Assembly: GCF_010450875.1 (NCBI RefSeq)
Contig: NZ_CP048422.1
Coordinates: forward strand, 1,519,001 to 1,583,000
Reading direction: 5' to 3'
DNA length: 64,000 nt
Origin: Sphingomonas insulae
Lineage (GTDB): Bacteria > Pseudomonadota > Alphaproteobacteria > Sphingomonadales > Sphingomonadaceae
How positions within the stretch are numbered: the first letter of the stretch is position 1; every line of letters begins with the position of its first letter. Made by a program: the position numbers and the translations under genes. This document shows, in pieces, positions 1 to 64,000 of the stretch. Below the pieces are notes generated by a model. That model saw nothing but the letters and a program-made list of their open reading frames with translations. It did no database searches and was not told the DNA's origin.

Positions 1-228
1 CTGCGCGGTAACGAGGAAGGCACCAGCGCGATCGCGTGGACGATCAACACGCAGGGCAGGGTCGAGAATTGCCGCGTCACGGCGTCGAGCGGTTCGTCCG
101 CTCTGGACCGTGCGGCATGCGCGGCGATCACGCGGCGGGGTCGTTACACCCCGGCGCAGGACGCCTCGGGCAACCCGATCGCCACGTCGTCGTCGCGTCG
201 CGTGGTCTGGAAGATCCCGAAGGAATGA
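1..228 (+). CDS. tonB: TonB C-terminal domain (5' end outside window)
   Basis: Frame 1 is open from the first base to a TGA at 226-228 and gives 75 residues. They fit the TonB C-terminal fold: an internal Trp-Thr-Ile strand, VENCRVTASSGSSALDRAACAAI, and a final strand ending VVWKIPKE. The Cys pair around the helix is common in sphingomonad TonB proteins. TonB carries energy from the inner-membrane ExbB/ExbD motor to outer-membrane receptors. exbB follows 91 bp downstream on the same strand, which supports the call. The membrane anchor and Pro-rich spacer lie outside the window. Confidence 0.85.
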   Translation: MRGNEEGTSAIAWTINTQGRVENCRVTASSGSSALDRAACAAITRRGRYTPAQDASGNPIATSSSRRVVWKIPKE

Positions 229-319
229 TGCGGTCTCCGCCTGTCTGCCCGGAATTGGCCGGGCGGGCAGGCGGATCCTCCCCGAACTTCTACACCGTTT
301 GATAAGGACTCAATTCATC

Positions 320-1114
320 ATGCTCACCACCATTCTCGCGGCCGGCGGCACCGCGGCAGCCGAAAACCAGTTCGGCCTTCAGGCCGCGCTGAAGGAAGGC
401 GGCCTGATCTCGCAGTCGGTGTTCACGATCCTCGTGCTCATGTCGATCGTGTCGTTCTACATCCTGTTCTCGAAGCTGTTCGAGCAGCAGAAGATCATGA
501 ACCAGGCGAAGCGCGTCCGTCAGGGCTTCTGGCAGTCGAGCAACCTGCGCGAAGGCGCCGCCAAGCTCGAAAAGAACTCGGCCTACAAGCAGCTCGTCGA
601 CGACGGCCTGCAGGCGCAGGACCAGCACGCCAAGCTGACCGATCCGGTCGAGGCGCATGACTGGCTGCACGGTTCGCTCGCGCGTTCGGAAGCGGCGATC
701 AACTCGAAGCTGGGTGGCGGTCTCGCGTTCCTCGCGACGGTCGGTGCGACCGCGCCGTTCATCGGCCTGTTCGGTACCGTGGTCGGCATCTACCGCGCGC
801 TGATCAAGATCGGCGCGTCGGGCGATCCCTCGATCGACAAGGTCGCAGGCCCGGTCGGTGAGGCGCTCATCATGACCGCACTCGGCCTCGTCGTCGCCGT
901 GCCGGCCGTGCTCGCGTACAACTGGCTGCAGCGCCGCAACAAGTCGATCGCGGAAGACCTGTCGGCCTTCTCGAACGACGTGCTGGGCTTCCTCGCTTCG
1001 AACGGCGCCGTGAAGCCGACCCTCGCCGGCGCTGCGCCGACGAAGGCACCGGTGAAGCCGGCAGCGGCCACAACGACTGCCGGTCAGGCCGGTGGCGTGC
1101 AGACCCGCCCGTAA
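320..1114 (+). CDS. exbB: Biopolymer transport protein ExbB (MotA/TolQ/ExbB family)
   Basis: 264 residues. The frame is open further upstream, but I start at ATG 320 because it follows an AAGGA Shine-Dalgarno (304-308) and gives the family's short periplasmic N-terminus. Membrane segments lie near residues 33-51, 133-158 and 179-201. The second holds the conserved ATVGATAPFIGLFGTVVGI stretch of the TolQ/ExbB proton channel. The C-terminus is an Ala/Pro/Thr-rich tail of about 35 residues, probably cytoplasmic and disordered. It forms the proton-driven motor with ExbD that energises TonB. The operon is tonB-exbB-exbD-exbD, with a strong hairpin just after this gene. Confidence 0.95.
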   Translation: MLTTILAAGGTAAAENQFGLQAALKEGGLISQSVFTILVLMSIVSFYILFSKLFEQQKIMNQAKRVRQGFWQSSNLREGAAKLEKNSAYKQLVDDGLQAQDQHAKLTDPVEAHDWLHGSLARSEAAINSKLGGGLAFLATVGATAPFIGLFGTVVGIYRALIKIGASGDPSIDKVAGPVGEALIMTALGLVVAVPAVLAYNWLQRRNKSIAEDLSAFSNDVLGFLASNGAVKPTLAGAAPTKAPVKPAAATTTAGQAGGVQTRP

Positions 1115-1126
1115 ATACCAAAGGCT

Positions 1127-1153
1127 GCGGGGTCGCCATGGCGGCGGCCCCGC
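1127..1153 (+). promoter_or_regulatory. Intercistronic hairpin between exbB and exbD
   Basis: An 11-bp stem (1127-1137 with 1143-1153, one G-T wobble) closes a 5-nt loop 13 bases after the exbB stop. It is not followed by a U-tract, so it does not look like a classical intrinsic terminator. It could stabilise the 3' end of an exbB message or reduce read-through, favouring ExbB over ExbD. The stem is seen; its role is inferred. Confidence 0.5.
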
Positions 1154-1208
1154 TACCGGTCGGTGGCGTCAAGTCACCGGCAAGAGGAATGGATAGGATA
1201 GCTCGCAC

Positions 1209-1694
1209 ATGGCGATGAGCGCTGGCGGAGGAGGAGGTTCCTCCGAAAAACCACTATCGGACATCAACACCACGCCCCTCGTGGACGTGATGCTGGTGCT
1301 TCTGATCATCTTCCTGATCGCCGTTCCGGTCGCAATTCAGACGGTCAAGGGCATCGTTCTGCCCAAGGTGCGTTTCGATCCGACGACGACCAAGCCCGAG
1401 AACGTATTGCTCTCGGTCACGACCGGCCCGGACGGCAATTGCGCGGTATATTGGGGCACGTCCCCGATCACCAGCAAGGACCTGCTGACCCGCGCGGTCG
1501 ACAAGCTGAAGCTGGAGATCGAACGTCAGGGCGGCGCAGGCAACCCCGACCTCGAACTGCCGGAAGTCCACATTCGCGGCGACGTCAACACGCCGTACAA
1601 GTGCATTGGCGGTACGGTGTACACGATGCAGCAGGCCGGGTTCGCCAAGGTCGGCTTCATCTCGCAGCCGCCGCCCGCGGGCGGCGCGTCCTAA
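1209..1694 (+). CDS. exbD: Biopolymer transport protein ExbD, first copy
   Basis: 161 residues. The layout is that of ExbD/TolR: a short cytoplasmic N-terminus with a run of Gly, one membrane helix (about 23-45) with the proton-carrying Asp26 in the motif NTTPLVDVMLV, and a periplasmic domain. An AGGA (1195-1198) precedes the ATG. The periplasmic domain has two Cys residues (in GNCAVYW and YKCIGG) that the downstream copy lacks, so it may carry a disulfide. A second exbD follows 30 bp later, so the two may form mixed ExbD dimers or serve different motors. Confidence 0.93.
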   Translation: MAMSAGGGGGSSEKPLSDINTTPLVDVMLVLLIIFLIAVPVAIQTVKGIVLPKVRFDPTTTKPENVLLSVTTGPDGNCAVYWGTSPITSKDLLTRAVDKLKLEIERQGGAGNPDLELPEVHIRGDVNTPYKCIGGTVYTMQQAGFAKVGFISQPPPAGGAS

Positions 1695-1724
1695 TCCGTA
1701 CCGGCCGACCCAGGAGTATCTGAC

Positions 1725-2153
1725 ATGGCAATGAGTGGTGGCTCGGAAGACGGTGAGCCGATGATGGAAATGAACACGACGCCGTTGATCGACGTCATGC
1801 TCGTGCTCCTCATCATGTTCATCATTACGCTTCCCATCCCGACCCACGCGGTGAAGGTCGATCTGCCGGTCAACGACCCGCGGAATCAGACACCGCCGGT
1901 CGACCCGCAGAAGAACAAGATCATCATCGACGCGGCAGGAACGGTGTCCTGGAACGGGGCGCCGGTCGACGAAGTGACGCTGCGCCAGTATCTGGACACC
2001 GCGGCGGCGATCAACCCCGAGCCGGAGCTGCACTTCCAGCCCGACCCGGCGGCAAAGTATGACAAGGTCGACCAGACGCTGGCAGTGATCAAGCGTTCGG
2101 CAGTGACCAAGCTCGGCTTCATCGGCAACGAGCAATATCGCAACGACTTTTAA
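1725..2153 (+). CDS. exbD: Biopolymer transport protein ExbD, second copy
   Basis: 142 residues, preceded by an AGGAG site about 8 bases before the ATG. It has the ExbD/TolR layout: NTTPLIDVMLVLLIMF with Asp23 as the proton-carrying residue in the single helix, then a periplasmic domain ending AVTKLGFIGNEQYRNDF. The helix motif matches the first copy closely while the periplasmic domain differs. That fits an old duplication with divergence rather than a recent tandem copy. It is the last gene of the tonB operon; a hairpin with a T-run lies 29 bases downstream. Confidence 0.93.
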   Translation: MAMSGGSEDGEPMMEMNTTPLIDVMLVLLIMFIITLPIPTHAVKVDLPVNDPRNQTPPVDPQKNKIIIDAAGTVSWNGAPVDEVTLRQYLDTAAAINPEPELHFQPDPAAKYDKVDQTLAVIKRSAVTKLGFIGNEQYRNDF

Positions 2154-2182
2154 GTCGATCGATCGATATGTGAACGACAGGG

Positions 2183-2208
2183 GCGGTTCCGCGAGGAGCC
2201 GCTCTTTT
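2183..2208 (+). terminator. Intrinsic terminator of the tonB-exbBD operon
   Basis: GCGGTTCC (2183-2190) and GGAGCCGC (2195-2202) pair with one G-T wobble around a GCGA tetraloop, followed by TCTTTT. It lies 29 bases after the second exbD stop. Confidence 0.8.
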
Positions 2209-2849
2209 CGTACGTCCGCCGTTTCCGAGGTTAACGGAGCGTTGCGCCACTCGCCGCTCGCCGCTCGTGGCGACTGCTCGTGACCGACGTTCGCGGCATG
2301 TCGAGTTATCGCCGCTTCTCGGGCGGCGATCCGCGTGAGGCATTTTCTGGCCTTTTGGGAGATTCGCGGCTCAGCATCTGGTCGAGCATAGCACTGGAGG
2401 GCGGCATTCGAGCTAATCGAACGGTTCGCACGAACTCGTGGCGGACACGAAAACGCTGCCACAGGCCTCGCGCTTGGTGGGTTCTCTCGATCGCCGACGC
2501 TCACGCATCGCCTCTGCGTCCTCCGCGTCCGCTGCACCCAGTTACGCCTCTGCCTCTCCACCTCTCCGCCCGAGCCATCTTCTTCGCTCGGTCCGACGAA
2601 GGGCCCGACGCCGGCTATGCCTTCGCCAGCTGGCCGTTGAGGGGCGATGCTATCTTCGCTGCGGGCGTGAACGATCGTCGACACGCCCGGACGGGGGTGG
2701 TGGCTGCGTCAGCCACCACGCCATGGCATGCTCGCCGATAGCGCCGAGCCAGTCGGTTTAGCCCGTCGAGCGGGCAGTGATGGGCGCATATGCCGTTCGC
2801 CGGCCGGCCGCCGCATTGCGACCGCCCGAAATGCGGCGCCCTCCGACGA
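2209..2849. other. Noncoding stretch of about 640 bp with a hairpin
   Basis: I see no convincing gene. Open frames here show no recognisable motif, no good ribosome site and unusual Arg/Ser-rich composition. At 2511-2528 there are two 9-mers, CCTCTGCGT and CCTCCGCGT, that resemble the octamer repeats at 40.2 and 48.6 kb. A perfect 10-bp hairpin (2697-2706 with 2710-2719, loop CGT) could end transcription of the leftward hydrolase gene whose stop is at 2850. Confidence 0.5.
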
Positions 2850-4082
2850 TCAGCGCGGCAACGGCTTGCGGGAGTTGCTGGCTTCCTGCGTGGCCCGGGT
2901 GAGAAAGCGCGGTACGATGCCGGTGATGATCTGGTTGGTCAGACTGTGATAGGTCGTATTGAAATCGTGACCCGAGTAAGGGAAGGCGACCAGCCTGACC
3001 GGTGCGCTTTTGGCTTGGGCCAAACGCGTGAAATCGCGCACCGCAGCGATCGGCAGCAGGGGGTCTTCGATCCCTGCCAGGATGAGCGTCGGCGGGTTGG
3101 ACGGGCGTAGCAGCCGCCGCAGGTCGAGTGCGGCATAGCGCTCCGGGAACTGACGCGGCGACCCGCCGATATACGCGGCCATATACGCCCGCTGGACCGC
3201 CTGCATCTCGCCGGGATTGTTCCACGATCCCGCCGGATCGATAAGGGGCACCCGCGCCGTGACGGCGGCGATACGGGGCAAGCGCGGGCCACAACGGCGG
3301 TCGGCGTGGGCTGTGTCGGCCGTGTAGGCAGCGGCGATCGCGAGGCTGCCACCTGCCGAAGCGCCGTTCATCGCGACACGGTTCAGGTCTAGCCGCAACG
3401 CGGGCGCATGCGCCACCGTCCAGGCCAGCGCACAATGCACGTCGGCGATGGCGAGGTTCCAAGTCGGTCGTCCGGGTCTTGCCAGCCGGTAGTCGATGCT
3501 GATGACGGCCCAGCCGGAACGCGCATAGCGGCGCATGTTCGCGGCGCTGATCCGGCGGTCGCCCCCGGTAAATCCGCCGCCATGGACGACAACCAGTACC
3601 GGGCTGAGCGCCGTCCCCCGTGGAATTTGCGCCGTCGGTCCCGCCCGATAGATATCGAGCAAGAGTGGCTCACCATCGGGCGCAGCATAGACATGAGTTT
3701 CGTCCGGCGCGGCATCCGCGCTAAAATGTCGGTTCGACAGGCTTGCGACCCAGTCGATCGCGACGCCGTTCGCATGGGCGAGCGCGACGAAGCGCCCGAC
3801 GATCAAGCCGGCGCACGATACGGTGGCCAGTGCAATTCCGATCAGCATGCGCGTCACCCATGACCTATGCCGGCGATGGGCGACCCAGCCGATGGCCAGG
3901 CCAGCGCCACCGAGCAGCAGGAACCAGGTTGCCCGGTTCGGGACGAGTTCGACGGCCTGGATGCGCAGCCAGGGAACAATCGGGACAATCACCGAGCAGA
4001 GAAGCAGGAGGCATGGCAGCAGGACGAGCCAGGTGACGGTGAGCAGGCCGGTGCGCAGCAGCTGACGGACGACGGACATCAT
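2850..4082 (-). CDS. Membrane-anchored alpha/beta hydrolase (HSL/carboxylesterase type)
   Basis: 410 residues. The first 100 hold three probable membrane helices (about 10-38, 52-68, 78-100), then a catalytic domain with the oxyanion motif HGGGF (167-171), nucleophile Ser242 in GASAGG, a probable acid in GIEDPLLP and the His in SGHDFN. This is the order of hormone-sensitive-lipase or BD-FAE-like esterases. The catalytic domain should lie outside the membrane. The ATG overlaps the TGA of the acyltransferase gene by 4 bases, so the two are translationally coupled and may act on the same acylated surface sugar or lipid. The substrate is unknown. Confidence 0.8.
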   Translation of the reverse strand: MMSVVRQLLRTGLLTVTWLVLLPCLLLLCSVIVPIVPWLRIQAVELVPNRATWFLLLGGAGLAIGWVAHRRHRSWVTRMLIGIALATVSCAGLIVGRFVALAHANGVAIDWVASLSNRHFSADAAPDETHVYAAPDGEPLLLDIYRAGPTAQIPRGTALSPVLVVVHGGGFTGGDRRISAANMRRYARSGWAVISIDYRLARPGRPTWNLAIADVHCALAWTVAHAPALRLDLNRVAMNGASAGGSLAIAAAYTADTAHADRRCGPRLPRIAAVTARVPLIDPAGSWNNPGEMQAVQRAYMAAYIGGSPRQFPERYAALDLRRLLRPSNPPTLILAGIEDPLLPIAAVRDFTRLAQAKSAPVRLVAFPYSGHDFNTTYHSLTNQIITGIVPRFLTRATQEASNSRKPLPR

Positions 4083-5068
4083 GCCGGCTTTCGTACCGGT
4101 GTATCGAAGGCCGGTGGCAGCGGAACGGCGGGCGGAAGGCGTTGCGCGATGCCGAGGATGCGCGCGATGCTAACGTGCCGGGCGAGCAGCGGCAACAGTA
4201 TCACCAGCGTCGCGATCGTCAGTGCGAGCAACACCGCACCCTCTACGCTGCACAGCCGCCACAATGCGAAGGCCATCGGGTGCCAGAGATAGAAGAACAG
4301 GCTGTTGCGTCCGATCGTTGCGATGCCGGGCAACGGGATGCGGATCGTGCGGACGACGGGAAGCAGGTAGATCATCGGCAGGCAGCCGATGATCTCCGCC
4401 GCAGCCTCAGCTGCGATGCCCGGCGTGTCGTACAGCGAACACCACCACAGGAACCCGAGCGGGGCGAGGACCATGGCGGCGGCGCGGCGGATCGCGTCGG
4501 GTCGTCGCACCGCCACGTACAATCCGTAGAAGAAATAGATGGGATAGATGAAGAAGCGTCGATCGGGCAGCCAGCCGTACAGCGACGTGGGCACGTGACC
4601 AACGCCCAGCAGATACATCGCCGCAATGCTGACCGGGATCGCGATCGCCAGCATCGTCGCAGGAGAAAGGCGGCTGGCGGTCGCCATGACGATGAAGGCC
4701 ATCATCACCGGCACGAACCAAAGGTGGAACGGCGGCCATAGCAGCAGCGACAAGGGCGTGCCGACGTGGAGTTCGTTCGTCACCGTCGTGTGAACCACGC
4801 AAGCGACGGCCCATGGCAGGATGAGGCGCGGATATTGGCGGCGCAGCAACGTCATCAGCGATGCGGCGCGCGCGCGTTCCAGGTTGAACAGATAGCCGGT
4901 CAGTCCGATGAACAACGGCATCCGCACGCCGGCACCGATCCACGCCGGAAAGCCTTCGCCCTGCGTGATCTCGAAATAGTGGCCGAGAATCACGCCGAGG
5001 ACGAGCAGCCCCCGCACCGTGTCGATGCCGGTGCTGCGGCTGCCGTTTGCCTCCGTCGTCGATTGCAT
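4079..5068 (-). CDS. Acyltransferase family 3 membrane protein (OafA-like)
   Basis: 329 residues with about ten hydrophobic segments. The N-terminal motif GIDTVRGLLVLGVILGHYF is the R-x10-H signature of the acyltransferase-3 family, which acetylates or succinylates polysaccharides, lipids or antibiotics at the inner membrane. A late NSLFFYLWHP motif also fits. It is the first gene of a two-gene leftward unit and overlaps the downstream hydrolase by 4 bases (ATGA). An acyl-adding and an ester-cleaving enzyme made together suggests trimming of a surface ester; this is inference. Confidence 0.85.
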   Translation of the reverse strand: MQSTTEANGSRSTGIDTVRGLLVLGVILGHYFEITQGEGFPAWIGAGVRMPLFIGLTGYLFNLERARAASLMTLLRRQYPRLILPWAVACVVHTTVTNELHVGTPLSLLLWPPFHLWFVPVMMAFIVMATASRLSPATMLAIAIPVSIAAMYLLGVGHVPTSLYGWLPDRRFFIYPIYFFYGLYVAVRRPDAIRRAAAMVLAPLGFLWWCSLYDTPGIAAEAAAEIIGCLPMIYLLPVVRTIRIPLPGIATIGRNSLFFYLWHPMAFALWRLCSVEGAVLLALTIATLVILLPLLARHVSIARILGIAQRLPPAVPLPPAFDTPVRKPA

Positions 5069-5186
5069 CGTCCGCCCTACCCAGATCGTCCAGGCGTTAG
5101 CCCGACGTTCCTCATCAGCGGGTTAACGACACCCCTTCGCTCTCTCGCTCGCGATCGTGCATTCCGCTTGCATGACTGTCTTCGAA

Positions 5187-5204
5187 GTGACACAACAATG
5201 TCAC
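5187..5204. promoter_or_regulatory. Palindromic site GTGACA-N6-TGTCAC
   Basis: A perfect inverted repeat lies between the divergent acyltransferase and TPR genes, 44 bases upstream of the TPR start. Spacing and symmetry suit a dimeric regulator of CRP/FNR or GntR type. No regulator gene is adjacent, so the binder is unknown. Confidence 0.4.
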
Positions 5205-5247
5205 AAAAGTGAAACCTGCCGTGAAGGCCGGGAAAGGAGACGATGCG

Positions 5248-5592
5248 ATGCGATTGATTGTAGCGACGATGCTGGCGGGTGCATGCCTGACGACGCCAGC
5301 GCTGGCTCAGGACCGGACCGGTTATCAGGCAATTGCCGCAGGCGATTACGTCCAGGCGGCGAAACGGATCGAGGCGGAGCGGCGTATTTTCCCCGATCGC
5401 CCCGAATTGATGCTGAACCTGGCGGCTGCCTATGCGCGGACCGGACGCACGGGCGAAGCGCGCGCGCTCTACAGCGATGTGTTGCAGCGCCCCGTGGTGG
5501 CGATGGACATGCCCGATGGTGCGGTCATATCGTCGCACGATGTCGCGACGCGGGGCTTGTCGCGTCTGACGACCACGCTCGCGACCCGCTGA
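5248..5592 (+). CDS. Small secreted TPR protein
   Basis: 114 residues from ATG 5248, chosen because AAAGGAGA (5233-5240) lies 7 bases before it. Residues 1-21 are a signal peptide ending ALA-Q. The mature part reads as one or two tetratricopeptide units (YQAIAAGDYVQAAKRIEAER; ELMLNLAAAYARTGRTGEARALY). TPR proteins hold partner proteins, here in the periplasm. The substrate or partner is unknown. Similar small TPR proteins are common in sphingomonads. A hairpin follows at 5612. Confidence 0.75.
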   Translation: MRLIVATMLAGACLTTPALAQDRTGYQAIAAGDYVQAAKRIEAERRIFPDRPELMLNLAAAYARTGRTGEARALYSDVLQRPVVAMDMPDGAVISSHDVATRGLSRLTTTLATR

Positions 5593-5611
5593 TATTGTGA
5601 TATGGTTGCTG

Positions 5612-5634
5612 CGGCCCGCTCGACGAGCGGGCCG
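5612..5634. terminator. Bidirectional hairpin between the TPR gene and dcd
   Basis: A perfect 10-bp stem, CGGCCCGCTC (5612-5621) with 5625-5634, and a 3-nt loop, in the 50-bp gap between convergent genes. Short T and A runs flank it. Confidence 0.7.
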
Positions 5635-5642
5635 TTGGCATG

Positions 5643-6197
5643 TCAGAGACGGGGAAGCGTGACCCCGCGTTGTCCCATATATTTGCCCGCGCGGTCGGCA
5701 TAACTGGTTTCGCACGGTTCGTTCCCCTGGAGGAACAGGAACTGGCAGGCGCCTTCGTTGGCGTAGATCTTGGCCGGCAATGGCGTCGTGTTGGAAAATT
5801 CGAGGGTGACATGCCCCTCCCAACCCGGTTCCAGCGGCGTCACGTTGACGATGATTCCGCAGCGCGCATAGGTCGATTTGCCGAGGCAGATGACCAGCAC
5901 GTCGCGCGGCACCCGGAAATATTCGACCGTCCGCGCCAGGGCGAAACTGTTCGGCGGGATGATGCAGACGTCGGTCTTGCGGTCGACGAAGCTGTTCGAC
6001 GCAAAGTCCTTTGGGTCGACAAGGGCATTGTCGACGTTGGTGAAGATCTTGAATTCATCGGCGACGCGCGCGTCATAGCCATAGGAAGACAATCCATAGC
6101 TGATGCAGCCGGCGTTGCGCTGGCTCTCGACGAACGGTTCGATCATGTTCTGGCTCAGCGCGGCTTCGCGAATCCAGCGATCGGACAGGATGGACAT
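5643..6197 (-). CDS. dcd: dCTP deaminase
   Basis: 184 residues, the normal length. It converts dCTP to dUTP for dTMP synthesis in the cytoplasm. Diagnostic stretches are [47 protein letters not shown] and [11 protein letters not shown], which include the nucleotide-binding residues and the catalytic Glu of trimeric Dcd. It faces a Nudix hydrolase gene across an 89-bp divergent gap; both act on nucleotides, but a shared role is only a guess. Confidence 0.96.
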
Positions 6198-6286
6198 GGC
6201 GGCTCCCCTTCGGATCGCCTCTTCGCCGGTTCGGCGGGGGAGGGCAAGGCTGGCGTCGCGGGCGCCCGGCCGTTAGCGTATCGCCG

Positions 6287-6748
6287 ATGCGGCGGCTGAT
6301 CGACCTTGCCTACCACCTGCGACGGCGTTTGATGGCGATGGTCGGCTGGCGGACGCGCGGCGTCAAGGTGATGGCGTTCGATGCCGCCGGCCGCGTGTTG
6401 CTGGTGCGGCATCGCTACGTCCGATCGGACCTGTGGATGCTGCCCGGCGGCGGGATCGCGCGCGGCGAAGCACCCGATCATGCTGCGGTGCGCGAGTTGC
6501 GCGAGGAAACCGGCTGCGTGTTGCGCGACGTCGTGCCGATCGCGACCTTCGAGGCGCGGTCGGAAGGGCGACGCGATACCGTGCACCTGTTCAGCGGCAC
6601 GACCGGCGACGAGCCGCATGTGGACGGCGTGGAACTGGCCGAAGCGCGCTTCTGGCCGGTCGATATCTTGCCCGATGCGGCGTCGGCCGCGACGCGGCGG
6701 CGGATCGAGGAATGGCGCGGGCCGCGGCCGATCGACTCCAGCTGGTAG
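6287..6748 (+). CDS. Nudix hydrolase
   Basis: 153 residues. A complete Nudix box (G-x5-E-x7-REL-x-EE-x-G) starts at the GGGIARGE stretch near residue 60 and continues AAVRELREETGCV. The family cleaves nucleoside diphosphates linked to other groups, using Mg2+. The protein is compact with no extra domain, and the substrate cannot be told. The N-terminus is Arg-rich (MRRLIDLAYHLRRRL), possibly an amphipathic helix. It is divergent from dcd, and the ABM-domain gene follows 55 bp downstream. Confidence 0.88.
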   Translation: MRRLIDLAYHLRRRLMAMVGWRTRGVKVMAFDAAGRVLLVRHRYVRSDLWMLPGGGIARGEAPDHAAVRELREETGCVLRDVVPIATFEARSEGRRDTVHLFSGTTGDEPHVDGVELAEARFWPVDILPDAASAATRRRIEEWRGPRPIDSSW

Positions 6749-6803
6749 GCTTGTCGTGCGATCGGTTCCCGGCCAGACTGACGCAAAATCGATGGAGAGC
6801 GGC

Positions 6804-7103
6804 ATGACGGTGAAGGTGATTGCGTTCGTGACGGTGAAGCCTGGCCACGAGGATGCCTTCGTCGCCGCGGCACGGATTTGCGTCGCGGCATCGCGGGCGG
6901 AGCCGGGCGTATTGCACTATGACCTGTGGCGCGAGACCGAGGGCGAGCGGCGCTTCGTGTTCAACGAACTCTATGCCGACGACGCCGCGGTCCAGGCGCA
7001 CATGGGGTCCGATCATTTCAAGGCGTTCGGCCTCGCCGCCCGCGACCTTGCCGCTGCCCGGCCGCAGATCATCGCGACACAGGCGGTGGACGTCGCGCCC
7101 TGA
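6804..7103 (+). CDS. Antibiotic-biosynthesis-monooxygenase (ABM) domain protein
   Basis: 99 residues from ATG 6804, preceded by GGAGAG at 6794-6799; an alternative ATG at 6792 adds four residues. MTVKVIAFVTVKPGHEDAFV, LHYDLWRE and FNELYADDAAVQAHMGSDHF are typical of the dimeric alpha/beta ABM fold, seen in quinol monooxygenases (YgiN-like) and related small enzymes. The His-Phe pair in SDHF is conserved in this family. The flavoprotein gene 41 bp downstream runs in the same direction, so they may form one transcript. Confidence 0.85.
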   Translation: MTVKVIAFVTVKPGHEDAFVAAARICVAASRAEPGVLHYDLWRETEGERRFVFNELYADDAAVQAHMGSDHFKAFGLAARDLAAARPQIIATQAVDVAP

Positions 7104-7144
7104 CCCGGCTGGTGGCTGACCATCGTAGCGGCTAAGGCACGGTC

Positions 7145-8800
7145 ATGCTGCGTATCACCGAGTTGAAGCTGCCCCTCAACCATCCCGAGGAGGCCCTGGC
7201 GGCGGCGATCCGCGACCGGCTTCGGATCACGCCGCGGGACCTCGTGCGGTATACGGTCGCGCGGCGGGCGCATGACGCGCGCGACAAGATGGATATCCAC
7301 TTCGTCTATTCGGTCGATGTGGTCGTCAAGAACGAGGCGCCGGTGCTGGCGCGGTTCAAACGCGATCGGCACGTCAATCCGACGCCGGACACGGGATACC
7401 GGTTCGTGGCCAGGGCGCCGGCCGATTACAGTGGACCGCGGCCGATCGTCGTGGGGGCGGGACCGTGCGGGCTGTTCGCGGGACTGATCCTCGCGCAGAT
7501 GGGGTTCCGGCCGATCATCCTCGATCGCGGCAAGCTGGTGCGCGAGCGGACCAAGGATACCTGGGGGCTGTGGCGGCGCAGCGAGTTGAACCCGGAATCG
7601 AACGTCCAGTTCGGCGAGGGCGGGGCAGGCACCTTTTCCGACGGCAAGCTGTGGAGCCAGATCAAGGACCCACGCTATCTCGGTCGCAAGGTGCTGACCG
7701 AATTCGTCAAGGCGGGCGCGCCGCCGGAAATCCTGACCGAGGCGCATCCCCATATCGGGACGTTCCGCCTGGTGACGATGGTGGAGGCGATGCGGGCGAC
7801 GGTCGAATCGCTCGGCGGCGAATATCGCTTCCAGCAGCGGGTCGACGACGTGCATGTCGATATCGCGGCGGATGGCCGTCGCCGGCTGACAGGCCTTACC
7901 TTGCAGACCGGCGAGCGGATCGACACGGGGCCGGTCGTGCTGGCCCTCGGCCACAGCGCCCGCGATACGTTCCACATGCTGCACGAGCGCGGCGTCCATC
8001 TCGAAGCCAAACCGTTTTCGATCGGGGTGCGGATCGAACATCCGCAAAGCTGGATCGACGATGCGCGCTTCGGGCCCTGTGCCGGCCATCCCGATCTCGG
8101 CGCCGCCGCCTACAGCCTGTCGCATCACTGCAAGAATGGTCGCACCGTCTACAGCTTCTGCATGTGTCCGGGCGGCACGGTGGTCGCCGCGACCAGCGAG
8201 CCGGGCCGGGTCGCGACCAACGGCATGAGTCAATATTCGCGTAACGAGCGCAATGCCAATTCGGGCATCGTCGTCGGCATCGATCCCGCCCGCGATTACC
8301 CCGGTGATCCGCTCGCCGGCATCGCGCTGCAACGATATTGGGAAACACGGGCGTTCGAGGTGGGCGGCGGTGATTACAAGGCGCCGGCGCAGCGGCTCGG
8401 CGATTTCCTGGCGGGGCGGCCATCGACCAGGCTGGGCAGCGTCATCCCCTCCTATCGCCCCGGCGTACAATTGACCGACCTGGCCGAGTGCCTGCCGGAC
8501 TTTGCGGTGACGGCGATGCGTGAGGCGCTGGTGGCGTTCGGGCGCGAGATTCCCGGCTATGACCATCCCGACGCGGTGATGACCGGGGTCGAGACGCGGA
8601 CGTCGTCGCCGGTCCGGATTACTCGCGGCGATGACTTTCAGAGCGTCAACACCGCCGGCCTGTATCCGGCCGGCGAGGGCGCGGGTTATGCGGGTGGCAT
8701 CCTGTCGGCGGCGGTCGATGGCATCAAGATCGCGGAGGCGGTTGCCCGTGACCTGCTGGCGGGCGCGCAGGGGGCGGGGCGCAAGGCGCTGGCGGCATGA
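7145..8800 (+). CDS. FAD-dependent dehydrogenase (COG2509-like)
   Basis: 551 residues. An N-terminal region of about 90 residues (LRITELKLPLNHPEEAL) precedes the FAD-binding motif GAGPCGLFAGLILAQMG near residue 103. Other marks are SNVQFGEGGAGTFSDGKLW, FSIGVRIEHPQ, GRTVYSFCMCPGG and the C-terminal NTAGLYPAGEGAGYAGGILSA, which closes the FAD site. This is the uncharacterised dehydrogenase family found in many bacteria. The Cys-x-Cys in FCMCPGG is a family feature and possibly redox-active. The substrate is unknown. It runs in the same direction as the ABM gene and a TetR gene. Confidence 0.88.
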   Translation: MLRITELKLPLNHPEEALAAAIRDRLRITPRDLVRYTVARRAHDARDKMDIHFVYSVDVVVKNEAPVLARFKRDRHVNPTPDTGYRFVARAPADYSGPRPIVVGAGPCGLFAGLILAQMGFRPIILDRGKLVRERTKDTWGLWRRSELNPESNVQFGEGGAGTFSDGKLWSQIKDPRYLGRKVLTEFVKAGAPPEILTEAHPHIGTFRLVTMVEAMRATVESLGGEYRFQQRVDDVHVDIAADGRRRLTGLTLQTGERIDTGPVVLALGHSARDTFHMLHERGVHLEAKPFSIGVRIEHPQSWIDDARFGPCAGHPDLGAAAYSLSHHCKNGRTVYSFCMCPGGTVVAATSEPGRVATNGMSQYSRNERNANSGIVVGIDPARDYPGDPLAGIALQRYWETRAFEVGGGDYKAPAQRLGDFLAGRPSTRLGSVIPSYRPGVQLTDLAECLPDFAVTAMREALVAFGREIPGYDHPDAVMTGVETRTSSPVRITRGDDFQSVNTAGLYPAGEGAGYAGGILSAAVDGIKIAEAVARDLLAGAQGAGRKALAA

Positions 8801-8860
8801 CGATGGGTTTCAGTCAGCAACGATCTTGTTTATTCCGGCAAAAATTCTATACTGAGCGAT

Positions 8861-9472
8861 ATGGAAATGATCGCTACACATCCCTCGAAAGGGCGTCCGC
8901 GGGAATTCTGCACCGAAGCGGCGCTGGCGGCGGCGCTGCGCGTGTTCTGGAGCAAGGGCTATGAAGGTACCTCGCTTGCCGACCTGACAGAGGCGATGGG
9001 GATCACACGACCCAGCTTGTACGCCGCATTCGGGAACAAGGAAGCGCTGTTCCACAAGGCGCTGGACCTCTACGAATCGGAAAAACTGGACTACACGCGG
9101 GTGGCGTTGGAGCAGCCGACGGCGCGCGGCGTTGCCGAATATTTCATGCGCGGCGCGCTGGCCATGCAGACCAGCCAGTGCGATCCGAAGGGTTGCCTGG
9201 GCGTCATCAGCGCGGTGGCCTGCGGGGCCGAGGCCGATTCGATCAAGGCCGACGTGATCGCCCGCCGCGCATCGTCGCAGGCCGCATTGGTCGAGCGGTT
9301 CGAACAGGCCAAGCGCGACGGTGACCTTCCCGCGCACGTCGATGTGCTGGGGCTCACCAGCTATCTGTATGCGCTGTTGCAGGGCATGGCGGTGCAGGCT
9401 GGATCTGGCGCGAGCCGCGCCGACCTGGAGCGGCTGGTGGAGACGAGCATGGCGGTCTGGCCAAGCCGCTGA
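8861..9472 (+). CDS. TetR/AcrR family regulator
   Basis: 203 residues. The N-terminal helix-turn-helix reads GTSLADLTEAMGITRPSLYAAFGNKEALFHKAL, the standard TetR recognition helix. The C-terminal ligand domain includes a Cys near QTSQCDPKGCLGV, a motif of the TetR subgroup that often responds to thiol-reactive compounds. It starts 60 bp after the flavoprotein gene, in the same direction. It may control that gene and itself, but no palindrome was obvious in the short gap. A decayed gene follows. Confidence 0.88.
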   Translation: MEMIATHPSKGRPREFCTEAALAAALRVFWSKGYEGTSLADLTEAMGITRPSLYAAFGNKEALFHKALDLYESEKLDYTRVALEQPTARGVAEYFMRGALAMQTSQCDPKGCLGVISAVACGAEADSIKADVIARRASSQAALVERFEQAKRDGDLPAHVDVLGLTSYLYALLQGMAVQAGSGASRADLERLVETSMAVWPSR

Positions 9473-9479
9473 TCGCCCA

Positions 9480-10009
9480 CGGAGGGCGGATTTCGCGACC
9501 CTGTCGCCAGGAAGCTTGCCAGCATCCGTTGCGATGAGGAGCTCGCCCCGGATCGGATGGCTGCTTGTCGTCGCGCTGATCGCCGGCAGGCCGGTTCCGT
9601 GCCGACCTGTATCATCGGCTTGCCGCGACCGCGTGTGAACAGGACCGGATGCTGTTGGTCGTCGCCTTCGTCGAGCAGGCGCGCATTGCGCTGGATTGAC
9701 CCGATCATATCATTGGGGAGGGCAGCGGCGTCATGCGCTCGATCATGGCTGGCCGGCCAACGTGCGGGAGTCGCGCGACTATGCCCTGGAATGCGTATCG
9801 GGGTCGGATGGCGATGCGACGGCGTCCGACATCCAGGACCTGCCGGCACGGGTCGCCGAATTCGAGACGGCCGTCATCATCGATGCGCTGCGAGCCAGCG
9901 GCGGCAAGGTGGTCTAGCGGCTCGGCATGCTGCGCAAGACGCTGTTTACAAGCTGCGTCGCTACGGCATCGATCCCGATGCGTTTCGCCCGCCGCCGACG
10001 GTCGATTGA
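9480..10009 (+). pseudogene. Decayed sigma-54 activator (DctD-like response regulator)
   Basis: Pieces of a sigma-54-dependent activator lie in the right order but in different frames. The AAA+ fragment GRFRADLYHRLA is at 9589-9624, the end of the AAA+ domain DHGWPANVRESRDYALECV starts at 9741, and the Fis-type DNA-binding start LPARVAEFETAVIIDALRASGGKVV runs up to a TAG at 9915-9917. The last part, RLGMLRKTL then YKLRRYGIDPDAFRP, is split by a frameshift near 9945. The receiver domain is missing. At least two stops and several frameshifts separate the pieces, so no working protein can be made. In proteobacteria the C-terminal sequence is typical of C4-dicarboxylate regulators. Confidence 0.8.
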
Positions 10010-10011
10010 CG

Positions 10012-10659
10012 TCAGGCGTCGGCTAGCGTCAGCGCCTGTGCCTCGCGGCTGATCGCGTCGATATCGCGGTCGACGATCGCGGTCATGGCATGGACCAGCG
10101 CGGTCAACGGCGCCCGTGGGCGTACCAGCTGGTGGTGCAGCAGGCCCAGCGACATGGTCAGGATCACGTCGGCCAGCGCAGAGCGGCGCTCGGACAGCGC
10201 CGCACCGGGCGCGAGCATATCGAGTGCGGCGAGCATCAGCGTGCGGACATCGTGGTGCGTGCTGTCGAAGATCGCCGCAATGCGTTCGTTGCGCCCGGAT
10301 TCCGCGATGATCTCGGCAAACAGGCGTCCGTCGTCGGGCTCGTCCTCGGGCTGGACGAATTGGCGGATCCAGTCGCGGACCTGCACCTCGTTGCCTTCGT
10401 CGATCGCGAGTCGCAGCGAGTCGGCCGCCATGAACGTACGGCAATCGGTGTTGACGATGGCAGCGACGATGTCCTCCTTGGCGGAGAAGTCGCGGTACAA
10501 TTGGCCGACCGCGACGCCGGATTCCTTGGCGATCTGAGCAATGCCGGTAGCGTGAAATCCGTTTTCGATGAACAACTTGCGTGCAGCGTCAATCACCCGC
10601 TCGCGTCGAACAGCCGTCCTGTTTTTTGGTGCGCCGCAACAAATTTCGCTTTCGATCAT
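10012..10659 (-). CDS. TetR/AcrR family repressor next to the RND efflux operon
   Basis: 215 residues, with GAGGA 5 bases before ATG 10659. The helix-turn-helix (ATGIAQIAKESGVAVGQLYRDFSAKEDIVAAI) is TetR-like; the C-terminal half is helical and should bind the inducer. Divergent placement 98 bp from the efflux operon, with a perfect 20-bp palindrome between them, is the classic AcrR/TtgR/MexR arrangement. It probably represses the pump genes and itself. The early Cys-Cys (EICCGAP) is unusual but its meaning is unknown. Confidence 0.9.
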   Translation of the reverse strand: MIESEICCGAPKNRTAVRRERVIDAARKLFIENGFHATGIAQIAKESGVAVGQLYRDFSAKEDIVAAIVNTDCRTFMAADSLRLAIDEGNEVQVRDWIRQFVQPEDEPDDGRLFAEIIAESGRNERIAAIFDSTHHDVRTLMLAALDMLAPGAALSERRSALADVILTMSLGLLHHQLVRPRAPLTALVHAMTAIVDRDIDAISREAQALTLADA

Positions 10660-10713
10660 TCCATCCTCGTGCCCGGAGCCTTGACGCTCCAGCCGGAACG
10701 GTTGTAGCAGGGC

Positions 10714-10733
10714 GTGAGTGATCGATCACTCAC
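10714..10733. promoter_or_regulatory. Perfect palindrome, probable TetR operator
   Basis: GTGAGTGATCGATCACTCAC is a perfect 20-bp palindrome in the gap between the repressor and the efflux operon, 24 bases before the adaptor start at 10757. Place and symmetry fit the binding site for the divergent TetR protein. Confidence 0.8.
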
Positions 10734-10756
10734 AATTTTTAAGCGGACATAATTGC

Positions 10757-11947
10757 ATGGCGAATAAGCGACACGGGGTGGCGGTGCTCGCGTTGGCACT
10801 GGCTCTGGCGGCGTGCGGGGGCGGCAAGGAGCAGCAGCAGGCGCCGCAGGGTCCGCCCAGCGTCGGCTATGTCGTCGTGCGCCAGCAGCCGGTGACGCTG
10901 ACCAGCGAGCTGCCCGGTCGCACCACCGCCTTCGAAACGTCGGAGGTGCGCCCGCAGGTCAACGGCCTAGTGCTCGAGCGATTGTTCGTCGAGGGCGACG
11001 TGGTCCGCAAGGGTCAGCCGCTGTATCGCATCGATCCATCGCCGTATCAGGCGCAGGTCGCCAGCGCGCGTGCCGCGCTGACGCGGGCGCGGGCCAGCAT
11101 CGCATCCAGCGGCGCGCTTGCCCGGCGCTACGGCGAGTTGGTGAAGATCAACGCGATCTCGCGCCAGGACCTCGAAAATGCGCAGACGACGGCGCAGCAG
11201 GCGCAGGCCGATGTTGCGGCGCAGCAGGCCGCGTTGCGCACCGCCCAGATCGATCTGGCGCGCACAACCATTCGCGCGCCGATCACCGGCCGGATCGGCC
11301 GATCGGTGTTCACCACCGGCGCCTTGGTGTCCGCAGCACAGACCGACGCGCTGGCGACGATCCAGCGGATCGACCCGATCTATGTCGATATCCAGCAGTC
11401 GAGTTCCGACCTGCTCAAGCTGCGCCAGCAGATCATGAGCGGCAAGCTGACCCGCGACGGCAATGCGCGCGTCAAGCTGAAGCTGGAGGATGGCAGCGAT
11501 TACGGTCCGGAGGGCACGCTGCGTTTCGCCGACGTGACCGTCGATCCGACGACGGGGTCGCAGGTCATCCGCGCGCTGTTCCCCAATCACAATGGCCTGC
11601 TGCTGCCCGGCATGTTCGTTCGCGCTTCGCTGGCCCAGGGGGTCGACCAGAATGCGATGCTGGTGCCGCAGCGTGCCGTCACCCGCGATGAAAAGGGCAA
11701 TGCGACCGCGATGGTGATCGGTGCGGACAACAAGGTCCAGCCGCGCATGCTGCAGACCAGCCGGACGATCGGCGACAATTGGCTTGTCACCGACGGGCTG
11801 AAGCCGGGCGACAAGGTGATCGTCGAGGGCGGCATGATGCTGCGTCCCGGCATGGCCGTGCAGGGCAAACCTTGGAACCCGAATGCGCCCGCCGCAGCAG
11901 CCCAGCAGGGCAATGGTGCGGGCGCACCCGCAGCACAGGCGAAGTAA
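10757..11947 (+). CDS. RND efflux periplasmic adaptor lipoprotein (AcrA/MexA/TtgA type)
   Basis: 396 residues from ATG 10757 (MANKRHG); the open frame extends upstream through the operator but that start would be unlikely. The signal sequence ends LALAAC, a lipobox, so it is anchored by lipid to the inner membrane with the Cys near residue 20. Then come a lipoyl half (NGLVLERLFVEGDVVRKGQPLYRIDPSPY), a long coiled-coil hairpin rich in Ala and Gln (about 100-180), the second lipoyl half (TTIRAPITGRIGRS), a beta-barrel domain and a membrane-proximal domain. It bridges pump and outer-membrane channel. Confidence 0.95.
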   Translation: MANKRHGVAVLALALALAACGGGKEQQQAPQGPPSVGYVVVRQQPVTLTSELPGRTTAFETSEVRPQVNGLVLERLFVEGDVVRKGQPLYRIDPSPYQAQVASARAALTRARASIASSGALARRYGELVKINAISRQDLENAQTTAQQAQADVAAQQAALRTAQIDLARTTIRAPITGRIGRSVFTTGALVSAAQTDALATIQRIDPIYVDIQQSSSDLLKLRQQIMSGKLTRDGNARVKLKLEDGSDYGPEGTLRFADVTVDPTTGSQVIRALFPNHNGLLLPGMFVRASLAQGVDQNAMLVPQRAVTRDEKGNATAMVIGADNKVQPRMLQTSRTIGDNWLVTDGLKPGDKVIVEGGMMLRPGMAVQGKPWNPNAPAAAAQQGNGAGAPAAQAK

Positions 11948-11953
11948 CCGCTG

Positions 11954-14900
11954 ATGTCTCGCTATTTCATCGATCGACCCATCTTTGCGTGGGTCATCGC
12001 CATGGTGCTCATGCTGGCGGGCGTCATCGCGATCCGCAGCCTGCCCGTCGCGCAATTCCCCGAAATCGCGCCCCCCGCGGTGGCGATCACCGCCACCTAT
12101 CCCGGTGCCGATGCGGAAACGCTTGAGCGCACGACGACGCAGATCATCGAGCAGCAGCTCAAGGGCATCGACAACCTGCGCTATTTCTCGTCCTCGTCCT
12201 CCTCGGCGGGGACGGTGACGATCACGCTCACCTTCGAACAGGGCACCGATCCGGACATCGCCCAGGTCCAGGTGCAGAACAAGCTGCAGGCCGCCACCCC
12301 GCTGCTGCCGCAGGAAGTGCAGCGCCAGGGTATCCAGGTGACCAAGTCCGCCGCCAGCTTTCTGCTGGTCGTCGGCCTCGTTTCGACTGATGGCTCGCAC
12401 ACCAACACCGACCTGTCGGACATGGTCGTGTCGAAGTTCCAGGATCCGGTCAGCCGCGTCTCGGGCGTCGGCGAATTGCAGGTGTTCGGCGCGCAATATG
12501 CGATGCGCATCTGGCTCGATCCGGTAAAGCTCAACAGCTATCAGCTGACCATCGGCGATGTTTCGGCGGCAGTGCAGGCGCAGAACGCCCAGGTGTCCGC
12601 CGGTCAGATCGGCGCGCAGCCGGCGCCCAAGGAGCAGATGCTCAACGCGACCGTCTCGGTACAGTCGCGGTTGCAGACGCCCGAGCAGTTCGGCAACATC
12701 CGCCTGAAGACGACCACCAGCGGCGCGGTCGTGCGATTGAACGATGTCGCGCGCGTCGAGCTCGGCGCCGAGAACTACGGCTTCGACGTCCAGTACAACG
12801 GCAAGCCCGCTTCCGGCTTCGGCGTCCGCCTGGCCGCCGGTGCCAATGCGCTCGACACGGTCGAATTGGTCAAGCAGCGTGCGCAGGAGATCGGCAAGAC
12901 GCTGCCGTCCGACGTCAAGGTCATCTATCCGTATGACACGACGCCGTTCGTCCGCCTGTCGGTCGAGCAGGTGATCCACACGCTGATCGAGGCGGTGGTG
13001 CTCGTCTTCCTCGTCATGTTCCTTTTCCTGCAGAACTGGCGGGCGACGATCATCCCGACCATCGCGGTCCCGGTCGTGCTGCTCGGCACGTTCGGCGTGA
13101 TGGCGATGGCCGGCTTCACCATCAACACGCTGACGCTGTTCGGCATGGTGCTGGCGATCGGCCTGTTGGTCGACGATGCGATCGTGGTGGTCGAGAACGT
13201 CGAGCGCCTGATCGTCACCGAGCATCTCAGCCCCAAGGAAGCGGCGCGCAAGTCGATGGACGAGATCAGCGGCGCGCTGGTCGGCATCGGTCTGGTGCTG
13301 TCTGCGGTGTTCCTGCCGATGGCGTTCTTCGGCGGATCGACCGGCGTCATCTATCGCCAGTTCTCCATCACGATCGTTTCGGCGATGGTACTGTCGGTCA
13401 TGGTCGCGTTGATCCTGACTCCGGCGCTGTGCGCGACGATCCTGAAGCGGCACGATCCTGCCAAGCGGGAGGGCAACGGCCTGTTCGCGCGCTTCTTCCG
13501 CTGGTTCAACGACAAGTTCGACACCGCGCAGAACAAATATGAGGGCGGGGTGAAGCGGACGGCGCGCAGCTGGAAGCGCTCGCTGCTCGTCTACGTGCTG
13601 ATCGTTGCGGGCATGGTGTTCGTGTTCACGCGCCTGCCGTCGGGCTTCCTGCCCGACGAGGACCAGGGCACCGTGCTGGCGCTCGTCCAGGGTCCGGCCG
13701 GCGCGACCAGCGCGCGCACCGACAAGGGCCTGACCCTCGTCCGCGACCATTTCCTGAAGCAGGAAAGCGCCAACGTCGCGGGCGTGTTCACGATCAACGG
13801 CTTCAGCTTCGCAGGCCAGGGCCAGAATGCCGGCCTGGTCTTCGTCAACCTCAAGCCCTGGGAGGATCGTGGCGGTGCCGAGAACAAGGCGCAGGCGATC
13901 GTCGGGCGTGCGATGGGGGCGTTCAGCCAGTATAAGGACGGCATGATCTTCGCGCTGGTGCCGCCCGCCGTGCAGGAACTGGGCAACGCGACCGGCTTCG
14001 ATGCGCAGCTGGTCGACACCGGCAGCATCGGTCACGAAAAGCTGCTCCAGGCACGCAACATGATGCTCGGCATGGCGGCGCAGAACCCCAATCTGGCGCA
14101 GGTCCGCCCGCTTAGCCTGGACGACGCGCCGCAGCTGAAGGTGAAGGTCGACGAGGACAAGGCGCGCGCACTCGGCCTCGACCTGTCGGATGTCAATTCG
14201 ACCATCTCGACCGCCTGGGGCGGCAGCTACATCAACGACTTCATCGACCGTGGCCGCGTCAAGCGCGTCTATATGCAGGCGGACGCCCCGTACCGCCTGG
14301 CGCCCGATGACGTCGGCGACCTGTACGTGCGCAGCAGCAGCGGCCAGATGGCGCCGTTCACCGCATTCTCGACCTTGGAATGGGCGAATGCGCCGGTGCA
14401 GCTGACCCGCTACAATGGCCAGCCCGCGATGCAGATCCAGGGGTCTCCGGGGCCTGGGCAGAGCACCGGCGCGGCGATGACGGCGATGGAGGAGATCCAT
14501 GACAAGCTGCCGCCGGGCACCGCGCTGGAATGGACCGGCCTGTCGTTCGAAGAGCGGCTGTCGGGCGGTCAGGCGCCGGCGTTGTACGGCCTGTCGCTGC
14601 TGATCGTATTCCTCTGCCTCGCCGCGTTGTACGAGAGCTGGTCGGTGCCGATCTCGGTGCTGCTGGTCGTGCCGCTCGGCGTGCTCGGCGCGGTACTCGC
14701 GGCGTGGATGACGGGCCTCAACAACGACATCTACCTGCAGGTCGGCCTGATCACGACGATCGGCGTGTCGGCGAAGAACGCGATCCTGATCGTGGAATTT
14801 GCCGAGGAGCGGATCAACGAAGGCATGAAGCCTTTCGATGCCGCGGTGCAGGCGGCCAAGCTGCGCCTGCGTCCGATCCTGATGACCAGTCTCGCGTTCA

Positions 14901-15178
14901 TCTTCGGCGTGATGCCGCTGGCGATCTCGACCGGAGCGGGCGCGGGTGGCCAGAATGCGATCGGTCGTGCGGTGGTCGGCGGCATGCTGTCGGCAACGGT
15001 GCTCGCGATCTTCTTCGTGCCGATGTTCTTCGTCGTCGTGCTGCGGCTGTTCGGCCACGGCGGCGAGGCGAAGCCGGCGGGCGAGGATCGTCCGCACGAC
15101 GATGACGACGGCGGCGACGATCGGCGGCGACATGATGACGGCGAGCACGGGTCACGTCCCGCGCCGCAGGGAGCCTGA
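11954..15178 (+). CDS. RND multidrug efflux transporter, HAE-1 family (AcrB/MexB type)
   Basis: 1074 residues, the usual AcrB size plus a tail. It begins [23 protein letters not shown], the family N-terminus, and has 12 membrane helices and two large periplasmic loops. The proton-relay pair appears in [16 protein letters not shown], and [14 protein letters not shown] marks helix 10. It exports drugs, solvents or natural products using the proton gradient. The last 40 or so residues are Asp/His/Arg-rich ([19 protein letters not shown]), a charged cytoplasmic tail not typical of AcrB. The adaptor gene ends 6 bp upstream; the channel gene starts immediately after. Confidence 0.97.
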
Positions 15179-15184
15179 GTGGTG

Positions 15185-16687
15185 ATGAACAGCAAGTGTG
15201 TCCTGGGTCTGCTCGCGGCGACCGCGCTCGCCGGGTGTAACCTGGCGCCCAAATATGTGCGACCGGTCGGCGCGGTACCCGCGGCGCTGCCGCAGGGCGG
15301 CGTCTATCCGGCGGCGGCCACCGATGCGCCGGACGTCACCAAGATCGGCTGGCGGACGTTCTTCACCGACGATCGGCTGAGCAAGACGATCGTGCTGGGG
15401 CTTGAGAACAACCGCGACCTGCGCCTTGCCGCGGCGAACGTGTTGCAGGCCCGCGCCCAATATCGGGTGCAGCGTGCGGACCTGGTGCCGTCAACGACCG
15501 TCTCGGGATCGGGAACCTATACCAACAATATCCAGGGCGCCGCAGGTGCACTGGGCGGGGCGGCCGGCGGCGGCACCAGCGGCGGTACGGGCACGGGCAC
15601 GGGCGCAGGAACGGGCGGCGGTACCGGCACCGGTGCCGGCGTCGGCGGTGCGTCGTCCAACCTCGAATTCTATTCGGTCAATGCCGGCTTTTCGGCGTTC
15701 GAACTCGACTTGTTCGGCCGCGTACGCAACCTCAACCGCGCCGCGCTCGAACAATATTTCGCGACCGAGGAGGCGCAGCGCTCGACGCGGATCAGCCTGA
15801 TCGCGGAGATTGCGACGGCGTGGCTGACGCTGGCGTCCGATCAGGACCAGTTGCGCATTTCGCAGGATTCGCTGAAGTCGTTCGAGCAGACGCTGGAATT
15901 GACCCGTGCGCAATTCCGCATCGGAGTCGCCTCAGAACTGGAGGCGCGGCAGGCGGAAACCACCTATCAATCCGCACGCAACGACATCGCCGTCCTGAAG
16001 ACGCGGGTGGCACAGGACAAGAATGCGCTCGACCTGCTCGTCGGTGCATCGGTCACGTCCGATCTGCTACCGCAGGGGCTGGGCAATGGCGATGCGGCGT
16101 TGCAGGTGCTGCCCGCCGGGGTTGCTTCCGATGTGCTGTTACGCCGGCCGGACGTGTTGCAGGCCGAGCATCAGCTCATCGCGCAGAACGCCAACATCGG
16201 CGCGGCGCGGGCGGCGATGTTCCCGCGCATTTCGCTGACCGCGACGCTGGGCACGATCAGCACCGCGCTCAGCGGTCTGTTCGCGGGTGGCAGCTTCACC
16301 TACACCGGATCGCCATCGGTTTCGCTACCCCTGTTCGACGGCGGCCGCCTGCGCGGCAACCTCGATTCGGCACGCGCGCAGCAGCAGGGGGCGGTCGCGA
16401 CCTATGAAAAGACGGTGCAGACCGCCTTTCGCGAGGTCGCCGATGCGCTGGCGCAGCGCGGCACCATCGATGAACAGATCGCCGCGCAGACGGCACGGGC
16501 GAATGCCGCCAATGTCGCGTTCCGGATTTCGGACGCGCGCTATCGTGCCGGCGTCGATTCCTTCCTGACCACGCTGGATTCGCAACGCAATCTGTACACG
16601 GCGCAGCAGCAATTGGTGACGACCCGGCTGTCGCGCGGCAGCAATCTCGTCGAATTGTACCGGTCGCTGGGTGGCGGGCTGGACTGA
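15185..16687 (+). CDS. Outer-membrane efflux channel lipoprotein (NodT/OprM family)
   Basis: 500 residues from ATG 15185; two in-frame GTGs just upstream (15179, 15182) are alternatives. The signal ends LAGC, so it is a lipoprotein. Two TolC-type repeats follow, with RRPDVLQAEHQLIAQNANIGAARAAMFP and SYRSLGGG-like ends typical of OprM (here LYRSLGGGLD). An insert of about 40 Gly/Thr/Ala residues (15536-15657) sits right after a predicted barrel strand (TVSGSGTYTNNIQG), so it probably widens an extracellular loop. It completes the three-part pump. Confidence 0.94.
   Translation: MNSKCVLGLLAATALAGCNLAPKYVRPVGAVPAALPQGGVYPAAATDAPDVTKIGWRTFFTDDRLSKTIVLGLENNRDLRLAAANVLQARAQYRVQRADLVPSTTVSGSGTYTNNIQGAAGALGGAAGGGTSGGTGTGTGAGTGGGTGTGAGVGGASSNLEFYSVNAGFSAFELDLFGRVRNLNRAALEQYFATEEAQRSTRISLIAEIATAWLTLASDQDQLRISQDSLKSFEQTLELTRAQFRIGVASELEARQAETTYQSARNDIAVLKTRVAQDKNALDLLVGASVTSDLLPQGLGNGDAALQVLPAGVASDVLLRRPDVLQAEHQLIAQNANIGAARAAMFPRISLTATLGTISTALSGLFAGGSFTYTGSPSVSLPLFDGGRLRGNLDSARAQQQGAVATYEKTVQTAFREVADALAQRGTIDEQIAAQTARANAANVAFRISDARYRAGVDSFLTTLDSQRNLYTAQQQLVTTRLSRGSNLVELYRSLGGGLD
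15536..15657 (+). repeat. Gly/Thr low-complexity insert in the efflux channel gene
   Basis: The DNA is made of repeated GGCAC/GGGCACG-like units encoding a Gly/Thr/Ala run (GGTGTGTGAGTGGGTGTGAG). Such a tract can change length by slippage. It keeps the reading frame here. Confidence 0.75.
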
Positions 16688-16694
16688 GCCTGTA

Positions 16695-16718
16695 CCGCCC
16701 CGGCCTTGGCCGGGGCGG
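16695..16718. terminator. Strong hairpin between efflux operon and agt (convergent)
   Basis: A perfect 11-bp GC-rich stem, 16695-16705 with 16708-16718, lies in the 39-bp gap between convergent genes. There is no T-run, but place and strength fit a shared terminator. Confidence 0.7.
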
Positions 16719-16726
16719 GCATCGCG

Positions 16727-17752
16727 TCAGGCGGCCTGCGCACTCCAGGTGCGGATCGGCGCGAGGCTGTCGAGAAACTGCGCCGCGCTGTTCGCCCAGG
16801 TGAAGCGCGCGGCGTAAGCGGCACAGGTGGCGCGATCGAGGGTCAACGCCCGGCGGATCGCGCCATCCAGATCGCGGTCGATCGCGCCGACCGTCGCGTC
16901 GAGGACATCGACCGGTCCCGGCGCGGGCAGCGCCGCTACCGGGGTGCCACAGGCAAGCGCCTCGATCATCACGAGCCCGAACGTATCGGTGAGGCTGGGA
17001 AAGACCAGCACGTCGGCGCTGCGATAGGCGGCCGCGAGCGCGTCGCCGAACTTGGGCCCGAGGAAATGCGCCTCCGGATAGCGCGCGGCAAGCCATGCGC
17101 GCGCCGGGCCATCGCCGACGACGACCTTGGTGCCGGCGGTACCGGCCGCCAGAAAGGCTTCGATGTTCTTCTCCACCGCGACGCGACCGACGTAGAGCAG
17201 GATGGGGCCAGCAAGCGCCTTGATCGTCTGGTCGGCAGGGCCGTCGGTGGAGAAGGTGGCAAGATCGACGCCGCGTCCCCAACGGCGCAGCCGGGCGAGA
17301 CCATGCCCGCGCAGCACGGTGTCGACCGAGGGCGTCGAGGTGAGGATCGCCTCCGCGGGCGTGTGAAACCAGCGGATGTAGCGCCAGATCCATTCCGCAT
17401 TCACGCCCGTGCGCGCGGCGACGTAATCGGGAAATTGCGTATGATACGCGGTGGTGAAGCGCATCCGTTCCGCCAGGCACCAACGGCGCGCGGCAAGTCC
17501 CAGCGGCCCTTCGGTGGCGATGTGGATCGCTTCGGCGCCAAAGGCGGCGATCAGCCGGCCGATGGTGCTGCGCCTTGCCAGCGCCAGGCGAATTTCCGGA
17601 TAGCTGGGACAGGGCAGGCTGGCGAAGCGATCGGGCGAGACGACCAGCAATTCATGCCCCTGCGCTTCCAGCTCGCGCTTGATCGAGGTGAGCGTGCGGA
17701 CGACGCCATTGACCTGCGGTGCCCAGGCGTCGGTGACGAGCGCGATCCGCAT
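16727..17752 (-). CDS. agt: Lipid glycosyltransferase, GT4 family (Agt-like)
   Basis: 341 residues from ATG 17752, whose A is also the last base of the upstream stop (TGATG). The fold is GT-B: MRIALVTDAWAPQVNGVVRTL at the N-terminus, PSYPEIRLAL, HIATEGPLGLAARRWCLAE, and the nucleotide-sugar part FVYVGRVAVEKN-like (LLYVGRVAVEKNIEAFL) and TDTFGLVMIEALACGTPVAA. This matches the glycosyltransferases that follow plcP in alphaproteobacteria and make glycosyl-diacylglycerols when phosphate is short. The sugar (glucose, galactose or glucuronate) cannot be read from sequence. The pairing with the upstream phosphatase-like gene is the main evidence for lipid substrate. Confidence 0.8.
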   Translation of the reverse strand: MRIALVTDAWAPQVNGVVRTLTSIKRELEAQGHELLVVSPDRFASLPCPSYPEIRLALARRSTIGRLIAAFGAEAIHIATEGPLGLAARRWCLAERMRFTTAYHTQFPDYVAARTGVNAEWIWRYIRWFHTPAEAILTSTPSVDTVLRGHGLARLRRWGRGVDLATFSTDGPADQTIKALAGPILLYVGRVAVEKNIEAFLAAGTAGTKVVVGDGPARAWLAARYPEAHFLGPKFGDALAAAYRSADVLVFPSLTDTFGLVMIEALACGTPVAALPAPGPVDVLDATVGAIDRDLDGAIRRALTLDRATCAAYAARFTWANSAAQFLDSLAPIRTWSAQAA

Positions 17753-18624
17753 CAGGCGGCGATCGCGGCGGCGCGCTCGGTCGTTTCGCGCTTGGCGATC
17801 TCGTCCGCCCAGTGGAGCAATTCCATGCGACCGTCGAAATGCTCGACCAGCGCGGTGCAGCCCTCCACCCAATCGCCATCGTTGTAATAGGCGACGTCGC
17901 CGATCTGGCGGATCTCGGCGGTGTGGATATGTCCGCACACCACGCCGTCGACGCCGCGCGACCCGGCGGCATGGGCGACTACCTCTTCGAAGTGCGAGAT
18001 GAAAGCGACCGCGTTCTTGACCTTGGCCTTGGCGTGCTTCGACAGCGACCAATAAGGCATGCCCAGCCGGCGGCGCGCGACGTTCAGCCACTGGTTGACC
18101 ACCATCAGCGCGGTGTAGGCGTTGTCGCCGATGAACGCGACCCAGCGGTGGGCGAGCGTGATCGCGTCGAATTCGTCGCCGTGCAGGACCAGCAGGCGAC
18201 GGCCGTCGGCGGTGATATGGATCGCCTTGCGCCGGACCTTCACCCCGCCGAAGTCCATGCCGGCGAACTGACGGAACATCTCGTCATGGTTGCCGGGGAT
18301 ATAGGTGACGCGGGTACCACGCTTCGCGCGCTTCATGATCCGCCAGACGACGTCGTTGTGCGCCGCCGGCCAGTAGAAGCGCTTTTTGAGCCGCCAGCCG
18401 TCGATCATGTCGCCGACCAGATAGAGCTGTTCGCTGTCGACATGGTCGAGGAAGTCGATGAGCATTTCGGCATTGCAGCCGCGGGTGCCGAGATGGACGT
18501 CGGAAATCCAGATCGTCCGGAAGCGGCGGCGGGCGCTGTCGGTCCGTTCCGGCGCCATCGGCCGCTGGGGAACGAAGGCGAGGATGTCAGCGGTCAGGTC
18601 GCCCATGCAATCGGTGGTGGTCAT
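17752..18624 (-). CDS. plcP: PlcP-like phospholipase C (LpxH-like metallophosphoesterase)
   Basis: 290 residues. Metal-binding motifs of the calcineurin-like family appear in order: SDVHLG (41-46), GDMIDGW (about 70), PGNHDE (about 107), HGDEFD (about 146) and CGHIHTAE (about 232), then YYNDGDWVE. Generic annotation would be UDP-2,3-diacylglucosamine diphosphatase. However, the sequence pattern (TRGCNAEMLIDFL, YWPAAHNDVVWRIMKR, LGMPYWSLSK) and the coupled glycosyltransferase match PlcP, which removes phosphate headgroups from membrane phospholipids under phosphate starvation. A Pho-box-like site lies 61 bases upstream. The loss of phospholipid would supply diacylglycerol for the next enzyme. 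Confidence 0.8.
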   Translation of the reverse strand: MTTTDCMGDLTADILAFVPQRPMAPERTDSARRRFRTIWISDVHLGTRGCNAEMLIDFLDHVDSEQLYLVGDMIDGWRLKKRFYWPAAHNDVVWRIMKRAKRGTRVTYIPGNHDEMFRQFAGMDFGGVKVRRKAIHITADGRRLLVLHGDEFDAITLAHRWVAFIGDNAYTALMVVNQWLNVARRRLGMPYWSLSKHAKAKVKNAVAFISHFEEVVAHAAGSRGVDGVVCGHIHTAEIRQIGDVAYYNDGDWVEGCTALVEHFDGRMELLHWADEIAKRETTERAAAIAA

Positions 18625-18685
18625 ATCGGCCCCCCGGAACGCGCTGTTCCTGGGAAAGCCTATGCCCGCGGCATGTTACGGCGCG

Positions 18686-18703
18686 GTCACGAACGCGTGA
18701 CGG
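18686..18703 (-). promoter_or_regulatory. Pho-box-like site upstream of plcP
   Basis: On the minus strand CCGTCAC-GCGT-TCGTGAC: two 7-mers with a 4-base spacer, the geometry of a PhoB site (CTGTCAT-N4-CTGTCAT). The same gene-facing site before pit reads CTGTCAC-GAAC-TCGTCAC; outside the spacer they differ at 2 of 14 bases. TAACAT follows 7 bases after the box as a possible -10. Confidence 0.6.
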
Positions 18704-18757
18704 ATGTGTTGCGGTCGACGATCCCGCGATCCCGCATCGGCAGGATCGTGGTCGGGA

Positions 18758-20395
18758 TCACCCCATCGTGGTTCGCAACACCGTCAGCAGGATCCAGTAC
18801 AGCGTGCCGGCCAGCAGCATCGCCGCGGGCAGGGTCATTACCCACGCGAGCGCCATGTTGCGGATGGTGCGCCACTGCAGGCCTGCGCCGTTCGCTACGG
18901 ACGCCCCGGCGACGCCGGACGACAGGATGTGCGTCGTCGACACCGGCATGCCGAAGCGTTCGGCGAGCAGGATCGTCGCGGCGGTCATCAACTCGGCCGA
19001 CATGCCCATGCCATAGGTGAGATGCGTCTTGCCGATCCGTTCGCCGACGGTGACGACGATGCGCCGCCAGCCGACCATCGTGCCGAGGCCGAGCGCGATC
19101 GCCACCGTGACCTTCACCCACAACGGGATGTAGCGCGTGCCCTGTTCCAATGCGCGGCCATAGCCTTTGATGCCCTGGATTTCCTGTGCGGTGAAACGGG
19201 CCTGCGCGCCTTCGTCGGCGACGACCATCTTGCTGGCATCGAGGACGAGGTACATGTCGCCGCGCAGATTGGGCGTGGCGGCGGCGGGGACCTTGCCGAG
19301 CGAGCCGTAGCTGGCAAGCCGGTCGCCGACGTCGCGCGACAGCGACGACAGCGCGCCGTACATCGCCTGCGTATCGACGCGGCGGGCGGCGAGACCCTGC
19401 GTCACCGTCGCGCGGGCAACGTCGATCGAGGTCGGCTCCGGCCCCGGCTGGCGGGCGAAGATGACCTCCGCCGCGCGCGCCTGCTGGACGAACGCCGGCG
19501 TGGCGCTTTCCGGCACTGTACGGTTGAGCGCATAGGCGGTGGGGGCGCAGCCGATCAGGATGAGCATGATGAGGCCCATGCCCTTCTGTCCGTCGTTGCC
19601 GCCGTGCGCGAAGCTGACCGCGGTGCAGGTGAGGATCAGCGTCGCGCGGATGCCCTTGGGCGGCGGCGCGTTGGTGTCGGGTGCCCGGTATAGCTTGGGA
19701 TCGCGCAGGAAGCGCTTCATGACGAGCAGCAGCAGCAGCGCACCGCCGAAGCCGATCAGCGGGCTGACCATCAGCGCCGACAGCACCTTTTCCGCCTGAT
19801 GCCAGTCGACGCCCGATGTGCCGCCGGTGTTCGACAGCATCTGGTTGGCGACGCCGACGCCGAGGATCGACCCGATCAGCGCGTGGCTGGAGGAATTGGG
19901 TAGGCCGACATACCAGGTCGCCAGGTTCCACAGCACGGCGGCCAGCAGCAGGGCGAAGATCATCGCGAATCCGCCTGCCGATCCGATGTGCAGGATCAGT
20001 TCGACCGGCAGCAGCGTGATGATAGAATAGGCGACCGCGCCTGAGGACAGCAGCACGCCGAGGAAGTTGAAGAAGCCGGACCACACCACGGCCAGCGGCG
20101 CGGGCATGGCATGCGTATAGATCACCGTGGCGACCGCGTTCGCAGTGTCGTGGAAGCCGTTGACGAATTCGAACCCCAGCGCGATCAGCAGTGCGAGGCC
20201 GAGGAACAGGAATACGCCGGTCGCGAGCGTTTCGCCCACCTCTGCGGTATCGGCGATAATGCTGACGCCGGCATAGCCGAGCGCACCGACCAGCACGGCG
20301 AGGAAGATCCAGCGTCCCGCAGGATGCAGGTGTCCATCGAGCCGCGGGCCGTGGGCAGCCGGGGCGGGAGATGCTGCGGAGACCATGGTAGCCAT
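18758..20395 (-). CDS. pit: Low-affinity inorganic phosphate transporter, Pit/PHO4 family
   Basis: 545 residues. The repeated PHO4 signatures are present: GFEFVNGFHDTANAVAT in the first half and AVSFAHGGNDGQKGMG then MPVSTTHILSSG in the second. About ten membrane helices. A soluble region of about 150 residues (around 290-430) separates the halves, with a Ser/Asp-rich central part; this is longer than in E. coli PitA. It moves metal-phosphate with protons across the inner membrane. A Pho-box-like site lies 24 bases upstream of the ATG, and plcP-agt follow 133 bp downstream on the same strand. Confidence 0.94.
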   Translation of the reverse strand: MATMVSAASPAPAAHGPRLDGHLHPAGRWIFLAVLVGALGYAGVSIIADTAEVGETLATGVFLFLGLALLIALGFEFVNGFHDTANAVATVIYTHAMPAPLAVVWSGFFNFLGVLLSSGAVAYSIITLLPVELILHIGSAGGFAMIFALLLAAVLWNLATWYVGLPNSSSHALIGSILGVGVANQMLSNTGGTSGVDWHQAEKVLSALMVSPLIGFGGALLLLLVMKRFLRDPKLYRAPDTNAPPPKGIRATLILTCTAVSFAHGGNDGQKGMGLIMLILIGCAPTAYALNRTVPESATPAFVQQARAAEVIFARQPGPEPTSIDVARATVTQGLAARRVDTQAMYGALSSLSRDVGDRLASYGSLGKVPAAATPNLRGDMYLVLDASKMVVADEGAQARFTAQEIQGIKGYGRALEQGTRYIPLWVKVTVAIALGLGTMVGWRRIVVTVGERIGKTHLTYGMGMSAELMTAATILLAERFGMPVSTTHILSSGVAGASVANGAGLQWRTIRNMALAWVMTLPAAMLLAGTLYWILLTVLRTTMG

Positions 20396-20418
20396 ATCAT
20401 CGCCGGTGGACCCGCAAT

Positions 20419-20436
20419 GTGACGAGTTCGTGACAG
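20419..20436 (-). promoter_or_regulatory. Pho-box-like site upstream of pit
   Basis: On the minus strand CTGTCAC-GAAC-TCGTCAC, close to the PhoB consensus of two CTGTCAT repeats 4 bases apart. It ends 24 bases before the pit ATG. That is close enough that PhoB might repress rather than activate from it, as no room remains for a normal -10 downstream unless the start codon is later. Confidence 0.65.
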
Positions 20437-20566
20437 CAGAGGCTTATCGTGGATCAAGAGCCATCGGGCATCGTCTGGAACCGATCGCCCGTACCGCGAT
20501 CCGTATGTTTGCGCGGCCGGTCGTCCCGGGAAGACGGCGAGGGGGGCTCGCCAGAGCGGTGGTCGC

Positions 20567-21583
20567 TTATGCCGTGCCCATCACCTGTACGGCGAACCGC
20601 TCCATCTCTTCCTCTTGCGGGCTCATCTGAAGCAGCAACAGGTCGAGGCCGGCGGCTTCGTATTCTGCAATGCGCTCCTTCAGCTGTTCGGGCGTGCCGA
20701 CCAGATTTGGCCGCAAACCGCGGTTGGATACGGAATATTCCTGGATCTTCAGCTCGCGTTCCAGCTGGGTGCCGGATAGCCATTGGTCGAAATTGGCATA
20801 GCCCGCGGGCAGGTCGCTGATCGTGGTGATGCGCGCCAGTTCGCGCTTCGCCTCTGCCTCGGTGTCGCGGACGATGGCATAGGCGGCCATGCCATAGCGC
20901 ATCGGCGCGCCGCCCGTCGCCTCGCGCCGGGCGGCCATGTCGGCGATCTTGGGCGCGATCGCCTCGACCGGATCGCCGTGCATGACATAGGCGTCGCATT
21001 GCGCCGCGATCATCGCTTTGGCCTTCTCGCTCTCACCGCCGGCGTAGACGGTGGGGCGTTTGGCCGGCTTGGGCGAGCAGATCGCGTCCTCGGTGCGATA
21101 GAATTGCCCCGTGAAGCTGAAGCGATCCTGCGTCCACAGGCCATCGATCACCGTCAGCCATTCCTCGGTTCGTGCATAGCGGTCGTCATGCCGGTCGAAT
21201 TGCAGGCCATATTGCCTCGCCTCGTCCGCCCACCACGACGAGACGACGTTGAGCGCCAGCCGGCCGCCGGAAATGCGGTCGATGTTCGCCGCCGCCTTGG
21301 CAAACAGGGCGGGGTGGTGAAAATTCGGACGTACCGCGACCATCAGTTCGATCCGCTCGGTGACCGCGGCGAGCGCTGCGGCGGTCGACCATGCATCGAG
21401 CGCGGGTTGTTCGATTCCCTTGATATCGTTGAGGTTCAATTCGGCGATCAGGCTCAGGTCATAGCCCCACCGCTCGGCATTCTGTGTCAGCCGCCTGGCA
21501 TAATCCCAGCTTGCCTCCATCCCTTCGTCGGGCACGTTGCGCAGCCAGCCGCCGAACACCGGCATCCAGTAACCGTAACGCAT
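20567..21583 (-). CDS. LLM-class flavin-dependent oxidoreductase (SsuD/luciferase-like)
   Basis: 338 residues. GYWMPVFGGWLRNV at the start, IELMVAVRPNFHHPALFAKAAANIDRISGGRLALNVVSSWW and YAGGESEKAK are characteristic of FMNH2-dependent alkanesulfonate-monooxygenase relatives (TIM barrel). The family oxidises sulfonates, alkanes, sulfides or ketones with reduced flavin. There is no flavin reductase gene beside it. Its ATG overlaps the stop of the ATP-grasp gene by one base (TGATG), so the two are coupled. Substrate unknown. Confidence 0.9.
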   Translation of the reverse strand: MRYGYWMPVFGGWLRNVPDEGMEASWDYARRLTQNAERWGYDLSLIAELNLNDIKGIEQPALDAWSTAAALAAVTERIELMVAVRPNFHHPALFAKAAANIDRISGGRLALNVVSSWWADEARQYGLQFDRHDDRYARTEEWLTVIDGLWTQDRFSFTGQFYRTEDAICSPKPAKRPTVYAGGESEKAKAMIAAQCDAYVMHGDPVEAIAPKIADMAARREATGGAPMRYGMAAYAIVRDTEAEAKRELARITTISDLPAGYANFDQWLSGTQLERELKIQEYSVSNRGLRPNLVGTPEQLKERIAEYEAAGLDLLLLQMSPQEEEMERFAVQVMGTA

Positions 21584-22485
21584 CAGGTGCCTTTCGTCCG
21601 GGTGAGCAGATAGTCGACCAGCGCGTCGTGCGGGTCGTAGCCCAGCACCTCGTGTGGCCTGGCAACGAAGTTCGACAAGGCGTTGATATCGTAGAAGCGG
21701 GCAGTGCCGTCACGATCGTCGATCATCACCTCGACCCCGCCGACGTCGAGGTCGATCGCGCGGGCGATGCGCTCCGCCCCGTCGATCAGATGGGCGGCGG
21801 GCGTCACCGCGGTCATCGCGATACCACTGCCCGGCACGATGCAGGCATCGGCCGGGCACAGATTGAACGCGCCACCACCCGCCACGTCGATGGCATAGAG
21901 GAACCGGCGGTCGAGCGTCTCGATGCGGGTGATGATGCCGTCGCGGGCGGGAACATAGTCCTGCACCAGCAGCACTCCGTCGATACTGGCCGGCAGGTCG
22001 CCATCGGCCACGGCGGCGCGCAATGCATCCATCGAATCGAAGCGGACGATGCCCGCGCCCGAACCGCCGATGTTCGCCTTGACCACCAGCGGGAATCCGA
22101 TCTGGCCTGCCGCTGCGGCGACGTCGGCGGCGCGGTGGACGACGCGGGTCGCCGGGATGTCGAGGCCCAGGCTGGCGATCAGCGACAATTGCCGCGCCTT
22201 CGACGAATCGATCGCCAGCACCTCCGGGCCATTGACGATCGAGGCACCGGACCGGCGCCAATGGTCGAGCAGCGCGGCGGCGTGAAAAATCGGGTGTTCG
22301 CCGGATCGCAGGAAGCTCGACATGGCGATGCGGTTGAAGACCAGCGGTGCCGGCGGGTGGCGATCTGCGGGGTTCCAGTCGCCATCGGGCGTGAGCGCCG
22401 AATAGGCGATGCCGCGGCGGTCCAGCGCGGCGAACAGCGGGACGAACCACGCGGGGTGTTCGTAAAGGATGGCGAGATCGATCAT
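21583..22485 (-). CDS. RimK-like ATP-grasp protein
   Basis: 300 residues. An N-terminal domain (LFAALDRRGIAYSALTPDGDWNP) precedes an ATP-grasp core: FPLVVKANIGGSGAGIVRF (the ATP-binding lysine and Gly loop), VLLVQDYVPARDGIITRIETL, and the metal-binding acidic end VGGVEVMIDDRDGTARFYDINALSNF. The family joins amino acids or similar groups by an acyl-phosphate step. It is coupled to the luciferase-like gene downstream, so they may work on one small molecule. No closer function can be given. Confidence 0.85.
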   Translation of the reverse strand: MIDLAILYEHPAWFVPLFAALDRRGIAYSALTPDGDWNPADRHPPAPLVFNRIAMSSFLRSGEHPIFHAAALLDHWRRSGASIVNGPEVLAIDSSKARQLSLIASLGLDIPATRVVHRAADVAAAAGQIGFPLVVKANIGGSGAGIVRFDSMDALRAAVADGDLPASIDGVLLVQDYVPARDGIITRIETLDRRFLYAIDVAGGGAFNLCPADACIVPGSGIAMTAVTPAAHLIDGAERIARAIDLDVGGVEVMIDDRDGTARFYDINALSNFVARPHEVLGYDPHDALVDYLLTRTKGT

Positions 22486-22598
22486 GTCCGCAGGGACTTA
22501 GCCGATCGTGACGGCATGCGGGAGGGGGACGTGCTTTGTCGCCGTCGGGTGCGACACAGGTCGATGACATGGCGACTGAGCGCGGCTAACACGGCCGC

Positions 22599-23033
22599 GT
22601 GACCGCCATTCGCCGCCTGTCGCTGCAGCATCGCACGCTGGCCCTGTGGCTGGCGCTGGTGGTGCTGGCGGTGAAGCTGCTGGTGCCGGCCGGCTTCATG
22701 GTGGGCGTGGTCGACGGCCGCGTCAGCCTGCAGATATGCAGCGGTTTCGGTCCGGTCACTGCGGCGCCGATGCCGCATCACGCGATGGCGCCCGCTGCCA
22801 TGCCGGACCATATGAGCGGCGCCCATGGCAAGGCGGACGGGCATCCCGCCGCCGACATGCCCTGTCCGTTCACCGCGCTGGCGCATGGCGTTGCCATGCC
22901 GGTCGATGCGGTGCTGCTCGCGGTCGCGCTGGCGTTCGTCCTCGCGCTCGGCTTCGCTGCCGTACGGCGGGTTATGCCGCGAACCCGGCCGTTCCTGCGG
23001 CCATTTTTGCGTGGACCACCGTTCTCCGCCTGA
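22599..23033 (+). CDS. His/Met-rich membrane protein, DUF2946-like
   Basis: 144 residues from a GTG at 22599; there is no good ATG earlier than the second hydrophobic segment. A membrane helix (about 13-34), a periplasmic loop with many His and Met (PMPHHAMAPAAMPDHMSGAHG) and Cys residues in LQICSGFG and DMPCPFTALAH, then a second helix (about 103-121). This resembles DUF2946 proteins that sit beside metal-related TonB receptors. The loop should bind copper or another soft metal. It runs into a TonB-dependent receptor 69 bp downstream. Confidence 0.7.
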   Translation: MTAIRRLSLQHRTLALWLALVVLAVKLLVPAGFMVGVVDGRVSLQICSGFGPVTAAPMPHHAMAPAAMPDHMSGAHGKADGHPAADMPCPFTALAHGVAMPVDAVLLAVALAFVLALGFAAVRRVMPRTRPFLRPFLRGPPFSA

Positions 23034-23102
23034 TCCGCCCAACACGACATTGACGGCGCCGTTTGCGACCTCGCAGACGTGCGCCTGGATCGGGACATTT
23101 GC

Positions 23103-25136
23103 ATGACCTATTTCAAGACCGTGGCAGCGGCAGGCATGATGCTTGCCGTCTGCACGACGGCGGCGGCGCAGACCGCCACCCACGATCGCGACCACGATCA
23201 ACGCGACACCAGCTTTTCGGTCGGCGACATCGTCGTCACCGCACGCGACATGGCACAATCGACCAGCAACGTGCTGACCTCTGTCGACCGGCTCGGCGGC
23301 GACATCGCCCAGCGGCAAAGCGTCGACAATTCCTGGGAATTGTTCGCGCGCCTGCCCGGCGTGTCGCTGACCGACTTCAATCAGGGGACGACATCGGGAC
23401 GCTTCTCGATCCGCGGCTTCAATGGGGAGGGTGAGATCAATGCGGTCAAGCTGTTGATCGATGGCATTCCCAGCAACGCAAACGACGGCGGCATGGCGTT
23501 CATCGATGCGGTAATGCCGCTCGACATCGCGCAGGTCGAGCTGGTGCGGGGCACCTCCGATCCGCGTTATGGTCTGCATGCGATCGCCGGCAGCGCCAAC
23601 ATCGCCACGCGGATCGGCGGCGATTACCTCGACGCGCGGCTGTTGGCGGGTGCATTCGGCACCGCCGAGGGACAGGTATCCGCCGGGGTGGAGACGGGCC
23701 GGTTCAGCCAGAATTACTTCGTCGGTTACCGCCGCAGCGACGGTTTTCGCGACCATGCCGATCTCGATCGCATCAGCCTGGCGGGCAAGTGGTTCTATGA
23801 TTGGGGATCGGTGCGGCTTGGAGGGATCGCTCGCTATGCACAGGCGGAGGCGGAGGAGCCGGGTTATCTGACGGACGTCGACGCCTATCGCGACCGTCGG
23901 CGATCCTATGCCATTTCCGCGAGCGACGGCGGTCGACGTAGGCTCGGCCAATATAGTCTGCACCTCGATGCCGACCTTACCGAGGATCTGGCCTTGAGTG
24001 CGAAGGGCTATGCCAATGGCATGAACGATGACCGTTACGTCCGGTTTTCCGCCACCGTCGCCCAGCAACGGCGGCTGACGCGCGAGGACCAATATGGCGT
24101 GATGGCCACGCTGCATTACCACCCCAGGGTCGCGTTCCTGCATCGCCTGATGCTGGAGGCGGGCGGTGACGTGCAGGTGCAGGACAACGCCAGTCTGCGC
24201 TGGCTGACTGCCGATCGCCGGATCACCAGCCAGACCCGCGATCAGGCATTCGGCCTGACCGTGGCGGGGGGGTATGCGCAGGCGGTCGTCGAGCCGACCG
24301 GATGGCTGAGCATCACGCCGGCCTGGCGTATCGACACCGTCTCGGGAACGCTGCGCAACCGGCTGAACGGCCAGCGCTATCCGATCAACGCTTACGGTAC
24401 GATCAACCAGCCCAAGGTTAGCGTGGCGATCACGCCGGTGCCGGGCCTCACCGTCTATGGGAATTATGGGCGGACCTTCCAGATCGGCGTTGGCGCTGGC
24501 GCCTACAAAGTGCCGCCGCGGACTACCGACCTCGATCCGTCGATCAACGAAGGATGGGAGGCTGGCGTCAAGTTCGCGCGCGGTCGCTGGCTGGAATCGC
24601 GCGTCGCTTTCTGGACGCAGACCGCCAGTGGCGAGATCAAGCGGCGTCTCAACGATCCCTCCGGTGACAGCGACAATCTGGGCGCGACGCGGCGGTCGGG
24701 ACTGGACGTGCAGGTCAGCCTGCGACCGGCGCGGGCGGTCAACCTGTGGGGCGCCTACGCGTATCAGCGCGCACGGATCGTCACGCCCGATCCGGCGACC
24801 CCGTCGCAGGCCGGCAACTGGGTCGACCATGTGCCCCGCAACCTGTTTTCAGGCGGGCTCGACGTGGTGCCGGCCGAACGGTGGCGGGTGTCGCTATGGG
24901 GCAACGGCCAGTCGCGCTACGAACTGACGCCGGCGAACACACTGCCGCGCTACGGCGCTTATGTGGTCGCGACGGGCGAGGTGGCGTGGCGGGTGTTGCC
25001 GACGCTGGAAGTGGCGGCGCAACTGAAGAACATCGGCAACCGCCGCTACGAATATGTCTGGTTCGACGGCAGCCAGGTGCTGCATTCGCCAGCCGACGGA
25101 CGTGCTTTGTACGGCAGCGTGCGGCTGACGCTGTGA
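23103..25136 (+). CDS. TonB-dependent outer-membrane receptor
   Basis: 677 residues from ATG 23103 (MTYFKTVAAAGMM); an in-frame GTG at 23079 is less likely. A signal peptide ends AAAQ, followed by His/Asp-rich residues (THDRDHDQRD). The plug domain holds ELFARLPGVSLTDFNQG, RFSIRGFNGEGEINAVKLLIDGIP and IAQVELVRGTSDPRYG; a 22-strand barrel follows, ending YGSVRLTL with an aromatic-poor last strand. A TonB box could be IVVTAR near residue 46. Between a metal-binding DUF2946-like gene and a PepSY gene, it probably imports a metal chelate (iron or copper). The downstream GTG start overlaps its stop. Confidence 0.9.
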   Translation: MTYFKTVAAAGMMLAVCTTAAAQTATHDRDHDQRDTSFSVGDIVVTARDMAQSTSNVLTSVDRLGGDIAQRQSVDNSWELFARLPGVSLTDFNQGTTSGRFSIRGFNGEGEINAVKLLIDGIPSNANDGGMAFIDAVMPLDIAQVELVRGTSDPRYGLHAIAGSANIATRIGGDYLDARLLAGAFGTAEGQVSAGVETGRFSQNYFVGYRRSDGFRDHADLDRISLAGKWFYDWGSVRLGGIARYAQAEAEEPGYLTDVDAYRDRRRSYAISASDGGRRRLGQYSLHLDADLTEDLALSAKGYANGMNDDRYVRFSATVAQQRRLTREDQYGVMATLHYHPRVAFLHRLMLEAGGDVQVQDNASLRWLTADRRITSQTRDQAFGLTVAGGYAQAVVEPTGWLSITPAWRIDTVSGTLRNRLNGQRYPINAYGTINQPKVSVAITPVPGLTVYGNYGRTFQIGVGAGAYKVPPRTTDLDPSINEGWEAGVKFARGRWLESRVAFWTQTASGEIKRRLNDPSGDSDNLGATRRSGLDVQVSLRPARAVNLWGAYAYQRARIVTPDPATPSQAGNWVDHVPRNLFSGGLDVVPAERWRVSLWGNGQSRYELTPANTLPRYGAYVVATGEVAWRVLPTLEVAAQLKNIGNRRYEYVWFDGSQVLHSPADGRALYGSVRLTL

Positions 25137-26251
25137 CGACGCCGGCGCAGCGGATACGCGTCATGGTGCGGCGCATGCACCTGTGGCTGGGGCTGGGCGT
25201 CGGCCTGCTGTTCGCCGTCACCGGGCTGACCGGCAGCATCCTCGTCTTCTACCCGACGATCGATGAGGCCTTGCACCCCGGCCTTGCCCGCGTCGCGACC
25301 GGCGGACGACCGCCGTCATGGCAGGCGGTCTATGATGCCCTGCGCCGCGACAATCCGACCCGCGGGGGCGCGTGGCGGATCGAGGTGACGCCAGGCGGCG
25401 GACCGATCCCGATCCGGTATTACCACCCGGCCGAAACGCGGGCGCGGGACTTCGCGCCGCTGATGCTGTGGCTCGATCCGGTCAGCCTCCAAGCCGTCCG
25501 TCGCGGTTATTGGGGCGATTACTGGACGACGTGGATCTATGACCTGCATTACCGGCTGCTGATGCAGAAGCCCGGCGCCATCGCGATGGGGATCGCCGGC
25601 ATCGTGATGGCCGCCATGCTGGTCAGCGGGCTGTGGGCATGGTGGCCACGTACCGGCGGCTGGCGGCGATCGCTCGCCTGGAAACGGGCGGCATCGCGAT
25701 CGCGCCGGCTGTACGACCTTCACAAATGGACCGGCATCGGCGGGGCGATCGTGCTGATCGTGTTAACGGTGACCGGCGTGCTGCTGGACCTGCCCGATCA
25801 GGTCCGGCCGATCGTCCCGCGCGCGTCGCCGCTGTTCGCCACGCCGGTCCTGACAAGCGCGCCCCGGCCGGGCGGTATGCTGGCCCTGGATGGTCTGGTA
25901 GCGCGGGCGCAGGCGGTTTTGCCGGGATCATCGCTCGCCTGGATCGAAACGCCCGCCGACGCACACGGGGTGGTACGGATCAACCTGGCGGCGCCCGGCG
26001 AGCCGAGCCGGCGCTTTCCCCGCAGCAACGTCTGGCTCGACCCCTATGACGGCCGCGTGCTGGCGGTGCGCGACGCGCGGCGGGACAGCGGCGGCGATAC
26101 CCTGCTGACCTGGCTGCACCCCCTGCACGATGGCGAGGCGTTCGGCTTGGCCGGGCGGTGGCTGGTGTTCGTGTCGGGACTGCTGCCCGCGCTACTGTTC
26201 GCCACCGGCCTGTGGCGATGGTGGGGGCGGCGGCGAACCCGCCAATCATAA
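25133..26251 (+). CDS. PepSY-associated transmembrane protein
   Basis: 372 residues starting at GTG 25133, which overlaps the receptor stop by 4 bases (GTGA). Helices lie near 18-40, 137-160, 190-212 and at the end. The motifs MHLWLGLGVGLLFAVTGLTGSILVFYP, DLHYRLLMQKPGAIAMGIAGIVM and LHKWTGIGGAIVLIVLTVTGV are those of the PepSY-TM family, whose conserved His residues may bind haem; the family includes siderophore ferric reductases. In this context it probably reduces the metal of an imported chelate at the inner membrane. The C-terminal HPLHDGEAFGLAGRW is typical too. Confidence 0.88.
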   Translation: MTTPAQRIRVMVRRMHLWLGLGVGLLFAVTGLTGSILVFYPTIDEALHPGLARVATGGRPPSWQAVYDALRRDNPTRGGAWRIEVTPGGGPIPIRYYHPAETRARDFAPLMLWLDPVSLQAVRRGYWGDYWTTWIYDLHYRLLMQKPGAIAMGIAGIVMAAMLVSGLWAWWPRTGGWRRSLAWKRAASRSRRLYDLHKWTGIGGAIVLIVLTVTGVLLDLPDQVRPIVPRASPLFATPVLTSAPRPGGMLALDGLVARAQAVLPGSSLAWIETPADAHGVVRINLAAPGEPSRRFPRSNVWLDPYDGRVLAVRDARRDSGGDTLLTWLHPLHDGEAFGLAGRWLVFVSGLLPALLFATGLWRWWGRRRTRQS

Positions 26252-26287
26252 AAAAAGGCCGCCCGGCAGAAATCGGGCGGCCCGTTT
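26251..26287. terminator. Terminator after the metal-uptake operon
   Basis: A perfect 9-bp stem (26257-26265 with 26274-26282) has AAAAAA on its left and TTT on its right, so it can serve the rightward operon and the leftward receptor fragment. Confidence 0.85.
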
Positions 26288-26327
26288 AGTGCGATCCGGC
26301 GTGTTACAGTCCGATGCGGACACCCGC

Positions 26328-26680
26328 TTAATAACGGCGGCCAAGCGCGTCATACGTGCCTGCATCCGTCTGGATGGGCACTTGCCCGCCCGAAGCGATC
26401 GCCACCAGGTCGGAGTTGAGCGGGAACGACTCGATGACCGTCTGAACCTTGGTCTTGACGTAATTGCCGTCCAGCCAGAGGTTGGCGGCATCGGACACTT
26501 CGACGTTCGCACGACCGGCCGCGACGTAGCGCTCGACCGGCACGGCGAGATAGCGGAAGTCGCAACGGTCGAAGCCGCCGCAGCTCACGCCAGTGCAATT
26601 GACCAGCGAGCCGGTGTTGTCGCTGAACGTCTGATCGCCTGTGTAGATACGGCCGCCGGGTGCGAAGCCCGACAGGACTT
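26328..26680 (-). pseudogene. TonB-dependent receptor fragment
   Basis: On the minus strand, about 115 residues match the middle of sphingomonad TonB-dependent receptors: GGRIYTGDQTFSDNTGSL, then FDRCDFRYLAVPVERYVAAGRANVEVSDAANLWLDGNYVKTKVQ and VIESFPLNSDLV. The frame stops at 26328 soon after QVPIQTDAGTYDALGRRY, far before a barrel would be complete, and upstream (about 26680) the match ends, possibly by frameshift. There is no plug, signal or C-terminal strand. It is a remnant of a larger gene. Confidence 0.7.
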
Positions 26681-26976
26681 GAACAGGTCCTCGTCGCGAC
26701 AACCCCCGCGGTAGCGCTCGAATTTGACAGCATGCCGTTCCAAGACGAATTGGATATTCCTCATTCCGCCCGAGAACGTAATGACTTTTGCCAAACGGTG
26801 CGCACAGGTCTGCCGCAGGAATGCCGTCGCTCGCATGATGGGGGGATGGACAAAGTGGCACGCCCGCTGGCCCATCACCGTACGATGCTGGCTTTCCACC
26901 AATCGACATTTGTCTCGCCGGTGCAGCATTCCGTCGGCCACACGGACCCTTCCGAAGCGTGGCGCGTGTTAGGCGC
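26681..26976. other. Low-GC gap before the MscS gene
   Basis: About 296 bp with less GC than its surroundings by eye. Short frames are open on both strands, none recognisable. It may hold further debris of the receptor gene and the promoter of the channel gene at its right end. Confidence 0.4.
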
Positions 26977-28089
26977 ATGACCATTTTCGACATCGATCTC
27001 GACCTGCCCGGCTGGGCGCAGCGGCTCAGCGGGGTCGCGGCGTTCGTGCTCGCGCTCGCGCTGCTGCACCGCGTTATGCTCGTGGTGTTGCGGCGCCTTG
27101 CCGCGCGTACCGCGACCCGGACCGACGACATCCTGATCGCCCGGCTGGGCCGGCCGACGTTCTGGCTGGTGATCGGCATCGCGCTGGCGGCGTCTGGGCC
27201 GGGGCTGGATCTGCCGCGCTATTGGGAAACGATCTGGCAGCGGGTGCTCGGCCTTGCGATGCCGGCGATATTCGGCTGGATGCTGCTGGCGGCGCTGACC
27301 GCCTATCGCGACCTCAGTGAGGTGCGGTTCGACATCAGCGCGGCGGACAATCTGCGGGCGCGGCGCCGGCGGACGCGAATCGGCATCCTGCACCGGATCG
27401 GCGTATTCCTGCTGGTGATGCTGACCGTCATGATGATGCTGATGAGCATTCCATCGGTGCGCACGATCGGCGTCACGCTGGCGGCGTCGGCGGGCGTCGC
27501 CGGTCTGGCGATCGGTGCCGCGGCCCAGCCGGCGCTGAAGAACCTGATCGCCGGTATCCAGATGGCCTTCACCGAGCCGATCAGGATCGACGACGTCGTC
27601 ATCATCGACAACGAATGGGGACGGATCGAGGATATCCGGCTGACCTATGTCGTCGTGCGCATCTGGGACGATCGCCGGTTGGTGGTGCCGGTGTCCAAAT
27701 TTCTCGAGAACAGCTTCCAGAACTGGACGCGGGAGACGAGCGCGCTGCTGGGGTCGGTGTTCTGGTATCTCGACCCCGCCGCCGACGTGCCGCGCATTCG
27801 CGACAAGCTGGCGGAGGTGGTGCGCGCCAGCCCGCGTTGGGACCAGAGGTTCTTCAATCTCCAGGTCACCGATTCCAAGCCCGACGGGACGATGGAGGTG
27901 CGCGGGCTGATGACGGCCAAGGACGCCTCGACCGCCTTCGACCTGCGCTGCGAGGTGCGCGAGGCGATCTATGCGTTCATCCGCGCGGACATGCCGGAGG
28001 CGCTGCCGCGCGACCGCTTCATGCGTGCGCCGGCTGATCCTCGTCCTGCTGCTCCGGCTCCAGCGGATTTGCCATCAGCGCATCCGTGA
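26977..28089 (+). CDS. Small-conductance mechanosensitive channel (MscS family)
   Basis: 370 residues from ATG 26977. Four or five hydrophobic segments precede the MscS core: the pore helix VTLAASAGVAGLAIGAAAQPALKNLIAGIQMAFTEPI (Gly/Ala-rich, about 165-200), the beta-domain IRIDDVVIIDNEWGRIEDIRLTYVVVRIWDDRRLVVPVS, and a C-terminal alpha/beta domain. It opens under membrane tension in hypo-osmotic shock. Its last 71 bases overlap the end of the convergent otsA gene; trehalose is an osmoprotectant, so the neighbours share a theme though not a transcript. Confidence 0.92.
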   Translation: MTIFDIDLDLPGWAQRLSGVAAFVLALALLHRVMLVVLRRLAARTATRTDDILIARLGRPTFWLVIGIALAASGPGLDLPRYWETIWQRVLGLAMPAIFGWMLLAALTAYRDLSEVRFDISAADNLRARRRRTRIGILHRIGVFLLVMLTVMMMLMSIPSVRTIGVTLAASAGVAGLAIGAAAQPALKNLIAGIQMAFTEPIRIDDVVIIDNEWGRIEDIRLTYVVVRIWDDRRLVVPVSKFLENSFQNWTRETSALLGSVFWYLDPAADVPRIRDKLAEVVRASPRWDQRFFNLQVTDSKPDGTMEVRGLMTAKDASTAFDLRCEVREAIYAFIRADMPEALPRDRFMRAPADPRPAAPAPADLPSAHP

Positions 28090-29434
28090 AGGTCTTGCGC
28101 CACCAGCCGATATCCTCGCGGCTGATGACGTCCATCATCTTGCGCCAGCGCTCGATCCGTTCCTCGCGCGGCATGCGCAGCGCCATCATGATCGCGTCGG
28201 ACATCTCCTCGGCGGAATAGGGGTTGATGAGCACCGCATCGGCAAGCTGGCTGGCCGCGCCGGCGAAGCGCGACAGGATGAGGACGCCGGGGTCCTCCGG
28301 GTTCTGCGCCGCGACATATTCCTTGGCGACGAGGTTCATGCCGTCGCGCAACGGCGTCACCAGCCCGATCTTGGCGGCGCGATAGATGCCGGCGAGTACA
28401 TCGCGCGGATAGCCCTGGTTGACGTAGCGGATCGGAACCCAGTCGATATCAGCATAGGCACCGTTGATCCGGCCCGCGAGCCCTTCCAGGTTGCTGCGGA
28501 TCTTCTGGTAGCTGCCCACCGTCGCGCGGCTGGGCGGCGCGATCTGGAGGAGGGTGACCTCCTTCCGCTCTTCGGGATGCTCGACGAGGAAGCGTTCATA
28601 GCCGAGGAAACGCTCTTCCAGCCCCTTGGAATAATCGAGCCGGTCGACGCCGACGATCATGTCGCGGCCCACGGCGGCATCGCGCATCTGCCGGAACGAC
28701 AGCCGGCCGCGCGTGCTGGTGGCGAGGCCGGCGAATTCCTGCGCATCGATGCCGATCGGACAGGCCATCACCTTCACCTGGCGATCGCCGAGGTGAAGGT
28801 TGCCGTCGATCATCGCGGCACCCAGTTCGTGTTCGGCATAGTCGCAGAACGACTGGAGCCATTCCTCGGTATGGAAGCCGATGACGTCATAGGCGAACAG
28901 GCTGCGCACCAGCGCCTGCGCCTCGGGCAGGATCGACAGCAATCGGCGCGGCGGCCACGGGATGTGGAGGAAGAAGCCGAGACGGTTCTTCGACCCGCGC
29001 TTGCGCAACTCCTCGCCGAGCGGGAACAGGTGATAATCCTGGATCCAGACCGCATCGTCTTCTTCGATCAGTGGCTGGACGGTGTCGGCGAAGCGTTCGT
29101 TGACCCGCTGATATCCGCCGGCGAATTCGCGTTCGTATTCCGCCAGGTCGACGCGATAGTGGAACAGCGGCCACAGCGTGCGGTTGGCATAGCCGTTGTA
29201 ATATTCCTCGATATCCTGTTCTTCGAGGTCGACGGTCGCGGTGGTGACGCCCTGGTTGCGCTGGAAGGTGATCTGGCCGGTATATTCGTCCGTCTGTTCG
29301 CCCGACCAGCCGAACCACATCCCCTTATATTCGCGCAACGCGGAGGCGAGGGCGACGGCCAGCCCGCCCTGCGCGCCGGAGTTGGAGCCGGTCGGCGCGG
29401 ACACACGATTGGATATGATGATGAGACGGCTCAG
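28019..29434 (-). CDS. otsA: Trehalose-6-phosphate synthase, probably CTG start
   Basis: 471 residues if started at CTG 29434, giving (M)[15 protein letters not shown], the usual OtsA N-terminus. No ATG occurs in frame until about 40 residues later, inside the fold (MWFGWSG). The CTG overlaps the TGA of the upstream GH15 gene in the four-base pattern (CTGA), and GGAG lies 9 bases before it. Family marks: [49 protein letters not shown]. It joins UDP-glucose (or another NDP-glucose) to glucose-6-phosphate. A TTG farther upstream is an alternative start. Third gene of otsB-GH15-otsA. Confidence 0.92.
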
Positions 29435-31239
29435 CGGATCGAACTCCAGGGTTTGGACAACAGGGCGGCACAATTGATCATGCCCACCAACGAATAGGTC
29501 TGCGGGTAATTTCCCCACAATTCCCCCGATGTCGGGTCGATGTCTTCGGAAAGAAGGCCCGCTGCGGTGCGACGTGCCAGCATCTCGTCGAACAGCGCGC
29601 GCGCATCCGCCTCGCGCCCGGTGAAGTGCAGCGCCTCGATCAGCCAGAAGGTGCAGACGTTGAACGCGGTCTCGGGCAGGCCGAAATCGTCCTCGGTGTC
29701 GTAGCGCAGCATGTGACTGCCGCGGCGCAGGCCCTTTTCGACCGCATCGAGCGTACCGATGAAACGCGGATCGCCCGGTTCGAAGAAGCGCAGGTCGAGC
29801 AGCTGGATCAGGCTGGCGTCGAGGTCGTCGCCCGCGAACGTCGCGGACATGCGGTTGGTGTCCGGCCGCCAGGCGCTCGCTTCGATCTGGTTGCGGATGC
29901 GATCGGCGCGATCCTGCCAGAAGTCGCGACGTTCCGGCAGGTCGAGGGCGTGCGCGGCGTTGGCGAGCCGGTCGCACGCCGCCCAGCACATCGCCGAGGA
30001 ATAGGTGTGGACGCTCTGCCGTGTGCGCAGCTCCCATAGCCCGGCATCGGGCTGGTCGTGGAACTGCCAGGCACGCTCGCCGACATGTTCGAGCCGTTCG
30101 AAATCCTCGCGCCCCGACTGGCGGAACAACCGCTGGTCGAAGAAGGCGTGAACGCTGCACAGCACGATCTGGCCATAAGCGTCGTGCTGGATCTGTTCAT
30201 AGGCCTGGTTGCCGACGCGCACCGGTCCCATGCCGCGATAGCCGGCGAGCGCGGGCGCGAAGCGTTCCTCCAGCGTCGCTTCGCCGAGCACGCCGTACAA
30301 CGGCTGGATGTGCCCGCCCGCGGCGCTGTCGACGATGTTGCGGAGGTAGCCGAGATAGCCCTCCAGCACGTCGAGCGCACCCAGCCGGTTGAGCGCCTGC
30401 ACCGTATAATAGGCATCGCGGATCCAGCAGTAACGATAGTCCCAGTTGCGTTCCGACCCCGCATGTTCGGGGATCGATGTGGTGAGCGCCGCGACGATCG
30501 CGCCGGTCTCCTCATGCTGGCACAGCTTCAGCGTGATCGCCGAGCGGATGACGACATCCTGCCATTCCAGCGGGATGGCGAGACCGCGGACCCATTCCTG
30601 CCATTCGGCAGTGGTCTGCGCCAGCATCGCATCGAGCGTTTCGGCAAGGTCGCCGCTGAAGCTTTCGTCCGGACCGAGGAAGAAATGCAGCGGCCGTTCC
30701 AGTCGGAACGTGCGCTCCTCCTGCACCATGCCGATCGGTGCGGTGGTGGTGAGGCGCAGCTGCATCGAATCGAGCAGGATGCGCAGGTGGTTCGATCCGC
30801 CGATCTGTTCGCGGCAGGTGCCGCCCCAGCCGCACGTGGTGCGCAGCTGGACCGTTACCCGCGGCGAACCGTGCACCGGGCGGACGATGCGCGCGAAGGC
30901 GACCGGGCGATACGTCCGCCCCGAACGGGCGAAGCGCGGGCAGAAATCGACCACCTCCAGCACGTTGCCGGCGTTGTCGGTGTGCGTGCTGACCAGGATC
31001 GGAGTGTTGCGGATGTAATGCTGTTCGACGCTGACCGAATTTTCGATCGCGATCGACCAATAGCCGCCATCGGGCTCCGCACCGCCGACCAGCGCCGAGA
31101 ACAGCGGATCGCCATCGACGCGCGGGACGCAGGCCCAGACGAAGCGGCCGGCGCGATCGACCAGGGCGCTGACCTGGCAATTGCCGATCGGCCAGAGATC
31201 CACGGAAACGGCGGATTCAGGGACTGGACCGACGGTCAT
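29431..31239 (-). CDS. Glycoside hydrolase family 15 protein (glucoamylase/trehalase-like)
   Basis: 602 residues from ATG 31239, which overlaps the otsB stop (ATGA). An N-terminal beta domain (DLWPIGNCQVSALVDRAGRFVWACVPR) leads to an (alpha/alpha)6 barrel. Catalytic-region motifs are SERNWDYRYCWIRDAYYTV and, late in the protein, LLSEDIDPTSGELWGNYPQTYSLVG, with the expected acidic residues. GH15 members split terminal glucose from starch or, in some bacteria, trehalose. Position inside a trehalose synthesis operon suggests turnover or balance of trehalose, as with mycobacterial GH15 trehalases; this is inference. No signal peptide, so it is cytoplasmic. Confidence 0.92.
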   Translation of the reverse strand: MTVGPVPESAVSVDLWPIGNCQVSALVDRAGRFVWACVPRVDGDPLFSALVGGAEPDGGYWSIAIENSVSVEQHYIRNTPILVSTHTDNAGNVLEVVDFCPRFARSGRTYRPVAFARIVRPVHGSPRVTVQLRTTCGWGGTCREQIGGSNHLRILLDSMQLRLTTTAPIGMVQEERTFRLERPLHFFLGPDESFSGDLAETLDAMLAQTTAEWQEWVRGLAIPLEWQDVVIRSAITLKLCQHEETGAIVAALTTSIPEHAGSERNWDYRYCWIRDAYYTVQALNRLGALDVLEGYLGYLRNIVDSAAGGHIQPLYGVLGEATLEERFAPALAGYRGMGPVRVGNQAYEQIQHDAYGQIVLCSVHAFFDQRLFRQSGREDFERLEHVGERAWQFHDQPDAGLWELRTRQSVHTYSSAMCWAACDRLANAAHALDLPERRDFWQDRADRIRNQIEASAWRPDTNRMSATFAGDDLDASLIQLLDLRFFEPGDPRFIGTLDAVEKGLRRGSHMLRYDTEDDFGLPETAFNVCTFWLIEALHFTGREADARALFDEMLARRTAAGLLSEDIDPTSGELWGNYPQTYSLVGMINCAALLSKPWSSIR

Positions 31240-31982
31240 TGGCCAAGGCTTTCGGTTGCGGCTTCGAGCCAGGAGAGGGTCTGCGCGACGCCGTCGAGCC
31301 GCCATGTCGCCGCGGTGGCGCGGGGCGCGCCGATCAGCACGCCCGCGCCGCCGAGGTCGCGCGCAGCGATCATCGCGGGTTCGTCGGTGTCGTCGTCGCC
31401 CAGGAACACCGGCGTGCGTCCGGCGAACAACGGCGCCTGCATCAGGGCGTTGAGCGCGGTCCCCTTGTCGGCGCCGGCGACGCGCACCTCGATCATCATC
31501 TTGCCGGTCTGCAAGTGCAGCCCCGCGTCGGCGGCGAGCCCGGTCGCAAGGTCGCGCGCGGCGCCCTCGGCGGCGGGGACGGCGCGATAGTGGAGCGCGG
31601 CACCGAGCGGCTTCTCCTCGACCAGGACGCCGTTTGTTGCAGTTGCGAACGCTTTCATCTGCACGACTATACGGTCGAGGGCGGCGGGTCGTTCCGCGCG
31701 GTCGTGGCGACCGTCGGGCCATGCGACCTCCAGCCCGTGGCTGCCGGAGATGGCGAAATGCGGATCGCCGAACAGCGCGCGGATGCCCGCCACCGGACGC
31801 CCGGAGATGATCGCGACCCGGCCATCGAGCGCCGCACTGAGCCGATCGATCAGCCCGCCCAGCCGGGCATCCACCGCGACGGCATCGGGATGGTCCTGCA
31901 ATTCGACGAGCGTGCCGTCGAAATCGAGGAACAGCGCGGCGTCGCGCAGCAGGTCGGCGGGGGGCGGGGGGAGGTGCGTCAC
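31236..31982 (-). CDS. otsB: Trehalose-6-phosphate phosphatase
   Basis: 248 residues from GTG 31982 (VTHLPPPPADLL); farther upstream codons are Pro/Arg-rich and not like the family. HAD-type marks are LFLDFDGTLVELQDHPDAV (nucleophile Asp in DFDGTL), AIISGRPVAGIRALF, GSHGLEV, and FLGDDDTDEPAM. It removes phosphate from trehalose-6-phosphate. First gene of otsB-GH15-otsA; both junctions use four-base stop/start overlaps, so the three proteins should be made in fixed proportion. The leader region upstream is long (about 500 bp to the next gene). Confidence 0.94.
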   Translation of the reverse strand: MTHLPPPPADLLRDAALFLDFDGTLVELQDHPDAVAVDARLGGLIDRLSAALDGRVAIISGRPVAGIRALFGDPHFAISGSHGLEVAWPDGRHDRAERPAALDRIVVQMKAFATATNGVLVEEKPLGAALHYRAVPAAEGAARDLATGLAADAGLHLQTGKMMIEVRVAGADKGTALNALMQAPLFAGRTPVFLGDDDTDEPAMIAARDLGGAGVLIGAPRATAATWRLDGVAQTLSWLEAATESLGQ

Positions 31983-32048
31983 GCAGCGGCGTGTCGGGGA
32001 TCGGGCGGGGAGGGTCAAGGCGGTGCATGGGCCGCGCCGAGTCGGCCG

Positions 32049-32071
32049 GCGCGGAAGTTGCCGAAGTTGAC
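32049..32071 (-). repeat. 23-bp motif, copy 1 (upstream of otsB)
   Basis: On the minus strand this reads GTCAACTTCGGCAACTTCCG followed by CGC, identical to 50020-50042 upstream of sufS. It contains AACTTC twice, 3 bases apart. TTCC and ACGT also match at the same distance upstream in both copies. It points toward otsB, 67 bases before its start. Confidence 0.7.
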
Positions 32072-32247
32072 GGCACGTGTCGTCCGGAACGCGCCCCCGC
32101 ACCGTCCCGCCGACGAAGCGGGGCGACGGGGCGGCGGGAATGGGCATCGGCGGAAGATATCGTGGCGGCGGCGTGTAGGACAGCGGTTTGTCCTGCCGTT
32201 GGTGGATTGAGGGGTGGGGCTGATGCCAGATCGAGGGTTACTTCCGC

Positions 32248-32274
32248 TTACGCCCAGTTGCGGCCGCTCGTTCC
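32248..32274 (-). promoter_or_regulatory. Possible EcfG-type promoter for otsB
   Basis: On the minus strand GGAAC (32274-32270), 17 bases, then CGTAA. The general-stress sigma factor EcfG of alphaproteobacteria uses GGAAC-N16/17-CGTT, so this matches all but one core base. It would give a leader of about 260 bases. Trehalose genes are frequent stress-regulon members, but the match is short and may be chance. Confidence 0.3.
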
Positions 32275-32479
32275 TCTAATCGCCAGCGCTCGACGGCACA
32301 TTCGGTGAAGCGCAAGCATGCACAATATTCTCATCGCGCACGGCGATCACGCCCGCGGCAGCGGTCTTGCTCAACTTGCTCGTCGTCATTGCTAGCAGCT
32401 GCTGATGCGGGACGGCTTTTGTCGGCCGTTGAGAAAATAAGCTGCTGATGTCACCTGGGTGTTCGAGGAGCGCTGTCAC

Positions 32480-33985
32480 ATGAGTGTACGATCGATATTC
32501 GCTGCATGGTTGGCGGGCGCATCGCTGATTGTGACGGCCACGCTTCCCACCTGGGCGTCTTCGCGTCGGCCTGATGTTGGGACCACCGAGCCGGCGCTGG
32601 CGATCGTGCTACGTCCGGAGACGGACGCATCTCACCGGGTTATCGGCATTAGCATCGAGGAACGGATCACCATGGCCGGGGCACCTCAGCGATTGAGGTT
32701 GTCGGCACCCGTGCGGTTTGCCGGCATGGTGCCAGTCGGCTCGGTCGTCTCTGACTTCACGGTCGCGGATGCCGGCGGACGAGCCAGCACCAGCACCAGC
32801 GAGGTGGCGACCCCTGCCGGTCCAGCTCGACGCTGGACGAGTGACCGCGATCTGAACGGTGACGTGATCGTCCGCTATCGACTGCCGTTGACGCCGTTCG
32901 CGCAAGGCGGGCCGCCCTATGGCATGAAGGCGGCCGGTCTGGGCGTCGCGGGGAATAGCGGCAGCTTGCTTGTACTGCCCGAGATTCAGGGTCTGCGCCG
33001 ATCGACCCTGCATTGGGATTTGTCGCGCATGGCCTCCGGATCCAGCGGCGTCATCGCCGGCGGCACGGATATGCTGATCGTGCATGGGTCGCCCGAGGCC
33101 CTGATCGATCGATGGATAATGGCAGGACCGCTGAAGGCAGGGCAGAAGCGACCCGGCGAAAGCTTCAACGCCTTTACGCTCGGCGCCCCGCCCTTCGATG
33201 CGACGGCAATGATGGCCTGGTCACGCCGGGTCTACACGTCGCTCGCGGACACCTTCGGCTATCTCGGCAAACCTCGTTACCTTCTCGCGATCCGCGCGCT
33301 CGATGCGCCGTCGTTCGCCACTGGCACGGCGTCGGTCGCCAATGGCGCGAGCCTCATCACGGTGGGATCACCGACTTATCTGCCGGGACAAGACGTGGAG
33401 CGGGTAAAAGGAACCATCGCTCACGAGATGACGCACAACTGGGTGGGGCAGTTTGGCGATCGACCAGCTCCCTGGTTCAACGAGGGGCTCACCGTCTACG
33501 TCTCGGCTACGCTGCCATGTGAGGTCGGCCTTCGACAATGGAGCGATTGCGCTGGTGAAATCGGCAAATGGGCCAAGGACTATTACGGCAGCGAGGCACG
33601 GAACTGGACCATGGACAGAATCGAGGCGACACCCTTCGCTTGCGAGGACGTACGACGGGTGCCTTATGGACGCGGCATGATGTACTTCGCCAACCTCGAC
33701 GCGCAGATCCGGGCGGCCTCCGACGGACGTCGGACACTGCTGACGGCGCTGCGCCCGTTGTTCGAAGACCGCCGCGCTGGCCAGCCGCTGACGATGCAAG
33801 GCTGGGAGGCTTGGCTGAAACGCGAACGAGGACCAGACGCGGTCGCCTCGTTCCGCGACACAGTGCTGGAAGGCAGCATGATTGTGCCAGCGCCGAACGC
33901 CTTTGGCGATCGGCTGCGGGCTCGTCCGACTCGCTCGACGAGCGGCGGCCGGACCTACGACGGTTACGAGTGGCAAGCGATTTGA
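32480..33985 (+). CDS. Secreted gluzincin metallopeptidase (M1/M61-like)
   Basis: 501 residues from ATG 32480, with GAGGAG 9 bases before it. A signal peptide ends near WASS (residues about 1-30). The zinc site reads HEMTHNWVGQFGDRPAPWFNEG: HExxH, then a Glu 15 residues on, followed by a Gly. This is the gluzincin pattern with a shorter linker than M1 aminopeptidases (18). The N-terminal half has a beta-sandwich feel with GISIEERITM and no known domain. Codon use seems less GC-biased at third positions than its neighbours. It stands alone; substrate unknown. Confidence 0.8.
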   Translation: MSVRSIFAAWLAGASLIVTATLPTWASSRRPDVGTTEPALAIVLRPETDASHRVIGISIEERITMAGAPQRLRLSAPVRFAGMVPVGSVVSDFTVADAGGRASTSTSEVATPAGPARRWTSDRDLNGDVIVRYRLPLTPFAQGGPPYGMKAAGLGVAGNSGSLLVLPEIQGLRRSTLHWDLSRMASGSSGVIAGGTDMLIVHGSPEALIDRWIMAGPLKAGQKRPGESFNAFTLGAPPFDATAMMAWSRRVYTSLADTFGYLGKPRYLLAIRALDAPSFATGTASVANGASLITVGSPTYLPGQDVERVKGTIAHEMTHNWVGQFGDRPAPWFNEGLTVYVSATLPCEVGLRQWSDCAGEIGKWAKDYYGSEARNWTMDRIEATPFACEDVRRVPYGRGMMYFANLDAQIRAASDGRRTLLTALRPLFEDRRAGQPLTMQGWEAWLKRERGPDAVASFRDTVLEGSMIVPAPNAFGDRLRARPTRSTSGGRTYDGYEWQAI

Positions 33986-34062
33986 CCCGGAAGCCGCCCT
34001 TCCGCCAAAACCCTTGGCAACGGTTCAACGCAGGGAGTTCGCCCCCCGTCAGCTCAACCGGC

Positions 34063-34602
34063 CTAGGCCCGACGCCACGCGCCCGGTGCAAGATCGTCCA
34101 GCGTCCAGTCGCCGATGCTCCAGCGGATCAGGCGCAGGGTCGGGTGGCCCACGGCTGCGGTCATGCGGCGGACCTGGCGGTTACGGCCTTCGGTGATGGT
34201 GAGCGATAGCCAGGTGTCGGCGATGGACTGGCGGACGCGGATGGGGGGCGTCCTGGGCCAGAGCATCGTCGGCGGCGCAATGCGCGCGGCTGTGGCGGGG
34301 CGGGTCGGGCCGTCCTTCAGCGTGACGCCGCGGCGCAGGCGGTCGAGGGCGTCGTCGTCCGGCGTCCCTTCGACCTGCACCCAATAGGTCTTGGGCAGCT
34401 TGAACCGCGGATCGGCGATACGCGCCTGCAGCCGGCCGTCGTCGGTCAGCAGCAGCAGCCCCTCGCTGTCGCGATCGAGGCGCCCGGCCGGATAGACATC
34501 GGGTACGGCGATATGGTCGGACAGCGTCGCGCGGGTCGTCGGGCTGCCGCGATCGGTGAACTGGCTGAGGACGTCGTACGGCTTGTTGAACAGGATCAGC
34601 AC
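34063..34602 (-). CDS. rluE: 23S rRNA pseudouridine synthase, RsuA/RluB/E/F family
   Basis: 179 residues from GTG 34602 ([15 protein letters not shown]); residues upstream would overlap the neighbouring gene and are not family-like. Diagnostic parts are [33 protein letters not shown] (catalytic Asp in GRLDRD), [10 protein letters not shown] and [23 protein letters not shown]. It has no S4 domain, which fits RluE (pseudouridine 2457 in E. coli numbering) rather than RluB or RsuA. It starts 5 bases after the nucleotidyltransferase stop and may be co-transcribed without sharing function. Confidence 0.87.
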
Positions 34603-34607
34603 GGCGG

Positions 34608-35312
34608 CTAGGCCGCGAGCTTCGTCATCCAGCCCTCGGCATGCGCGAACGCGGGTGCATCGTCGACGTCGAGCCAGTCGAGATCGCTGCAATCGACGAT
34701 CTTCGCCGACCCTTCCGCGGCGAGGATGCGGACGCCCTCGGTCAGCGACGGGCTGTCGAGCGTTTCCAGCGCATCGAAAAAGCGATGCGAGATCGCGAAG
34801 ACGCCGGTGTCATAGCAATCGTGCGGCTCCAGCTCCTTGCCGATGCCGACGATCGCATCGCCGTGCGTCGCGACGCAGGTGACGTCGAGCGGGTCGACCC
34901 AGGCATGGCCGAGGCGACGGTCGATGCCGAGGCGCAGCCCGTCGCCGGCGCCGGCCTTCGCCAGCCGGCGATAATGGCGCGGCAGGACGAGGTGGTCGCA
35001 CATCGCCATCACCGCGCCCTCCGGCCCGATCAGCGCCCGTGCCGCCAGCGCGCTGACGCCGTTGGGCTGGTGCCAGTCGGCCATCACCGTCAGCACCTCG
35101 ACCGGCCAGCTGCGGGCGGCGAGGTGCGCGGCGATCGCGTCGGCACCATAGCCCAGCGTCACGACGACGCGGGTCAGCCCCGCCGCCGCCATGCTGTCGA
35201 GCGCATGGTCGATCAGCGCGCGCCCAGCGACCGGGCAGAGCGGCTTGAACGGCGTCACCGAACGAAGCCGGCTGCCCTGTCCGGCGGCGAGCAGCAGGCC
35301 CGTGGCGATCAT
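34608..35312 (-). CDS. Sugar/inositol-phosphate nucleotidyltransferase (probable IPCT-type)
   Basis: 234 residues from ATG 35312, sharing one base with the upstream stop (TGATG). The N-terminus [34 protein letters not shown] is the nucleotidyltransferase signature (L-A-A-G-x-G-S-R, later P-K-like FKPL). MCDHLVLP carries the metal Asp. The family adds a nucleotide to a sugar phosphate. Being coupled to inositol-phosphate synthase on one side, in a cassette with a CDP-alcohol phosphotransferase, suggests CTP:inositol-1-phosphate cytidylyltransferase. That substrate is inferred from context. Confidence 0.8.
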
Positions 35313-36403
35313 CAGGCGGCCTTGATGAAGTCCTCGACCGCGATCTGGGCGAGGTCGTCGGTCATCTGGTGGCGCGGGTGCTTGCAGAAATACGCCGATG
35401 CGGGGTCGATCACGCCGGCGATGCCACGGTCCTTGGCGATCGCGGCGCAGCGGATCATGTCGATCGCGACGCCGGCGCTGTTTGGCGAATCCTCGACCGA
35501 CAGGCGCAGTTCGAGGTTCATCGGCACGCCGCCGAACATCTGGCCTTCCATGCGCAGGAAGCAGACCTTGTTGTCGTTCTGCCACGGCACATAGTCCGAC
35601 GGGCCAATGTGGACGTTGTCGTCGTCGAGCCGTTCCGCCGCCACCGACTGCACCGCTTCGGTCTTCGAGATCTTCTTGGATTCGAGGCGGCGGTGGTTGG
35701 ACATGTTGAGGAAGTCGGTGTTGCCGCCGGTGTTGAGCTGGTAGGTGCGGTCCAGCTTGACGCCGCGCTTGGCGAACAGGTCGGTCAGCACGCGGTGGAC
35801 GATCGTCGCGCCCAGCTGCGCCTTGATGTCGTCGCCGATGATCGCGACGCCGGCATCCTCGAACTTCTTCGCCCAGACGGGGTTGGATGCGATGAAGACG
35901 GGGATGTTGTTGACGAAGGCGACGCCCGCTTCCAGCGCGCATTCGGCGTAGAATTCGGTCGCTTCCTGGCTGCCGACCGGCAGATAGTTCATCAGCACGT
36001 CGGTGCCCGACGCTTTCAGCTCGGCAACGATCTCCGCCTTCGAGGCCTGCGTGTCGTTGGCGACGATGAAGGTGCGGTCGTCCTTATAGTCGGCCATGTG
36101 GTCGGCGACGCCGTCCAGCACCGCGCCCATCTTCACGATGGTGCCGGTCGCGGGCAGGTTCGCGGCGAACACGGCGGTGCAGTTCGGCTTGGCGAACACC
36201 GCCTCGGCGACATCCTTGCCGACCTTGCGCGCATCGACGTCCCAGGCGGCGACGACCTTGATATCCGACGGCTTATAGCCGCCAAGGTCCCAGTGCATCA
36301 GGCCGACGAGATCGTTGGCGCCTTCGCGATAATGCTCCAGCCCCTGGACGAGCGAACTCGCACAGTTGCCGATGCCGACGATGGCGATGTTGATGCTCTT
36401 CAT
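35312..36403 (-). CDS. ino1: Myo-inositol-1-phosphate synthase
   Basis: 363 residues, the short bacterial form. ATG 36403 overlaps the upstream stop by 4 bases (ATGA). Marks are the NAD motif VGIGNCASSLVQGL, NYLPVGSQEATEFYAECALEAGVAFVNNIPVFIAS, GDDIKAQLGATIVHR, and TGGNTDFLNMSNHRRLESKKISKTEAV, which includes catalytic lysines. It converts glucose-6-phosphate to inositol-1(3)-phosphate with bound NAD+. Most proteobacteria lack it. Its coupling to a cytidylyltransferase-like and a CDP-alcohol phosphotransferase gene points to inositol lipid or di-inositol phosphate synthesis. Confidence 0.95.
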   Translation of the reverse strand: MKSINIAIVGIGNCASSLVQGLEHYREGANDLVGLMHWDLGGYKPSDIKVVAAWDVDARKVGKDVAEAVFAKPNCTAVFAANLPATGTIVKMGAVLDGVADHMADYKDDRTFIVANDTQASKAEIVAELKASGTDVLMNYLPVGSQEATEFYAECALEAGVAFVNNIPVFIASNPVWAKKFEDAGVAIIGDDIKAQLGATIVHRVLTDLFAKRGVKLDRTYQLNTGGNTDFLNMSNHRRLESKKISKTEAVQSVAAERLDDDNVHIGPSDYVPWQNDNKVCFLRMEGQMFGGVPMNLELRLSVEDSPNSAGVAIDMIRCAAIAKDRGIAGVIDPASAYFCKHPRHQMTDDLAQIAVEDFIKAA

Positions 36404-37260
36404 GAATGACCCTGTTCGCTTTGATAAAGAATGGACTGCGGCATAATGCCGTGAACGAAACGGCGCTCGATGCGCCGGTGACGATAGAGGCCGATCGCGG
36501 TGACCAGCGTCAGTGGTACGATCTCGAACCACCAGAAGATGCGCGGATTGCCGATCAGGCAGGCAAAGCAGATCGCCCAGACGCGGACGTTGGCGGTCAG
36601 CAGCGACTGGAGCCGCATCACCGGCACCGCGGCAGCGGCATAGGCCGCGGCGAACGCGGGGCGGTCCTCGGCGGCGCCGAAACGGCGTTCGAACGGCATC
36701 GACAGGCGGTCGACGCTGCCGGCGACGCTGTCGTACAGGCGCACCAGGATCATGCCGGTCGGCGTCGGCACCGCGGCGAGCGGCAGCCCGCGGGTGCGGC
36801 GATGGAAACGGGCGCGCTCGCCCTCGTACAGGCTCGACTGTACGGCATGCGCGGCCGCGGCGGTGAGCGCCAGCACCCACCCGTCCAGCGTGCCGACCGT
36901 CCAGGCGAGCGAGAGGTAGATCAGCGCGAAGACGCCATGGTCGCACAGCCCGTCGAGCGTGCGGCCGAGGGCGCTTGCGGTCTTGGTGGCGCGCGCGATC
37001 ATGCCGTCGAGGCCGTCGGCGATCAGCCACGCGACCGAAAAGACGAGGCCGACCAGCGCCATCGCCGGGGCGTGCCAGTGGGAATAGGCCGCCGCGGCGA
37101 TCGTGCCGCAACCCAGCCCGATCACCGACACCGCATTCGCCGACACACCGTGCCGCAGGGCATACGGCAGCAAGGCGTGCGACGCGGGATGAATCAGATA
37201 GAGATTCGATGGGTCCTCGATCCGGCGATCGCGCGAGCCATCCCGGGGAGGCGGTGTCAT
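36400..37260 (-). CDS. CDP-alcohol phosphatidyltransferase family membrane protein
   Basis: 286 residues. The complete family motif D-x2-D-G-x2-A-R-x8-G-x3-D-x3-D starts at ADGLDGMIARA near residue 88. About six membrane helices follow. Such enzymes move a phospho-alcohol group from a CDP carrier to an acceptor alcohol. In this cassette the donor could be CDP-inositol (as with DIPPS and the Rhodothermus inositol-lipid enzyme) or CDP-diacylglycerol with inositol-phosphate as acceptor. First gene of a leftward coupled cassette; the 54-bp gap upstream separates it from nadE, on the same strand. Confidence 0.9.
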   Translation of the reverse strand: MTPPPRDGSRDRRIEDPSNLYLIHPASHALLPYALRHGVSANAVSVIGLGCGTIAAAAYSHWHAPAMALVGLVFSVAWLIADGLDGMIARATKTASALGRTLDGLCDHGVFALIYLSLAWTVGTLDGWVLALTAAAAHAVQSSLYEGERARFHRRTRGLPLAAVPTPTGMILVRLYDSVAGSVDRLSMPFERRFGAAEDRPAFAAAYAAAAVPVMRLQSLLTANVRVWAICFACLIGNPRIFWWFEIVPLTLVTAIGLYRHRRIERRFVHGIMPQSILYQSEQGHS

Positions 37261-37314
37261 CAGGCGTTCATATTGCGCCTTTAAGAACGCAAACGCAATA
37301 TTGTACCGGACGGT

Positions 37315-39363
<2,049 letters not shown>

Positions 39364-39473
39364 CGCGTATCTTGCTAGCCGGGTTGGCCGGCCGGTGCCA
39401 CGGGCAACGTGCAGGCGCCGCGGTGCGATCCGCGTCGTCGCGCGTTCCACCATGCTCATCACGGGAGCATAGC

Positions 39474-39704
39474 ATGACCGACGACACCGCCATCCAGGCC
39501 CGCCGCCGCGAAATCGCGGTCGAGCATCTGCTGTTTAAGACGATCGAATATGTCGAGGCACAGCACCCCGGCCTGCTCGATCATCTGGAGGGCAGCCTCG
39601 ACCACCTCGGCGATCCTGCACGCGACGGGACCAAGGACGACGATGCGGTCCGTGCGATCGCCCGCCGCATGATCGCCGGGGCGCGAACGCAAGGCATGGG
39701 CTGA
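39474..39704 (+). CDS. Small conserved-type hypothetical protein
   Basis: 76 residues from ATG 39474, with GGGAG about 7 bases upstream. Acidic helical protein with no membrane segment or Cys: AIQARRREIAVEHLLFKTIEYVEAQHPGLLDHLEGSLDHLGDPARDG. It reads as two or three amphipathic helices. I do not recognise a family. Its codon use is normal for the region and it stands alone, facing nadE on the other side. Short proteins of this kind occur widely in sphingomonads, as I recall; function unknown. Confidence 0.65.
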   Translation: MTDDTAIQARRREIAVEHLLFKTIEYVEAQHPGLLDHLEGSLDHLGDPARDGTKDDDAVRAIARRMIAGARTQGMG

Positions 39705-39708
39705 GGCA

Positions 39709-39821
39709 GGGGGGGGGGCGCCGCCCCGGACTTGTGCCGGGGGCCACCGGCCGGCAAGGGCATCGCGCGCACCGCCGGCCGCACGCCCGCGGCGCAGCGG
39801 ACGCCGGCACAAGTCCGGGGC
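39709..39821. repeat. 10-G run and 18-bp inverted repeat
   Basis: Ten G in a row (39709-39718) follow the small gene's stop. Then 39723-39740 and 39804-39821 form a perfect 18-bp inverted repeat with 63 bases between. The arms hold GGACTTGTGCC, a sequence typical of sphingomonad REP-like elements. Confidence 0.75.
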
Positions 39822-39837
39822 GAGGGAGAGCGTGGCG

Positions 39838-40203
39838 ATGACGACGGTGTACGGGATCAGGAATTGCGACACGGTGAAGAAGGCGCGGGCCTGGCTGGAT
39901 GCGGCGGGCGTCACTTATGATTTTAACGATTACAAGACCGCCGGGATCGATGCGGAGCGGCTGCGGCGCTGGGTCGACCGCCTCGGCTGGGAAGCCTTGC
40001 TCAACCGCGCCGGCACGACGTTCCGCAAGCTGCCCGATGCCGACAAAACGGGACTCGACGCAGATCGGGCGATCGCACTGATGCTGGCGCAGCCGTCGAT
40101 GGTAAAACGCCCGGTAATCGAAAGGGGCGACGTCCTGCTGGTCGGCTTCAAGCCCGACGCATGGGCGGAGCGGTTCCAGGCGCCGTCCGGATCGGTGGAA
40201 TAG
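39838..40203 (+). CDS. ArsC-family (YffB/Spx-like) protein
   Basis: 121 residues from ATG 39838, preceded by GGGAGAG (39824-39830); a GTG at 39832 is an alternative. The N-terminus TTVYGIRNCDTVKKARAWLDAAGVTYDFNDYKTAGI is the arsenate-reductase-like fold with a single Cys (RNCDTVKKA) rather than a CxxC. SMVKRPVIERGDVLLVGF is the conserved C-terminal loop. YffB-type members seem to be glutathione-linked reductases of unknown substrate rather than arsenate reductases. No ars genes are nearby. Confidence 0.88.
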   Translation: MTTVYGIRNCDTVKKARAWLDAAGVTYDFNDYKTAGIDAERLRRWVDRLGWEALLNRAGTTFRKLPDADKTGLDADRAIALMLAQPSMVKRPVIERGDVLLVGFKPDAWAERFQAPSGSVE

Positions 40204-40240
40204 GACCGGGCCTTCTCGCGCGCTCGTCGATTACAGTTTG

Positions 40241-40586
40241 GTTCACGCGGAGGCGCGGAGGCGCGGAGGTGTCGCGTTCGGGGGGTGTGGTGCGCCCACC
40301 CTTGATCCGTCATCCGACGCATGTCGGACCCGTGGCCTCGGTGCGCTCACTCCTGATCCGTCATCCCGACGTACGTCGGGACCCACGGGCACGCTGACGG
40401 CAGCGTCGGTCCCGACCCTCCGACCGCACCGCGACCATGGGTCCCGACGTACGTCGGGATGACGAAAAATGGCGTGCGTGATCGGCGCCCGGCTTACTCC
40501 CGCGGCCACGCCCCGGCGCCCGGCGCCCGGCGCCCCATCGCCAGCCCTCTTACTTCTTCTCCGCGCCTCCGCGCCTCCGCGTGAAC
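40241..40586. repeat. REP-like repeat cluster with 28-bp outer inverted repeats
   Basis: The outer arms 40241-40268 and 40559-40586 are perfect 28-bp inverted repeats built of the octamer CTCCGCGC three times then GTGAAC (right arm). Inside are three palindromes: TCCGACGCATGTCGGA (40313-40328), CCCGACGTACGTCGGG (40365-40380) and the same sequence again at 40443-40458 in an inverted extended copy. The gap 40204-40638 has no gene. Confidence 0.8.
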
Positions 40587-40638
40587 CGAACCTTCCTCGC
40601 GACCTTCACGCGCACCAATCCCGTCATCCCGCGCCGCA

Positions 40639-42441
40639 CTACGCCTTGTACAAGGCCTCCAGCCGCTCGCCGTACACGCCGCGGATCACATGGCGGCGGA
40701 TCTTCAAGCTCGGCGTCAATTGCTCGTTTTCGATCGCGAACGGCGCATCGGCCAGCACGAAGCGGCGGATGCGCTCGGTGACCGACAGGTCCTTGTTGAC
40801 CCGCTCGATCGCCTGGCCGATCGCGGTGCGATAGGCGCTGTTTTCGGCCAGCTTCTCGAACTTGCACGACGTGCCGTTCGCCGCGCACCATTCCTGCGTC
40901 CAGTCCGGGTCGGGCACCACCAGTGCGACCATATAGGGGCGGCGGTCGCCGGCGATCATCGCCTGCACGATCTCGGGCTGCAACGTCAGCATGCCCTCGA
41001 CCTTCTGCGGCGCGACGTTCTCGCCCTTGTCGTTGATGATGAGGTCCTTCTTGCGATCGGTGATCCTGATCCGCCCCTTGGCGTCGATCTCGCCGATGTC
41101 GCCGGTGTGCAGCCAGCCGTCCTTCAGGACGCGCGCCGTCTCCGCCTCGTTGCGCCAGTAACCGTGCATCACCAGCTCGCCGCGCACCAGGATTTCGCCG
41201 TCGGGCGCGATCACCACCTCGGTATCGTCCAGCGGGGGGCCGACCGAATCCATGCGGATGCCTGCCCGCGGCCGGTTGCAGGATATCACCGGTGCCGCCT
41301 CGGTCTGGCCATAGCCCTGCAGGAAGGTGACGCCCAGCGACTGGAAGAACAGCCCGACCTCCGGCGTCAGCGGCGCACCGCCCGACACCATCGCCTTCAT
41401 CCGCCCGCCGAATTTCTTCGCGATCTTAGGGCGGAACAGCGTGCGCACCAGCAGCTGCGCGGGCCGGTCGACCAGCCGCACACGGCCGTCGTTTTCCTTT
41501 GCGCCGATATCGAGCGCCCTCGCCAGCAGATAGGACGACATGCCGCCCTGCTTCTCGATCGCCTTGCTGATCCGCGTGCGCAGCACCTCGAACAAGCGCG
41601 GCACGACGAACATGATCGTCGGGCGCACCTCTTCGATATTCGCCGCCAGCTTGTCGAGGCTCTCGGCATAATAGATCTGGCCGCCCAGTCCGATCGGGAA
41701 ATGCTGCCCGCCGGTATGTTCATAGGCGTGGGAGAGGGGGAGGAACGACAGGAACACCTCGTCGTCCCAACCGAAATCCTCGGATATCACCGCCGCGCAG
41801 CCCTTGGCGTTGTGCAGGATCGCGCCATGGTGCTGCATCACCCCGCGCGGCGCGCCGCCGGTGCCGCTGGTGTAGATGATGCAGGCGAGGTCGTCGCGCT
41901 GGAAGGTCGCCTGCGCCTCGGCCACCGCCGGGTCGGTCGGATGGTCGGCGATCAGCGTGCGCCAGTCGTGGAAGTCGATGCTGCCCTGCGGCGCCCGCAT
42001 CGCATCGATGCCGATGACCGTCTGTCCGCGGTTGGAGCGCAGCACCGCCTGCAACAGCGTCTTGGCGAGCTTTTCGGTCGACACGATGATCGCGCACGCG
42101 CCCGAATCGGCGATGATATGCGCGTGGTCGCGTTCGGTGTTGGTGATGTAGGTCGGCACGGTGATGCAGCCCGCCGCCATGATGGCAAGGTCGCTGATGC
42201 ACCATTCCGGGCGATTCTCGCTCACCAGCATCACGCGGTCGCCGGGCTTGATGCCGGCCGCCTTCAGCCCGGCGGCGAGGGCGGCGACCTGTCGCGCCGC
42301 CTCCGCCCAGCTGGTCGCCGTCCACGTTCCGCCGATCTTCGCCCACAGGAACGGCGCATCGCCCTTTTCCCGCGCGCGCGTGAAGAACATCGTGACGAGG
42401 TTGGGAAAGGGTTCGAGGCTGCGCGCGGGGGACTGGGTCAA
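40639..42441 (-). CDS. Long-chain acyl-CoA ligase (AMP-binding, FadD15-like)
   Basis: 600 residues, the length of FadD15-type ligases. ATP loop: IIYTSGTGGAPRGVMQHHG (near 180; the family usually has a Lys where Arg stands). Other motifs are FLSFLPLSHAYEHTGG, LQGYGQTEAAPVISCN, DGWLHTGDIGEIDAKGRIRITDRKKDLIINDKGENV. It activates fatty acids as acyl-AMP then acyl-CoA in the cytoplasm. ggt lies 47 bp upstream and pyrD 46 bp before that, all leftward, so they may be one transcript despite unlike functions. Confidence 0.92.
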   Translation of the reverse strand: MTQSPARSLEPFPNLVTMFFTRAREKGDAPFLWAKIGGTWTATSWAEAARQVAALAAGLKAAGIKPGDRVMLVSENRPEWCISDLAIMAAGCITVPTYITNTERDHAHIIADSGACAIIVSTEKLAKTLLQAVLRSNRGQTVIGIDAMRAPQGSIDFHDWRTLIADHPTDPAVAEAQATFQRDDLACIIYTSGTGGAPRGVMQHHGAILHNAKGCAAVISEDFGWDDEVFLSFLPLSHAYEHTGGQHFPIGLGGQIYYAESLDKLAANIEEVRPTIMFVVPRLFEVLRTRISKAIEKQGGMSSYLLARALDIGAKENDGRVRLVDRPAQLLVRTLFRPKIAKKFGGRMKAMVSGGAPLTPEVGLFFQSLGVTFLQGYGQTEAAPVISCNRPRAGIRMDSVGPPLDDTEVVIAPDGEILVRGELVMHGYWRNEAETARVLKDGWLHTGDIGEIDAKGRIRITDRKKDLIINDKGENVAPQKVEGMLTLQPEIVQAMIAGDRRPYMVALVVPDPDWTQEWCAANGTSCKFEKLAENSAYRTAIGQAIERVNKDLSVTERIRRFVLADAPFAIENEQLTPSLKIRRHVIRGVYGERLEALYKA

Positions 42442-42488
42442 CGGGGCTCTCCTGATGCGGCGGCGCTCATCGGGCCGCCGTCGTCATG

Positions 42489-44261
42489 TCATTCGGACGG
42501 GCGGTTGGCGACCGGCGCCATCGGCGTCGGGCGGGCGATGACGCCATCCTCGCCGATCGCGACGCCCTCGCTGCGCGGGTCGGCGGCGCCGATCCAGCGG
42601 CCCTGCCGCCATTCGATCGCATTGGCCTTCAGCCCCATCGGCGCGACCTGCACCCGTTCGCCAAGCGCGACGAGGGCCGGCTGCAACGTCGCCGCGGGCG
42701 TCCCCGCCTCCAGCGTCGCGACCGCGCCGGGGGCGTAGACGAGGCCCAGCCGGATGGCGTCCTCGGCCGACAAATTCCAGTCGAGCACGCCGACCAGCGC
42801 CTTGGCGATCTGTGCGATGATCGTCGATCCGCCCGCCGCGCCCACCGCCAGCCGCACGCTGCCGTCGGCATTGTAGACGATCGTCGGCGCCATCGAACTG
42901 CGCGGCCGCTTGCCGCCCTCCACCCGGTTGGCGACCAGATACGGCGCGCCGGCGGGTCCCGTGGCGACGGGCACGATGTCGAAATCGGTCAGCTGGTTGT
43001 TCAGCACCGTGCCGTCGACCACCAGGCCTGATCCGAACGGCCCTTCGACGGTGGTCGTCACCTCGACCACGTTGCCGTCGCGATCGGCGACGGCAAGGTC
43101 GGTGGTGCCCGCCACCTCGCTGACCGGGGCGGGGGTGCGGGCCGGCGCGCCCGGCGGCGTGCCGGCGGTGACGTTCGCCATCGTCGCATCAGGCGAGATT
43201 AGCGCGGATCGCGACGCGAGATAGGCGGGATCGAGCATGCCCTTCACCGGCACGCGGACATAGTCGGGGTCGCCGACGTACAGGTTGCGATCGGCATAGG
43301 CGAGGCGCGAGGATTCGGCGAACAGGTGCCAGGCGACGGGCGATTCCTTGCCGAGCTTGCCCATGTCGAACCGTTCGAGCTGCTTCAGGATCATCATCAC
43401 CGTGATCCCGCCCGACGACGGCGGCCCCATGCCGCAGATCCTGTAGCTGCGGTACGGCACGCAGATCGTGTCGCGGGGGCGGGCGTCGTAGCTGGCAAGG
43501 TCGTCGGTCGTCATCTTCGACGGGTTGCGCGCCGCGCCGTTCACCGCCGCGACAATCTTCGCCGCCTGCGGCCCGACATAAAAGCTGTCCGGCCCCTGGC
43601 GGGCGATCCGCTGGAGCAGCGCCGCCTGCGCCGGATTGCGCAGGATGCCGTCGGCGGGAACGGTGAAGGTCGCAATCGCCTCCGGCGTCAAATGGTCGCC
43701 GAACGATTCGCCCGAATGCCGGAAACGCGGACTGACGCGAAAGCCGTCGCGGGCCAGCCGGATCGCCGGTTCGAACAATCTGGCCCAGGGCAGCTTGCCC
43801 GCCTGTCGATGCGCCAGCGCCATGCCGCGCAGCGCGCCCGGCACGCCGACGCTGCGCCCGCCCGGCACCGCGTTCGGATGGCTCAGCGGCTGGCCGCTCG
43901 CGTCGTAGAACCATTTGCCGTCGGCGGCGGCGGGGGCGGTTTCGCGCGCGTCGATCGTCGTGACCTTGCCCGTCTTCGCCGCATGGCTGACCCAGAAGCT
44001 GCCGCCGCCGATGCCCGAACTCTGCGGCTCGACGACGTTCAGCGCCAGCATCGTCGCGATCGCGGCATCGGTGGCGCTGCCGCCCGCCTTCAGGATTTCG
44101 ACCCCCGCCGCGGCCGCCCGCGGATCGGCGGCGCTGACCATGCCCGGCGCCCCGGCGGCCGCCTTGGCATGTTGGCGCGCGACGGGCGGGCTGCCGGCCG
44201 CATGGGCGGCGGGCGGGACGCTCGCCAGCAGGGGGGCGATCGCGATCAACAGTGTCTTCAT
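42489..44261 (-). CDS. ggt: Gamma-glutamyltransferase
   Basis: 590 residues from ATG 44261 (MKTLLIAIAPLLAS); the signal peptide ends AHA-AG, so the enzyme is periplasmic. The proenzyme cuts itself before a Thr: here GTTDLAVADRDGNVVEVT near residue 395, followed by the glycine-rich substrate loop GPFGSGLVVDGTVLNNQLTDF and RPRSSMAPTIVYNADGS. The N-terminal part has AVDARETAPAA-like TIDARETAP. It splits glutathione and transfers gamma-glutamyl groups. Located between pyrD and the acyl-CoA ligase. Confidence 0.94.
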   Translation of the reverse strand: MKTLLIAIAPLLASVPPAAHAAGSPPVARQHAKAAAGAPGMVSAADPRAAAAGVEILKAGGSATDAAIATMLALNVVEPQSSGIGGGSFWVSHAAKTGKVTTIDARETAPAAADGKWFYDASGQPLSHPNAVPGGRSVGVPGALRGMALAHRQAGKLPWARLFEPAIRLARDGFRVSPRFRHSGESFGDHLTPEAIATFTVPADGILRNPAQAALLQRIARQGPDSFYVGPQAAKIVAAVNGAARNPSKMTTDDLASYDARPRDTICVPYRSYRICGMGPPSSGGITVMMILKQLERFDMGKLGKESPVAWHLFAESSRLAYADRNLYVGDPDYVRVPVKGMLDPAYLASRSALISPDATMANVTAGTPPGAPARTPAPVSEVAGTTDLAVADRDGNVVEVTTTVEGPFGSGLVVDGTVLNNQLTDFDIVPVATGPAGAPYLVANRVEGGKRPRSSMAPTIVYNADGSVRLAVGAAGGSTIIAQIAKALVGVLDWNLSAEDAIRLGLVYAPGAVATLEAGTPAATLQPALVALGERVQVAPMGLKANAIEWRQGRWIGAADPRSEGVAIGEDGVIARPTPMAPVANRPSE

Positions 44262-44307
44262 CGCCGCAAAGCCTAACGGCTGGTCCGGCGAGGGCAACCC
44301 GCTTGTG

Positions 44308-45336
44308 CTACCCCGCCGCTACGGCATCGGCGATGCTCGCATGGCCATCGCGGACGAGGCAGGCGTCGAGGGCGGCGAGGATGCGCCGCGCGAGGCCCGG
44401 CCCCTCGAACACCAGCGCCGAATACAGCTGCACCAGGCTCGCGCCCGCCCGGATGCGGGCATAGGCCTCCGCCCCGCTGTCGATCCCGCCCGCCGCGATC
44501 AGCGCGATGCCGCCGCCAGTCGCGCTGCGCACGTCGGCCAGCCGCTGCCGCGCCAGCACCGCCAGCGGCGCTCCCGACAGCCCGCCGGTCTGGTCGGCGT
44601 GCGGCGATCGCAGCGGCGGGCGCGAGACGGTGGTGTTGCCCATGATGATCGCATCCAGCCGATGCGCGATCGCCGCGCGTGCGATCCCGTCGATCGCCGC
44701 CGTATCCAGATCGGGCGCGACCTTCAGGAACAGGGGCGTGTCTCCCCGCGCCGCTGTGCACGCGGCCAGCAGGTCGTCCAGCGCCGCGCCGTGTTGCAGG
44801 TCGCGCAGCCCCGGCGTATTGGGCGATGAGATGTTGATCGTGACATAGTCGGCGATCGGCGCGGCGGCGGTGACGCCCGCGACGTAATCGGCGACGCGGT
44901 CGGCCGCATCCTTGTTGGCGCCGACGTTGATGCCCAGCCGGCCGGTGCCGCGCGTCGCGCGCCGCGCGCGCGCCAGTCCCGCCTCGAGCCCGCCGTTGTT
45001 GAACCCCATCCGGTTGATGACCGCACGATCCGCAACCAGCCGGAACAGCCGCGGCTTGGGGTTGCCGGCTTGGGGCAGGGGCGTCAGCGTCCCGATCTCC
45101 ACCGCGCCGAAGCCCAGCCCGAACAACCCCGCGATCGCCACCCCGTCCTTGTCGAGGCCGGCGGCGACGCCGAGCGGATTGGCGAACGTCAGCGCGCCGA
45201 TCCGGGTGGCGAGGCGGGCATTCGCCTTCGCGGCGGGGTAGGGCAGCGTCGCCCGCACGCCCAGCGCCTTCAGCGTCAGGGCGTGCGCACGCTCGGCATC
45301 GAGGGCGAAGAGTAGCGGGCGAAGGGCATAGGACAT
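44308..45336 (-). CDS. pyrD: Dihydroorotate dehydrogenase (quinone), class 2
   Basis: 342 residues from ATG 45336 (MSYALRPLLFALDAERAH); a Met six residues earlier is possible. An N-terminal helical membrane-binding part precedes the barrel. FMN and substrate motifs are GVAAGLDKDG, INRMGFNNGGLEAGLA, TINISSPNTPGLRDLQ (the class-2 catalytic Ser) and IAAGGIDSGAEAYARIRAGASLVQLYSALVFEGP. It oxidises dihydroorotate in pyrimidine synthesis, passing electrons to ubiquinone. It is the first gene of a leftward set with ggt and the acyl-CoA ligase. Confidence 0.96.
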   Translation of the reverse strand: MSYALRPLLFALDAERAHALTLKALGVRATLPYPAAKANARLATRIGALTFANPLGVAAGLDKDGVAIAGLFGLGFGAVEIGTLTPLPQAGNPKPRLFRLVADRAVINRMGFNNGGLEAGLARARRATRGTGRLGINVGANKDAADRVADYVAGVTAAAPIADYVTINISSPNTPGLRDLQHGAALDDLLAACTAARGDTPLFLKVAPDLDTAAIDGIARAAIAHRLDAIIMGNTTVSRPPLRSPHADQTGGLSGAPLAVLARQRLADVRSATGGGIALIAAGGIDSGAEAYARIRAGASLVQLYSALVFEGPGLARRILAALDACLVRDGHASIADAVAAG

Positions 45337-45413
45337 GGCGATCGCCCATCGCATCGCGGCCGGCGAAGGTCAAAGCGCGCGTCCCGCATGCGCACATACG
45401 CTCATACCTACAA

Positions 45414-45518
45414 CCGTCATCCCGGCGAACGCCGGGACCCATGGACGCACACGGCTGCTGAGTGGCGCTGTCATTTGCCGATCGTATCCATGGGTCCCGG
45501 CGTTCGCCGGGATGACGG
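45414..45518. repeat. Perfect 32-bp inverted repeat (REP/BIME-like)
   Basis: 45414-45445 and 45487-45518 are perfect 32-bp inverted repeats, each itself containing the palindrome CCCGGCGAACGCCGGG (or its complement). They lie in the 308-bp divergent gap between pyrD and the suf regulator. The CGTCATCCCGGCGAA core is a common proteobacterial REP type. Confidence 0.85.
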
Positions 45519-45573
45519 AACAGGTGTAGCGTTACGCTCCCCATTGACCGCAGCGCACAAAAGCCTATCTGGC

Positions 45574-45596
45574 AATCGGATCGAATTGATCCGATT
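45574..45596. promoter_or_regulatory. Palindromic operator before the suf regulator
   Basis: AATCGGATC-GAATT-GATCCGATT is a perfect inverted repeat with a 5-base centre, 48 bases before the regulator's ATG. It is the natural candidate site for the Rrf2-type regulator acting on its own operon. Confidence 0.65.
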
Positions 45597-45644
45597 TGCG
45601 AGCCGTTCTCAACAGGCCGGCCGCGACAACCCAGTTCGGAGCCG

Positions 45645-46100
45645 ATGCGCCTCAGCAGCCTAGCCGATTATGCGGTCGTCATGATGTCCGCCGCCGCGCG
45701 CCATTGCGGTGGCGCGGCACGACTGAATGCGACCCTGCTCGCCGAGGAAACCGGTGTGCCGCTGCCGACCGCGCAGAAGCTGGTCAGTCGCCTGTCGAGC
45801 GCCGGCCTGATCGAAAGCGCGCGCGGCACCGGCGGCGGTTTCCGCCTCGCGCGCCCCGCCGCGGCGATCAGCCTCGCCGACATCATCGAGGCGGTCGAAG
45901 GGCCGATCCAGATGACCTCGTGCGTCGAGGGCAGCCGTCACGATTGCGCTATCGAGGGCAGTTGCCAGGTCCGCCCGCACTGGGGCGTCGTCAACGAAGC
46001 GGTTCGCGGCGCGCTTGCCGGCGTATCGCTCGCCCGCCTGTCCCGGGCGCCTACCCCCACTCACGATCCCATTCCCGCCCCTATCGGCGAACAGGTGTAA
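45645..46100 (+). CDS. Rrf2-family SUF operon regulator (SufR/IscR-like)
   Basis: 151 residues. The Rrf2 winged helix is clear: [59 protein letters not shown]. Three Cys residues ([18 protein letters not shown], near 92-106) match the Fe-S ligand set of IscR and of the SUF-type regulators in alphaproteobacteria. When the cluster is lost the protein should stop or change repression, raising suf expression. It heads the operon and is followed by sufB after 2 bases. A palindrome lies upstream. Confidence 0.92.
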
Positions 46101-46102
46101 CC

Positions 46103-47587
<1,485 letters not shown>

Positions 47588-47609
47588 CCGCCGCCGCCCC
47601 GCTGTCCTC

Positions 47610-47637
47610 CGTCATTCCCGCCTTCGCGGGAATGACG
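47610..47637. repeat. REP-like hairpin between sufB and sufC
   Basis: A perfect 12-bp stem, CGTCATTCCCGC (47610-47621) with 47626-47637 and loop CTTC, in the 110-bp gap between two genes of one operon. Confidence 0.85.
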
Positions 47638-47697
47638 AGGTCAAGAGGGCAGGCGTCCGAAGGCCGCGACAGTTTATCGATTTAAGACGGATCAAAG

Positions 47698-48456
47698 ATG
47701 CTCAAGATTGAAAACCTCCACGCCGAAATCGACGGCAAGCCGATCCTCAAGGGACTCTCGCTCGAAGTGAACGCGGGCGAGATCCACGCGATCATGGGCC
47801 CGAATGGCGCGGGCAAGTCGACGCTCGGCTATGTCCTCGGCGGTCGTCCCGGTTACGAGGTGACCGAAGGCTCGATCACCTTTGCCCCTGAAAACGGACA
47901 ACCCCAGGACCTGCTCGAACTCGCCCCCAACGAGCGCGCCGCGGCGGGCGTGTTCCTCGGCTTCCAGTATCCGGTCGAAATCCCCGGCGTCAGCAACGTC
48001 CAGTTCCTGCGCGAGGCGCTGAACGCGCAGCGTGCGACGCGCGATGAGAAGCCGCTGTCGGGCGCCGAATTCCTGAAGCTCGCCCGCGCGCAGGCGGCAA
48101 GCCTCGAAATGGATGCCGAGATGCTCAAGCGTCCCGTCAACGTCGGCTTCTCCGGCGGCGAGAAGAAGCGCAATGAGATGGTTCAGATGGGCATCGTCAA
48201 CCCGAAGTTCGCGATCCTCGATGAAACCGACAGCGGCCTCGACATCGACGCGCTGCGCATCGTCGGCGACGGCATCAACCGCATCATGCGCGCGCCCGAC
48301 AAGGCGGTGCTGCTCATCACCCACTACCAGCGCCTGCTCGATTACGTGCAGCCCGATTTCGTCCACGTCCTCGCCGATGGCCGCATCGTCCGTTCGGGCG
48401 GCGCCGACCTCGCGCACGAACTGGAGCGCGAGGGCTATGCGGGGGTGGCTGCGTGA
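47698..48456 (+). CDS. sufC: Fe-S cluster assembly ATPase SufC
   Basis: 252 residues, the normal length. ABC-ATPase motifs: Walker A GPNGAGKST (near 38), a Q-loop at VFLGFQYPVEIPGV, a signature NVGFSGGEKKRNEMVQM, Walker B FAILDETDSGLDIDALRIV and the switch His in LLITHYQRLLDYV. ATP use by SufC drives shape change of SufB/SufD. It lies between sufB and sufD with repeats in both gaps. Confidence 0.98.
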   Translation: MLKIENLHAEIDGKPILKGLSLEVNAGEIHAIMGPNGAGKSTLGYVLGGRPGYEVTEGSITFAPENGQPQDLLELAPNERAAAGVFLGFQYPVEIPGVSNVQFLREALNAQRATRDEKPLSGAEFLKLARAQAASLEMDAEMLKRPVNVGFSGGEKKRNEMVQMGIVNPKFAILDETDSGLDIDALRIVGDGINRIMRAPDKAVLLITHYQRLLDYVQPDFVHVLADGRIVRSGGADLAHELEREGYAGVAA

Positions 48457-48494
48457 TGATGTTCACGCGCAACCGCGAAGTTGCGAAGAGGGTG

Positions 48495-48707
48495 GTTCAC
48501 GCGGAGGCGCGGAGGCGCGGAGGGTGCGTCGCACGCGGTGCGGTCCCGCGGATCATCGCTAACGATCATGACATAGCCCTGACGGGCGAGAAGAAGCCAC
48601 GCGCCGCAGGCGCAATCATCCTCTCTTCTTCTCCTCCCCTTCTTCTCCGCGCCTCCGCGCCTCCGCGTGAAACATCGTCTTCTCTTCGCGTCTTCGCGTC
48701 TTCGCGT
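48495..48707. repeat. Octamer-repeat element between sufC and sufD
   Basis: The left arm 48495-48522 is identical to that at 40241-40268. The right arm 48645-48671 pairs with it over 27 bp. A third unit follows as three tandem CTTCGCGT octamers (48684-48707) and then GA. All are variants of [CTYCGCGY]x3-GA. They fill most of the 280-bp gap inside the suf operon. Confidence 0.85.
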
Positions 48708-48736
48708 GATAATCTCTCTCCGACCAGAGCCGCAGC

Positions 48737-49795
48737 ATGACCCTCGACCTCCCCACCACCCGCGAGGAAGCCTTCCGCTGGGCGGACATGCCCGCGATCG
48801 AGGCCGCACGCGCCCTCCCGGCCGCGGCGATCGCAACGCCCGACCCGATCCTCGCCGATGCCGCACGCCTCGTGTTCGTCGGCGGCGCGCTGATCGAGCG
48901 GACCGGTGACCTGGCGATCGCCGACGACACCGTCGCCAGCGACCATGCGCTCGCCCGCTTCGCCTCGGGCCGGGGCCATCGCATCACGCTCGCCCCCCGC
49001 ACCGTCACGGCGATCGAGATCACCCGCGTCAACGCCGGCGAAGATAGCCATACCCCGCTCGTCATCACCCTCGGCGAAGACGCGGTGCTGACGCTGGTCG
49101 AGAGCTTCACCGGCGCCGGCTGGACCAATACGCTGACCCGCTTCGACCTCGGCAAGGGCGCCCGCGTCATGCGGGCCGTCCGCGTCGTCCAGTCGGCCGG
49201 CTTCGTCTCGACCCGCGACGAAGTGAGCATCGCCGAAGCCGCCAGCTTCGTCTCGGTGGCGCTGGGCGCGACGGGGGCCGGTACCCGGCTCGACGCGGCG
49301 CTTACCCTCAATGGCGATGGCGCCTATGCCGAACTCGGCGGTGCGCTGCTGACCCGCGACGACCAGCGCCAGGAATGCGCGGTGCGCGTGCGCCATGCCG
49401 CGCCCAATGGCCAGTCGCACCAGCTCTGGCGCGCCGTCGCCGCCGATCGCTCCACCGTCAGCCTCGCCGCCGCGGTCGAGGTCGCGCGCGACGCGCAGAA
49501 GACCGACGGCGAACAGTCGCTCCGCGGTCTGTTGCTGAAGCGCACCGCGACGGTGAACCTCAAGCCCGAGCTGGAGATTTTCGCCGACGACGTGAAATGC
49601 GCGCATGGTGCGACGATCGGCGAACTCGACGATCGCGCCCTGTTCTACATGCAGAGCCGCGGCATCCCCGAACCCCGCGCGAAAGCCCTCCTGACCCGCG
49701 CCTTCGTCGCCGACGCGCTCGACCGCATCGCCGACGACACCGTGCGAGACACGTTCGCGGCGGACGCGGATGCATGGCTGGAGCAAACGTTGTGA
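48737..49795 (+). CDS. sufD: Fe-S cluster assembly protein SufD
   Basis: 352 residues. It is weakly conserved at the N-terminus, as usual for SufD, but the right-handed beta-helix core and the C-terminal SufBD end are clear: LLKRTATVNLKPELEIFADDVKCAHGATIGELDDRALFYMQSRGIPEPRAKALLTRAFVAD. The His in KCAHGATIGELD is conserved at the SufB-SufD interface where clusters form. It is preceded by repeats and followed by a 262-bp stretch before sufS. Confidence 0.94.
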   Translation: MTLDLPTTREEAFRWADMPAIEAARALPAAAIATPDPILADAARLVFVGGALIERTGDLAIADDTVASDHALARFASGRGHRITLAPRTVTAIEITRVNAGEDSHTPLVITLGEDAVLTLVESFTGAGWTNTLTRFDLGKGARVMRAVRVVQSAGFVSTRDEVSIAEAASFVSVALGATGAGTRLDAALTLNGDGAYAELGGALLTRDDQRQECAVRVRHAAPNGQSHQLWRAVAADRSTVSLAAAVEVARDAQKTDGEQSLRGLLLKRTATVNLKPELEIFADDVKCAHGATIGELDDRALFYMQSRGIPEPRAKALLTRAFVADALDRIADDTVRDTFAADADAWLEQTL

Positions 49796-50061
49796 CCGAT
49801 CGTGGTCCCCGACGGGGTCCGGTGTCCGGTGGCGAGCCAGCCATGATCGGCCGCCAGCCGATGCTTTCACGACCGGACCCCGGCCGCCGCCGGGCAACGC
49901 CGAAAGCCCGGCTGTGCCGCACGCAGCCCGCCTGTACCGGTGCAATGCCATCGGCCGTCCCGCACGCCGCGCTCATCCCGGCGGCATTGGGCGAGGGAGG
50001 ATTCCCACGCGGACGTAGTGTCAACTTCGGCAACTTCCGCGCGATGGAACCCGCCGCATGA
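49792..50061 (+). CDS. Possible 89-residue bridging ORF between sufD and sufS
   Basis: An open frame starts at GTG 49792, overlapping the sufD stop (GTGA), and ends in a TGA that overlaps the sufS ATG (ATGA, 50058-50061). The product is basic and Pro/Arg/Ala-rich at first, with a Cys pair in ARLCRTQPACTG, and ends GGFPRGRSVNFGNFRAMEPAA. No family is recognised, and the DNA contains a palindrome (GGGTCCGGT near 49818 with ACCGGACCC near 49872) and the 23-bp motif. It may be a translated spacer that keeps ribosomes running into sufS rather than a working protein. Confidence 0.3.
   Translation: MTDRGPRRGPVSGGEPAMIGRQPMLSRPDPGRRRATPKARLCRTQPACTGAMPSAVPHAALIPAALGEGGFPRGRSVNFGNFRAMEPAA
50020..50042 (+). 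repeat. 23-bp motif, copy 2 (upstream of sufS)
   Basis: Identical over 23 bases to 32049-32071 (other strand) and pointing toward sufS, which starts 16 bases later. As protein it would read VNFGNFR; as DNA it holds two AACTTC words 3 bases apart. Confidence 0.7.
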
Positions 50062-51266
50062 TCGCCCCGGAAACCGCGCTCGACCGCGTCGCCGATTTCC
50101 CCGCCATCCCGGATGGTTGGGCCTATCTCGACACCGCCGCCACCGCGCAAAAGCCGCAGGCGGTGATCGATGCGATCACCCGCGGCTATGCCGAGACCTA
50201 CGCCACCGTCCACCGCGGCGTGTACCAGCGCAGCGCCGACATGACGCTCGCCTATGAGGCGGCCCGCCAGAAGGTCGCGCGCTTCATCGGAGCGACCACC
50301 CCGGACGAGATCGTGTTCGTCCGCGGCGCGACGGAGGGGATCAACCTCGTCGCGCACAGCTGGGCGGCGACGCAGCTCAAGGCGGGCGACCGCATCCTGC
50401 TGTCGATGCTGGAGCATCACAGCAATATCGTGCCGTGGCAGATGGCGGCGGAACGCGTCGGCGCCGCCATCGACGTGGTGCCGCTCACGCCCGACCATCG
50501 CATCGACCTCGACGCGATGGAAAGCATGCTGACCGATCGGCACAAGCTGGTCGCGCTCGCCCATGTCTCCAACGTCCTCGGTTCGGTGCTCGATGCCAAG
50601 CGCGCGACCGACCTCGCGCACGGGGTCGGCGCGAAGATCCTGCTCGACGGGTGCCAGGCGGTGCCGCGCATCGCCGTCGACGTCGCCGCGATCGGCTGCG
50701 ATTTCTACGTCTTCTCCGGGCACAAGCTGTATGGCCCGACCGGGATCGGCGTGCTGTGGGGCAGGGGGGCATTGCTGGACCGGATGCCGCCGTATCAGGG
50801 CGGCGGATCGATGATCGACCGCGTCAGCTTCGCGCGCACCACCTATGCCCCGCCACCGGGGCGGTTCGAGGCGGGGACGCCGCACATCGTCGGCGGCCTC
50901 GGCCTCGCCGCGGCGATCGACTATGTCGAGGGGATCGGCATCGATCGCATCCACGCCCACGAAACCGCATTGGTCCGCGATGCCCGCGCGGCGCTGTCCT
51001 CGCTCAATTCGGTCCGCCTGTTCGGGCCGGATGACAGCGCCGGCATCGTCAGTTTCGCGGTGGAGGGGGTGCATCCGCACGACGTCGGCACCATCTTGGA
51101 CGAAGGACGCGTGGCGATCCGCGCCGGCCATCACTGCGCACAGCCGTTGATGGAGGCGCTCGGCGTCGACGCCACCGCACGCGCCAGCTTCGCGGTTTAT
51201 AACGGGCCGCAGGATATCGAGGCGCTGGTACGCGGCGTCGAACGGGTAACGAGGATATTCGGATGA
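50058..51266 (+). CDS. sufS: Cysteine desulfurase SufS
   Basis: 402 residues. PLP-enzyme marks: YLDTAATAQKPQAVIDAI, VHRGVYQRSADMTLAYEAARQKVARFI, FVRGATEGINLVAHSW, LEHHSNIVPWQ, and the PLP lysine in DFYVFSGHKLYGPTGIGVLWG (near 225). The catalytic Cys sits in RAGHHCAQPLMEALGV (near 360). It is the SufS type (group II), taking sulfur from cysteine for clusters. No sufE or sufU partner is in the window, so the sulfur acceptor must be encoded elsewhere or SufT/SufA may suffice. Confidence 0.96.
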   Translation: MIAPETALDRVADFPAIPDGWAYLDTAATAQKPQAVIDAITRGYAETYATVHRGVYQRSADMTLAYEAARQKVARFIGATTPDEIVFVRGATEGINLVAHSWAATQLKAGDRILLSMLEHHSNIVPWQMAAERVGAAIDVVPLTPDHRIDLDAMESMLTDRHKLVALAHVSNVLGSVLDAKRATDLAHGVGAKILLDGCQAVPRIAVDVAAIGCDFYVFSGHKLYGPTGIGVLWGRGALLDRMPPYQGGGSMIDRVSFARTTYAPPPGRFEAGTPHIVGGLGLAAAIDYVEGIGIDRIHAHETALVRDARAALSSLNSVRLFGPDDSAGIVSFAVEGVHPHDVGTILDEGRVAIRAGHHCAQPLMEALGVDATARASFAVYNGPQDIEALVRGVERVTRIFG

Positions 51267-51820
51267 GCGATACATTCCGTATCGAGGAAGTCGACGCGGT
51301 CACCCCGCCGCCCAGGGCGCGGGTCGAGGATGTCGTCGACAACGCCGGGGTGGACCACGCCGGGTCGGAAGGGGCCGGGTCGGAAGGGGCCGGGTCGGAT
51401 GGCACCGGGGCGGATGGCGCGGGGGCGGATACCCCCAAAGCGGAAGGCCGCGAGCGCGACTATCTGTCGGGCTTCCTCCAGCAGAAGCCGCAGGGCGAGG
51501 CGCCTGGCGAACCCGGCGGCGCGCTCTACGAAGCCGTCATCGACGCACTGAAGGAGATCTACGACCCCGAAATTCCGGTCAATATCTACGATCTCGGCCT
51601 CATCTACGGCGTCGAGATCACCGATGGCGGACAGGCGACGGTGATGATGACCCTCACCACCCCGCATTGCCCGGTGGCCGAATCGATGCCGGCCGAGGTC
51701 GAGATGCGCGTCGCCGCGGTGCCGGGCATTGCCTTTGCCGACGTCAACCTGATCTGGGACCCGCCATGGGACCCGCAGAAGATGTCCGACGATGCGAAAC
51801 TAGAGTTGGGAATGCTTTGA
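51263..51820 (+). CDS. sufT: SUF assembly protein SufT (MIP18/DUF59) with Gly-rich spacer
   Basis: 185 residues; the ATG overlaps the sufS stop by 4 bases. The C-terminal 100 residues are the MIP18 domain: ALKEIYDPEIPVNIYDLGLIYGVEI, MMTLTTPHCPVAESMPAEVEMRV (conserved Cys in HCPVA) and VNLIWDPPWDPQKMSDDAKLELGML. SufT aids maturation of Fe-S proteins. The N-terminal 80 residues are not conserved and contain five-residue Gly repeats (AGSEG, AGSEG, AGSDG, TGADG), which should be a flexible linker. Confidence 0.94.
   Translation: MSDTFRIEEVDAVTPPPRARVEDVVDNAGVDHAGSEGAGSEGAGSDGTGADGAGADTPKAEGRERDYLSGFLQQKPQGEAPGEPGGALYEAVIDALKEIYDPEIPVNIYDLGLIYGVEITDGGQATVMMTLTTPHCPVAESMPAEVEMRVAAVPGIAFADVNLIWDPPWDPQKMSDDAKLELGML
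51359..51430 (+). repeat. 15-bp tandem repeat in sufT
   Basis: Nearly five copies of a 15-bp unit (GCCGGGTCGGAAGGG-like) encode AGSEG-type pentapeptides. Copy-number change would keep the frame. Confidence 0.85.
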
Positions 51821-52173
51821 TGGCCACCACGTTACGCCAGCGCCCCGCGCCCCTGATCCTCACTGCGAACGCCGACGCGCGTATCGCCGACCTGATGGCG
51901 CGCGCACCCGACGGGGCGATCGGCGTCAAGCTGTCGACCCCGCGGCGCGGCTGTTCGGGCCTCGCCTATTCGGTCGACTATGTCACCGAAGCCAAGCCGT
52001 TCGACGAACGGATCGAAACGCCGGGCGGCACCCTGTTCGTCGATGGCGGATCGATCCTCTACCTCGTCGGATCGACGATGGACTGGGTCGAGGATGATTT
52101 CACCGCCGGTTTCGTCTTCGCCAATCCGAACGCCAAGGGCGCCTGCGGCTGCGGCGAAAGCTTCACGGTGTGA
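51820..52173 (+). CDS. sufA: A-type Fe-S carrier SufA (HesB/IscA family)
   Basis: 117 residues from ATG 51820, which shares a base with the sufT stop (TGATG). The three ligand Cys of the A-type family are present: RRGCSGLAYSVDYV and, at the end, KGACGCGESFTV. DGGSILYLVGSTMDWVEDDFTAGFVFANPNAKG is typical. It carries clusters from SufBCD to target enzymes. Last gene of the operon; a REP-like element follows. Confidence 0.95.
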   Translation: MATTLRQRPAPLILTANADARIADLMARAPDGAIGVKLSTPRRGCSGLAYSVDYVTEAKPFDERIETPGGTLFVDGGSILYLVGSTMDWVEDDFTAGFVFANPNAKGACGCGESFTV

Positions 52174-52179
52174 TCTCGT

Positions 52180-52257
52180 CGTCATTGCGGGCGTAGCGAA
52201 GCGATCCAGTCACGGACTAGGACGCTCCGGATTGCGTCGCCACGCTTGCGGTGACGG
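52180..52257. repeat. Imperfect REP-like palindrome after sufA
   Basis: TCATTGCGGGCGTAGCGAAG and a partly complementary end (GGATTGCGTCGCCACGCTTG... GTGACGG) form an imperfect inverted repeat. This resembles the common CATTGCGAGCGTAGCGAAGCAATCCAG type. It lies in the 99-bp gap between convergent genes and could double as a terminator. Confidence 0.75.
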
Positions 52258-52272
52258 ATAAAAAGCCGCCTT

Positions 52273-53424
52273 TTACAGTGACTTGCCGTACACATTGTAG
52301 ACCTTGTTCACCCGGCTGTCGATCGTCTCGGCGATCGATCGCATCCCCTGATTGTCATCGAGGATCCAGCCGATCTCGCCGCGGCTGGCGCCGTACCGCT
52401 CCACCGACGCACGGCGGATATACTCGATCATCATGAAGGCGAGCTGGCTCGCCATCCGCGACGATTGCAGTTCCTTGACGACGCCCATCAACGGCACCCG
52501 CATCGTCCGCACCTTCGGGCGGCGCAGCCACAGCAACAGCTTGGCCCAGCCGAACGGCAGCAGCGATCCGTTCAGCGGCTTGATCGGCTCGTTGAGGTCG
52601 GGCAGCGTGATCATGAACGCCACCGGCTTGCCGTCCAGCTCGGCGATGCGGATCAGGTCGTTGAAGACGATCGGCTTCAGCTTGACGCCGACATCCTTGA
52701 TCTCCGGCGGGGTGAGCGGCACGAATCCCCAATTGTCGCTCCACGCATCGTTCAGGATCGACAGGATGATCGCCGCCTCCTCCTCGAACCTGCGCTTGTC
52801 GACCTCGCGGACGACGATCCGCTCGTTCTTCTCGCCGGACTTGATGATCCGCTTCACGATCGGCGGGAATTCCTGCGTGATGTCCAGTTCGTACGTGAAC
52901 AGCTGCTTGACCTCGGTGTAGCCGGCCCGCTCGATCCATCCCTGATAGTCCGGCTTGGCATGGCCCATCATGATCGTGGGGGGATGGTCGAAGCCCTGCA
53001 CCAGCAGCCCGGGTTCTTCCCAGATCGACTGCGAGATCGGCCCCAACGCCCGCGTCATGCCCTGACCGCGCAGCCACTCCTCCGCCTTCGCCAGCAGCGC
53101 CACGAACACGTCCTCGCGCTCCGCATCCATCAGCCCCCATTGGCCGACGCCCGGTCCGAAGCCCTGCGCAGCCGGCATCGTCAGCGCCAGCGTATCGATG
53201 TGCGCAGAGATGCGACCGACGACGCGCCCGCCTTCATGGGCCAGGAACAGCTGCACCTTGGCATGGCTGTACCAGCCGTTCTTCTCCGGGGTGATCAGCC
53301 CCAGCGCCTCGCCCTTCAGCGGCGGCACCCAGTGCGGATCGTCCTTGTAGAGGCGGAACGGCAGATCGACGAACGCCTTGCGTTCGCGCTTGGTGGTGAC
53401 GGGCGTGATCGTCAGGTCGCTCAA
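52273..53424 (-). CDS. GNAT-like N-acyltransferase of unknown substrate
   Basis: 383 residues. The N-terminus ITPVTTKRERKAFVDLPFRLYKDDPHWVPPLKGE and GRVVGRISAHIDTLAL, GPISQSIWEEPGLLVQGFDHPPTIMMGHAKPDYQGWIERAGYTEVKQLFTYEL match an uncharacterised acyltransferase-like family common in alphaproteobacteria. It may have two GNAT-type halves, with IRIAELDGKPVAFMITLPDLNEPI in the second. No membrane segment or signal is seen. It is convergent with sufA and divergent from the desaturase (about 130 bp). Substrate unknown. Confidence 0.7.
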   Translation of the reverse strand: MSDLTITPVTTKRERKAFVDLPFRLYKDDPHWVPPLKGEALGLITPEKNGWYSHAKVQLFLAHEGGRVVGRISAHIDTLALTMPAAQGFGPGVGQWGLMDAEREDVFVALLAKAEEWLRGQGMTRALGPISQSIWEEPGLLVQGFDHPPTIMMGHAKPDYQGWIERAGYTEVKQLFTYELDITQEFPPIVKRIIKSGEKNERIVVREVDKRRFEEEAAIILSILNDAWSDNWGFVPLTPPEIKDVGVKLKPIVFNDLIRIAELDGKPVAFMITLPDLNEPIKPLNGSLLPFGWAKLLLWLRRPKVRTMRVPLMGVVKELQSSRMASQLAFMMIEYIRRASVERYGASRGEIGWILDDNQGMRSIAETIDSRVNKVYNVYGKSL

Positions 53425-53557
53425 GATAGGCCTCCCTTTTGGCGACGCGATCTAGCAGGTCGGGCGCATGATGCGAGTGACGATTCCGTCATCAGTGATC
53501 GCAACGTTGCATGGCCGCCGCCTGTAAATGCCACGCTGTCGCCACTATCTTGGGGCA

Positions 53558-54661
53558 ATGGAACACGCCATGGATAGCTCGCTGACCCTTTCGCGCGCGC
53601 CCGTCGCCGATGCCGCCACGCGCCCGGTGCGCCAGCGGATCGCGGACGACAAGGCGATGCTGCGTACCGCCGCCGAACTGACCCGCGACCTGATCGCGCC
53701 GCGTCCGCGTATCTACTGGGCGGATCTGATCGCGTCGGCCGCGATCGGCTATGGCGCGCTCGCCGTTGCGGTGACCGTCAGCGGCACCGGCTGGGTCGTG
53801 CTGGCCGCCATCGTATCGGCATTGGCGCTGTACCGCGCGTTGAGCTTCATCCACGAAGTCAGCCATATGAAGCACAGCGCCTTGCCCCGCTTCCGCGGTC
53901 TGTGGAACGCGCTGGTCGGCGTGCCGATGCTCGTGCCGAGCTTCATGTACGAAGGGGTGCACAATCTGCACCACGCCAAGACGCGCTATGGCACGTCGGA
54001 AGACCCCGAATACCTGCCGCTCGCGCTGATGAAGCCGTGGACGCTGCCGGTATTCGTCGTGATCTCGGCATTGGCGCCGGTGGGCCTGCTGATCCGCTAC
54101 GCGATCCTGTCGCCGGTATCGCTGCTGTCGCCGAAGCTGCGCACGATCGTCATGGAACGCTATTCCGCGCTCGCCATCAATCCCTCGTTCCGCCGGCGTG
54201 CACCGGAAGGCGACGCGCGATCGATGTGGAACCGGGTCGAAACGGCCGCCAGCCTGTGGGCGATCGCCGTCGTCGTGCTGACCTCGACGGACGTCTTCCC
54301 GCTGCGTTCGGTGCTGATCGGGCTGGCGATCGGGTCGGGCGTCGCCGTGGTGAACCAGGTCCGCACGCTGGTCGCGCATCTATGGGAAAACGATGGCGAG
54401 CCGATGTCGGTGACCGCGCAATATCTCGATTCGGTCAACGTGCCGCCGCCATCGATGCTGCCTGCGTTATGGGCACCGGTCGGCCTGCGCTATCATGCGC
54501 TCCACCATCTGCTGCCGAGCCTGCCGTATCATGCGCTGGGCGAAGCGCATCGCCGCATCACCGCGGCGCTGGACCAGGGTTCGCCCTACCACAAGGCGAG
54601 CTACACCGGCTTGCCGGGGCTGGTGAACAAGATCGTCCGGAGCACCTTCACCCCGCGCTAG
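53558..54661 (+). CDS. Membrane fatty acid desaturase
   Basis: 367 residues from ATG 53558; ATG 53570 (MDSSLTLS) is nearly as good. Three His clusters of the di-iron desaturases are seen: HEVSH (near 97), HNLHHAKTRYGT (near 133) and HALHHLLPSLPYH (near 310). Four or so membrane helices separate them. It introduces a double bond or hydroxyl into an acyl chain using O2 at the inner membrane. Close family members also act on sphingoid chains and carotenoids, so a sphingolipid role is possible but unproven. Confidence 0.88.
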   Translation: MEHAMDSSLTLSRAPVADAATRPVRQRIADDKAMLRTAAELTRDLIAPRPRIYWADLIASAAIGYGALAVAVTVSGTGWVVLAAIVSALALYRALSFIHEVSHMKHSALPRFRGLWNALVGVPMLVPSFMYEGVHNLHHAKTRYGTSEDPEYLPLALMKPWTLPVFVVISALAPVGLLIRYAILSPVSLLSPKLRTIVMERYSALAINPSFRRRAPEGDARSMWNRVETAASLWAIAVVVLTSTDVFPLRSVLIGLAIGSGVAVVNQVRTLVAHLWENDGEPMSVTAQYLDSVNVPPPSMLPALWAPVGLRYHALHHLLPSLPYHALGEAHRRITAALDQGSPYHKASYTGLPGLVNKIVRSTFTPR

Positions 54662-54711
54662 GCGACCTTGGCCATCACGGTCATCCTGTTTCACCGGATG
54701 ACCGGATCGGA

Positions 54712-55143
54712 TCAGGTCGCTGGCGTATGTCTCTTGATGAACGCATCGACCGTCACTTGCTGGTCGGTCCGGATCGGCTGGGGCCGCTTCAATCGCTTGG
54801 CGACCTCTTCGGCGATCATCTTTTCAGTCGCTTCGTGATCGGCTGCCGACATCGCCGCGATCTGCTCTTCGGTCAGCTTCTTGTCCTTGAGCACGTCCCG
54901 CCGCGCGCGCTCGACGGGCGTCATCTGCGCCTCCCGCTTGTACGCGGCCATCGCCGCATCCAGCTTCTGCCCGGGGGTGACGGCGGATGTCGTCGCGCCC
55001 GCGCCCGACGGCGCCTGCGGACCGGCCGGCGGGGTCGTGGCGCGCTGCGCTTCGACCATCCGTTGGAAGGCGGCATTGCTGCCACGGCGCTTCACCGCCT
55101 CGACGGCATTCGCCACAGTCGCTGCGGCAATCGGCACGATCAT
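54712..55143 (-). CDS. Small hypothetical protein, Ala-rich
   Basis: 143 residues from ATG 55143, with GGGGGAG about 8 bases before it; a Met eight residues earlier is possible. The N-terminus IVPIAAATVANAVEAV could be a short membrane or amphipathic helix. A Pro/Ala/Thr linker (ATTPPAGPQAPSGAGATTS) precedes a charged helix (KLDAAMAAYKREAQMTPVERARRDVLKDKKLTEEQIAAMSAADHEATEKMIAEEVAKRL). No family is recognised. It is leftward, next to lptG, with a separate start. Confidence 0.6.
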   Translation of the reverse strand: MIVPIAAATVANAVEAVKRRGSNAAFQRMVEAQRATTPPAGPQAPSGAGATTSAVTPGQKLDAAMAAYKREAQMTPVERARRDVLKDKKLTEEQIAAMSAADHEATEKMIAEEVAKRLKRPQPIRTDQQVTVDAFIKRHTPAT

Positions 55144-55236
55144 CCCACGGTCTCCCCCGCCCGGCATCCGTCGCCGCGACGCTACGACAGCCCTAGTGGA
55201 TGGGGATTAACGACGCGTTAGGTCCGAAATGGAATT

Positions 55237-56328
55237 CTATTCCTCGGTCCGGATCAGCACCGCTTCGCCGATCAGCAGGAACAGCAGGAACGGCGCCCAG
55301 GCGGCGAGGAACGGCGGATAGGCCCCCAGATTGCCCATCGCCAGCGCGAAATTGTCCGCGACGAAATAGGCGAAGCCCAGCGCCATGCCGATCACCGCGC
55401 GCACGAACAGCTGCCCCGAACGGGCGATGCCGAAGGCGGCGACGGCGCCAAGCAGCGGCATCAGCACCGCCGATAGCGGGCCCGAGAACTTGTGCCACAG
55501 CGTGCCTTCCAGCGACTTGGTCGGCCGGCCGGCATCGCGCAGGTCGCCGATCGCCGAGGCGAGCTGCGCGAAATCGAGCCCCTCGGGATTGACCTTGCCA
55601 AGCGTGAACTGATCGGGCCGGACGCCCGGCGCGACCTTGACCGTGCCGAGGTTGGCGAGCTTGCCGGTCGCCACGTCGAAGCGGGTCGCCGGGCTGATCG
55701 CCCATCCATCGCCCGCATGGCGGCCCTGCGGCGCGCGGATGATCGCGACCAGCTCGCCGCCCGTGCGGTCGTAGACCGTGACGGTGCCGAGCTGCGTCCG
55801 CTCGCCGCGGCCGCGCACCTGCTGCACCGCGATCAGATCGTCGCCGTCGCGGACCCACACGTTGGTCCGCTCGCCCCGGTCGATCGGCAGCGGGCCGTAG
55901 TCGACGTCCTTCCACTGGTCCAGCGTCGCGGTGGCGCGCGTGACGATCCGCTCGTTGAACGCGAAGCTGACCGCGGCGACACCCAGGCTGGCGACGAGCA
56001 GCGGCGCGAGCACCTGATGCGCCGACAGACCCGCCGCCTTCAGCGCGATGACCTCGCTGTTCTGGTTCATCGTGATGAGCGTCAGGATCGTGCCGAGCAG
56101 CACCGAGAAGGGCAGGAGGAACGCGACGATCTGCGGCGCGCGCAGCCCGACATATTGCCACACCTGCGCCTGCGTATTGCCGGGATGCGCCAGGATCGCG
56201 CCGGATTCGCTGAGCAGGTCAAGCGTCTGCAGGATCAGCAGCAGCGCGGCGAGCAGGCCGAACGTCCGCACCAGGAACATGCGGCCCATGTAGATCGCGA
56301 CGGTCCGCGACGGAAAGAAGCTGGTCAT
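55237..56328 (-). CDS. lptG: LPS export permease LptG (YjgP/YjgQ family)
   Basis: 363 residues. The N-terminus ALYMGRMFLVRTFGLLAALLLILQTLDLL-like (AIYMGRMFLVRTFGLLAALL) and NSEVIALKAAGLSAHQVLAPLLVASLG are LptG marks. Six membrane helices are placed around a periplasmic beta-jellyroll. LptF and LptG, with LptB ATPase and LptC, pull lipid from the inner membrane to the Lpt bridge. Its ATG overlaps the lptF stop by 4 bases. The cargo in sphingomonads, which replace LPS by glycosphingolipid, is a real question. Confidence 0.93.
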   Translation of the reverse strand: MTSFFPSRTVAIYMGRMFLVRTFGLLAALLLILQTLDLLSESGAILAHPGNTQAQVWQYVGLRAPQIVAFLLPFSVLLGTILTLITMNQNSEVIALKAAGLSAHQVLAPLLVASLGVAAVSFAFNERIVTRATATLDQWKDVDYGPLPIDRGERTNVWVRDGDDLIAVQQVRGRGERTQLGTVTVYDRTGGELVAIIRAPQGRHAGDGWAISPATRFDVATGKLANLGTVKVAPGVRPDQFTLGKVNPEGLDFAQLASAIGDLRDAGRPTKSLEGTLWHKFSGPLSAVLMPLLGAVAAFGIARSGQLFVRAVIGMALGFAYFVADNFALAMGNLGAYPPFLAAWAPFLLFLLIGEAVLIRTEE

Positions 56329-57521
56329 GCCGCGGCTCCCTTCTTGCGACCCCGGCCGGGCAGGTAACGGGTCAGCAGCTTGAAGACCTTCGAGAAGCCG
56401 CGCTCCAGCGCGCCGATCGGCTGGCCGCCGGGAACGTAGGCGATCTGATAATACATCCAGAGGATGATCCCGGCAAAGATGCAGAACGGCACCCAGAGGG
56501 CGACCAGCGGGTCTATCCGGCCCAGCTCGCCGATCGACGCGGCATATTCGTTCACCTTGTGATAGGCGACGATCATCACGATCGCCAGGAACACGCCGAA
56601 GCCGGAATTGGACCGCTTCGGCGGTACGCCGAGGGCGATGGCGAGCAGGGGCAGCAGGAACATCGTCGCCACCTCGACCAGCCGGAAATGGAATTCCGAC
56701 CGGCTGCTGGCGCGCTGTTCCTCGCTTGCCGATGCGTGACCCAGCTTGGCCAGTTCCGGCAGCGTGAATTCTAGGTTGCGGCCGCCGCGCTGGCGGAAAT
56801 TCTCGTAGCGGGGCAGCGGGATCGGCAGGTCGTGGCTGGTGAACGTCAGCACGCGCGGGACGGTGAAATTGGGTGCCTTGTGCACCAGCGTGCCCTTGGT
56901 CAGGCGAAAGATGATCGTGTTGGGGTCGTCGGTCGCCAGGAACTGGCCGGATTGCGCGGTGACCGAATAGCTGGTGCCCTTGTCGTTGTAATAGACGAAG
57001 ATGCCGTCCAGCTTGCGGCCCTTGTCATGGCTCTGCTCGATGCGCAGCGTCATGCGGTCGCCAAAATGGGTGAATTCGCCCACCTTGATCGATGCGCCCA
57101 GCGCGCCGGTGCGCAGTTCGAACCGCAGCTGCTCGTAATAATAGCGGGCCTTGGGCTGGACGAAGCCGACGATGGCGATGTTCAGAGCCGCCAGGATCAG
57201 CGCGTACATGAACGGCACGCGCAACATCCGCGTATAGCTGACGCCGACCGCGCGCAGCACGTCGAGTTCGGAATTCGCCGCCAGCCGCCGAAACGCCAGC
57301 AGGATACCCAGCAGCAGCCCGATCGGAATGCCCAGGCCGAGATATTCAGGCAGCAGGTTGGCGAGCATCCGCCAGACGACGCTGATCGGGCCGCCTTCCG
57401 TGGCGACGAAGTCGAACAGGCGGCGGATGCGGTCGAGCACCAGCAGCATGGCGGCGATCGTCAGCGTCGAAAACAACGGCAGCGCGATCAGCCGGGCCAT
57501 GTAGCGGTCGAGGGATGTCAT
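56325..57521 (-). CDS. lptF: LPS export permease LptF (YjgP/YjgQ family)
   Basis: 398 residues. DRYMARLIALPLFSTLTIAAMLLVLDRI starts the first helix pair; LGIPIGLLLGILLAFRRLAANSELDVLRAVGVSYTRM is the conserved coupling region, and HFRLVEVATMFLLPLLAIALGVPPKRSNSGFGVF opens the second set of helices. A cytoplasmic C-terminal tail ends RYLPGRGRKKGAAA, strongly basic. It is first in a coupled lptF-lptG pair, as in most proteobacteria without lptC nearby. Confidence 0.93.
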   Translation of the reverse strand: MTSLDRYMARLIALPLFSTLTIAAMLLVLDRIRRLFDFVATEGGPISVVWRMLANLLPEYLGLGIPIGLLLGILLAFRRLAANSELDVLRAVGVSYTRMLRVPFMYALILAALNIAIVGFVQPKARYYYEQLRFELRTGALGASIKVGEFTHFGDRMTLRIEQSHDKGRKLDGIFVYYNDKGTSYSVTAQSGQFLATDDPNTIIFRLTKGTLVHKAPNFTVPRVLTFTSHDLPIPLPRYENFRQRGGRNLEFTLPELAKLGHASASEEQRASSRSEFHFRLVEVATMFLLPLLAIALGVPPKRSNSGFGVFLAIVMIVAYHKVNEYAASIGELGRIDPLVALWVPFCIFAGIILWMYYQIAYVPGGQPIGALERGFSKVFKLLTRYLPGRGRKKGAAA

Positions 57522-57627
57522 GCGGGAAGGGGCTCGGGCCGGGACGGGAAGCGTGCGGTATAGGCGCAGGGCAGGCGGGCGTCAGCTAGAAAAGCCTTGC
57601 TGGACCCGGCCGGGTCATACCCTCCGG

Positions 57628-59526
57628 TCACTCGGCCGCGATCTGCTGCGGCGGGGCAGGGCGTTCGCTCGCCATCGCCCGGCCGATCGCCCGCTCCAGC
57701 CCGACGAGGGTGAAGGGCTTGCGCAGCAGCTGGTGCATGCCGAACTCGCTGGCGTTCGCCTCGCCGGCGAACCCGGTGACGAACAATATTGCGATGTGCG
57801 GGTAGTGCGGGCCGATGCCGGCGATCATTTCCGGTCCGGTCTGCCCGGGCATGAGGACGTCGGAAATGATGAGGTCGATGCCATCATGCGCGGCGAGCAA
57901 TCCCATTGCCTTGCCGGGCGCATCGCAGGCGATACCATGGTGGCCGAGTTCCTCCAGCGCCCCCATCGTCGCCGCCAGCACGCGCGGGTCGTCCTCGACC
58001 ACCAGCACCTGCAAGCCCTCCGGGACCGGTTCTGCCGGCGCGATATCGATGACGGCCGCATGGTCCGGCGCGGTCGTTGCGGTGTCGCGCGGCAGATAGA
58101 GGGTGACGGTGGTACCTTTGCCCGGCGCGGTATCGATCGTGATCGCGCCCGCCAGCTGACGGACCAGCGCAAAGATCTGGCTGAGCCCCAGCCCGGTGCC
58201 CTTGCCCGCCTCCTTAGTGGTAAAGAACGGTTCGTAGACGCGCTCGACGACGTCGGGCGTCATGCCGGTTCCATCGTCGGTGACCGCCAGCGTGACATAA
58301 TCGCCCGCCGCGCAATGATCGACCTGATGTTCGGCCAGCGTCGCCATGCCGGTCGCGATCACCATCCGGCCGCGCCCGTTCATCGCGTCGCGCGCGTTGA
58401 CCGCCAGGTTCAGCACCGCATTTTCCAGCTGCACCCGATCGGCCCGCACCCGCCATCCGCACGCCTCGTTGCGGGTGACGACGGTGATCGCATCGCCCAG
58501 CGTCCGGTCGAGCAGTTCCGACATGCCGGATACCAGCTGTGCCGCCGCGATCGGTTCGGGTTTCAACGATTCCTCGCGGCTGAACGCCAGCAGTCGCCGG
58601 GTCAGCGCCGCCGCGCGATTGGCGCCATCGGCGGCATTGTCCAGATGGCGCGCAACGGCGGCGGGATCGCTGGCGACGGCACGCTTCGCCAGTTCCAGCC
58701 CGCCGAGAACGACCGCGAGCATATTGTTGAAATCGTGCGCGATACCACCGGTCAACTGGCCGACCGCCTCCATCTTCTGCACCTGGCGCAGCTTGGCTTC
58801 CTGCACCCGCAATTCGTCGGTCGCCTGGCCTACCGCCGCCGACAGCTCTTCGGCACGTTCGCGCTCCGCATCGGCCTCGGCCTGCGCCAGCGCCCGTTCG
58901 CCGACCGCCTGAAGCGTGAACCACCCGAGCACCAGCGCGCCGAGCACGATCAGCACGCCGAAGATCGCGAGCACCCCGGCGATGCGGCTCGACCGGTCGA
59001 CGGTGCGCATCGCATCGGCCGTGCGGGCATCCAGCAGCGCCCGCTCGCCGGAAATGATCTCATCCAGCGTCCGGTCGATCGCCGCCAGCGTCGGCGACTG
59101 GCGCGCCTTGTAATAGCGGGCGAGTGCCTGGCTGTTCTTGCCATACGTGGTGCTGAGCGCCGTCAGCGACAGCTCGGCGCCCCGCTGCATATAGGCGGTG
59201 CGCAGCTGGGCGACGCGGGCACTCTGTTCGCCGGTCGCCTGCGTCAGCCGCTCCAGCCGGCCCAGCTGCGTGCCGGCCAGCCGCCACTGGTCGAAATAGA
59301 TCTGGCCGAGTTCCTGCTCCGCCTTGCCGCTGATGACGTAGCGGCCCAGCGACGCCTCCGACCGCGCGATCGTGCCCGACACCGTGCGGGCGAGGATCAT
59401 CACGTCGTAACTATGGGCCTGCGCCTGCAGCGCCCGGTCGCGCTGGCGGTTGGCCTCTCCCAGCGTCAGGATAAGCGCGACCAGCACCGCCGCGCCGAGC
59501 AGACCCATCACGACCAGCGTGATCAT
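57628..59526 (-). CDS. Hybrid sensor histidine kinase with receiver domain
   Basis: 632 residues; an in-frame stop upstream (near 59575) limits the start. TM1 (1-25) and TM2 (about 182-205) enclose a helical CHASE3-like sensor. A coiled coil (AQAEADAERERAEELSAAVGQ) leads to HisKA with the phospho-His in QLTGGIAHDFNNMLAVVLGG, ATPase motifs NAVLNLAVNARDAM (N), DDGTGMTPDVVERVYEPFFTTK and GTGLGLSQIF (G), then a receiver with VLVVEDD and phospho-Asp in LIISDVLMPGQTGPEM. The signal and partner are unknown; it stands beside spt but has its own 113-bp gap. Confidence 0.94.
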   Translation of the reverse strand: MITLVVMGLLGAAVLVALILTLGEANRQRDRALQAQAHSYDVMILARTVSGTIARSEASLGRYVISGKAEQELGQIYFDQWRLAGTQLGRLERLTQATGEQSARVAQLRTAYMQRGAELSLTALSTTYGKNSQALARYYKARQSPTLAAIDRTLDEIISGERALLDARTADAMRTVDRSSRIAGVLAIFGVLIVLGALVLGWFTLQAVGERALAQAEADAERERAEELSAAVGQATDELRVQEAKLRQVQKMEAVGQLTGGIAHDFNNMLAVVLGGLELAKRAVASDPAAVARHLDNAADGANRAAALTRRLLAFSREESLKPEPIAAAQLVSGMSELLDRTLGDAITVVTRNEACGWRVRADRVQLENAVLNLAVNARDAMNGRGRMVIATGMATLAEHQVDHCAAGDYVTLAVTDDGTGMTPDVVERVYEPFFTTKEAGKGTGLGLSQIFALVRQLAGAITIDTAPGKGTTVTLYLPRDTATTAPDHAAVIDIAPAEPVPEGLQVLVVEDDPRVLAATMGALEELGHHGIACDAPGKAMGLLAAHDGIDLIISDVLMPGQTGPEMIAGIGPHYPHIAILFVTGFAGEANASEFGMHQLLRKPFTLVGLERAIGRAMASERPAPPQQIAAE

Positions 59527-59639
59527 CCGCCAGGCTGCGTCGCCTCCCAGGGCCCCCCCGGGACCGTCTCGGCGTCATCCCGCGTCACGGCAACGATGCT
59601 AACGCGTTTCGTGGCGCCTGAAAAGCGCCCGCGGGGGCG

Positions 59640-60902
59640 TCAGCCGATCGCGCCCACGGCCTGTCCCGCGGCTTGGAACTTGGCCAATACGGTGTCGAGT
59701 TGTGCCGCGCTGTGTTCGGCGCACAGGGAACATCGCAACAGGAACGTGCCGGCGGGCGTCGCGGGCGGGCGCGCCATGTTGACGTAGACACCCGCTTCCA
59801 GCAGCCCCTGCCACATCGCGACCGCCTGTTCCTGGTCGTCCAGGATCACGGCGACGATCGCGCTGTCCGGGGCATCAGTGCCGAGGCGGAAGCCCATCGC
59901 CTTCAGCCCGCCGTGCAGCTGGCGCGCATTCGCCCACAATTGGTCGCGCTTGGCATGCGCGGTCTTCAACTTGCGGATCGACGCCGCAGCGGTAGCGACC
60001 ACCGACGGCGGCAGGCTGGCGGTAAAGATATACGGGCGGCAGGCGAGGCGGATCGCCTCGAACTTCGGGTGGTTCGAAACGCAGAACCCGCCGACCGTAC
60101 CGACCGATTTCGAAAAGGTGCCGACGACGAAATCCACATCCGCCTCCAGGCCCTGCGCTTCGTAGACGCCGCGACCGTTGGGACCATAGAAGCCCATCGA
60201 ATGCGCCTCGTCGGACAGGACCATCGCCCCATGCTTCTTGGCGACGGCGACCATGTCCTTGAGCGGCGCGATATCGCCCAGCATCGAATAGACGCCTTCG
60301 AGCACCACCAGCTTGCCCGCCTCGGCGGGCAGGCGGCCGAGGCGCTTGTCGAGGTCCTCGACGCTGTTGTGGCGGAAGCGGACGATCTCGGCGACGCCCT
60401 GTTTGCACCCGTCGTAGATCGAGGCATGGCTGTCGGCATCGAGGATGACGTATTCCCCCTTGCCGACCAGCGTCGAGATCATGCCGAGATTGGCCATGTA
60501 GCCGGTCGAGAACACGATCGCGCCGGTGGTGCCGTAGAAGTCGCGCAGCGCCGCCTCGGCTTCCATATGGTCGCGGAAGGTGCCGTTCAGCATGCGGCTG
60601 CCGTTGGTGCCCGAACCGAATCGTTCCAGCGCGGCATGGCCGGCGGCGATGACGTCGGGGTCGAACGTCATGCCCATGTAATTGTAGGTGCCGAGCAGGA
60701 TCGTGTCGCGACCGGCGATCACCGCCTCGGTCGGCGACCGGACCTCGTCCATCACGATCGCGAACGGGTCGGTGACGCCGGTGTCGATCAGCGCCTGGCG
60801 TTCGGCGATCAGGCCGTCGAACTTGCTCATCAGGTCGCGTTCCGGCGCGACCGGCGCCGGGTTCATGTCGAGCGCCTCGGGCTGCAGGCCGGTCTCGGTC
60901 AT
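59640..60902 (-). CDS. spt: Serine palmitoyltransferase
   Basis: 420 residues, the length of the Sphingomonas enzyme. PLP marks are YNYMGMTFDPDVIAAGHAALERFGSGTNGSRMLNGT, YVILDADSHASIYDGC, SDEAHSMGFYGPNGRGVYEAQGLE, and the PLP lysine in VVGTFSKSVGTVGGFCVSNHP (near 275). It condenses serine with an acyl thioester to give 3-ketosphinganine, the first step of sphingolipid synthesis, in the cytoplasm. It lies one base after the acyl carrier protein gene, so its acyl donor is probably the acyl-ACP from that neighbour. Confidence 0.97.
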   Translation of the reverse strand: MTETGLQPEALDMNPAPVAPERDLMSKFDGLIAERQALIDTGVTDPFAIVMDEVRSPTEAVIAGRDTILLGTYNYMGMTFDPDVIAAGHAALERFGSGTNGSRMLNGTFRDHMEAEAALRDFYGTTGAIVFSTGYMANLGMISTLVGKGEYVILDADSHASIYDGCKQGVAEIVRFRHNSVEDLDKRLGRLPAEAGKLVVLEGVYSMLGDIAPLKDMVAVAKKHGAMVLSDEAHSMGFYGPNGRGVYEAQGLEADVDFVVGTFSKSVGTVGGFCVSNHPKFEAIRLACRPYIFTASLPPSVVATAAASIRKLKTAHAKRDQLWANARQLHGGLKAMGFRLGTDAPDSAIVAVILDDQEQAVAMWQGLLEAGVYVNMARPPATPAGTFLLRCSLCAEHSAAQLDTVLAKFQAAGQAVGAIG

Positions 60903-60903
60903 G

Positions 60904-61146
60904 TCAGCCCTTCAGCTTGGCGACGGCGTCTGCAAGCTGGCCGATATTCTCGATCTCCGCCTGCATGTTCATCGTGATGATGATGTCGAATTCGTCCTCG
61001 ATAGCCGCGACGAAATCCATCACGGTCAGACTGTCCCACTCCAGATCGCCCTGGAAGGTGGTGGCTTCGGTCAGCGCGACGCCCTTTTTGTTGAACGGTT
61101 CGATCTGGGCGTTGATCGTGTCGAGGATCTGGGTGCGGTCGGTCAT
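60904..61146 (-). CDS. Acyl carrier protein for sphingolipid synthesis
   Basis: 80 residues from ATG 61146 (MTDRTQ); a Met three residues earlier is possible. The phosphopantetheine Ser is in DLEWDSLTVMDFVAAIEDEF (near 38), in the standard DSL context. The rest is a four-helix acidic ACP ending LADAVAKLKG. It is not the fatty-acid-synthase ACP (different helix II). Its place between cerR-like and spt genes matches the sphingolipid cluster of Caulobacter and other sphingolipid-making alphaproteobacteria. Confidence 0.93.
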   Translation of the reverse strand: MTDRTQILDTINAQIEPFNKKGVALTEATTFQGDLEWDSLTVMDFVAAIEDEFDIIITMNMQAEIENIGQLADAVAKLKG

Positions 61147-61189
61147 GATGGTCATCCGAATGGCGGCCAAATACGGCAGGGTTGCGGCG

Positions 61190-62092
61190 CTATAGCAGCC
61201 CGTTGGCGCGATACCATCGCGCGGTTGCGGCAAGGCCCTCCGCCAGCGGGACGGACGGTGTCCAGAGCGCGGGCGGCGGGCGGTGCGACGGCCGGGCGGT
61301 CCAGTCGGGGTGGACGAGATAGCCGACCCGGTCGGCGGTGAGCTTCGCTTCGTCGCCGCGCAGCGCGCGATCCAGCGTCGCGCCCAGCATCAGTGCTTGG
61401 CGGGGCAGGTGCAGCGCCAGCACGCGGTCGCGGCCGACCGCGCGGCCGATGGCCTGCGCCAGCGCGGCGTGGCTCAGCGCATGGCCATCGTCGACCTCGT
61501 ACAGTGTCGGCGGCACTGCGCGTGTCGCCAGCGTCAGCAGCAGCGTCGCCAGGTCGTCCACCGCCACCAGCGACACCAGCCCGCGCGGCGGCAGCAGCGC
61601 GATGCCCCAGCGGGCGGCGCGGAACAGGTCGCGCATCTCCATGTCGCCGGGCCCGTAGACGCCGCTCGGCCGGACGATGCTCCAGTCGAGCCCGCTGCGC
61701 TCGACCAGCGTTTCCCCCTGCGCCTTCGACCAGCCGTAGGTCGACAGCTGCGGTTCGCGCGCGGAAAGGGACGAGACATGGACGAATCGGCGCACGCCCG
61801 CCCCCGCCGCGGCGGCAAGCATCGCCCGCGTACCATCGACATTGCCGGCGACGAACGCCGCGCGATCGGGCGCGCTGACCACGCCGGCGACATGCACGAC
61901 CGCATCGGCCCCGTCGACGAGCGCGGCGAGGCTGCCCGGCCGATCCAGTGCACCCTCGATCCAGTCGACGCCGTCGCGCGGCGCTTGTGATCGCCGCGTC
62001 AGCGCCCGCACCCGGTGGCCCGCCGCGATCACCTGGTCGACGAGCGCGCGGCCGACGAAGCCGGTCGCACCCGTGATCGCGAGCGTCGTCAT
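61190..62092 (-). CDS. cerR: NAD-dependent epimerase-fold protein, CerR-like ceramide reductase
   Basis: 300 residues from ATG 62092. Rossmann loop TGATGFVGRALVDQVIAAG, then VVHVAGVVSAPDRAAFVAGNVDGTRAML, and STYGWSKAQGETLVER with the Tyr-x3-Lys pair of SDR enzymes. Extended SDRs of this type sit between proB and acp-spt in sphingolipid producers and reduce the 3-keto group of the sphingoid base or ceramide. Placement and size support that role; generic annotation would be NAD-dependent epimerase. Acp starts 43 bases after its stop. Confidence 0.82.
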   Translation of the reverse strand: MTTLAITGATGFVGRALVDQVIAAGHRVRALTRRSQAPRDGVDWIEGALDRPGSLAALVDGADAVVHVAGVVSAPDRAAFVAGNVDGTRAMLAAAAGAGVRRFVHVSSLSAREPQLSTYGWSKAQGETLVERSGLDWSIVRPSGVYGPGDMEMRDLFRAARWGIALLPPRGLVSLVAVDDLATLLLTLATRAVPPTLYEVDDGHALSHAALAQAIGRAVGRDRVLALHLPRQALMLGATLDRALRGDEAKLTADRVGYLVHPDWTARPSHRPPPALWTPSVPLAEGLAATARWYRANGLL

Positions 62093-62132
62093 ATCGCCGG
62101 CCCGCTTCCCCGGCGCGGGGGCGGGGCTATCG

Positions 62133-63236
62133 TCACACCAGCGCCATGTGGTTGCGATGCACCAGCGCGCTCCGCGGGGCATAGCCGAGGATCGCCGCCT
62201 GCTCGTCCGAACGCGTCCCCACCAGCCGTATCGCGTCGCCCGCGTCATATTCCGACAGTCCGCGCGCCAGCGGGCCGTCCGGGCCGTTGATCGTCACCAG
62301 GTCGCCGCGTGCGAACGCACCCTCGATCCGCGTCACTCCCGCCGCGAGCAGGCTGCTGCCGGCGGTCAGTGCCCGGGCCGCGCCGGCATCGACGTGCAGT
62401 GCGCCGCGCGCGGTCAGTCCGCCGGCCAGCCAGGCCTTGCGCGCGGTGGCGGCGCGTTCCGCCACGAACAACGTGTGTAGCTGTTCGCCGGCGAGCGGAT
62501 GGTCGAGCCGGCCGCTGGCGATGGCGAGGTGCGCGCCTGCCGCCGTCGCGATCCGCGCCGCCGCGATCTTCGACACCATGCCGCCGGATCCCATGCCCGA
62601 TGCGGATCCGCCGTCCGCCATGTCGGCCACGGCATCGATCCGCTCGACCATCGCGACGTGCCGTGCGTCCGCATGGGTATGCGGATTGGCATCGTACAGG
62701 CCATCGACGTCCGACAGCAGCACCACGCCCTGCGCGCCTGCGGCCTGTGCGACGCGTGCCGCGAGCCGGTCGTTGTCGCCGAACCGGATCTCTTCCGTCG
62801 CCACGCTGTCGTTCTCGTTGATGACCGGCACCACGCCCAGCCCGAGCAGTCGCCCCAGCGTCGCCGCCGCGTTCAGGTAGCGGCGCCGGTCCTCCAGATC
62901 GTCGAGGGTCACCAGCATCTGCGCTGCGGTCAGGCCATGGTCGCCGAGCAGCTCGGCCCAGGTCTGGCTGAGCGCGATCTGCCCGGTCGCGGCGGCGGCC
63001 TGCGCATCCTCCAGGCTGGCGCGTCCTCCCCTGGCAAGGCCGAGCCGGCGCGCACCCAGCGCAATCGCCCCGGACGACACGATCGCGACCTGCTGCCCCG
63101 CCGCGACCCGCGCGGCGATATCCGCCACCAGGGTCGCCAGCCACGCCCGCCGCACCGCGCCATCCGGCGTCACGAGCAGCGCCGATCCGACCTTGACGAT
63201 CAGGCGGGGACAGGCGGAGGGCGGAAAGAGGGTCAC
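62133..63236 (-). CDS. proB: Glutamate 5-kinase
   Basis: 367 residues starting at GTG 63236, which shares a base with the obgE stop (TAGTG). The amino-acid-kinase domain has LIVKVGSALLVTPDGAVRRAWL, IVSSGAIALGARRLGL, VPVINENDSVATEEIRFGDNDRLAARVA and GTGGMVSKIAAARIATAAG-like (GSGGMVSKIAAARIA). A C-terminal PUA domain starts near 275 (ARALTAGSSLLAAGVTRIEGAF). It catalyses the first step of proline synthesis. It is in the middle of an operon with obgE before it and cerR-like gene 40 bases after. Confidence 0.96.
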   Translation of the reverse strand: MTLFPPSACPRLIVKVGSALLVTPDGAVRRAWLATLVADIAARVAAGQQVAIVSSGAIALGARRLGLARGGRASLEDAQAAAATGQIALSQTWAELLGDHGLTAAQMLVTLDDLEDRRRYLNAAATLGRLLGLGVVPVINENDSVATEEIRFGDNDRLAARVAQAAGAQGVVLLSDVDGLYDANPHTHADARHVAMVERIDAVADMADGGSASGMGSGGMVSKIAAARIATAAGAHLAIASGRLDHPLAGEQLHTLFVAERAATARKAWLAGGLTARGALHVDAGAARALTAGSSLLAAGVTRIEGAFARGDLVTINGPDGPLARGLSEYDAGDAIRLVGTRSDEQAAILGYAPRSALVHRNHMALV

Positions 63237-64000
63237 TAGACCGGCGACCAGGTCAGCTCGTCTTCGCCCTCGTCATTGTCCGGCACCGTTTCCGGCCCCG
63301 GTCCGATCGCCTCGAGCAGGCGGTCGAGGACCCAGTCGACGCCGGTGCCGGCCGCGCCGGACAGCGGGATCACGTCCGCGCCGCTTTCCTCCGCCAGCTC
63401 GGCCGACAGCGCCTCGACCAGCTCGTCATCGAGCGTATCGATCTTGTTGAGCGCGATCACGTGCGGCTTGTCGGTCAGCCCCCCGCCATAGGCGGCAAGT
63501 TCCTCCCGCACGATGCGATAGCTTTCGGCGACATCGTCGTCGTTCGCATCGACCAGGTGGAGCAGCACGCGGCAGCGTTCGATGTGGCCGAGGAAGCGGT
63601 CGCCGATGCCCGCGCCGTCCGCCGCCCCCTCGATCAGGCCGGGGATGTCGGCAACGACGAATTCGCGTTGCTTGTGACGCACGACGCCCAGCTGCGGGCG
63701 GGTGGTGGTGAAGGCATAGGCGCCGACCTTGGCCTGGGCGTTGGTGACCGCGTTGATGAAGGTCGACTTGCCGGCGTTGGGCAGGCCGACGAGGCCGGCA
63801 TCGGCGAGCAGCTTCAGCCGCAGCCAGACCCAGGCTTCCTGGTAGGGCCAGCCGGTGCCGTGCTGGCGCGGCGTGCGGTTGGTCGATGTCTTGTAGCTCG
63901 CATTGCCGCGGCCGCCGTCACCGCCGCGCAGGAACATCTCGCGCTGGCCGACCCTGGTGAAGTCGAGCAACACCTCGTCCTTGTCCTCGGACAGGATCTG
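63236..64000 (-). CDS. obgE: GTPase ObgE/CgtA (N-terminus outside window)
   Basis: 254 residues plus stop are visible; about 90 N-terminal residues lie beyond the window. The Obg fold Gly-rich part (REMFLRGGDGGRGNASYKTSTNRTPRQHGTG) leads to the G domain: G1 GLPNAGKSTFINAVTNA, G2 TTTRPQLGVV, G3 DIPGLIEGAADGAGIGDRFLGHIERCR, G4 ALNKIDTLDDE, G5 IPLSGAAGTGVDWV. It acts in ribosome assembly and stress response. An acidic tail (DNDEGEDELTW) ends it. proB follows with an overlapping start. Confidence 0.96.
   Translation of the reverse strand, partial: QILSEDKDEVLLDFTRVGQREMFLRGGDGGRGNASYKTSTNRTPRQHGTGWPYQEAWVWLRLKLLADAGLVGLPNAGKSTFINAVTNAQAKVGAYAFTTTRPQLGVVRHKQREFVVADIPGLIEGAADGAGIGDRFLGHIERCRVLLHLVDANDDDVAESYRIVREELAAYGGGLTDKPHVIALNKIDTLDDELVEALSAELAEESGADVIPLSGAAGTGVDWVLDRLLEAIGPGPETVPDNDEGEDELTWSPV

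Follow-up and report, generated by a model that had tools for sequence, protein, structure and literature searches.

A probable PhoB-controlled plcP-agt lipid-remodelling operon beside a long phosphate transporter gene in Sphingomonas insulae

The 64,000-nucleotide stretch of Sphingomonas insulae DNA analysed here (the window) very probably carries a PhoB-controlled plcP-agt operon for membrane lipid remodelling, with the enzyme activities, lipid products, PhoB binding and sign of regulation predicted from sequence. When phosphate is scarce, PhoB would act on a ladder of half-sites 5' of plcP and switch plcP-agt on; PlcP would then cut phosphorylated head groups off membrane phospholipids to leave diacylglycerol, onto which Agt would place glucose and/or glucuronic acid derived from UDP-sugars, giving the phosphorus-free glycolipids MGDG and GADG and freeing phosphate. 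The finding suggests that phosphate drives glycolipid remodelling in Sphingomonas, a genus with glycosphingolipid instead of LPS—if true, the membrane's need for phosphorus would be lowered further than by the sphingolipid leaflet alone. It also corrects a routine misannotation, namely an LpxH label in a genome where LpxC was undetected, and the conserved Pho sites yield predictions directly testable in S. melonis or S. aquatilis. The locus is laid out as follows:

16727..17752, minus strand: agt, GT4 glycosyltransferase, predicted diacylglycerol glycosyltransferase (341 aa; Pfam GT4 domains)
17750..17754, minus strand: TGATG, in which the plcP stop codon and the agt start codon overlap (TGA 17754-17752, ATG 17752-17750)
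17752..18624, minus strand: plcP, metallophosphoesterase, predicted phospholipase C-type (290 aa; Pfam Metallophos)
18659..18664, minus strand: -10-like CATAGG, a putative promoter element 10 bp past the last half-site of the plcP ladder
18675..18714, minus strand: plcP Pho ladder 5' of plcP, with 7-bp half-sites CCGCAAC, CCGTCAC, TCGTGAC and CCGTAAC at 11-bp spacing
18758..20395, minus strand: pit, long inorganic phosphate transporter (545 aa; Pfam PHO4, 299.6 bits)
20419..20436, minus strand: pit Pho box CTGTCAC-GAAC-TCGTCAC, 24-41 bp 5' of the pit start codon

All three genes named by the first-pass annotation—pit, a phosphoesterase, and a GT4 glycosyltransferase—were found at these coordinates on the minus strand, and direct reading of the sequence bore out the TGATG junction that it had described between the latter two. 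The pit gene lies on the upstream side of plcP across a gap of 133 bp, and the block end given earlier, 20436, coincides with the outer end of the pit Pho box. Elsewhere in the window, a guess that 57520-59787(+) encodes LptD was dropped, as this stretch is antisense to a histidine kinase gene.

Judged by its sequence, the product of 17752-18624(-) is a PlcP-type phosphoesterase rather than LpxH. In a 107-row tree, six LpxH rows formed one clade (support 100/100, branch length 9.07) and the window protein fell on the opposite side with the PlcPs of S. meliloti and P. aeruginosa and all other PlcP rows, in a tree whose bootstrap was incompletely settled, which carried a long-branch warning, and in which the reference PlcPs were scattered among the others rather than forming a single group (row L222, extracted at only 10 aa, was left out). 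This phylogeny was the check that the first-pass annotation had proposed, and at the sequence level the attempt to refute its reading failed. The phosphoesterase motifs are intact in the window protein (DVHLG at residue 42, GDMIDGW at 71, GNHDE at 111, HGD at 148, and GHIH at 231), which shares 51.4% identity with the S. meliloti homologue, 54.5% with that of P. aeruginosa, and 19-24% with four LpxH proteins. Its GNHD signature is found in 101/101 usable PlcP-side sequences, whereas all six LpxH compared have GNRD. Automatic naming speaks for the opposite reading, that this is the true LpxH of lipid A synthesis and its neighbour an envelope-sugar transferase: the two families share the metallophosphoesterase domain, LpxH models and PDB LpxH entries match the window protein weakly, and, as the first-pass annotation had anticipated, relatives are labelled "UDP-2,3-diacylglucosamine diphosphatase" in 24 of 32 matching plasmid-collection records (the other 8 have no feature). 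The two NCBIfam LpxH models, however, score only 39.0 bits (cut-off 190.35) and 44.0 bits (cut-off 134), well below the curated values, which places the protein outside the LpxH equivalog. Moreover, LpxH requires the lipid A pathway, and neither LpxC nor LpxI had a match in the genome (0/1 each) by a search that detected its controls; with LpxC undetected, LpxH would be without a de novo lipid A substrate. On score, clade, motif, and the absence of LpxC and LpxI matches, LpxH identity is rejected for this gene, leaving the lipid A reading of the pair a very small probability.

The partner gene, 16727-17752(-), encodes a predicted Agt-type GT4. Both Agt motifs are exact (GRVAVEKN at residue 189 for GRVAXEKN, and FPSLTDTFG at 251 for FPSXTDTFG), and comparison with GTcp, the Agt of Candidatus Pelagibacter HTCC7211, using key positions taken from the GTcp account in PMC8231724, found 13 of 14 mapped positions kept. 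Like GTcp, the window Agt has the His-Asp dyad, the two UDP-sugar motifs, and the same donor residues, and G16, G82, G85, H104, R190, K195, D256, T257, F258, G259, and E264 are all present; the one exception is in the acceptor site, where the alignment maps GTcp Thr162 to Gly159. In the Agt tree, in which GTcp itself does not figure, the window protein shares a clade supported at 96/98 with one Agt1-type row, from P. aeruginosa, and two Agt-like rows from Rhizobiaceae, and the P. aeruginosa Agt2-type row and five other GT4 rows of the same genome fall outside this group, several of the retained own-genome rows being partial or very long-branched (rows L193, L203, own_L039, and own_L042 were removed for length). 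The Agt kinship suggested by the first-pass annotation was thereby upheld with Agt-type rows, in a tree from which Agrobacterium Atu2297 and the Phaeobacter Agt are absent by name.

An acceptor other than diacylglycerol deserves consideration, since sphingomonads make glycosphingolipids, a serine palmitoyltransferase is encoded within the same 64-kb window, and Caulobacter is described in PMC6445935 as making a glycosphingolipid under phosphate starvation through two glycosyltransferases of the PhoB regulon. That the window enzyme acts on ceramide, so that the pair yields a glycosphingolipid and not a glycoglycerolipid, is nevertheless very unlikely: it falls with diacylglycerol-type Agt in the tree, its partner PlcP is expected to yield diacylglycerol, and the Agrobacterium-like glycosyltransferases of Novosphingobium cluster apart from Sgt1/Sgt2 and were judged improbable in glycosphingolipid synthesis (PMC13318209; Sgt1/Sgt2 were compared via this literature network only).

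The plcP-agt reading gains further from gene order, agt lying directly 3' of plcP in 99/100 family loci, in 79 of the 80 named loci (the best 80 of 478), and in 54 of the 60 class loci fetched. This adjacency is not due to chance. The family loci come from 100 of the 107 non-own matching genomes (G143, G078, G135, G085, G097, G063, and G007 were left out), and the class loci were picked to span identities among 113 matching class genomes that are neither own nor same-family, some of these matches being weak or partial; the named set leans towards close relatives because the best 80 of 478 were taken. A plcP match was absent in 41 of 149 family genomes, and the pathway is therefore dispensable. 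Thus, the first-pass reading as a plcP-agt pair is supported by the PlcP side of the tree, the Agt clade, and conserved adjacency, but its description of the lipids as notable was overstated—the pair is real yet largely ordinary, carried by many relatives, common in the family, and already published for Erythrobacter sp. NAP1, and a 2026 paper names an Agrobacterium-like glycosyltransferase cluster in Novosphingobium (PMC13318209).

Upstream of plcP, the ladder attains the top four-unit score in the window over both strands (33, the next being 31) by a test that was picked post hoc, after the sequence had been seen, and whose shuffles permute non-overlapping two-letter blocks, a weaker procedure than a true dinucleotide shuffle. 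A four-unit ladder is present in 7/7 species, with matches in all six relatives that have pit upstream; a YATR-type motif occupies the alignment place of CATAGG in six relatives, and the distance from ladder to CATAGG is, as read from the sequence, activator-like. We also scored two-unit sites against the CTGTCAT-N4-CTGTCAT consensus (as given in PMC8528852 and PMC3131613), with ad hoc weights rather than a trained matrix, and with control windows that are mostly coding DNA and thus a weak control. At a threshold of 18, plcP upstream regions reached this score on the coding strand in 56/100 family loci versus 10/100 on the other strand, and in 39/79 versus 18/79 named loci (best 80 of 478). 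The strands did not differ for these named loci at the strictest threshold of 22 (7 versus 6 of 79) and at class level (18/60 versus 15/60, p 0.68), and the window's own plcP promoter scored 18.0 versus 18.5 on the reverse strand. Because the two-unit score does not tell the strands apart at class level or at this promoter, it is the four-unit ladder, together with the seven-species footprint, that carries the Pho claim. The PhoB gene of the genome scores above its cut-off (337.2 versus 296.2 bits).

The adjoining pit is unusual. It was found beside plcP in 6 of the 80 named loci (best 80 of 478), these being the closest relatives, and in none of 100 family loci, where one pit-negative family locus and 3 of the 74 pit-negative named loci had less than 2.5 kb of upstream sequence. 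The PitA model gives the window Pit 411 bits, under the curated 800, and the long form occurs in 6/79 family genomes including that of the window, one copy having an internal stop. The pit Pho box is the sole two-unit site scoring 22 among 127,966 window positions, a search for its pattern gave 1 match against a mean of 0.01 in shuffles, and it is near-invariant in 6/6 relatives where most flanking sequence is unalignable, the top site of the locus lying at the box or one 11-bp unit upstream in all six. Among five long-Pit relatives, two scored at least 19, one 17, and two at most 16 (rows L257-L261, partial alignments or mis-set starts, were unused). Since the box lies so near the start codon, PhoB may repress pit, by comparison with S. 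meliloti orfA-pit, which in the account of PMC3131613 has a Pho box just 5' of its start and is repressed on phosphate starvation.

This bears on the block that the first-pass annotation had drawn, of which the adjacency of pit to plcP-agt on the same strand stood and co-induction as one unit, given pit's own Pho box, is not favoured. A single operon co-induced from the pit promoter would fit the shared strand, the short gap, and a sigma-70/terminator scan that found no element in the pit-plcP gap (in all, 1 promoter-like hit with 0.5 expected and 2 terminator-like hits with 1.9 expected). It is, however, unlikely: the gap contains plcP's own conserved ladder and -10-like motif and varies from 102 to 279 bp (aligned ends) in six relatives, Pit is undetected next to plcP in most loci, and the S. 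meliloti counterpart goes down on starvation. The long upstream pit of the S. melonis/aquatilis clade is probably PhoB-set too through its own box. We entertain only tentatively, as a rather doubtful possibility, a compact two-way switch in this clade, in which PhoB, acting at two neighbouring Pho sites, would on starvation turn plcP-agt on from the four-unit ladder and simultaneously turn long Pit off by binding right next to its start codon. The cell, in which lipid A synthesis went undetected and which has a betaine-lipid route as well, would thereby change its phosphate uptake and its membrane composition in one step.

Among known systems, P. aeruginosa PA3219-PA3218 (plcP-agt1) has the gene order and direction of the window, identities of 54.5% and 51.7%, and likewise a Pho box in front, and is described in PMC8528852 as yielding MGDG under low phosphate. 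It differs in using a second glycosyltransferase, Agt2, for GADG, and the copy compared (L033), which sits on a plasmid record and was identified as PA3219/PA3218 from its gene order alone, is without an upstream pit. A function for the pair has also been published for Methylosinus. The S. meliloti PlcP, which we take to be SMc00171, shares the tree side of the window protein, but no agt was found within a 12.7-kb stretch around its gene, which instead lies two genes from an acyl-homoserine-lactone synthase gene. Closest in taxonomy is Erythrobacter sp. NAP1 (type 2 of Sebastian et al.), compared by description, which like the window belongs to the Sphingomonadales and has agt 3' of plcP; in the account of PMC4796936, phosphorus starvation there leads to MGDG, GADG, and DGTS, and the phosphorus-free lipids and the pair are known without a gene deletion in the strain. 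The window genome carries btaA with an adjoining methyltransferase gene, preceded by a weak candidate Pho box (score 16.5), and this couple would probably produce a betaine lipid, a parallel to the DGTS of Erythrobacter.

Read in the direction of transcription on the minus strand, the genes under study run pit, plcP, agt, with the last two overlapping in TGATG:

18758-20395, minus strand: pit, inorganic phosphate transporter gene, 545 aa, Pfam PHO4
17752-18624, minus strand: plcP, metallophosphoesterase gene, 290 aa, Pfam Metallophos
16727-17752, minus strand: agt, glycosyltransferase gene, 341 aa, Pfam GT4 domains
20419-20436, minus strand: Pho box CTGTCAC-GAAC-TCGTCAC, 24-41 bp upstream of the pit start

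The Sphingomonas insulae genome is 3.74 Mb (completeness 100%, a computed estimate), and its closest named relatives at plcP, among the best 80 of 478, are Sphingomonas aquatilis (90%), S. liriopis (89%), and S. melonis (88%).

Judged from its sequence, the window phosphoesterase is a PlcP and not an LpxH. Two NCBIfam LpxH models scored it below cut-off (44.0 bits, cut-off 134; 39.0 bits, cut-off 190.35), and it shares 19-24% identity with four LpxH proteins, 51.4% with an S. meliloti homologue (named records), encoded two genes away from an acyl-homoserine-lactone synthase, 54.5% with one from P. aeruginosa, where a glycosyltransferase gene comes next, and 79.4% with one from Sphingomonas parapaucimobilis. 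In a maximum-likelihood tree of 107 rows, for which the program warned of long branches and unsettled bootstrap, six LpxH proteins formed one clade (support 100/100, branch 9.07) and the window protein fell across from it, on the side that holds the PlcP proteins of S. meliloti and P. aeruginosa. GNHD was present in 101/101 usable PlcP-side sequences and GNRD in 6/6 LpxH; family searches that detected their positive controls found neither LpxC nor LpxI in the S. insulae genome, which holds a single copy of the phosphoesterase. Because of these scores, identities, tree side, motif, and the two enzymes not found, an LpxH function is very unlikely, and we rejected that identity for 17752-18624. 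The first-pass annotation had proposed a plcP-type gene here, and this was borne out when placement in the LpxH clade was checked by tree and the protein fell outside.

The same annotation's agt-type reading of 16727-17752 is upheld by exact motifs, conserved positions, and grouping on the Agt1 side of a tree, from which we assign the encoded glycosyltransferase to the Agt type. It contains exact GRVAXEKN and FPSXTDTFG, the UDP-sugar motifs reported for Pelagibacter GTcp (excerpt of PMC8231724), and conserves 13 of 14 GTcp positions mapped from that excerpt, including the His104-Asp256 dyad—the sole exception being Thr162, which is Gly159 here (11 positions share numbering; Thr162, Arg163, and Trp320 were placed by reading the alignment). 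A 100-row tree joined it to P. aeruginosa Agt1-type, Rhizobium, and Shinella Agt-like rows (support 96/98), with the P. aeruginosa Agt2-type row and five GT4 rows from the S. insulae genome, the latter long-branched and some partial, outside this group.

The plcP-agt pair is widespread. We found plcP matches in 108/149 family genomes and in 117/289 class genomes, some of the latter weak or partial; one family genome held plcP only in fragments at two locations, as though the gene were disrupted or frameshifted. The agt gene lay directly downstream of plcP in 99/100 loci fetched from the family (646 bp apart in the remaining one), 54/60 from the class (none within the stretch in 5), and 79/80 named loci, which are the best 80 of 478 (the 80th stops just past plcP). 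By comparable counts, pit was near plcP in 0/100 family loci, in 1/60 class loci, on the opposite strand, and directly upstream in 6/80 named loci (S. aquatilis, S. liriopis, S. melonis, strain RIT328, S. beigongshangi, and strain MA1305), with less than 2.5 kb upstream of plcP covered in 1 family, 1 class, and 3 named loci. A long Pit form occurred in 6/79 family genomes, including that of S. insulae, which has an additional short Pit (open frame 334 aa). On these counts, the order pit-plcP-agt appears to belong to a single clade.

The genome encodes a PhoB (337.2 bits, above the curated cut-off of 296.2). When pairs of 7-bp units spaced 11 bp apart were scored with ad hoc weights, the box before pit alone ranked first among the 127,966 positions on the two strands of the 64-kb window. 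The best site of the locus begins 40-51 bp upstream of pit in 6/6 relatives with pit-plcP-agt; in one of the six, that repeat lies an extra unit upstream. Before pit, TGTCACGAACYCGTCACAT is conserved in 7/7 species while most surrounding sequence is unalignable, a GTSCACCG-like stretch after it being the exception. Upstream of plcP, a four-unit ladder with 11-bp spacing—a test chosen after sequence inspection—gave the window's top four-unit score on either strand (33; next 31). Matching ladders start 90-127 bp upstream of the predicted start codon in 7/7 species, their score reached by 0-2 of 1000 shuffles per species (7 species), and are followed by a short motif:

10 bases past the last ladder unit of plcP, minus strand: CATAGG; the relatives have a YATR-type motif at this place

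We take the ladder-to-CATAGG distance to be the spacing of a PhoB-activated promoter. The second-best ladder in the window (~5165-5220, plus strand; 31.0 at 5176) precedes a plus-strand frame near 5244, apparently with an N-terminal signal peptide, and in S. liriopis an apparent inverted repeat of ~60 bp lies between pit and the plcP ladder (alignment, by eye).

Two-unit scores of at least 18 upstream of plcP occurred on the coding strand in 56/100 family loci and on the opposite strand in 10/100 (p = 2.6e-12); 2.6% of 5288 control windows, mostly coding DNA, reached 18. Among 79 named loci from the best 80 of 478, the counts were 39 and 18 (p = 0.0008), and 7 and 6 at a threshold of 22. Strands were alike in class loci (18/60 coding vs 15/60 opposite, p = 0.68), and the window plcP promoter had no forward excess (18.0 forward vs 18.5 reverse).

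The ladder before plcP resembles a site for activation; for pit, whose box lies very close to the start codon, PhoB repression is a fair reading. The PHO box of S. meliloti orfA-pit is similarly placed, immediately before the presumed start of translation, and orfA-pit is repressed on Pi starvation, according to an R. leguminosarum paper (excerpt of PMC3131613). The three genes had been described as one phosphate-starvation lipid-remodelling block; their adjacency and shared strand stand, but we do not regard a single co-induced block as demonstrated, because the pit box may repress while the plcP ladder looks activating.

On the model of characterised systems, PlcP would convert phospholipids to diacylglycerol, onto which Agt would transfer glucose or glucuronic acid. 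P. aeruginosa PA3219 and PA3218 carry out the steps from phospholipid through DAG to glycolipid, purified Agt1 using UDP-glucose as sole sugar donor (excerpt of PMC8528852), and a Methylosinus plcP-agt mutant lost GADG and retained MGDG (excerpt of PMC9239053). A betaine lipid is likely a second P-free lipid of S. insulae, because a btaA-type gene adjoins a methyltransferase gene:

C4:2341124-2342233 of the S. insulae genome (locus L360), profile match: btaA-type gene (DUF3419/PF11899)

The match is over cut-off (PF11899, 363.9 bits), a possible weak Pho box (score 16.5) lies upstream, and the two genes make DGTS synthesis probable. Starved Erythrobacter NAP1, also of the Sphingomonadales, gained DGTS, MGDG, and GADG (excerpt of PMC4796936). 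The plcP-agt pair is thus already published within the Sphingomonadales, through this strain and through an Agrobacterium-like glycosyltransferase cluster in Novosphingobium, for which a role in glycosphingolipid synthesis was judged unlikely (PMC13318209, section 3.5). Among the papers listed, judged by title and abstract opening and with most subscription journals outside coverage, none dealt with what plcP-agt does in Sphingomonas itself; what seems new is the position of pit in this one clade, together with two conserved Pho sites.

Elsewhere in the window, LptG (55237-56328) and LptF (56325-57521) are above NCBIfam cut-offs in a genome that gave no LpxC or LpxI, and these LPS exporter permeases may be retained for another lipid, such as a glycosphingolipid. 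Nearby is a serine palmitoyltransferase gene (59640-60902; 791 bits vs cut-off 670), and between it and lptF lies a hybrid histidine kinase (57628-59526, minus strand; CHASE3, HisKA, HATPase_c, receiver). The 755-aa frame antisense to this kinase (57520-59787, plus strand) had no match among Pfam and NCBIfam models and is unlikely to be a real gene. Beside the palmitoyltransferase gene, an epimerase-like protein (61190-62248, minus strand) could, at a guess, be a ceramide-pathway reductase; upstream of its gene is an amino-acid kinase with a PUA domain (62133-63236, minus strand).
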